Source: Thiomargarita sp. (GTDB lineage Bacteria; Pseudomonadota; Gammaproteobacteria; Beggiatoales; Beggiatoaceae). Taken from it: 32,358 nucleotides of DNA. The notes beneath the pieces are model-generated. The model searched no databases and was not told where the DNA came from. It was given only the letters and a program-made list of their open reading frames with translations. Shown here piece by piece: positions 1-32,358 of the stretch (within the stretch, counting starts at the first letter, position 1; each line of letters begins with the position of its first letter). The position numbers were made by a program, and so were the translations under genes. The stretch covers positions 1 through 32,358 of the forward strand of contig DYPD01000038.1 of the NCBI GenBank assembly GCA_020720115.1. The letters are read 5' to 3'.

Positions 1-142
1 CTTATTCCTCAAGAAATAACGAAAAAACCGGTAACAGTTTTTCAAATTCCTTCCTGCGATAAACTCAGGACACCGCTTTTGTAACACCCAATACAGCAGA
101 ATATTGGCGTTTATTAGTGAGTCGGCTGAGGTATTTGCTCAT
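1..142 (-). pseudogene. Degenerate transposase 5' fragment (IS remnant)
   Basis: Reading leftward from an ATG at 142, the frame gives MSKYLSRLTNKRQYSAVLG, then a TGA at 65-67. The same frame resumes with EFEKLLPVFSLFLEE and ends at a TAA at 2-4. The opening LTNKRQ..AVLGVTK and the later EFEKLLPVF resemble the N-terminal region of IS5-type transposases as I recall them. Between the two blocks lies a stretch of about 25 bp with the stop, as if a small insertion interrupted the gene. A good ribosome site (AAGGA, about 8 nt ahead of the ATG) survives. Family assignment is from memory of the N-terminal pattern only; the rest of the element is outside the window. Confidence 0.45.
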
Positions 143-304
143 GATTTTTTCCTTATTTTTGATTGATTTTTGCTTATAAATTTAATCCTAAAATTAAAAT
201 TGAGCAAGTCTAATGTCTATTGTAAGTTCATAAAAACCAATCAAGGTCGTTTTGTAAGCGTGTTTTTTGTGCTTTGTAGATAAACAAGTCTTCATTAGAA
301 ATGC
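143..304. other. AT-rich intergenic stretch, possible IS terminus
   Basis: This AT-rich DNA lies between the transposase remnant and the terminator of the DUF2252 gene. If the remnant is an insertion sequence, its outer end should fall within it. No convincing terminal inverted repeat can be named because the other end of the element is not visible. No open frame here has a ribosome site or a recognisable product. Confidence 0.4.
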
Positions 305-343
305 AAAATCCCACTCGGCGCGCCAGGCGCTGAGTGGGATTTT
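305..343 (-). terminator. Bidirectional intrinsic terminator after the DUF2252 gene
   Basis: The arms at 305-321 and 327-343 form a stem of 17 pairs (one of them G-U in RNA) around a 5-nt loop, with core AATCCCACTC/GAGTGGGATT. A T-run continues to 346 on the plus strand, and the minus-strand copy ends in TTTT. It lies about 30 bp past the stop of the minus-strand DUF2252 gene and would also block transcription coming from the left. Confidence 0.85.
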
Positions 344-372
344 TTTAGAGGAGAGAGGCTGTGAGCTGGCTA

Positions 373-1737
373 TTAGGGACAATTGCTAGGGGCCAGGGCA
401 TTGGTAAAGACTTGCCAGTCGTATTCCACTTGTTGTGCGTAAGCAAAGGCGATGTCGCGTACTAAGGTGCGGAACTGCTCGTGTTTGCCGTCGGTCATGT
501 CATCAATTTGCTTGTCTACTGATTTGTTTACAAAATCAGGGCAAAAATCTTCGTCGGCGCGGGCATGGGCGGTGGCGAGCACTGTGCCCCATTGTTCGGC
601 TAAATTATTGAAGCGCGTGTTGCTGGTTAGGGTGCTGGTGTCGAAAGATTCTTTGAAGGGTGAACGCTCGCGCACTGAATAAGAGCCGTCGCTTAAGTTC
701 ATCCAGCCAAGGTGGTCGTCGGTGTGTTTGGTTAAACCTAAGTAGGCAAAGGCGTGGCGCTGTGCATCATTGAGGAAACTGGCGTTGTAAGTGGTTTGTG
801 CGGCAGTACCCAAATAGGCGTAGGGCGTGGGTTTGGACTGACGTTTTACATCGAGAATGCGGTCGTCGTCTTGGCTGCTGCTGGCGCCTTCAATCAACAC
901 ATAAAAGCGCGGTGTACCCAGTGAACCTGTGCCTGCATCTAGGCGGTGGGCGACGCTTTTCACTTTGAAATAGCTGCTGCTGTAGCTTAAACTGCCCAGT
1001 AAGGTGTTGCCGTAAGCGGGCATGGCGGCTTTAATGGCGTTGGTTTCTGTGCTGCTGGCGGCGGCGAGATCAGGTGAAGCTAGGTTGAACTGGCGTACAC
1101 CACTGACTTTTACTGTCCAGTCATCGAGCATTTCTTTGCGGCTGTTTTTGCTTTCTGCCTCTGCTAAGAAATCGTCTAATAAACCGTAAGTGTTGGTTTT
1201 GGTGAAATAAATGCTGTCTTCGTCGTTGTTGCCGCGATAGTTTGCCATTGCGTCGAGATAGGCTTCGCTGAAGGCATCCAGCATTGCGGCTTGTTGGGAT
1301 TGGCTTAAGTCGCCATTTTCGTGTGCTACCAAGATTAAACTGGTTGCCATGCGCCACACGTCATACTGATAATCCGCTACCATAGATTCGTCGAAATCAT
1401 TTAAGCCGTACACAACTTCGCCTTTATCGTTATCATAAGCGCCGAAGTTATAGGCGTGTAAATCCCCTTGTAACCAGGTTTTGGTATCTGCGTTGCCGAA
1501 TTGATTTAATCGGCTGTCGCCGGCAAAATCTTTCCAAAACAAGTGGTTAGTGCCGCGATAAAAAATGAAGGGTGAAGCAGCCATTTTGCAATATTTGGTA
1601 TTTCGGTCTGCTTGGCTTAACCAGCCATTCCAGCTATTGAGTTCATTGATGACCAGCGCATCGCGGCTTTCTGCTAAGACCGGTAAGCTGATGAATAAAG
1701 CAATTAATAACAGGGTGTTGCGGCTATGGATGTACAT
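373..1737 (-). CDS. Exported DUF2252 family protein
   Basis: This 454-residue protein belongs to the DUF2252 family, whose core recalls aminoglycoside/choline-kinase-like folds; no substrate is established. The family signatures seen are FYRGT at about 59-63, GDLHAYNFG at 91-99 and NDFDES at 113-118, the last two resembling a kinase catalytic loop and metal-binding Asp. The start at 1737 is preferred over an in-frame ATG at 1800 because it has GGAG 7 nt upstream and opens directly with a signal peptide (hydrophobic LLLIALFISLPV, cleavage near LAES). Export is unexpected for a kinase-like fold that would need ATP. It is transcribed alone, divergent from mobA, and ends in a strong terminator. 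The family call is firm; the function is unknown. Confidence 0.8.
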   Translation of the reverse strand: MYIHSRNTLLLIALFISLPVLAESRDALVINELNSWNGWLSQADRNTKYCKMAASPFIFYRGTNHLFWKDFAGDSRLNQFGNADTKTWLQGDLHAYNFGAYDNDKGEVVYGLNDFDESMVADYQYDVWRMATSLILVAHENGDLSQSQQAAMLDAFSEAYLDAMANYRGNNDEDSIYFTKTNTYGLLDDFLAEAESKNSRKEMLDDWTVKVSGVRQFNLASPDLAAASSTETNAIKAAMPAYGNTLLGSLSYSSSYFKVKSVAHRLDAGTGSLGTPRFYVLIEGASSSQDDDRILDVKRQSKPTPYAYLGTAAQTTYNASFLNDAQRHAFAYLGLTKHTDDHLGWMNLSDGSYSVRERSPFKESFDTSTLTSNTRFNNLAEQWGTVLATAHARADEDFCPDFVNKSVDKQIDDMTDGKHEQFRTLVRDIAFAYAQQVEYDWQVFTNALAPSNCP

Positions 1738-1839
1738 GTTCAGGCTCCAGTGGGTGGGTGTTTCGTCTTGAGCAACAGAATAGAATTTTAATAAAATCAT
1801 GTATATAGGCTATTGGTTATATAACTTTAGTGATAAGAA

Positions 1840-2421
1840 ATGAAAACTCTTTGTAGCGGATTAATACTGGCGGGCGGTCAAGCACGGCGCATGAACGGGT
1901 GCGACAAGGGGCTGCTGGAATGGCGCGGACAGCCTTTAGTGGCGCAAGTGATTGCGCGTTTGCGTCCGCAGGTGAATACTTTACTCATCAGCGCCAATCG
2001 TAACCTGGCTGCCTATCAAGCCTTTGGCTATCCGCTGTTACAAGACAGTGTGTCGGATTTTCCCGGACCTTTGGCGGGTATGCTCACGGGTTTGCAACAG
2101 ATGCACGGCGATTATTTGCTCACAGCGCCTTGTGACGCGCCCTGTTTGCCGCTGGATTTGGGCGAACGCCTGTGGCGCACTATGCAGCAACACGCAGCAG
2201 CCCTGTGCGTTGCCCATGACGGCTGCACTATGCAGCCAACTTTTGCTTTGTTACACAAGGATTTGCAAACGGATTTAAGTGATTATTTGGCGCGTGGCGA
2301 GCGCCGTGTGCAGGCTTGGATGCAGGCGCAAAACGGCGCTTATGCGGATTTTTCTGACCAGCCACAGGCTTTTTTGAATCTCAACACGCCCGTTGATTTG
2401 ATGCGAACAGAATGCGGTTAA
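1840..2421 (+). CDS. mobA: Molybdenum cofactor guanylyltransferase MobA
   Basis: MobA transfers GMP from GTP to molybdopterin-bound molybdenum, giving the bis-MGD cofactor used by DMSO-reductase-family enzymes. The 193-residue length is usual. The N-terminal nucleotide-binding signature LILAGGQARRMNG.DKG (about 8-24), the PGPLAG block in the middle and the acidic DAPCLP metal-binding segment are all present. The ATG at 1840 has only a weak purine stretch upstream (GATAAG). It starts 102 bp from the divergent DUF2252 gene and ends 36 bp before metZ, so the two may be cotranscribed although their pathways differ. No moa genes or molybdoenzyme genes are in the window. Confidence 0.92.
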   Translation: MKTLCSGLILAGGQARRMNGCDKGLLEWRGQPLVAQVIARLRPQVNTLLISANRNLAAYQAFGYPLLQDSVSDFPGPLAGMLTGLQQMHGDYLLTAPCDAPCLPLDLGERLWRTMQQHAAALCVAHDGCTMQPTFALLHKDLQTDLSDYLARGERRVQAWMQAQNGAYADFSDQPQAFLNLNTPVDLMRTECG

Positions 2422-2457
2422 ATCCTTATTTTTCAATTAATTAAAGAGTAACTTACC

Positions 2458-3636
2458 ATGGATGAAGTGTTTTATGAACTCGCCACGCACGCAGTCCACA
2501 CCGGACAAGTGCGCACTCAAGAAGGCGAAAACAGCGAAGCCCTGTTTTTGACTTCCAGTTATGTGTTTGCCAATGCAGCGGAAGCGGCGGCGCGCTTTTC
2601 GGGTGCGCAAGCGGGCAACATTTATTCACGTTTTACCAATCCTACCGTGCGCATTTTTGAACAGCGGCTGGCGGCAATGGAAGGCGGCGAGCGTTGCGTT
2701 GCGACGGGTTCTGGCATGGCGGCAATTCTCTGCACTTGCTTAGGCTTGCTGAAAACCGGCGATCATCTGGTGGCTTCGCGTAGCCTGTTTGGCACAACGG
2801 TGGTTTTGCTGGGGCAACTGCTAGGCAAATTCGGCATTAGCACGGATTTTGTGGATTTAACCGATTTAGCGGCTTGGCAGGCGGCGATGCGTCCGAACAC
2901 GCGCTTTTTGTTTCTCGAAACCCCCTCAAATCCTTTAACCCAAATGGCGGATATTCAAGCACTGGCAGATTTAGCACATGCGCACGGTTGTTTGCTGGTA
3001 GTGGACAATTGCTTTTGCACACCCGCATTGCAGCGCCCGTTGCAACTGGGCGCCGACATAGTGATTCATTCCGCCACCAAGTATCTGGATGGACAAGGGC
3101 GTTGCCTGGGCGGTGCGGTCGTTGGCGGGCAAGCGCAACTCAATGACATCTTCGGCATAGTGCGCACCGCCGGTCCCACCATGAGTCCGTTTAATGCCTG
3201 GGTCTTCTTAAAAGGCTTAGAAACCCTAACCATTCGCATGAAAGCACACTGCGAAAGCGCCCTGCGCCTGGCGCAATGGCTAGAAACCCAAGACGCAGTA
3301 GAACAGGTGTATTATCCGGGATTGCCCTCGCATCCGCAGTATGAACTGGCACAACGCCAGCAAACGGCGGCGGGCGGTTTGCTATCGTTTCGCGTCAGCG
3401 GTGGACAAGCAGCCGCTTGGCGGTTGATTGATAACACGCGCTTGTTTTCCATCACCGCCAATCTGGGCGACACCAAAACCACCATCACCCACCCCGCCAC
3501 CACCACGCACGGGCGCTTAACTCCAGAGCAACGCACACAAGCCGACATTAGCGATGGTTTAGTACGCATTTCGGTCGGATTAGAAGATTACCGCGATATT
3601 CAAGCGGATTTACAGCGGGCTTTAGCCACAGTGTAA
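2458..3636 (+). CDS. metZ: O-succinylhomoserine sulfhydrylase MetZ
   Basis: This PLP enzyme of the Cys/Met metabolism family makes homocysteine from O-succinylhomoserine and sulfide. The 392 residues match the family length. Visible features are the YSR phosphate-binding motif (56-58, from the neighbouring subunit), the GSGMAAI cofactor loop (84-90), LETPSNP (153-159), the VVDN aspartate (181-184) and the Schiff-base lysine K208 in SATKYLDG. The pattern SATKYLDGQGRCLGG fits MetZ better than MetB or MetC, though MetY-type sulfhydrylases are related. The start has a purine-rich AAAGAG site about 9 nt upstream. It follows mobA by 36 bp and precedes the Fae homologue by 87 bp. Confidence 0.88.
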   Translation: MDEVFYELATHAVHTGQVRTQEGENSEALFLTSSYVFANAAEAAARFSGAQAGNIYSRFTNPTVRIFEQRLAAMEGGERCVATGSGMAAILCTCLGLLKTGDHLVASRSLFGTTVVLLGQLLGKFGISTDFVDLTDLAAWQAAMRPNTRFLFLETPSNPLTQMADIQALADLAHAHGCLLVVDNCFCTPALQRPLQLGADIVIHSATKYLDGQGRCLGGAVVGGQAQLNDIFGIVRTAGPTMSPFNAWVFLKGLETLTIRMKAHCESALRLAQWLETQDAVEQVYYPGLPSHPQYELAQRQQTAAGGLLSFRVSGGQAAAWRLIDNTRLFSITANLGDTKTTITHPATTTHGRLTPEQRTQADISDGLVRISVGLEDYRDIQADLQRALATV

Positions 3637-3663
3637 GCCGACGTTGTAGAAAATCCAGATTCC

Positions 3664-3697
3664 AGTATCATGCGCAATACTGATACATTTTGATACT
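3664..3697 (+). promoter_or_regulatory. Repeated TGATAC motifs upstream of the Fae homologue
   Basis: The metZ to Fae-homologue spacer carries AGTATCA at 3664-3670 and its inverse TGATACT at 3691-3697, with a further TGATAC at 3681-3686, ten bases (about one helical turn) before the last copy. This arrangement looks like a binding site for a dimeric regulator or an overlapping promoter. The regulator is unknown and the assignment is tentative. Confidence 0.3.
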
Positions 3698-3723
3698 TTT
3701 CAAAAACACAAGGACACAAAATT

Positions 3724-4284
3724 ATGGCTGTTATGAGTGAAACGATTTCTATCAAGACCGGCGAAACCTCGGCGCGTAGCCAGGAACTGGGACTCAAAAC
3801 CCAAGTGGAAGTGGTAATTGGCGAATTAGCCGGCTCTTTCGGCGCCGCCTTTTCCACCCTATTCGGTCAGGATGTAGACGGTCAAACCTGTTTTGTCGCC
3901 GCCTTAAAAGAAAATGTGCAGGTACGCCCAGCCACATTAATAGTGAATAAATCCGGCAATACCGACGAAACTTACTTGCGTCTGTGGCGCTCCGTAATAC
4001 AACCTGCTGTTGCACACGGCGTCATAGACGCAGTGCGCAATGGCGATATTCCGAAAAAGAAAGCCAATGATCTCGGTGTTATCGTCATGCTGTGGGCGGT
4101 CGCAGAAGTGACTGAAGTGGCTGAATCTGAACATTATTTATTGTTTGACCTACATAGAGACGCAACCTGCCGCGCCATTCACAAAGCAATGGACAACGAA
4201 CCCAGCATTGACTGGCTACTAGAAAAGCAAGACGACCTGGCAAAGCATTTCTACCCCTTAGACAAAGATGCAGATTTTAATTAA
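3724..4284 (+). CDS. Formaldehyde-activating enzyme (Fae) family homologue, catalytic His apparently absent
   Basis: Residues 26-160 follow the Fae family, which in methylotrophs and methanogens condenses formaldehyde with tetrahydromethanopterin. Matching blocks are EVVIG (29-33), RPATLIVNK (68-76), QPAVAHGVIDAVRNG (93-107), IPKKKANDLGVIV (109-121) and the DATCRAI segment (146-152). In classic Fae the motif NEVAHIDLIIG carries the proposed catalytic histidine; the aligned position here is Q27 (TQVEVVIG). The alignment is by eye from memory of the Methylobacterium sequence. The protein has about 25 extra N-terminal residues, and AAGGA lies 9 nt before the start. It sits 26 bp ahead of folK, suggesting a pterin link, but no other methanopterin gene is present. 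Family membership is fairly sure; activity is doubtful. Confidence 0.78.
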   Translation: MAVMSETISIKTGETSARSQELGLKTQVEVVIGELAGSFGAAFSTLFGQDVDGQTCFVAALKENVQVRPATLIVNKSGNTDETYLRLWRSVIQPAVAHGVIDAVRNGDIPKKKANDLGVIVMLWAVAEVTEVAESEHYLLFDLHRDATCRAIHKAMDNEPSIDWLLEKQDDLAKHFYPLDKDADFN

Positions 4285-4310
4285 AGTCGCCACTATTCCC
4301 CACACCTCCC

Positions 4311-4802
4311 ATGCCGCACATTTACATCAGCATTGGCAGCAACATAGAGCCGCTCAAACACATCCGTGCGGGTGTGCAAAGCCTGCGCACTTGCTACGGC
4401 AATGTGCGGGTTTCGCCCGTGTATGAAAGCGTGGCAGTGGGTTTTACCGGGGATAATTTTTACAACCTAGTGGCAGAATTCGAGACGCAAACCAGTGTAC
4501 GGGCAGTAAGCCAGAACCTAGCGCAAATTGAATTGGATAATCAACGACAACGCGACCAGGAGAAATTTGCCAGCCGTACACTGGATTTAGACTTGTTGCT
4601 GTACGGAGATTTGATTTTGCAAGAAGGCAAACTCAGCCTGCCGCGTGAAGAAATACTAACCTACGCCTTTGTGTTGTGCCCCTTAGCAGACTTGATTCCC
4701 GACGCCAAACATCCGCTTAATGGACAAACCTACGCCGCACTTTGGCAAGCATTTGCAGCCAAAGAGCAAACCCTATGGCAAGTGAATGTATCGCTAGAAT
4801 AG
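4311..4802 (+). CDS. folK: 2-amino-4-hydroxy-6-hydroxymethyldihydropteridine pyrophosphokinase FolK
   Basis: FolK transfers pyrophosphate from ATP to 6-hydroxymethyl-7,8-dihydropterin in folate synthesis. The 163 residues match the usual length. It shows the opening SIGSNIEP (7-14), SPVYES (35-40), FYN (50-52) and the family signature KFASRTLDLDLL (85-96), whose two aspartates bind magnesium. No Shine-Dalgarno sequence is evident before the ATG at 4311 (the upstream bases are C-rich), so translation may depend on the Fae-family gene that stops 26 bp earlier. FolK is often paired with panB or pcnB; here it stands beside a Fae homologue instead. Confidence 0.92.
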   Translation: MPHIYISIGSNIEPLKHIRAGVQSLRTCYGNVRVSPVYESVAVGFTGDNFYNLVAEFETQTSVRAVSQNLAQIELDNQRQRDQEKFASRTLDLDLLLYGDLILQEGKLSLPREEILTYAFVLCPLADLIPDAKHPLNGQTYAALWQAFAAKEQTLWQVNVSLE

Positions 4803-4994
4803 GTGTAAAGTGGTTAGCCATGAATTCAGCCGTTTGGCGGGCGGATTGGCTGATTTCACCGGCACTGACGGCGTGTGACTGCATTCTCCTTGTCCGACGG
4901 TTGCAAAATAGTGACGCTATCGCTTATGCAGCCTACGCTTGCTAAAATCTGTCAAGTTTAAGTCGTTGTATCAATGAACCATAGGAGAAAGGTG

Positions 4995-5264
4995 ATGAGA
5001 GTTTTTTATGCGGTTTTAGTTACCGTGCTGATGGCGGTATCGGGGCAGGTGCGGGCAGCGGATTTTTTCCAGGCAATAGCCGAATACCGCGATGATATTT
5101 TGTATTTACTGCGTGTCAGTGTGGACTTTTTAGCGGGTGATACGGCGCATGTGCAATTAAAAATGCACAATGATGGGCGTTGGCATGTTGCGGCAGGTAA
5201 CATTACCTTTGTACTTGTTGCAACCAACTGCGTAACTCCTAAGTTTATACAAATTCCAGATTAG
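4995..5264 (+). CDS. Small exported protein of unknown function
   Basis: This 89-residue product starts at the ATG at 4995, which has AGGAG 9 nt upstream; an in-frame ATG at 4974 lies before that site and is rejected. Residues 1-20 form a signal peptide (hydrophobic YAVLVTVLMAVSG, cleavage near VRAAD). The mature part is about 68 residues, with a predicted amphipathic stretch (RDDILYLLRVSVDFL) followed by short beta-prone segments and one cysteine near the end. No family was recognised. The short tail could mean truncation of a longer protein. It converges on recD2 with 30 bp between the stops. Confidence 0.6.
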   Translation: MRVFYAVLVTVLMAVSGQVRAADFFQAIAEYRDDILYLLRVSVDFLAGDTAHVQLKMHNDGRWHVAAGNITFVLVATNCVTPKFIQIPD

Positions 5265-5294
5265 CCCCAGGCCCCATTGATCTGGCGCTTTACA

Positions 5295-7601
5295 CTACTG
5301 TGTAAGGTAAGCTTTGCCCGCCAGCCGTGCGGCGAGGTTGGTCAGGCGGGTATTTGCTTGATGGTTGCGCACTGCCATACCTAGCGCCTTGTGTTCGCCA
5401 ATCAGCACCACCAGCGATTTGCCGCGTGTTACGGCGGTGTAGAGCAGGTTGCGCTCTAGTAACATGTAATGCTGCATTGCCAGCGGAATTACGACGCAAG
5501 GATATTCTGAACCTTGCGAACGGTGGATGCTGATCACATAGGCGAGAGAAATTTCGTCTAACTCATTACTTTCATAGGCAATATCTCGCCCGTCAAAATC
5601 AATCAAAAGCGTGCCTTGCTCGGCGTCAATGTCCAGGATGCGTCCTATGTCGCCATTGAACACTTCTTTGTCATAGTTGTTGAGGTTTTGAATAACTTTA
5701 TCGCCAGGCGCGAAAGTGGAGCCGAAGCGCGTCAGTTGCGGGTGGCTGTCAGGATTGAGCACCGCTTGCAGTTGTACGTTGAGCGCACGAGCGCCCAGTC
5801 CGCCGCGCTGCATGGGCGTCAGCACTTGAATATCCTTAATCGGATCAAAGCCAAAGCGTTTGGGAATGCGTTCGGTAACCACATGCAGCAACTTGTCAGC
5901 GATAGCTTCTGGGGTTTCTGCCGAAATCAGATAAAAATCACTTAATTTTTCAGACACTGGTACGTTATAAACCGCTGCGCTTTCCTGCACACCAGTGGAC
6001 ACAACGGGCGGCACTTTCGGCGCGGGGCTGTGCGGCGTCTGTCCGGCGTTGATGCGGTGGGCGTTGACGATGATTTGCGAACTGGCAGCTTGGCGGAAAA
6101 TCTCGGTCAGACGCACACTCGGCAAGCTGCCGGAATCTAGCAAATCCGCCAGCACCGCGCCCGGTCCAACTGAGGGCAACTGATCCACATCCCCCACTAT
6201 GAGCAACGCCGCCTGATCAGGCACAGCGCGGAGCAACTGATTCATCAGCACCACATCTACCATCGAAGCTTCGTCAATCACCAGCAATTGGGTGTCTAGC
6301 GGATGCTTTTGATGGCGCTTAAAGCCGCCCTCTTTAGGATCAAATTCGAGCAACCGGTGAATGGTTTTGGCAGTTAAGCCAGTAGATTCGGACAGCCGCT
6401 TAGCGGCGCGTCCGGTTGGGGCGCAGAGCGTGACAGTGAGGTTTTTAGCCCGAAGAATTTTCAGTAAGCTATTGACCAACGTGGTTTTTCCAACACCAGG
6501 ACCACCAGTAATCACGAGCAATTTGCTGCGCAAAGCCAAGCCAATGGCTTCACGTTGCGAACGCGACAGCGCCAAACCGGTTTTTTCTTCAACCCAAGGA
6601 ATGGCTTTGGCAGCATTGATTTCCATCCAAGGCAGAGCGCCGCTGAGTAGCCGCTGGCAATGCTTGGCAACGCCTTGTTCTGCATGATAAAGCGCCGCGA
6701 GAAACACGCACGGCTGATGTTCAATCACCTCAGCAATCAGCGTCCCAGCGCCCAGCTCTTCGTTGATTGCCAGGTGAATCAGCGGCGCTTCGATTTCCAG
6801 CGTTTTTACAGCCAATTCAACCAATTGCTCACGAGTCGCGGCACAATGTCCAGCGTTGCTGAGTTCCTGCAACACATGCCGCACTCCCGCTTGCGCCCGC
6901 AATGGAGAATTAGGTGCAATGCCCAGTTTTTGTGCGATAGTATCGGCGGTTTTGAAGCCAATGCCGTGAATATCCAGCGCCAAGCGATAGGGATTTTCTT
7001 GCACCTTCTCAATTGCTGTTTCGCCATAGGCTTTGTAAATGCGCACCGCCCGCGCAGTGCCAACTCCATGTGATTGCAAGAAAACCATGATTTCTCGAAC
7101 AATTTTCTGTTCTGCCCAAGCCGCTACCACGCGCTGATGACGCTTTTTGCCAATGCCGGGCAATTCCAGCAAGCGTTCGGACTGATATTCAATAATTTCA
7201 AATACCTGCACGCCAAATGCCTGAATCAGTTGCTTGGCGAAATGCGGACCTATACCGCGAATCAGCCCCGAACCCAGGTATTTTTCCATGCCTTCCACAG
7301 TCGCGGGCGGAATGCAGCGCAGATGCTTGGCTTGGAACTGCAAACCGTGTGTGCGGTCATTGATCCAAACGCCGCTGGCTTCAACATATTCGCCAGGGGC
7401 AATGCTCGGCAGGTTGCCAACGAGGGTGCAGAGATCGCGCTGCCCTTTGGTTTTGACGCGCAGCACGCAAAAACCGCTGTCGGGGCTGTGAAAAGTCACA
7501 CGTTCCACGCTACCGCTTAAATGCTCGGTGGTCAGATTACTGACAGACGCACTATTGGCTAACGACAGCGCACCTGTTTGGGGATAAGTCAGGGCGTACA
7601 T
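5295..7601 (-). CDS. recD2: RecD2-type SF1B DNA helicase
   Basis: This 768-residue 5'-3' helicase belongs to the RecD2/YrrC branch, which acts without RecBC. It has the long N-terminal region of that branch, an OB-like segment (about 28-95), then helix-hairpin-helix repeats (RGIGP near 115, LPGIGKKR near 147, IHGIGFK near 211). The helicase core shows Walker [10 protein letters not shown] (366-374), motif Ia APTGRAAKR (394-402), motif II VIDEAS (441-446) and motif [15 protein letters not shown] (470-481). Near the C-terminus [11 protein letters not shown] and YTAVTRGK are motifs V and VI. A proline-rich stretch of roughly 25 residues (about 524-550) looks like an insertion compared with the family as I recall it. 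A GGGGGA ribosome site precedes the start at 7601. No recB or recC is nearby. Confidence 0.9.
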
Positions 7602-8151
7602 GGCGTCCCCCGGATTGGCATGAGTAGATGAAAATAGGCTGTTTAGGGGCTTTACCGAAAAAAGCCCCTAACTTTGTTCAATATAGTGCAAAATCTTTGA
7701 TTTTTCAGCTTAAAAATGCAAAAAAATTACAGTTTTCAATAGCAGCGGGCAAGTTTTTACTAGACAGGCAGAAATTTCTGATGATGAAAAAGCGCAGGTA
7801 TTGGCTTGGCTATGGGAAAAATCGCTAAAAAAGCAGAGTTTTTGGAAAATAATAGAGAAAGCAATTGACTAAAGCAGCACGGGGTAAATTTTACTTGAGA
7901 ACAGTCTAATATATCATCACAGGCATAAAGAGCCACGCTGCTAAAATCAGGTAGAATACTGGATTGTATACCGCACCCGCCTGACACTGCTCTCAGGGAT
8001 ATTGATTAAGTGCTTAAAACTTAAACATTTGCAGCAAATTTGATAGCGCAAAAAATGCGGTTTCTGGTGGGTATGTGTATAGATAAGCCAAACCCTTCCA
8101 AAATGGAAGACATAAAAAGTCTGTTTCTCTCTCTTTATAAAAGGAATTAAG
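7602..8151. other. 550-bp AT-rich intergenic region
   Basis: This gap lies between the divergent recD2 and the orphan exported-protein gene. It holds the 11-bp hairpin at 7643-7671, a small CTTCCA/TGGAAG hairpin at 8095-8109 in the probable leader of the downstream gene, and the ribosome site AAGGAATTAAG directly before 8152. A 66-codon frame at 7628-7828 has no ribosome site and no recognisable product, so it is not called. No riboswitch class or tRNA was recognised. Confidence 0.5.
7643..7671. promoter_or_regulatory. 11-bp hairpin upstream of recD2
   Basis: The perfect inverted repeat TTAGGGGCTTT (7643-7653) and AAAGCCCCTAA (7661-7671) encloses a 7-nt loop, about 40 bp before the recD2 start. 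It lacks a clear T-run on either side, so it is a poor intrinsic terminator. It could be a leader structure or an operator. Confidence 0.4.
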
Positions 8152-9159
8152 ATGAAATCGCATCAATCTGTTACAGGGTGTTTAGCTATAGCGATGGGCT
8201 GCTCAATAATGCTTCCCGTCAATGCAGAAGTAAAACTTGGACAATTAAGTAGCAATGGATTAACCGCAATCATTATACCGACGGATTCTTCTGAAAGAGG
8301 TAAACCGATCGCTGTCTATATGGGCGCTATGTTAGGAGAACAACTCTATCTCCGTCAGGGAGATAATATGAGAAACTGGCAACCCTATTTTGGCGGTAAA
8401 CTTGTTCCTGCTATAGAAGGAATTATATTGGATTCTGAGTTATCGGTAACGGTAGTAGATTTTGATATCACGGGATTAATTGAACAGGGATTAGAAGTGT
8501 ATGTCGGCTATGAGCAAAACCAAGGGGAACTTTTTACTCCTGGACATTTAGGTAAAATTGCCTCTAAAGGGTCTAATCATGGTGCTACGACGGGCAACAA
8601 TCCCACCAACACGACCAGCGGTAATCCTGCTTGCGATACAACCAAAGCACCCGCTGGCATAGAGTATTCAATAGAGGGCAACCGAATTACGGTAACAACT
8701 CAAGGAAAGTGCATTCCTGTGCCTGATACGGCTTTATGCACAGCACCCGCACCTACTCAAGCAACTGGCGTTTCAATGTTAAGCACTATGCTGCTGAGTA
8801 GCTTTAACATCAATGGCATCAGCATCAATATCTCAGGATTTCCAAACCCCTTTGAAGAAACTGGCAAAGCCTTAGCAAATGCTAAAACCTGTTTGATGAA
8901 CGCACCTGCCAGCTACAATTACATCATTGATGCAGATGTTTGTTATGACATTACTAATAAAATAGATGCTTCAAAGTTGCAAGGTGCAGGTGCTTTCATT
9001 AGTGTCACCCCACCTATTACCGAAGCCTTTGAGGGCACTATTGACAATGTTCAAGTCAATGATTGTTTTAGTAGTGGAGCAGTCAGCATATTCGACGCAC
9101 TTAGCAAAGAAACTTGGATAAAACAAGCTGATGGTTCTTATTTGAAAATTGTTCCTTAA
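8152..9159 (+). CDS. Exported cysteine-containing protein of unknown function
   Basis: This 335-residue protein is not recognised. It opens with a signal peptide (residues 1-25, cleavage near VNAEV), and AAGGAATTAAG sits directly before the ATG. Residues 26-135 form one segment rich in beta-type sequence that ends in LFTPGHLGKI. A low-complexity Ser/Thr/Asn/Gly linker follows at about 138-160. The second half (161-335) carries six cysteines (161, 187, 196, 247, 264, 305), an even number consistent with disulfides in an oxidising compartment. Its codons are more AT-rich than those of pncB, which starts 43 bp downstream, so it may have been acquired. It resembles surface or periplasmic proteins of filamentous sulfur bacteria in style only. 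Confidence 0.7.
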   Translation: MKSHQSVTGCLAIAMGCSIMLPVNAEVKLGQLSSNGLTAIIIPTDSSERGKPIAVYMGAMLGEQLYLRQGDNMRNWQPYFGGKLVPAIEGIILDSELSVTVVDFDITGLIEQGLEVYVGYEQNQGELFTPGHLGKIASKGSNHGATTGNNPTNTTSGNPACDTTKAPAGIEYSIEGNRITVTTQGKCIPVPDTALCTAPAPTQATGVSMLSTMLLSSFNINGISINISGFPNPFEETGKALANAKTCLMNAPASYNYIIDADVCYDITNKIDASKLQGAGAFISVTPPITEAFEGTIDNVQVNDCFSSGAVSIFDALSKETWIKQADGSYLKIVP

Positions 9160-9202
9160 TGCTTTAGTTGATGGTTGTGGTTCTTCACTAGGAAATTTAA
9201 CC

Positions 9203-10675
9203 ATGAATCAGTTGCGTGCTCTCTACCTTAACTCCTTGTCTTTACTGACAGATTTATACCAGTTGACAATGGCGTATAGCTATTGGCAGGCGGGTTTGCA
9301 TCAGCAGCAGGCGGTGTTTCATTTGTTTTTTCGTCGTGCGCCCTTTCAGAGCGGTTTTACCCTGGCGGCGGGGTTGGATGCAGTGCAGGATTATTTGCAA
9401 GATTTTCATTTCAGCGAGGCGGATGCGGCTTATCTTGAAACGCTTCAGGGTAATGATGGTAAGCAATTGTTTTCCAGTGCTTTTATTGAGTATTTGCGGA
9501 ATCTGCGCTTAACTTGCGAGGTGGCAGCGGTGCGTGAGGGTTCGGTGGTGTTTGCGCATCAACCGCTGGTGCGTGTGTCGGGGGATTTGTTGCAATGCCA
9601 ATTGCTGGAAACGCCGCTGTTGAATTTGGTTAATTTTCCTACGCTGATTGCCACGAAAGCGGCGCGGGTGTGTTTGGCGGCACAGGGCGATGCGGTGTTG
9701 GAGTTTGGGTTGCGTCGTGCGCAGGGGATTGATGGTGGCGTGACGGCAAGCCGTGCGGCTTATATTGGCGGTTGCGCGGCAACTTCTAATGTGTTGGCGG
9801 GGCAGCTTTATGATATTCCGGTGCGGGGCACGCACGCGCACAGTTGGGTGATGAGTTTTTCTGAGGAACTTGAGGCTTTTCAAACCTATGCGCACGCTAT
9901 GCCGAATAATTGCGTGTTTTTGGTGGATACTTACGACACCTTGGCAGGGGTGAAAAACGCTATTGAAGCCGGACGCTGGTTGCGCGAGCAGGGGCATAAA
10001 ATGGCGGGAATTCGTTTGGATTCCGGCGATTTAGCAAAGCTTAGTCAGGAGGCGCGGCAGCTTTTGGATGCGGCGGGTTTTGCGGATGCCAGCATTGTGG
10101 GCAGTAGCGATTTGGATGAATACCGCATTGCGGAATTGAAGCAGCAGGGCGCACAAATTCGGGTGTGGGGCGTGGGAACTAAATTAGCTACTGCGTACGA
10201 TCAACCGGCGCTTGGCGGTGTGTATAAATTGGGCGCGATTCGTAGCGGCGCGGGGGCGGACTGGCACTATCGCGTCAAGCTGTCGAATGATGCGATTAAG
10301 GTTTCAAACCCAGGTATGTTGCAAACGCGGCGTTATTATCAAGCAGATAAGCCCGTTGGCGATATGCTGTGGAATCAACTGGCTGTTGCGCCTGACGCGC
10401 AGGCGCAACAGGTGCGTTTGCAAGCGGGCGCACAACCTCAAGCTCTGCCGCCGCATACGCATTTTGCTGACTTGTTACAACCACTGATGCAAGAGGGTGC
10501 AATGCTGGGAGAAAAGCCGAATGTGCATGAAATTCGTGCCTATGCCCAAGCGCAATTGGCGTTGTTTGGCGCTTCTCTGGCGGCGATGCCGGATTATCCA
10601 GTGAGCCTAGAAAAGCGTCTGTATGAATTAAAAATGGCGCTTTTGGCGAAAGCGGCGGAAGCCTCTTGTGGATAG
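9203..10675 (+). CDS. pncB: Nicotinate phosphoribosyltransferase
   Basis: The enzyme converts nicotinate and PRPP to nicotinate mononucleotide, the first step of the NAD salvage route. The 490 residues match the longer form of the family. It shows the opening LLTDLYQLTM (14-23), FGLRRAQG (168-175), the conserved GTHAHSW block (209-215) that carries the catalytic-site histidine, and IRLDSGDL in the barrel. The start at 9203 has AGGAA about 9 nt upstream and gives the usual N-terminus; an in-frame ATG at 9149 would overlap the preceding gene and is rejected. It is 43 bp after the exported-protein gene, perhaps in the same transcript. Confidence 0.92.
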   Translation: MNQLRALYLNSLSLLTDLYQLTMAYSYWQAGLHQQQAVFHLFFRRAPFQSGFTLAAGLDAVQDYLQDFHFSEADAAYLETLQGNDGKQLFSSAFIEYLRNLRLTCEVAAVREGSVVFAHQPLVRVSGDLLQCQLLETPLLNLVNFPTLIATKAARVCLAAQGDAVLEFGLRRAQGIDGGVTASRAAYIGGCAATSNVLAGQLYDIPVRGTHAHSWVMSFSEELEAFQTYAHAMPNNCVFLVDTYDTLAGVKNAIEAGRWLREQGHKMAGIRLDSGDLAKLSQEARQLLDAAGFADASIVGSSDLDEYRIAELKQQGAQIRVWGVGTKLATAYDQPALGGVYKLGAIRSGAGADWHYRVKLSNDAIKVSNPGMLQTRRYYQADKPVGDMLWNQLAVAPDAQAQQVRLQAGAQPQALPPHTHFADLLQPLMQEGAMLGEKPNVHEIRAYAQAQLALFGASLAAMPDYPVSLEKRLYELKMALLAKAAEASCG

Positions 10676-10739
10676 ATAACAAGAAAGCAAATGAATAGAA
10701 ATATATTAGAACAAACTAACATTGAAAAAACAAAAATAC

Positions 10740-10769
10740 TTGACACCTGAGTAAAAGAATGGCTACTCT
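10740..10769 (+). promoter_or_regulatory. Possible sigma-70 promoter for the DUF302 gene
   Basis: TTGACA at 10740-10745 is a perfect -35 box, followed after 18 bp by TACTCT at 10764-10769 as a moderate -10 box. The start codon of the DUF302 gene is about 115 bp downstream. The spacer contains CTGAGTAA (10747-10754), repeated inversely as TTACTCAG at 10797-10804, which would suit an operator. Confidence 0.4.
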
Positions 10770-10884
10770 AAAAGCCTGAGATAATTTTTTTTCTGATTAC
10801 TCAGTGAATTGAGAGAGTCTCAGTGTTTTTTGAAATCAATAACCTCTACTAAGAGGAACTTTTACCTACAAAGGAGTGATGAGT

Positions 10885-11370
10885 ATGAAGCGTTTTTTCA
10901 GTCTTGTTGGTGTAATCTGGTTGGCGTGGTCATCTGTGGTATTGGCTGAACAAGCAATGCCTGATCCCAGACAAATGATTGTAGAAAAGGAAAGTCCTTT
11001 TGCTACAGTAGAAGAAACAGTGAGCGCAATTAAGAAAAATATAGAAGCAACTGAAGGCTGGGTGGTGAATGGCATTAAACCCATGAACAAGAAAATTAAA
11101 GAATTAGGCGGACCAGAAATTTTACCCGTGACCTTGATTGATGCTTGTAATCCGCACCACGCTGGCGCTATTTTGAAAAGTGATGCGGATCGTTATGCTT
11201 CTGTGATGATGCCCTGCACCATTTCTGTGTACCAAAAGAGTGATGGCAAGATTTACATCGGCTTTGTCAATGCGCGTATGGTAGGACAAATGTTCGGCGG
11301 CGCTGTGGCGGAAATTATGGGCGGTGCGGTTGCAGACGATCAGGATAAATTCTTGTCTTTCGACAAATAA
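10885..11370 (+). CDS. Exported DUF302 domain protein
   Basis: This 161-residue protein has a signal peptide (cleavage near VLAEQ, residue 21) and a DUF302 domain over about 35-135. The domain's conserved core is visible as LIDACNPHHAGAIL (84-97) and the following SVMMPCTISVYQ (107-118), with two cysteines (88, 111) and a His pair (91-92). DUF302 proteins are small and often periplasmic; their function is not established, although some occur beside sulfur- and oxygen-related genes. The start at 10885 is chosen because AAGGAG ends 8 nt before it, whereas the ATG at 10879 is too close. A strong terminator lies 20 bp after the stop, so it is a single-gene unit. Confidence 0.85.
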   Translation: MKRFFSLVGVIWLAWSSVVLAEQAMPDPRQMIVEKESPFATVEETVSAIKKNIEATEGWVVNGIKPMNKKIKELGGPEILPVTLIDACNPHHAGAILKSDADRYASVMMPCTISVYQKSDGKIYIGFVNARMVGQMFGGAVAEIMGGAVADDQDKFLSFDK

Positions 11371-11390
11371 TACGGGTTTGTTTTCACACC

Positions 11391-11424
11391 ACAAAAAAAC
11401 CGAGCTATGTCTCGGTTTTTTTGT
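11391..11424 (+). terminator. Intrinsic terminator after the DUF302 gene
   Basis: A 14-bp perfect stem (11391-11404 with 11411-11424, core ACCGAG/CTCGGT) with a 6-nt loop is flanked by A-runs and T-runs, giving a classic terminator that works in both directions. Confidence 0.93.
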
Positions 11425-11660
11425 GTCTATGCTGATGACCTTAAGGGGGATTAAGTGAATGGCAGCGGGACTGAGCCAGATAGCGGTAAAACCTAGAATT
11501 AGGTGAAATTTTCAATAAAAACAAATGCTTGATTTAATTAACCGAATCGAACCAGGGTTAAATATTCTCTGCGTCATTGTGACATTTTTGTTAAAATGCC
11601 TCGTTTTTCAGCAAAAAAACAATTAAAAAATGGATTTTCTTGTCTTGCGAGGACAGTAAC
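11425..11660. other. Upstream region of the ODP-like gene
   Basis: These 236 bp hold no open frame with support. An AT-rich segment around 11570-11600 (containing TTGTGACA and TTAAAAT) may hold a promoter, but no pair of boxes with correct spacing stands out. GAGG at 11648-11651 is the ribosome site of the next gene. Confidence 0.4.
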
Positions 11661-12449
11661 ATGGCGCTGGAACTTTATAACGACGGTCAACACAAATGTA
11701 TCGGCTTTTACGATTTGGTTTCCGGGCAGGGTATTCAGTCTAATCAGTTTTTGGTGGTCAATGGTAAGCATTCTGCCATCATTGATCCGGGCGGCGATCT
11801 GGTTTACCGCGATCTCTTTATGCAAGCCTATCGTTATTTGTTTAGTAATAGCCTGGAATATGTGATTGGTTCGCATCAGGACCCAGACATTATTTCTTCA
11901 TTAAATCAATGGATTTTAGGCTCTAATTGTAAAATCATTGTGCCCAAAATTTGGGAACGCTTTATTCCGCATTTTGCGCCTAAGGCGGATTTATCGGGGC
12001 GTTTAATCGGCATTCCTGATGAGGGGATGAATATTCATCTGGGTAATGCGGTGTTGCAAGCATTGCCTGCGCATTTTCTGCATTCTGAGGGGAATTTTCA
12101 GTTTTATGATCCAGTCGCCAAAATTCTCTTTTCCGGCGATTTGGGCGCTTCAATGATACAGAGTAACCATGCTGCTCCGGTGGATAATTTTGCTGCCCAT
12201 GTGAAAACGATGGAGGCTTTTCATCAGCGTTACATGAGCAGTAACAAGGTCTGCCGTTTTTGGGTGAACATGGTGCGTCCGCTTGATTTAGAGTGGATTG
12301 TGCCGCAACATGGGCGTCCTTTTAAGGGCAAGGCGGTTATCACTGAGTTTTTGAATTGGATAGAAAAGCTGCAATGCGGCGTGGATTTGGCAACGCAAGC
12401 AATGTATCAGCGCCCCGCAGCGGATGCTTTGCAGCGCATTAGACATTAA
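11661..12449 (+). CDS. ODP-like di-iron metallo-beta-lactamase-fold protein (possible oxygen sensor)
   Basis: This 262-residue protein resembles the lactamase half of flavodiiron proteins without the flavodoxin part, like the oxygen-binding di-iron protein (ODP) described from Treponema. Probable metal ligands are H72, D74 and D76 in SHQDPD, H141 in FLHSEGNF, D160 in FSGDLGAS and H217 in PQHGRP. The HxDxD form replaces the HxExD of flavodiiron reductases, as in ODPs. The start at 11661 has GAGG 9 nt upstream; the ATG at 11640 is less well placed. No chemotaxis or methyl-accepting partner is fused, although two chemoreceptors occur 5-8 kb away. It ends 4 bp from the convergent transporter gene. 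The family is fairly sure; the sensory role is inferred from the family. Confidence 0.82.
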   Translation: MALELYNDGQHKCIGFYDLVSGQGIQSNQFLVVNGKHSAIIDPGGDLVYRDLFMQAYRYLFSNSLEYVIGSHQDPDIISSLNQWILGSNCKIIVPKIWERFIPHFAPKADLSGRLIGIPDEGMNIHLGNAVLQALPAHFLHSEGNFQFYDPVAKILFSGDLGASMIQSNHAAPVDNFAAHVKTMEAFHQRYMSSNKVCRFWVNMVRPLDLEWIVPQHGRPFKGKAVITEFLNWIEKLQCGVDLATQAMYQRPAADALQRIRH

Positions 12450-12453
12450 CCTC

Positions 12454-13686
12454 TTAGTAGAAAATTCCCACCAGTGCGCCAGTCATACAGGTAGCCAGCG
12501 TACCTGCTAAAATGGATTTCATACCGAGCGCCGCGACCTCGCTGCGGCGTTCAGGCGCTAGGGCGCTAAGTCCGCCGATGAGTATCCCCAAGCTGCCAAA
12601 ATTAGCAAAACCGCACAGCGCATAAATCATGATCAGGCGCGAACGTTCACTTAAGTCTTGCGCCTGCGCTAGTTGCAAATAGGCAAGAAATTCGTTGAGG
12701 ATGGTTTTTATCCCCATCAAACTGCCCGCTGTGCCGGTTTCTGCCCAAGGAATGCCCATTAACCACACGACTGGCGCCATAATCCAACCCAAAATAAGCT
12801 GTAAACTCAATGGCTTGTCACTATAGCTTGGCAGCCAGCCAAGTAGTTGATTGGCAAGCTGCACCAGTGTAACGAACACCAAAAGCAGCGCCACTATGTT
12901 GAGCAGCAGCTTTAACCCCTCTAAAGTGCCCTGGGTCACTGCCTCCATACTGCTGGTAACGCTTTGCTGCGGCAATAAATGCCCGTCGGTGGGCGTTGCG
13001 GTTTCAGGAATCATCAAGCGAGCAACCGTAATGGCAGCGGGCGCACTGAGCACAGAGGCAATGAGCAAATGCGCTAAGGCGTCGGGAAAAGTGGTGCTGA
13101 GAAGGGTGGCATAGAGCACCAGCACCGTGCCGGCAATGGTTGCCATGCCCGTTGTCATGAGCGCAAAGAGTTCGCTGCGCGTGAGTTGTTGCAGATAGGG
13201 GCGAATCAGCAAGGGCGCTTCGGTCATGCCGACAAAAATATTTGCCGCCGCGCCTAGACCCAGCGCCCCGCCGATGTTCAGGCTTTTTTGTAGCAACCAA
13301 GAAAAACCGCGCACAATCCAAGGCAAAATACGCCAATAAAACAGCAACGAAGACAGGGCGCTGATCACTATAACCAAGGGTAAGGCTTTGAAAGCCAAGA
13401 TAAAGCTGTTGTTGGGCTGAGTTACGGTAAAAGGCGCATCGCCACCGCCTAAATAGCCAAACACAAAGCTAGTGCCGGCATTTGTGGCGGTATTGAGCGC
13501 CAGCACCAGTTGGTTTAAGCCGAGGAAAATCTGCTGTAAAAATGCCAACTTAAACAACAGCGCCGCCAGCAAAAGTTGCACGCCCAAGCCTAAAGCCACA
13601 TCGCGCCAAGCAATGCGCTGCCGCTGTTCGCTAAAGAGCCAAGCAAATGCCGCAAAACAGAAAAATCCGAACAAACTCTGCATCAT
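12454..13686 (-). CDS. Concentrative nucleoside transporter (NupC/CNT family)
   Basis: This 410-residue inner-membrane protein couples nucleoside uptake to a proton or sodium gradient. It has many hydrophobic helices and the family motifs: GMTEAP (153-158), the pore-region FALMTTGMATIAG block that follows, GIKTILNEFLAY (matching the family pattern G-x-K-x3-N-E-F) and ALCGFANFGS near the end. AAGGA lies about 8 nt before the first ATG at 13686; a second ATG follows at once. It stands alone, convergent with the ODP-like gene. The substrate range (pyrimidine or broad) cannot be judged by eye. Confidence 0.88.
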   Translation of the reverse strand: MMQSLFGFFCFAAFAWLFSEQRQRIAWRDVALGLGVQLLLAALLFKLAFLQQIFLGLNQLVLALNTATNAGTSFVFGYLGGGDAPFTVTQPNNSFILAFKALPLVIVISALSSLLFYWRILPWIVRGFSWLLQKSLNIGGALGLGAAANIFVGMTEAPLLIRPYLQQLTRSELFALMTTGMATIAGTVLVLYATLLSTTFPDALAHLLIASVLSAPAAITVARLMIPETATPTDGHLLPQQSVTSSMEAVTQGTLEGLKLLLNIVALLLVFVTLVQLANQLLGWLPSYSDKPLSLQLILGWIMAPVVWLMGIPWAETGTAGSLMGIKTILNEFLAYLQLAQAQDLSERSRLIMIYALCGFANFGSLGILIGGLSALAPERRSEVAALGMKSILAGTLATCMTGALVGIFY

Positions 13687-13881
13687 TGAAGCGTCCTTCC
13701 TATTGTGATGGTTTTAGAGAAAAGTGCTGGCTGTCTGATTGCCACTGATGAATCCTCACTGTCATTCCGGTCAGCTTGTGGCACAATAATCTCTCGTTAG
13801 GTTGTGGCGCTATTCACCTTACGCCCAGCGCACCGCATTAAGCTATCATCTCTTTGGACTGAATTTTTTACAACCGCCTTT

Positions 13882-14943
13882 ATGTTTACGCCAAGCTCAA
13901 AACAGATCGCTGAGGTGTTTCAAGACTTGCAGGAAAAATTACAGCAAGGCTTTGAAACCTTTAGTAAAATCCAGAACACAGCGATAGGGCAGACGCCGAA
14001 AAACCTGGTTTATCAGGAAGATCGCATTAAGCTCTATCGCTATACGCCGATGATCGCGCAGCCTAATCAGGTACCAACGCTGATTGTATACGCGCTGGTC
14101 AATCGTCCGCAGATGGTAGATTTGCAGCCGGATCGTTCGCTGGTGCGCGGTTTGCTGGAAGGTGGACAGGATGTTTATCTGATGGATTGGGGCTATCCGC
14201 AGAGTGAAGATGCCAGTTTGACTTTGAATGATCACATCAATGGTTATCTGCACAACTGCATCGAATATCTGTGTCAGCAGCACAAAATCCTTGCGCTTAA
14301 CCTGTTAGGCGTGTGTCAGGGCGGCACTTTTAGCCTCTGTTACAGCGCCCAACATCCCAGCAAGGTGCGTAATCTGGTGCTGATGGTGACGCCGGTGGAT
14401 TTCCATACGACGGAAAATACCTTACGCCATATGTGCCAGCACGTTGATGTGGATTTGCTGGTGAATACTTGCGCTAACGGCAATGTGCCTGGTGGCTGGT
14501 TAAATAACCTGTTTATTTCGCTGAAGCCCTTTCGTTTGGGTAGCCAAAAATATGTGCATCTTTTGGATAAACTGGCGGATCAAGCCGCAGTAGAGCATTT
14601 TTTGCGCATGGAACAATGGATTTTTGACAGCCCAGACCAACCCGGTGAAACCTTCCGAGAATTTGTCACCTGGTTTTTCAAAGAAAATCGCTTGGTCAAG
14701 GGTACGCTCATGCTGGGCGGCAAAGCGGTTCATTTACGCCGCCTCAAAATGCCTATACTCAACCTGTATGCGCTTGCCGATCATATAGTGCCACCCGGTG
14801 CATCCACTGCCTTGGCAGATCATGTCAGTAGCCAAGATTACCAAGAACAGGCTTTTGCTGGCGGACACATCGGCATCTATGTCAGCCGCCAAGCACAACA
14901 GCAAATACCCACAACGATAAGCAATTGGCTCAATCAGCGTTAG
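13882..14943 (+). CDS. phaC: Class III poly(3-hydroxyalkanoate) synthase subunit PhaC
   Basis: PhaC polymerises 3-hydroxyacyl-CoA into polyhydroxyalkanoate at granule surfaces. At 353 residues this is the short class III form (about 355 in Allochromatium), which normally works with PhaE. The lipase-like box GVCQGG (143-148) gives the nucleophile C145; D300 in LADHIVPP and H329 in GGHIG complete the triad. The start at 13882 is chosen because the protein then matches the family N-terminus; a GTG at 13804 would add 26 residues. No clear ribosome site precedes either. No phaE, phaA, phaB or phasin gene adjoins it; glmM follows after 51 bp. Confidence 0.9.
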   Translation: MFTPSSKQIAEVFQDLQEKLQQGFETFSKIQNTAIGQTPKNLVYQEDRIKLYRYTPMIAQPNQVPTLIVYALVNRPQMVDLQPDRSLVRGLLEGGQDVYLMDWGYPQSEDASLTLNDHINGYLHNCIEYLCQQHKILALNLLGVCQGGTFSLCYSAQHPSKVRNLVLMVTPVDFHTTENTLRHMCQHVDVDLLVNTCANGNVPGGWLNNLFISLKPFRLGSQKYVHLLDKLADQAAVEHFLRMEQWIFDSPDQPGETFREFVTWFFKENRLVKGTLMLGGKAVHLRRLKMPILNLYALADHIVPPGASTALADHVSSQDYQEQAFAGGHIGIYVSRQAQQQIPTTISNWLNQR

Positions 14944-14994
14944 TTGTTAAAGACATTGGATTGATTTCTTAATCAAGAGGAGAACAAAAAACTC

Positions 14995-16347
14995 ATGGAG
15001 CACAGCAGAACATATTTTGGCACTGATGGCATTCGCGGCGAAGTAGGCAAACACCCTATCACGCCAGCGTTTGTTTTAAAGCTGGGCTGGGCGGCGGGGC
15101 AAGTGCTCAATCAAGGCGGGCGCAATCGCATCCTGATTGGTAAAGACACGCGCATTTCCGGTTATATGTTTGAATCCGCGCTAGAAGCCGGGCTATCCGC
15201 TGCCGGAATGCACATTCGCCTGCTGGGACCTATGCCAACACCCGGGATTGCCTATCTGACGCGCACTTTTCATGCAAATGCTGGCATTGTGGTCAGCGCC
15301 TCGCACAATCCTTTTTATGACAATGGCATCAAGTTTTTTTCCAATAGCGGCGAGAAATTGCCCGATGAGATCGAATTAGCCATAGAAGCCGCCTTGGATC
15401 GCCCCATGACCACCGTCAGTTCCGGCAAATTGGGCAAAGCCAAGCGCGTAGACGACGCCGCTGGGCGCTATATCGAGTTTTGCAAAAGCTCGATCCCGCC
15501 CTATTTATCGCTAGACGGCATGAAATTAGTGGTAGATTGCGCGCACGGTGCGACCTACCACATAGCCCCCAATGTGTTACAAGAACTAGGCGCCCAAGTA
15601 CACAGCATCGGCGTCGCGCCAGATGGTTTAAATATCAACCAAGACTGCGGCGCAACTCAACCACAAACCTTACGCCAAACCGTGTTAGCACAGCAGGCGG
15701 ATTTAGGCATCGCCTTAGACGGCGACGGAGATCGCCTCATCATGGTCGATCACAAAGGCGAAATCGTAGACGGCGACGAAATTCTGTTTTTAATCGCCCG
15801 CGCCAGACACCAGGCAGGTTTGTTACGCGGTCCAGTGGTCGGCACACTCATGAGCAACTTAGGGCTAGAACAAGCCCTCGTTTGCCAAGGGATAGATTTT
15901 CTACGCGCCAAGGTCGGCGACCGCTATGTACTGGAATTATTAAAACAAAACAATGGCTTAATCGGTGGAGAAGGGTCTGGGCATGTGATCTGCCTGGATC
16001 GCACCACCACCGGCGACGGCATTGTCAGCGCCTTACAAGTGCTGGCAATTTGCCAACAAGAAGGTAAAAGCCTGCATGAACTCAAGCAAGGCATGACTAA
16101 ATACCCGCAAATATTGCGCAACATTCGCTTGCCAGAAAAACAAGAGGTGCTGGCAGTACCCGCCGTGCAGCACGCCATCGCCGCAGCCGAAAGCGCCTTA
16201 GCAGACAAAGGGCGCGTGCTGTTGCGCCTATCGGGCACTGAACCGCTAGTGCGCGTGATGGTGGAAGGACAAGATGCTGCCTTAGTCGAGCGCCTGATAA
16301 CCGAGCTAGTCGAGCAGGTTAAAGCAGCGGTTATTCATCCTGAATAA
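14995..16347 (+). CDS. glmM: Phosphoglucosamine mutase GlmM
   Basis: GlmM interconverts glucosamine-6-phosphate and glucosamine-1-phosphate on the way to UDP-GlcNAc for peptidoglycan and lipopolysaccharide. The 450 residues match the family. It shows the N-terminal YFGTDGIRG (7-15), the phosphoserine loop with S103 in SASHNP (101-106), the metal-binding DGDGDR near 240-245, the sugar-binding GEGSGH, and the phosphate-binding [12 protein letters not shown] near the C-terminus. AGGAG lies upstream but with a long spacing of about 13 nt. It follows the class III phaC by 51 bp. In many gammaproteobacteria glmM follows folP; here it does not. GlmS of the same pathway lies about 14 kb away in this window. 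Confidence 0.96.
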
Positions 16348-16389
16348 ACAGTCAAATCAACTCACTCGCATTAACATGAAGGTCTCACC

Positions 16390-17091
16390 ATGAATCAACC
16401 GCTACCATTCTATGCCGCCTTACTCGCGTGCCTTTGTGTCGCCAACAACGGCTGGGCAGAAGAAGATTTCAAATGCTGGAAAAACGAATCTGGCGTGCTG
16501 GAATGCGGTAACACCATACCGCCACAATTTGTTAGCCAAGGCTACGAAGTGCGCAATGAAAATGCCGATGTAGTGCAAGTCGAAAAGCGCGAAATGAGTC
16601 CAGAAGAACGTAACCGCCTGCTAGAAATAGAACGGCAAAAAATCGAAGCCGAAAAGCAAGCTAAAGTGCAAGCGGAAGAAGACAAACGTCTGCTCGATTT
16701 ATACCCCAACGAGCGTGACATCATCAATGCACGAGATTTGAAAATCCTGCGCATCAACAAAAGTGTAGAAATCACCCAAAAAGACTTAAATGCGCGTAAA
16801 GCGCGTCTGGAAAAGCTTAAAGTTCAAGCAGAGCGTGCTGCCAAACGCGCAGACAAAGTCTCTTTGGAAAACCTAGCAACCTTGCAAACGCATATCGCCA
16901 GCCTAGAAAATCAAATTAAAACCATCCAGTCATCCGTTGACGGCAAAGAGCAAGAAAAACAGGAGATCATGAGCGAATATAGCAAAACACTGGATAAATA
17001 CCGAGAAATTCAAGCACGCACACGTTTAATTGAAGAAGCAGAAAAAAATGAAGAACGCATAAAAGCCCAAGCCCAGCCACAGCAGAGATAA
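16390..17091 (+). CDS. Exported coiled-coil protein with DUF4124-like N-terminus
   Basis: This 233-residue protein has a signal peptide (cleavage near GWAEE, residue 24) and a short segment resembling DUF4124 (KCWKNESGVLECGNTIPP, about 28-45) with two cysteines. From residue 65 on it is almost entirely charged heptad-type sequence rich in Glu, Lys, Gln and Ala, predicting long coiled coils, broken near 100-115 (LYPNERDIINARD). AAGG stands 8 nt before the ATG. It follows glmM by 42 bp and probably shares its transcript. Such proteins are common in gammaproteobacteria and are thought to act in the periplasm; function is unknown. Confidence 0.8.
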   Translation: MNQPLPFYAALLACLCVANNGWAEEDFKCWKNESGVLECGNTIPPQFVSQGYEVRNENADVVQVEKREMSPEERNRLLEIERQKIEAEKQAKVQAEEDKRLLDLYPNERDIINARDLKILRINKSVEITQKDLNARKARLEKLKVQAERAAKRADKVSLENLATLQTHIASLENQIKTIQSSVDGKEQEKQEIMSEYSKTLDKYREIQARTRLIEEAEKNEERIKAQAQPQQR

Positions 17092-17102
17092 ACACCTCAC
17101 TC

Positions 17103-17130
17103 AAGTTAGGCGACACACTCCGCCTAACTT
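17103..17130. terminator. Hairpin between convergent genes
   Basis: The perfect 10-bp inverted repeat AAGTTAGGCG (17103-17112) and CGCCTAACTT (17121-17130), with an 8-nt loop, lies between the stops of the coiled-coil gene and the minus-strand chemoreceptor. There is no real T-run, so it may be a weak or factor-assisted terminator for both. Confidence 0.55.
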
Positions 17131-17134
17131 AGTA

Positions 17135-19213
17135 TTACAGAGGCTGCCCACGATACAGTATTTTCTTTTCGCCTAAGTCTTGCTGGGCAGGTTGACGGAA
17201 ACGCTCTACTTCAGTTTGTAATCCGCGCGCCGCATCATTGAGTTGTTCAATGGCAAAGAAAGACTCTTGTAATGAATCTGAAGTTTGTTGCATTCCTTCA
17301 CCTAATTCAGCCATTTCCATATTGATTTCTTTAGATTTCTCCGATTGCTCAATCATCGCTTGCTTAACATTGTAAAAATTGGGCGATAGCAAACGCACCT
17401 GTTCAATAATACGATTCAGTTGCAGGCTGATTTTACCTACATCTTCAGCACTGTGGCGCACACCTTCGATAAACTTATCCATTTCCATCACACCTGCTGA
17501 GACCGCGCTCTGCATTTCTTTCATCATGCGTTCAATGTCTAAGGTAGCAACCGCAGTTTGATCTGCTAAACGCCGTATTTCTCTGGCTACTACATTGAAA
17601 CCGTGTCCATACTCGCCGGCTTTCTCAGCTTCTATGGCGGCATTCAGTGAGAGCAAGTTGGTTTGCTCGGCAACTTTAGTAATGGTGGTCACCACGCTAC
17701 TGATGTTTTCAGTTTTTTCGTTAATAGCTTCTAGGCGACTGGAAATTGCGGTAGACGCTTCTTCCATATGGTGCGTGACAATTTGCATCCGCGATAAATC
17801 CGATTGTCCATGCGAAGCAAATTCGGCAGTTTCTTCCGACATAGTCGCCACTGCTTCCATTGTTTGCACCAATTCATCTGATAAGGAAGTGATGGATTCT
17901 ACAGCACGAATGACTTTATTGGTTGAGTCCAATTGTGCCAACATAGTGGCTTTCTGCTGTTTGGCAGTGGCAGCTAATTCTGTAGCAGAGGAAGTAACCT
18001 GTACGCCAGCTCGGTGAATCTGATGAAGCACTTGGCGTTGTACTTCTACCATATGATTAATCGCATCACCCATTTGACCTATTTCATCATGAGAATTCAG
18101 ATGTAACTTAATTTTATTGTCACCTTCGCGCACTTTATTAGAGAACTCTACAATGCGTGCCATCGGTGCAAGAATGAATTTTGCGGTAATGAAAAACCCC
18201 AATAATGCCAATGCCAGAAGAATTGCCAGTAACACGCCCAGTAAGGTCATAGAAACCTTTTGCAAGCGGGATTCTTCTTGTTGTACCTCAAAAGTGTAAG
18301 CTAATATACCAATTTGACGCTGGCTAAAATCTTGCAAAGGTAGTATGCCCAGAACAAACTGATTTTTTTGTATCACACTAAGTTGTTGCCGTCCCTGTTC
18401 TAATATCTCAGCGGTCAACAAGGCTTCACCCAATTTATTGCCCGTTCCATACACATAAACATATTTATTTTCCAATACCGGATAGCGTTCTGGATCATTG
18501 AGCAAGGTGGTGATTTTCAAATATTCGGCATTCATGAATAAAAACAAATTTTGTTTCACCGCGGAATGCTGCACAGCACTGTCTAAAATGGGCGCTAGAT
18601 CAAGCAAGGCTTCCACCGAACCCAGCGCCTTACCCGCCTCGCTACGCACTGGCGCAAGACCGCGCAGAACAAAACCACCGCGTCCTAGTTCAATACCCTG
18701 CACTGGTTTGCCAGTGCGGTTTACTTCCAGCACGGTTTGGCGAAAATTGGATATATCATCCGATTTATCCTGCCCAACGCCATCTAGGCTGACCTGCTTG
18801 TCGCGCCATAGGCGCAACAGGCTACGTCCGTTGGGTAAATGAAAATGCAGCTTGAGCAAATCGCCCCCAAGCTGTTGACTGTAGCCTTCCACAATCGGAT
18901 GCAAAGCCTCGCGCAATTCTTCTCGTGCGGCTTGTGCTTGCGCGTCGTCTGCATCCTCAATGCTGCCTTGATGTGCCTTAGTAAAGGCTTGAATCACTAC
19001 GGGCAAGCGGGTAAACATAGCCGCTTTTTCCAACGCCTGACGTCCAGCAAATTCAATCGCCGCTTGCAACTCGTCGTTTTTTTGTTGCACTGTCTTGCGG
19101 TAGACCTCGGCTTTCAGGGTATCTAGCTCAGTGTTGATCATCATATAACCGAGCCAAGCCAGCACCAGCAAAGCACCGAACATAGGCAAAAAGATTTTCT
19201 GTTTTAAGGTCAT
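17135..19213 (-). CDS. Methyl-accepting chemotaxis protein with dCache-type sensor
   Basis: This 692-residue transmembrane chemoreceptor has TM1 at about 8-26, a large periplasmic domain (27-317), TM2 at about 320-345, a HAMP domain (346-400) and the cytoplasmic signalling rod. The rod's hairpin tip is EQTNLLSLNAAIEAEKAG (516-533), contacting CheA and CheW. The periplasmic part has FHLPNGRSLLRLWR (124-137), FRQTVLEVNRTGKPVQGIE (157-175) and GFVLRGLAPV (180-189), which match the dCache_3 pattern as I recall it. No C-terminal CheR-binding pentapeptide is seen. The ribosome site is weak. It is divergent from the second chemoreceptor. No che genes are in the window. The ligand is unknown. Confidence 0.9.
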   Translation of the reverse strand: MTLKQKIFLPMFGALLVLAWLGYMMINTELDTLKAEVYRKTVQQKNDELQAAIEFAGRQALEKAAMFTRLPVVIQAFTKAHQGSIEDADDAQAQAAREELREALHPIVEGYSQQLGGDLLKLHFHLPNGRSLLRLWRDKQVSLDGVGQDKSDDISNFRQTVLEVNRTGKPVQGIELGRGGFVLRGLAPVRSEAGKALGSVEALLDLAPILDSAVQHSAVKQNLFLFMNAEYLKITTLLNDPERYPVLENKYVYVYGTGNKLGEALLTAEILEQGRQQLSVIQKNQFVLGILPLQDFSQRQIGILAYTFEVQQEESRLQKVSMTLLGVLLAILLALALLGFFITAKFILAPMARIVEFSNKVREGDNKIKLHLNSHDEIGQMGDAINHMVEVQRQVLHQIHRAGVQVTSSATELAATAKQQKATMLAQLDSTNKVIRAVESITSLSDELVQTMEAVATMSEETAEFASHGQSDLSRMQIVTHHMEEASTAISSRLEAINEKTENISSVVTTITKVAEQTNLLSLNAAIEAEKAGEYGHGFNVVAREIRRLADQTAVATLDIERMMKEMQSAVSAGVMEMDKFIEGVRHSAEDVGKISLQLNRIIEQVRLLSPNFYNVKQAMIEQSEKSKEINMEMAELGEGMQQTSDSLQESFFAIEQLNDAARGLQTEVERFRQPAQQDLGEKKILYRGQPL

Positions 19214-19307
19214 GAAATAAGCCCGTAGAAAATGGAATAGTTGCGCACTGAATTGTTATACTGCCTTTTGTATTCAATAAAAATCAGAAGCTTGAATACT
19301 CTATCTC

Positions 19308-19405
19308 AGCAGAATCTGTAATATAACCGATCTAAAGTGGCTGCGTGAAAGTATTATACCCTTGAAAATTTTCTTGCTAAGATGCAATTGCTAACAGATT
19401 CTGCT
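19308..19405. repeat. 12-bp inverted repeat, 74 bp apart
   Basis: AGCAGAATCTGT at 19308-19319 is repeated in exact inverse as ACAGATTCTGCT at 19394-19405. The arms flank 74 bp of AT-rich DNA in the divergent promoter region. This could be a pair of regulator sites acting by looping, or the ends of a tiny decayed element. Confidence 0.45.
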
Positions 19406-19417
19406 TTGCTTTTGTGG

Positions 19418-19451
19418 TATTGAGTTGAGCACAACGAGGCACAACTCAATA
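19418..19451. repeat. 10-bp inverted repeat, possible operator
   Basis: TATTGAGTTG (19418-19427) and CAACTCAATA (19442-19451) are exact inverse copies 14 bp apart, about 150 bp before the plus-strand chemoreceptor start. The spacing suits a dimeric regulator on one DNA face. Confidence 0.4.
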
Positions 19452-19600
19452 GGGCGCAACTATCAGTATCCGCCAACCCTTAGCAAGCGGTTGATTACAT
19501 GAATATTGCATATCGCTTGGCAATTTGTTTAGCCAAACTTGCTGCACCACTAAACTCGCTGTTTTACGATTTTACCAAGCTACCGAGGAAATAACCTTAG

Positions 19601-21565
19601 ATGAACTTAAAAATCAGCACCCGCCTCATGTTAGGATTTGGCATCATCTTGCTGCTGGTAGGTATTCTCAGCGCCCTTGCCATTAACAAAATGCAAATTT
19701 TGTCTGAGCGCACAGAATTGTTATACCGCCATCCTTTTACTGTCAGCACTGCCACTTTGCGTATTGATAATGCCATTAAAACCATGCAGTTGCAGTTAGA
19801 ACAAATGCGCTATTCGCAAGACCCAAACATCTATGCGCAAACTGTGGCGCAAGTGCAAGCTGCCAGCCAAGCCTTAGAACAAGATTTTGCTCTGGTTAAG
19901 GAACGCTACTTAGGCGACATGAACTCCGTTCATAGTGCTCAACAAGCCTTTGAGAGGTGGAAACAACTGATCGATCAACGGCTCGCGTTGTTAAAAGATC
20001 ATAATCAAGAGCAAATGCTAGAACAAATGCGGCAAAATTTAGTGGAAAATCAGAAAAAATTGGATCAGCAGATGCAATGGATTATTGATTTCTCTAAAAA
20101 CCAAGCTGATGAGTTTATTGCCAATGCTCAACAACAAGCACAACAAAGCGATAAAAAAGTGGATGTAGCATTGATGAATCAGCAGCCTTTTACCATTAGT
20201 CATGCCGTCTTGAGTATTGATGCCCATATCAGTCGTATTCATGTGCTTAGCCAGAACATGTACCCTGCTTATCTAAAAGGACGTTACACTCAAATTGGGC
20301 AATATGCGCAAGAAATTGACGGATTACATCAACGCATAAAAGATGGCTTTGCACTGGTTAAAGAACGATTTTCCGGTGATTTACAAAAAATATACACAAT
20401 GTTAGCACTCTATGAAGAGTGGAAGCAGGGTATAGATAATCAAACCCGTGTGTTAGTGGATAACCGCGTTGCACTTGAACTTGCTGAATTAGAGAAACAA
20501 GAAACTGAAAAACTTCAATTGCTGGAAAACAAATTGCAGGAAATCATTGAATTTGCTGCAAATAAAGCTATTAGTTTCCGCGATGCTTCGCGCCAAATAC
20601 GAGAACAGGCGTTAGATTTTATGTATTGGTTGATTGCCATTGTGATGATGCTCTGCTTGCTTATGGGCTATCAAATTAGTCGCCAAATTATCCGTAGCCT
20701 GGCGCAATCTATAGATTTTTCTAAGAAATTAGCCAGCGGCGATTTCAGCACACGGTTCCCAGTTCCTGCAAACAGCAAAGATGAAACCCACCAAGTATTA
20801 GCCGCGATGAATGACATGGCGAATACCTTGGAAACTATCATCCGTGACGTGTGGGCGGCAACTGAGCAGATTACCAATGCGTCTGAGCAAGTCAGCGCCA
20901 CTTCCCAGGCATTAGCACAAGGGAGTAATGAACAAGCTGCTAGCCTTGAAGAAACCACGACTGCCATTGAAGAAATGAATGCGGGTTTAGAACAGAATGC
21001 TGAGAATGCACAAAGCACCCGCACGATTGCTAATCAAACGGAAGAAATGTCGCTTAAGGGCGGCAAGGCAGTGGAAGAAACTGTTAAAGCCATGCGGAGC
21101 ATTGCGCAGAAAATCGGTATTATTGAGGAAATCTCTTACCAAACTAATTTGTTGGCACTGAATGCTGCGATTGAAGCGGCTAGAGCCAGTGAACACGGAC
21201 GCGGCTTTGCGGTGGTGGCAGAAGAAGTGCGCCAGTTAGCTGAGCGTAGTCAGGTTTCTGCTAAGGAAATCAGAAATTTAGCCGGCAACAGCGTAGCGGT
21301 GGCAGAGCAGGCTGGCGGTTTTTTGGCAGAAATGCTGCCAGAAATCCGCAAAACCGCTAACTTGGTGCGAGAAATCGCCGCTGCCAATAGTGAACAAACT
21401 ACCAGTATTGGGCAAATCAATCAAACAATGGTGCAATTGGATCACATTACCCAACAAAACGCTTCTGCGGCTGAAGAACTGGCTTCTTCCAGCGAAGAAA
21501 TGTCTGCTCAAGCGCAAAACCTGCGTGACATGATGCGCTATTTCAAAATCAAGGCGGAAGAGTAA
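19601..21565 (+). CDS. Methyl-accepting chemotaxis protein with duplicated helical sensor
   Basis: This 654-residue chemoreceptor has TM1 at about 9-28, a periplasmic region 29-338, TM2 at about 339-357, HAMP (358-412) and a signalling rod with tip [17 protein letters not shown] (513-529) and the flanking [18 protein letters not shown]. The sensor is an internal duplication: [12 protein letters not shown] (45-56) recurs as [12 protein letters not shown] (196-207), FALVKER recurs at 96-102 and 250-256, and W-K-Q-x-I-D at 120-125 and 274-279. Each unit is about 150 residues and helical, like four-helix-bundle sensors. No CheR-binding pentapeptide is seen. GAGGA lies 11 nt upstream of the start. 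The cyclase gene follows after 30 bp. Confidence 0.92.
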
Positions 21566-21595
21566 TGCCGCACGCAAGTACACAGCCACCCCATC

Positions 21596-23434
21596 ATGCC
21601 TCATCTCCGTCATAACGCGACTCTGCAAGATTTACAGTTATTTGATGCTTGCCTGGACATTAGCCAGCCGAGCACCTGTGTTAGCGAATTGTTTACGAAA
21701 AATCCGCGTTTACCTGGTGTGGCGTTGTTTGATGCGGGGCAATTGCGTCATCTGGTTTCGCGCTCGCATTTTATGGAGTTGATGAGTCAGCCTTACAGTA
21801 ACGATTTGTTTTTCCGACGTAAAGCTGAAAGCCTGTTGAAATATTTGCCACAAGCGCCCTTGTGTATTCCGGCAAACACCGTCATAGGTTCGGCGGCGGC
21901 TATGTGTTTGCAGCGCCCTTTGACGCAGTTGCAAGAGCCGGTGGTGGTGTTGCGCGATGATGGTAGTTGTGCGGGTTTGCTGGATATGCAGCAATTATTG
22001 TTGGCATATGTGCAGATTTATGTGCATACGGTGAAATTGCTCGAACACCGCGAACAGGAGCTGCACGCACTGTTTGCAGCCATGAGCGATGATGTGTTGT
22101 TGCTAAATGCGCAAGGTTTTTACCGCATGATAGGCGCGGCGCGTCCGCACATGCTACATCATCAGTTTCCGGCATTAATCGGCAAGCGTTTGCACGATCT
22201 GCTACCTGCTACCGATGCCAAGGATTTTGTGCAGCACATTCAGCATTGTTTGCGGCAACAAGCAACGATCAGCTTTGAATATCGCTTGCGGCGTTGGGGA
22301 CAAAACAATTGGTTTTCCGCCAGCTTGTCGCCCGTATCGCAGGACTGGGCGGTGCTGGTGGCGCACGATGTGACGCGGCGGCGGTGCATGGAAGCCTCTT
22401 TGCGTTTGTCGGAGGAAAAATTTTCTAAAGCTTTTCGTGCCAGTCCTGATGCCATTATGTTGACACGCCAGGAAGACGGCTTGTTTTTGGACGTGAATAC
22501 CAGTTTTGAAGAAATTTTTGGGTATCGCGCCAAAGAAGTCATTGGCAAAAGTTCCCTGCATGTCGGGCTATGGTTAAATCCGGCAGATCGCCAAGCGATG
22601 CTCGATAAGCTCAAGCAAGAGGGACAAGTGCAAGCGATGGAATTTCAGTTTCGTACCGCTGACGGGTCCCTGCGTTATGTGGAGTTTTCCGCAGAAGAGA
22701 TTGATTTACAAGGGGATATTTATGTGTTGGCAGTGGTGCATGATATTACGCGCCGCAAGCAAACCCTGCAAGCTTTGCAAGAAGCCCAAGAAAAATCCGA
22801 ACGCTTGCTGCTGAATATTTTGCCCAAACCCATTGCCGAGCAGCTTAAGCATTCGCCACAAGCAATTGCTGAATACCACCCACAAGCCACGATTTTATTT
22901 TCCGATATAGTGGGTTTCACGCCCTTATCAGCGCGTTTATCGCCCATAGAATTAGTCAATTTGCTCAATTTGATTTTTTCCGTGTTTGATCATCTGGCAG
23001 AAAAGCATGGTCTGGAAAAAATCAAAACCATCGGCGATGCCTATATGGTCGTCGGTGGTTTACCCGAAGCTCGCACTGATCATGTCGAGGCAGTGGCAAA
23101 TTTGGCGCTGGACATGTTGGAAGCCCTTAACGCCTTTCAAGGCTTTGATCCGCCATTACAAATTCGCATAGGCATCAACACCGGAGCGGTCGTTGCTGGG
23201 GTGATTGGCAAGAAAAAATTCAGTTACGATCTGTGGGGCGATACCGTCAATGTCGCCAGCCGCATGGAATCCAAAGGCGAAATCGGCAAAATTCAAGTTA
23301 CGCAAGTGGTGTTTGAGGCGCTGCAAAACACCCACATCTTAGTCGAGCGCGGCATGATTGACATCAAAGGCAAGGGCTTGATGCGCACTTTTTGGTTGCT
23401 CAGCAAGCTCCCAGAGCATCCCGCTGCACGTTAA
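21596..23434 (+). CDS. Class III adenylate cyclase with N-terminal sensor and two PAS domains
   Basis: This 612-residue protein has no membrane segment. Residues 10-145 resemble a CBS-like module (GVALFD, then LLDMQQLLLAYV), residues 155-262 and 270-388 are PAS domains (the second ends in VHDITRRK), 395-415 is the coiled cyclase linker (LLLNILPKPIAEQL), and 428-600 is the cyclase. Metal aspartates are D437 (FSDIVGFT) and D481 (IGDAYM). Purine-selecting K477 and D545 (YDLWGD) fit adenylate rather than guanylate cyclase. N552 and R556 are the transition-state residues, so it should be active. The ATG at 21596 has no good ribosome site; it lies 30 bp after the chemoreceptor stop, so coupled expression is likely. 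Confidence 0.92.
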   Translation: MPHLRHNATLQDLQLFDACLDISQPSTCVSELFTKNPRLPGVALFDAGQLRHLVSRSHFMELMSQPYSNDLFFRRKAESLLKYLPQAPLCIPANTVIGSAAAMCLQRPLTQLQEPVVVLRDDGSCAGLLDMQQLLLAYVQIYVHTVKLLEHREQELHALFAAMSDDVLLLNAQGFYRMIGAARPHMLHHQFPALIGKRLHDLLPATDAKDFVQHIQHCLRQQATISFEYRLRRWGQNNWFSASLSPVSQDWAVLVAHDVTRRRCMEASLRLSEEKFSKAFRASPDAIMLTRQEDGLFLDVNTSFEEIFGYRAKEVIGKSSLHVGLWLNPADRQAMLDKLKQEGQVQAMEFQFRTADGSLRYVEFSAEEIDLQGDIYVLAVVHDITRRKQTLQALQEAQEKSERLLLNILPKPIAEQLKHSPQAIAEYHPQATILFSDIVGFTPLSARLSPIELVNLLNLIFSVFDHLAEKHGLEKIKTIGDAYMVVGGLPEARTDHVEAVANLALDMLEALNAFQGFDPPLQIRIGINTGAVVAGVIGKKKFSYDLWGDTVNVASRMESKGEIGKIQVTQVVFEALQNTHILVERGMIDIKGKGLMRTFWLLSKLPEHPAAR

Positions 23435-23661
23435 ACATTTGCCAGAGCATCTTATTGTGCTATGCAGCAATTATTTTAGTTTCATGCGTTTACTTAGATT
23501 TTTAACTCGGCTACCCTATACCCATTCAAAAATTACCCGCCCCACCAACTGGGTAAAATTTTATAACTCTTTATCAATAAACTAGGTTTTTTGCGTTTAA
23601 AAGCGCCCTTTTCGGCGGTTTTGAGCATAGTTTTAGCCATCTTTTAGGAGACCATCAGTCC
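23435..23661. other. Upstream region of class I phaC
   Basis: These 227 bp of AT-rich DNA contain no supported gene. A short imperfect dyad (TTACCC ... GGGTAA, 23533-23556) stands in the middle and could be an operator. TAGGAG at 23645-23650 is the ribosome site of phaC. Confidence 0.4.
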
Positions 23662-25416
23662 ATGAGCGATTCGCAGACCGAATTTAAAAACCCACAAGAG
23701 ATTTTTGCCGCCTTTGCCAAACAAGCTGAAGGCTTTATGCACGGCTTTGCCGCTGAACAAAACCAAGAAATGCTTAAGCATTTCACCCAGGCTTGGAGCA
23801 GCATTGCGCAGGATTCTGCGCAGCAGCCGCAAAAATGGATGGCGTTGATGCAAGAATTTCAGCAGCAACAAATGAATCTGTGGATAAGTTTTTGGGAAAA
23901 ACCCAATGGCGAGCGTCAGCCAGTGATTACGCCGCCCAAAGGGGACCGGCGTTTTGCCAGCGAAGCTTGGAATGAAAATCCGGTGTTTGATTACCTTAAA
24001 CAATCCTATTTGTTGACTTCTGACTTGCTACTGAAAAGTGCGCAAGCGGCGAATTTGGATGAAGATAATCAAAAACGTCTGAATTTTTACACGCGCTATT
24101 TTATTGATGCCATTGCGCCTAGCAACTTTGCGGCGACCAATCCTGAAGTCATGCAGCAAGCCATTGAAACTAAAGGGCAAAGCCTAATTAATGGATTAAA
24201 AAATCTGCTCGGCGACATGGAAAAAGGGCGCATCAGCATGACCGATGAGTCAGCCTTCAAGCTGGGCGAAAATCTCGCCATTACGCCAGGGGCAGTAGTT
24301 TACGAAAACGATTTAATGCAGTTAATTCAATACAAGCCCAGCACCGAAACCGTTGCAGAAAATCCAGTGGTGATTGTGCCGCCGTGCATAAACAAGTATT
24401 ACATCATGGATTTACAGCCCGGTAATTCGCTAGTTAAATACATGGTAGATCAAGGGCATACGGTGTTTTTGATTTCCTGGGTTAATCCTGATGTGGAACT
24501 AGCGGACACCAGTTGGGATGATTATATCGAGCGCGGACCACTGCAAGCCTTTGAAATTGTTAAAACAATCAGCGGTGCGAAAAAACTCAACGCAGTCGCC
24601 TGGTGCGTTGGCGGCACTATTCTCGGCATGGCGTTGTCTGTGTTACATGCGCGACGTAAACAAGCGATGATCGCTTCTGCGACCTATCTCACTACCCTGC
24701 TAGATTTCTCCGAACCTGGCAACATAGGCGTGTTCTTAAACGAAGCCCAATTGGCACAACGCGAAGCCCAATTAAAATATACCAAAGTCCTGTCCGGTAA
24801 GGATTTAGCTTTGGCTTTCAATATGTTACGCGCTAATGATTTGATTTGGTCGTATGTAGTCAACAACTATTTGAAAGGACAAGCGCCGACGCCCTTTGAC
24901 ATCCTCTACTGGAACAGCGATTCCACCAACCTACCCGCCGCCATGTACAGCTACTATTTGCGCACTATGTACTTGGATAACAAGGTGATAGAAGCAGATG
25001 CCCTGGAAGTCTGCGGAACTAAAAACAATCTGTCAAAAATCAAAACGCCCAGCTATTTCCTCTCCACCATTGAAGACCACATTGCGCCTTGGAAAACCAC
25101 GTTCAAGGGCACAGAAGTCATGGGCGGCTCAGTGGAATTTGTGCTCGGCGGTAGCGGACACATTGCGGGCGTCATCAACCCGCCGTACAAAGAAAAACGC
25201 AATCATTGGGTCGGTGGCGAACTGGGGCAGGGCGCAGAAAAATGGTTAGAAAGCGCCACTTCCAAGCCCGGAAGCTGGTGGCCGCACTGGGCAGAATGGG
25301 TTAAGCAATACAGTGGTGAGCGGGTCGCAGCGCGTACAGAGCTTGGTAACCAGACTTATCAAGTCATTGAAGCCGCGCCCGGTCGCTATGTTAAACGTCG
25401 CATTGATCAAAAATAA
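23662..25416 (+). CDS. phaC: Class I poly(3-hydroxyalkanoate) synthase PhaC
   Basis: This 584-residue synthase is the long single-subunit type (589 in Cupriavidus), acting on short-chain 3-hydroxyacyl-CoA at granule surfaces. It has the variable N-terminal helical domain (1-100) and an alpha/beta hydrolase core with C315, D472 (EDHIAPW) and H500 (GSGHIAG) as the triad. The box around the nucleophile reads A-W-C-V-G-G (313-318), with Ala where the family consensus G-x-C-x-G-G has Gly. Downstream landmarks FDILYWN and the PGSWWPHWAEW tail are typical. TAGGAG lies 11 nt before the ATG. It stops 18 bp before tmk and has no phaA, phaB or phaR beside it. Confidence 0.95.
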   Translation: MSDSQTEFKNPQEIFAAFAKQAEGFMHGFAAEQNQEMLKHFTQAWSSIAQDSAQQPQKWMALMQEFQQQQMNLWISFWEKPNGERQPVITPPKGDRRFASEAWNENPVFDYLKQSYLLTSDLLLKSAQAANLDEDNQKRLNFYTRYFIDAIAPSNFAATNPEVMQQAIETKGQSLINGLKNLLGDMEKGRISMTDESAFKLGENLAITPGAVVYENDLMQLIQYKPSTETVAENPVVIVPPCINKYYIMDLQPGNSLVKYMVDQGHTVFLISWVNPDVELADTSWDDYIERGPLQAFEIVKTISGAKKLNAVAWCVGGTILGMALSVLHARRKQAMIASATYLTTLLDFSEPGNIGVFLNEAQLAQREAQLKYTKVLSGKDLALAFNMLRANDLIWSYVVNNYLKGQAPTPFDILYWNSDSTNLPAAMYSYYLRTMYLDNKVIEADALEVCGTKNNLSKIKTPSYFLSTIEDHIAPWKTTFKGTEVMGGSVEFVLGGSGHIAGVINPPYKEKRNHWVGGELGQGAEKWLESATSKPGSWWPHWAEWVKQYSGERVAARTELGNQTYQVIEAAPGRYVKRRIDQK

Positions 25417-26037
<621 letters not shown>

Positions 26038-26057
26038 CTGCCTGACGGTTTGGATAT

Positions 26058-26858
26058 TTACTTAAAAAACAATGCTTTGAGTTCTGCGCCCGGATCCGGT
26101 TGGCGCATAAAAGCTTCGCCAACCAAAAAAGCATTGACTTGCTGTGAGCGCATTTTTTCCACATCTGCGCGGGTGTGAATACCGCTTTCGGTCACGGGGA
26201 TACGATCTGGCGGAATCTGCGCCAAGAGTTCCAACGTGGTGTCTAGGCGCGTGACAAAGGTGCGCAAATCGCGGTTGTTGATGCCCAGCAGCGGCAGATT
26301 CAGCGACAAAGCGCGTTGCAACTCAGCCGCATCATGCACCTCAACCAACACATCCATGCCCAATTCACTTGCCAAGCCGCTTAATGCTTGCATTTGTGCA
26401 TCTTCTAACACTGCCGCGATGAGCAAGATACAGTCAGCGCCCCAACTGCGAGCGGCATAGACTTGGTAGGGATCAATCATAAAGTCCTTGCACAAAGCGG
26501 GTAAGGCGCACGCGGCACGGGCTTGGGTGAGGTATTCCGGCGCGCCTTGAAAAAAATCCCGATCCGTGAGCACCGAGAGACAGGCTGCGCCGTTGGCGGC
26601 ATAGCTTTGCGCGATAGCAACGGGATCGAAATGCTCGCGCAACACCCCTTTGCTGGGCGAAGCTTTTTTGATTTCGGCGATCACACCCGCCTGTCCAGCG
26701 GACAGATGCGCTTGCAAGGCGCGAACAAAACCGCGTGGCGACGACGCCTCAGCCGCTTGCTGGCGTACTGCTGCGAGGCTCAAGTGTGCTTGAGCGTGCT
26801 GGATTTCTTCCGCTTTACGCTGGATGATTTTCTGTAAAATATCAGGCGGTTTCTGCAT
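26058..26858 (-). CDS. trpC: Indole-3-glycerol-phosphate synthase TrpC
   Basis: TrpC closes the indole ring from carboxyphenylaminodeoxyribulose phosphate in tryptophan synthesis. The 266-residue monofunctional barrel has the N-terminal helix [12 protein letters not shown], the substrate-binding [10 protein letters not shown] (62-71), CLSVLTD (93-99), [10 protein letters not shown] (123-132) with the catalytic lysine, and VTESGIH for phosphate binding. The start at 26858 has AAGGGG about 9 nt upstream; an in-frame start at 26891 would overlap argS and is rejected. It begins 13 bp after the argS stop, so the two form a transcription unit. trpD and trpG, the usual neighbours, are absent from this window. 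Confidence 0.95.
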
Positions 26859-26871
26859 GTTATTTAGCCCC

Positions 26872-28626
26872 TTACATTTTATTCGGCGCACTCACGCCGA
26901 GCAGGGCTAAACCATTGCGCAACACTTGCTGCACCGCCAAGCTCAGGCTCAGACGCGCATTGCGTAACGGGGCGTCCTCAATGATGAGCTTGTGCGCGTT
27001 GTAATAGCTATGAAACTCATTGGCTAATTCGCGCAAATAGTAAGCAACCTGGTGCGGTTCATAAGCTTTGGCTGCAATTTCAATCACTTCTGGATAACGG
27101 GCTAAATGACTGAGCAGGCTTTGTTCGGCTTGCGTTGCCAACAAAGGCAGGCGGCTGCTGTCATGTTTCCAACTTAAGCCTTGAGCCTGTAGCCGCTCTA
27201 ACACGCTCGCCACTCGCGCATGGGCATATTGGATATAAAACACAGGATTATCATTGGATTGCGACTTTGCCAATTCCAAATCAAAATCCATGTGCTGCTC
27301 GCTTTTGCGCAACACATAAAAAAACCGCGCTGCATCCTTGCCCACGTCCTCGCGCAACTCGCGCAAAGTCACAAACTCGCCGCTGCGCGTAGACATTTGC
27401 AAGCGTTCGTTACCCCGATACAGGGTTGCAAATTGTACCAACAGCACGGTTAGCTTGTCGGGACCTGCGCCCATTGCCTGCATCGCCGCCTGCATACGCG
27501 GAATGTACCCATGATGATCCGCACCCCAAATATTGATTAAGCGATCAAAGCCGCGTTCCACCTTGTGCAAATGATAGGCAACATCTGAAGCCAGATAAGT
27601 CGGACGTCCATCATCACGCACCAGCACCCGATCTTTTTCGTCGCCAAAGGCACTCGAACGAAACCAGAGCGCACCCTTATCTTCATAAGCGTAGCCCTGC
27701 TCACGCAAAGTCTGCAAAGCCTTCTCTACCAGCCCGCTGTCCATCAGGCTGAGTTCAGAAAACCAGTTTTCATATTCGACCCCAAAAGCAGCGAGATCGC
27801 GGCGAATATCCGCCAAAATGCCGTCTAACGCCGCACGAAACATCAGATCAAAACCCGCCGCACCGAGCAGAGTTTGCGCCCGCACAATGAGCGCGTCCAC
27901 ATGCTTGTCTTTATCGCCACCATCGCTTTCGTCTGGCGGAATATCTGCCCATACAGTGCTGCTAGGATGACGGAACTGGTCGCCGTGAGCGCGATGCACA
28001 TCAGCGGCAATATCCCAAATATAATCACCCCGATACGCCCCACTGGGAAACGCCAAGGTCTCGCCGCACAACTCCAGATAACGCAACCACACACTCATGC
28101 CGAGAATCGCCATCTGGCGCCCGGCATCATTCACATAATATTCGCAAAAGACCTCAAACCCCGCCACCCGTAGCAATTGTCCCAGCGCCGCGCCATAAGC
28201 CGCACCGCGTCCGTGTCCCACATGCAAAGGACCGGTCGGATTAGCAGAGACAAATTCCAATAAAATCTTCTGCTCAGCGCCGAACTGGCTGCGTCCAAAG
28301 TCCTCTTTTTGCGCCAAAACCTGATCAATCACTGCATAATTTGCCGCAGCAGACAGAAAAATATTAATAAAGCCAGGTCCAGCAATTTCGACTTTCGCCA
28401 CCCACTCAGAAGCTGGCAGGCGCTCAATCAGCAACGTAGCCAACTCACGCGGTTTACGCTGCGCAGGTTTCGCCAATTGCATGGCTAAATTACAAGCAAA
28501 ATCACCAAATTGCGCATCGCGGGCGCGTTCGAGACGCACCTCAGCCTGCGTTTGTGCGGGTACTATGCCCTCTTGTTTGAGCTGTTCTAAAGCCTGACCC
28601 AACAGGCTTTGCAAATGATGTTTCAA
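26872..28626 (-). CDS. argS: Arginyl-tRNA synthetase (TTG start)
   Basis: This class I synthetase charges tRNA-Arg. The 584 residues fit the family. It has the N-terminal additional domain (1-110), the HIGH-type motif HVGH (135-138) after [14 protein letters not shown], the degenerate KMSKR equivalent MSTRSG, and a helical anticodon-binding C-terminus. The first codon at 28626-28624 is TTG, with AAGGA 7 nt upstream and no in-frame ATG nearby that keeps the conserved N-terminus, so TTG initiation is the best reading. It is followed by trpC. Confidence 0.95.
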
Positions 28627-28721
28627 GCGACAATCCTTCGTTAAAGGCTGAAAAAGAGGACAATTTTAGCAAGTGTAGCGCGGTTAAGCATCAAGGGAAT
28701 TGCTGCCCTCGGTTCGCCGAT

Positions 28722-28809
28722 CCTCACTGCCATTAACCCAAGTCTGGGCGTGCTCAACGCCAGGTGAGCTATTTCCCAAACATAGCCCTTCAAGTTAATG
28801 GCAGTGAGG
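28722..28809. repeat. 88-bp element with 16-bp perfect inverted ends
   Basis: CCTCACTGCCATTAAC (28722-28737) and its exact inverse GTTAATGGCAGTGAGG (28794-28809) enclose 56 bp that contain a smaller hairpin GGCGT/ACGCC. It abuts the stop of the minus-strand gene at 28812 with 2 bp between. It could be a small palindromic or MITE-like repeat, or a long-looped transcript end; no T-run follows it. Confidence 0.6.
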
Positions 28810-28811
28810 TG

Positions 28812-29690
28812 TTACTTAATTGCCTGCTTAATGCTTTCTTCAATGGCGTCTGGCGCGGCGGAAATCCCCATGAATGTGCCCATGCCTAAGTCTGGAAAGC
28901 TCTGCGCAATACGGAATTTGCCGTGTAGCATGTAGGCTTTGTTGCCGGAAACCAGCAGTTCGTAAGGCAAGTGCGCTGTGTGGCGTAAAGCACCTTGATC
29001 GGTCGCGCCCATCACGGTGGCGTCTGCGCCGTCGCCTTCTTTAATCGCCACGCCAAATAGAGATTCCTCTTTGCCGGTGACATCTACGCGATACACTTGC
29101 GCTACTGCTGGGCTGTTTGCTAAGCCCTTTTCTACTGCCGCCAATGCCGCTTGATGGTCGCCATACTCGGCTAATTCCACTTGGTCGTCAAAATAAGGCA
29201 TAGCAATCATGTAGTGGTATTCGCGCAATTGCTTGGCGGTCATGGCTTCTTCAACACCAAATTCCTGGCTTTTGCCCAGTGCTTTTGCCAATGCGTCAGC
29301 CGCTGTGTCGAGGTTGCCAGACATGCGATACATGTTTGCCATATAGGTCGGATGGGTGTAGGACACTTGAATTTCGGCTTCAACCTGAGTGACTGCGACC
29401 CGTTGCGCTGCGCCATAACCGCCAAAATCCGAAGCGGCAGCAGCTTTTTTCAGTGCCTCGTTGGTGACAACTATGACATGGGCATTGGCATAAGGGGCAT
29501 ATTCGCCCGCAATGGTAAAACCGGCGCCGCTTAGCGCTTGTTTGGTTTCTGTGACTTTAGCGGCAAAGTCACCAGCGCCTTGTGATGCCAGTACAAACGG
29601 CTTGTAGGTACTGTCTTCAGCGTGCGCCGTGAAAGAAAAAAGGCTGGCAATAACCAGTAAGGGTATCGCTGCAAAAGTTTTTAAGATCAT
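28812..29690 (-). CDS. Exported protein of unknown function (possible DUF302-like N-terminal half)
   Basis: This 292-residue protein is not firmly recognised. The start at 29690 has AAGGA about 9 nt upstream and opens with a signal peptide (cleavage near TAHAED, residue 24); the same frame runs open to 29876 but without a better start. Residues 38-125 (ETKQALSGAGFTIAGEYAPY, then VIVVTNEAL) have the alternating pattern of DUF302-type domains, which is weak evidence. A second part (about 165-292) shows FGVAIKEGDG, GATDQGALRHTAHLPYELL and a C-terminal helix AIEESIKQAIK. No cysteine occurs in the mature protein. It diverges from glmS, and a 16-bp inverted repeat begins just after its stop. Confidence 0.72.
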   Translation of the reverse strand: MILKTFAAIPLLVIASLFSFTAHAEDSTYKPFVLASQGAGDFAAKVTETKQALSGAGFTIAGEYAPYANAHVIVVTNEALKKAAAASDFGGYGAAQRVAVTQVEAEIQVSYTHPTYMANMYRMSGNLDTAADALAKALGKSQEFGVEEAMTAKQLREYHYMIAMPYFDDQVELAEYGDHQAALAAVEKGLANSPAVAQVYRVDVTGKEESLFGVAIKEGDGADATVMGATDQGALRHTAHLPYELLVSGNKAYMLHGKFRIAQSFPDLGMGTFMGISAAPDAIEESIKQAIK

Positions 29691-29927
29691 CTTGATTTTC
29701 CTTTGGTTTATGAAAGAGATACAGATTTTATAGTGGCAGTTTCTTTGCCTGGATGGAGTCTGCGCTTGAGTCATTGCATAGTCGCAGACCGAGGGCAAGC
29801 ATACCCACTCACTGCGGTGAACACAACCGATTATCTGCTTGGCTTGGTTTGATTTAAGCGCATAAGTGCCGCACAATTTAAGCTATTGTTTCTAAATTTT
29901 TAAATCTCTCTTGATGAGGTAAAACCC

Positions 29928-31760
29928 ATGTGCGGAATCGTCGGTGCAGTGGCAGAACGGGATGTCGTTCCCATTTTGATTGAAGGCTTAAAGCGCCTGG
30001 AATATCGCGGTTATGACTCGGCGGGGATTGCCGTGCGCTTGGCGGAGGGCGGTTTGCAACGTCGGCGTGTGCAGGGCAAGGTGCAGGGCTTAATAGAAGC
30101 GTTGCAAATCAATCAGTTACGCGCAAATACCGGGATTGCGCACACGCGCTGGGCGACGCACGGCAAGCCCAGCGAGGCGAACGCGCATCCGCATATGGCG
30201 GGCGACGCGGTGGCGCTGGTGCATAACGGCATTATCGAAAATCACGAGCAACTCCGCGCCGAACAGCGCAGTCGCGGCGTGCAGCACACCTCGGAAACGG
30301 ACACGGAAACTGCTGTACATCAAGTACATCTGTATGTGCAGCAGGGGCATGATTTGCTCGCGGCAGTGCAGCATAGCCTAAAAGATTTACAGGGCGCTTA
30401 TGCGCTAGGAGTATTGCACAACACCGAGCCCGGACGCCTGGTGGCAGCGCGGCGTGGCAGTCCGCTGGTCGTCGGCGTGGGCATTGGCGAGCATTTTATT
30501 GCTTCGGATGTCGCCGCGCTCTTGCCGGTGACGCAGCAAGTGATTTTCTTGGAAGACGGCGATGTGGCGGATTTAACCCGTGAACGGGTGCAGATTTACA
30601 ACGCCGAAGGGCAACCCGTCACGCGCCGCCTGTACACCAGCGAATTGCAAGCCGATGCGGTGGAGCGTGGCGAATATCGGCATTACATGTTGAAAGAGAT
30701 TTTCGAGCAGCCTCGCGCCGCAACGGACACGCTGGAAGGGCGCTTGAGCGATAAGCGCGTGCTGGAAGCGGCTTTTGGTCCGCAAGCCGCTGAATTATTA
30801 AATAAAGTCAATGCGGTGCAAATCATCGCTTGCGGCACCAGCTATCACGCCGGTTTAGTGGCGCGTTATTGGTTAGAAGGCTTGGCAAAAGTGCCTTGCA
30901 CGGTGGAAGTTGCCAGCGAATTTCGCTACCGCCAAGTGCTGGCAAAGCCCGATACCCTCATTGTCACCATTTCCCAATCGGGTGAAACCGCCGATACCCT
31001 CGCCGCCTTGCACGAGGCGCAACGCTTGGGCTTCGGTCCCAGTCTGACCATTTGCAATGTGCCCGAAAGTGCGTTGGTGCGGGCATCAGACATGGCGCTC
31101 ATGACCCGCGCCGGACCGGAAATTGGCGTGGCTTCAACTAAAGCCTTTACCACTCAGCTTATTGCCTTGTTATTATTGACTATTGTGCTAGGACGGCGAC
31201 ATGGTATGAGCGTTGAGGCAGAAGAACAAGCGGTGCGTGCGCTGCAAAAACTACCCGCGCAAATTCATCAAGCATTGCAATTAAACACGCAAATTGAAGC
31301 CTTAGCCGAACGCTTTGCTGATAAACAACATGCACTCTTTCTCGGACGCGGCGTACATTATCCCATTGCTTTAGAAGGCGCATTAAAACTTAAAGAAATT
31401 TCTTATATCCATGCCGAAGCTTATCCGGCTGGAGAATTAAAACACGGTCCTTTAGCATTAGTAGACGCAGAAATGCCAGTGATTGCTGTTGCACCCAATG
31501 ATGCTTTACAAGAAAAACTCAAATCAAACTTGCAAGAAGTAGAAGCACGCGGCGGACAAATGCTGGTGTTTGCCAATCACCGAGCAGTGATGCCAAGCTC
31601 CCATTATGTAGAAATGGTTGAACTAGGTGAAGTGGAAGAACTCATTTCTCCCTTAATTTATACCATTCCTTTACAACTACTCGCCTATCATGTGGCTTTG
31701 ATTAAAGGTACGGACGTGGATCAGCCGCGTAATTTGGCAAAATCTGTCACAGTGGAATAA
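29928..31760 (+). CDS. glmS: Glutamine-fructose-6-phosphate aminotransferase GlmS
   Basis: GlmS makes glucosamine-6-phosphate from fructose-6-phosphate and glutamine, the entry to UDP-GlcNAc synthesis. At 610 residues it matches the E. coli enzyme (609). The N-terminal glutaminase begins MCGIVGAV with the catalytic Cys2, followed by [11 protein letters not shown] and HTRWATHG. Two SIS sugar-binding domains follow ([30 protein letters not shown]), and the C-terminus [15 protein letters not shown] is canonical. GAGG lies 8 nt before the ATG. Base composition falls sharply after about 31140: by hand count the line from 30001 has 37 G+C of 60 and the line from 31381 has 20 of 60. queD follows after 14 bp. 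Confidence 0.97.
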
Positions 31761-31774
31761 TAACGGCGGGGTTT

Positions 31775-32137
31775 ATGGAAATCTTTAAGGAATTTAGCTT
31801 TGATGCGGCACACCGCTTGCCAAATGTGCCGACTGGGCATAAATGCGCACGCTTACATGGACATACCTATCGCGTGACCCTGTATGTGGCAGGTGCAATA
31901 GGCGCAGAAAGCGGTTGGGTCATGGATTTTGGTGAGATTAAAACTGCCTTTAAGCCGCTTTACGAACAACTGGATCACTATTATCTAAACGAGATTGAAG
32001 GCTTAGAAAATCCAACAGCAGAAAACATCGCACGTTGGATTTGGCAGCGCCTTAAGCCAGTTTTGCCACAATTAAGTAAAATCCGTATTCACGAAACCTG
32101 TACTGCGGGTTGCGCTTATCGCGGAGAAGATGATTAG
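31775..32137 (+). CDS. queD: 6-carboxytetrahydropterin synthase QueD
   Basis: QueD converts dihydroneopterin triphosphate to 6-carboxytetrahydropterin in queuosine synthesis. The 120 residues match the bacterial enzyme. Zinc ligands are H13 (DAAHRL), H28 and H30 (LHGH); C24 in KCARLHGH is the catalytic cysteine that marks QueD. D67-H68 (QLDHYYLN), PTAEN (80-84) and E107 (HETCT) complete the site. GGGG stands just before the ATG. It begins 14 bp after glmS and stops 10 bp before the next start, so the three genes look cotranscribed. A eukaryote-type pyruvoyl-tetrahydropterin synthase is the alternative but is less likely. Confidence 0.93.
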
Positions 32138-32147
32138 GAGAACAAAG

Positions 32148-32358
32148 ATGAGCATTGCATTTGAAGACCCAGCGCCAACGCTGGATGATGTATGGCGTTT
32201 ATTCCGTGAAACGGATAGACAATTTAAGGAATATTCCCAAGAAATGGAACGGCGTTCACAAGAAATGGAACGGCGTTCAGAAGAAACCGAGCGGCAACTT
32301 AAGGAACAAGCACAAGAAGCGGATAAGCGTTTTCGTGAAACTGAGCGTTTTATTCGAG
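32148..32358 (+). CDS. Partial coiled-coil gene, DUF3782-like N-terminus
   Basis: The frame from ATG 32148 stays open to the window edge (70 codons). AGGAG at 32136-32140 overlaps the queD stop and sits 7 nt before the start. The product begins MSIAFEDPAPTLDDVWRLFR and then runs as charged heptads (repeats of QEMERRS, then ETERQLKEQ, ADKRFRETERF). This matches the N-terminal style of DUF3782-type proteins, which typically carry a PD-(D/E)XK nuclease-like C-terminal domain and are abundant in cyanobacteria and filamentous sulfur bacteria. The C-terminal part lies beyond the window, so the call rests on the N-terminus only. Confidence 0.7.
   Translation, partial: MSIAFEDPAPTLDDVWRLFRETDRQFKEYSQEMERRSQEMERRSEETERQLKEQAQEADKRFRETERFIR
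32238..32279 (+). repeat. Two perfect 21-bp tandem repeats encoding one heptad each
   Basis: The 21-bp unit at 32238-32258 is repeated without change at 32259-32279 and encodes QEMERRS twice. A diverged third copy begins at 32280 (EETERQL). Exact identity at DNA level points to recent duplication, and a change of copy number would keep the frame. Confidence 0.9.

Follow-up and report, generated by a model that had tools for sequence, protein, structure and literature searches.

What does a member of the formaldehyde-activating enzyme (Fae) family do when its catalytic histidine is missing? The presence of Fae commonly counts as a sign that formaldehyde is oxidized via methanopterin, and PMC4109929 calls it a methylotrophy signature. 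The question is raised by a gene of Thiomargarita sp. (Beggiatoaceae), which lies within the window—the whole stretch of 32,358 nucleotides that was analyzed. The open reading frame opens with ATG, nine bases past the motif AAGGA, and is flanked by metZ upstream and folK downstream; a sigma-70 promoter scan gave no signal beyond chance.

2458 to 3636, forward strand: metZ (O-succinylhomoserine sulfhydrylase), the upstream neighbor (NF006003, 682 bits)
3710 to 3714, forward strand: AAGGA, likely ribosome-binding site (from the sequence)
3724 to 4284, forward strand: gene of a Fae3-like protein of 186 amino acids, a His-less member of the Fae family (PF08714, TIGR03126 score, and tree)
4311 to 4802, forward strand: folK, the second HPPK copy of the genome (TIGR01498, 96.8 bits versus a cut-off of 54.1)

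The product is a full-length Fae-fold protein. It matches PF08714 at 127.2 bits (E 7.6e-37, residues 24–176, curated cut-off 27), and Fae is the sole domain detected in it by Pfam. Against TIGR03126, the equivalog model of canonical Fae, it scores 78 bits, below the cut-off of 118.05. The AlphaFold model is poor, being a monomer built on four sequences with a mean pLDDT of 44; structure comparison with this poor model gave Fae (1Y5Y) as the best match, with a Z-score of 12.7 and an rmsd of 4.3 over 149 aligned residues, versus a Z-score of 8.0 for the next unrelated entry. The Fae-like body described in the first-pass annotation is, hence, recovered by the profile and by the structure match. 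The N-terminal extension described there shrinks to just three extra residues, as M4 aligns with Met1 of alphaproteobacterial relatives. As a side observation, a segment of chain B in PDB entry 8ub7 (Avd) aligns in the manner of Methylobacterium extorquens Fae; the entry is perhaps a fusion scaffold.

In a phmmer comparison, Gln27 pairs with residue 21, a histidine, in the 1Y5Y chain of M. extorquens Fae; the catalytic histidine is numbered His17 in the literature. In the multiple alignment, the window protein and 1Y5Y run without gaps over window residues 27 to 129, and Gln27 is therefore not an alignment slip. Across 69 rows, the column holds His in 41, Met in 14, Glu in 12, Gln in one, and Thr in one, which are counts of an assembled set and not population frequencies: the rows are 68 distinct Fae sequences from fetched loci plus a PDB fragment, and one source search contributed 30 best matches given as loci. 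A second alignment of 89 rows adds 20 Fae3 rows from 24 genomes, several of which are near-identical. Three proteins are termed Beggiatoaceae-type in the following, and they read Gln (window), Thr (L002, from a same-genus relative), and Glu (G406) at this column; Glu also occupies it in all 31 other Fae3-type rows of the larger alignment. The claimed loss of the catalytic histidine thus holds in the phmmer pairing, in the gap-free comparison with 1Y5Y, and in the 69-row alignment of Fae with its paralogs, and no other histidine of the protein aligns at the catalytic position. As read from the alignments, this loss is common to whole paralog groups, which carry Met or Glu, and is not peculiar to the window gene. 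No statement that Fae2 or Fae3 lacks the catalytic histidine was found in the literature searched, the papers on the Fae structure and on the naming of fae2 and fae3 lying outside that search; the term "fae" was not found in PMC5020050.

The residues that bear on a possible active site are encoded as follows:

3802 to 3804, forward strand: codon of Gln27 (CAA), at the catalytic-His position of canonical Fae (alignments)
3808 to 3810, forward strand: codon of Glu29, an acidic residue at the position of the canonical Asp (89-row alignment)
3949 to 3951, forward strand: codon of Lys76, a polar residue invariant in all Fae classes examined (89-row alignment)
4000 to 4002, forward strand: codon of Gln93, the second such invariant polar residue (89-row alignment)
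4015 to 4017, forward strand: codon of His98, a residue shared by all three Beggiatoaceae-type proteins (89-row alignment)

Lys76 and Gln93 are the sole polar residues invariant across the Fae classes examined, next to several likewise invariant Gly, Pro, and Ala residues, and both are kept in all three Beggiatoaceae-type proteins. The same three proteins keep Glu29, and Glu stands at this canonical Asp position in 14 of 14 Fae2-type and 31 of 31 Fae3-type rows. In the 37 canonical rows, the Thr two residues past the Lys and a second His (FIHW motif) never vary; both are replaced in the window protein. Position 98 is Asn in 30 of the 31 Fae3-type rows and Met in 30 of the 37 canonical ones. 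Located five residues past Gln93, His98 is predicted to be the likeliest stand-in for the lost acid/base, as a candidate in spatial terms only. The active site of Fae lies between subunits, and the model with its pLDDT of 44 is a monomer. Compared with canonical Fae (EC 4.2.1.147; M. extorquens, PDB 1Y5Y/1Y60), the window protein hence shares the fold (Z-score 12.7) and the invariant Lys and Gln but is only 23% identical in the structural alignment, with the His, the Asp (Glu in the window), the Thr, and the second His all replaced.

For the phylogeny, Fae proteins were gathered at three taxonomic levels around the window genome (class, family, and phylum), from a plasmid (the best one of 13 records), and from Alphaproteobacteria. 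In the tree of the 69-row alignment, all His-less rows lie on one side of a branch with 100/98 support. The Met rows form a clade of their own (98/95), separate from the Glu group, and the window protein groups with the Glu-type rows with 99/96 support in the first tree and 98/95 in a second tree, which was built from 45 of the 89 rows (10 of the 41 His-type, 14 Fae2-type, 18 of the 31 Fae3-type, and 3 Beggiatoaceae-type). The window protein, its same-genus relative (L002/L039/L082, 77% identical), and the G406 protein are united with 100/100 support, and their branch is long (0.9 to 1.1 changes per site); Fae3-type proteins outside the genus are 40 to 46% identical to the window protein. A placement of the Beggiatoaceae-type rows outside Fae3 is not rejected (p-AU 0.135), and joining them with Fae2 is disfavored (p-AU 0.038). 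The window protein is, judged from these trees, either a long-branch Fae3 member or its immediate sister.

A profile of the subgroup (A2) gives matches in 398 genomes of the phylum that fall into three tiers of 250–326, 119–140, and less than 76 bits. The uppermost tier, with the Fae3 range taken as at least 250 bits, comprises eight genomes including the window's own, the protein of which scores 325.6 bits against a profile that it is itself part of. In the 3.0-Mb genome G747, each tier is represented by one match, and fae, fae2, and fae3 are tabulated for Methylophilaceae in the part of PMC4109929 available. Because of these two observations, the Met clade and the Glu group are equated with Fae2 and Fae3 of the methylotrophy literature, an assignment that we infer from copy number and distribution. 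The window protein shares with Fae2 the lack of the His (Met in all 14 rows of the putative Fae2 clade), but Fae2 forms its own clade (98/95), the window reads Gln instead of Met, and the grouping of the two is the disfavored one. It resembles Fae3, as named for Methylophilaceae and Methyloversatilis in the accessible text of PMC4109929 and PMC5023235, in its tree branch, its C-terminal signature, the missing catalytic His, and the Glu at the Asp position; it differs in carrying Gln (Thr in its sister) instead of the Glu of 31 of 31 Fae3-type rows, in 37 of 79 changed Fae3-conserved columns, and in a host without Mch, FTR, and canonical Fae.

Two side observations concern the annotation of the family. 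The His-less proteins at L044 (1495–2049, Fae3-type) and L067 (1474–2088, Fae2-type) score 127.8 and 120.2 bits against the TIGR03126 cut-off of 118.05, and such paralogs can therefore be annotated as formaldehyde-activating enzyme. Moreover, a separate Fae group that keeps the histidine (L061–L064, starting with GEGFEG and reading HIN at the His column) occurs in the genomes G711, G709, G555, and G536 without Mch and, thus, is another Fae type without a methanopterin marker.

The loss of the Fae3 pattern is uneven along the chain. Of 79 columns conserved among the 31 Fae3-type rows, the window protein keeps 42 and changes 37: the kept ones are 19 of the 45 located up to residue 98, 23 of the 30 in residues 99–170, and none of the four beyond. 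The contrast between the two halves has a Fisher p of 0.004 (0.016 and 0.015 with two alternative cuts); the place of the cut was chosen after the alignment was seen. In all three Beggiatoaceae-type proteins, 25 of the 79 columns are lost (two of them as a gap in G406), and W124, F141, R145, D163-W164-L165-L166, and Q169 of the C-terminal signature are kept; in the window protein, most of this signature is retained:

KAMDNEPSIDWLLEKQD

The ligand contacts of canonical Fae fall in the first half of the protein, and the column counts thus indicate a stronger divergence of this pocket half than of the C-terminal one. For fae of the window compared with that of L002, pN/pS is 0.16 with synonymous sites saturated, similar to the 0.155 of metZ, which reads as purifying selection on the Beggiatoaceae-type gene.

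The family sample comprised 42 genomes from 25 genera (the available text of PMC11172852 gives Beggiatoaceae as 25 GTDB genera), and five of the 42 contain any Fae. In the window genome (G000), G371 (the same-genus relative), and G406, rated 98–99% complete (99.5% for the window genome), the His-less protein is the sole Fae; the confamilial genomes G372 and G373 have a canonical Fae plus a Met-type Fae. The H4MPT pathway was tested by two markers, Mch and FTR, neither of which was found in the former three and both of which are present in the latter two. PQQ alcohol dehydrogenase over the cut-off was found in none of the three versus both of the two. These hosts are probably nonmethylotrophic sulfur bacteria, and in them a relative of Fae3, the Beggiatoaceae-type protein, persists without the tested methanopterin markers. 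As no second Fae, no Mch, and no FTR was found in the window genome, the known H4MPT reaction is unlikely for the window protein. The absence of other methanopterin or formaldehyde-oxidation genes nearby, as stated in the first-pass annotation, was confirmed within the window for 10 proteins tested by HMM and by eye for the other open reading frames; two pterin-related genes of the window, QueD at 31775 and MobA at 1840, belong to housekeeping. The window also contains, as an observation apart, two polyhydroxyalkanoate synthases less than 10 kb from each other, a class III PhaC (13804–14943) and a class I PhaC (23662–25416).

Elsewhere, Fae3 mostly co-occurs with Mch, which is present in eight of ten other Fae3 carriers and absent from G785 and G787, an absence that means little with the completeness not given; the Fae3 group may therefore be linked to methanopterin. 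The order of G786 (small-genome Alphaproteobacteria, probably marine, completeness not given) has matches in the Fae3 range in 24 of 32 genomes, in the canonical range in 21, and in both in 16. On contig C10 of G786, a 1.2-Mb alphaproteobacterial bin, FTR, Mch, and a canonical-range Fae lie together (9182–17323), forming a methanopterin cluster in a small-genome lineage.

Two neighboring genes were considered as partners. The folK gene does start 26 bp downstream of fae on the same strand, as had been pointed out, and a functional link between the two is not borne out: the genes are adjacent in one of the three subgroup genomes, and folK lies in the flanks of none of the 34 fetched Fae3 loci besides the window, including the other two Beggiatoaceae-type loci (flanks of 0.2–12 kb per side, a few below 1 kb). 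At L002 in G371, a convergent exonuclease gene comes after fae and folK lies on another contig; in G406, folK and fae likewise lie on different contigs. Two FolK genes are present in each of the five family genomes tested (in the window genome, 4311–4802 of the window and G000:C96:24483–24878). FolK of the window is of the second kind, being 56 to 62% identical to its counterparts and 31 to 37% to the first kind, and the second-kind folK stands beside folB in three of four other genomes (G372, G373, and G406); next to that of G371, no folB was found in the 3.4 kb examined. For the folK–fae adjacency of the window, an incidental origin is the best reading. The metZ product is 82.5% identical in the same-genus relative (L002/L082), and metZ lies upstream of fae in both species of the genus. 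This shared order of metZ and fae in L002 makes an assembly contamination unlikely; a viral or phage origin was rejected as well, with no relatives found in viral_contigs (query alphaproteobacterial L003) or in phages (query window protein). MetZ-like genes also lie within 8 kb of Fae3 in L076, L077, and L080 of one genus, which count as about one event because they share neighbors, and no match was found near Fae3 in the remaining fetched loci. MetZ is a weak candidate for a functional partner.

Fae3 loci of other hosts point to C1 metabolism more directly. On plasmid pLVM1 of Methylobacterium sp. DM1 (L042, 4508–12549), fae3 stands beside gmaS in a dimethylamine/N-methylglutamate island, in which it is preceded by dmmA, a ferredoxin-type reductase, the haem N-demethylase alpha subunit, mgsABC-like genes, and the type III glutamine synthetase gene (gmaS). 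A similar island in G533, probably a Methylobacterium (L078, 1–12500), continues after fae3 with genes of a GcvT folate-binding protein and a TMAO permease. The two islands are closely similar copies and account for 2 of the 34 Fae3 loci. According to PMC5023235, fae3 of Methyloversatilis is upregulated 11.7-fold on methylamine, and fae3 deletion mutants show no growth difference from the wild type on either methanol or methylamine. For the GcvT-domain protein DmmD, PMC5520151 proposes that it joins formaldehyde from methylated-amine demethylation to H4F. Together, the island, the GcvT protein of L078, the methylamine induction, and the DmmD proposal favor H4F-linked C1 handling for Fae3 in general. 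The likeness to such DmmD/GcvT-type H4F-binding proteins consists in the GcvT-domain gene beside Fae3 in L078; they differ in family (PF01571 versus PF08714) and do not adjoin the window gene. For the Beggiatoaceae-type copies, no link to H4F enzymes was found, and the other Fae3 neighborhoods examined are unrelated: a lipid-transport cluster (L073), a muropeptide-type transporter and sulfonate uptake (L074), and a DsbD-like protein (L075). As a general Fae3 partner, the N-methylglutamate pathway lacks support from co-occurrence despite the two loci: among Mch-positive genomes, the N-methylglutamate synthase gene occurs in five of eight with Fae3 and, no less often, in five of eight with Fae2 without Fae3. 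It also occurs in two of four genomes with canonical Fae alone, and it was not found in the window genome.

The reading preferred here, with an even chance of being right, is that the window protein is a Fae3-derived, nonmethanopterin binder of formaldehyde or of a C1-pterin without canonical catalysis. The Beggiatoaceae-type protein keeps the Fae fold together with Lys76 and Gln93. Its acid/base histidine is gone, as is much of what is Fae3-specific in the pocket half, but the C-terminal signature is mostly kept. The protein would have formaldehyde or a C1-carrying pterin of the folate type as its ligand, without performing the known Fae catalysis, and it may serve H4F-linked C1 handling via a conserved protein–protein face, be it as carrier, buffer, or sensor; the ligand class, the oligomer, the noncatalytic role, and the partner are herein putative. 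Sensing or carrying formaldehyde on a folate-type cofactor, as suggested in the first-pass annotation, is plausible, and the dmm/mgs/gmaS islands with fae3 hint in this direction for Fae3 in general. A broader version, in which Fae2 and Fae3 as a whole are His-less noncatalytic binders of C1-pterins or formaldehyde and the Beggiatoaceae branch left methanopterin to become a carrier or sensor using folate or free formaldehyde, is advanced tentatively and may well prove too wide.

A sensor or regulator proper, which would bind formaldehyde or a C1-pterin and signal to a partner, seems unlikely. In G406, fae lies 136 bp downstream of the gene of a sigma-54 response regulator, both being on one strand, and the C-terminal half is more conserved than the pocket half; however, neither the window nor L002 has a response-regulator neighbor, a single locus is weak evidence, and Pfam shows no domain beyond Fae. 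The formaldehyde sensor EfgA, presumably of family DUF336, is unrelated to Fae. It does illustrate that a formaldehyde-binding sensor role exists in methylotrophs (PMC8153426, in the text available), and sensing or signaling roles were proposed for Fae homologs, for example, of Methylotenera, in the accessible part of PMC3728764. A catalyst acting on H4F, i.e., a folate-dependent Fae that would form methylene-H4F from formaldehyde with another acid/base such as His98 or Glu29, is rather improbable. Lys76 and Gln93 are retained, His98 is found in all three proteins five residues past Gln93, and glutathione formaldehyde dehydrogenase over the cut-off is missing from G000 and G406. On the other hand, the His column reads Gln, Thr, or Glu with no conserved residue capable of acid/base chemistry, the canonical Thr and second His are replaced as well, and the dehydrogenase is present in G371 and missing from the controls G372 and G373, too. 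Moreover, the condensation of formaldehyde with H4F is already fast without an enzyme.

A relic of past methylotrophy that was reused for an unrelated purpose without a C1 ligand has a slim prospect: the long branch, the 25 Fae3-conserved columns lost in all three proteins, and the sporadic occurrence in 3 of 42 family genomes would suit it, but Lys76, Gln93, and Glu29 are kept in all three, and pN/pS is as low as for metZ. By far the poorest fit is a folate-pathway partner working with FolK, which draws on the short same-strand distance of 26 bp in the window and conflicts with the separate contigs of fae and folK in G371 and G406, with the 34 other Fae3 loci devoid of folK, and with FolK being a second copy in five of five family genomes and encoded beside folB in three.

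The window protein is, thus, a variant within the already named Fae3 paralog group, and what sets it apart is that it is kept with no methanopterin marker found. Two paralog groups without the catalytic histidine can exceed the public equivalog cut-off, as seen for one representative each, and one lineage keeps a His-less Fae with neither of the tested methanopterin markers. In the Beggiatoaceae-type protein, a possible non-H4MPT role is set apart from the canonical pathway, and the protein offers a test case for Fae3 function. If the broader version is true, the Beggiatoaceae branch would represent a Fae pseudoenzyme outside methylotrophy.
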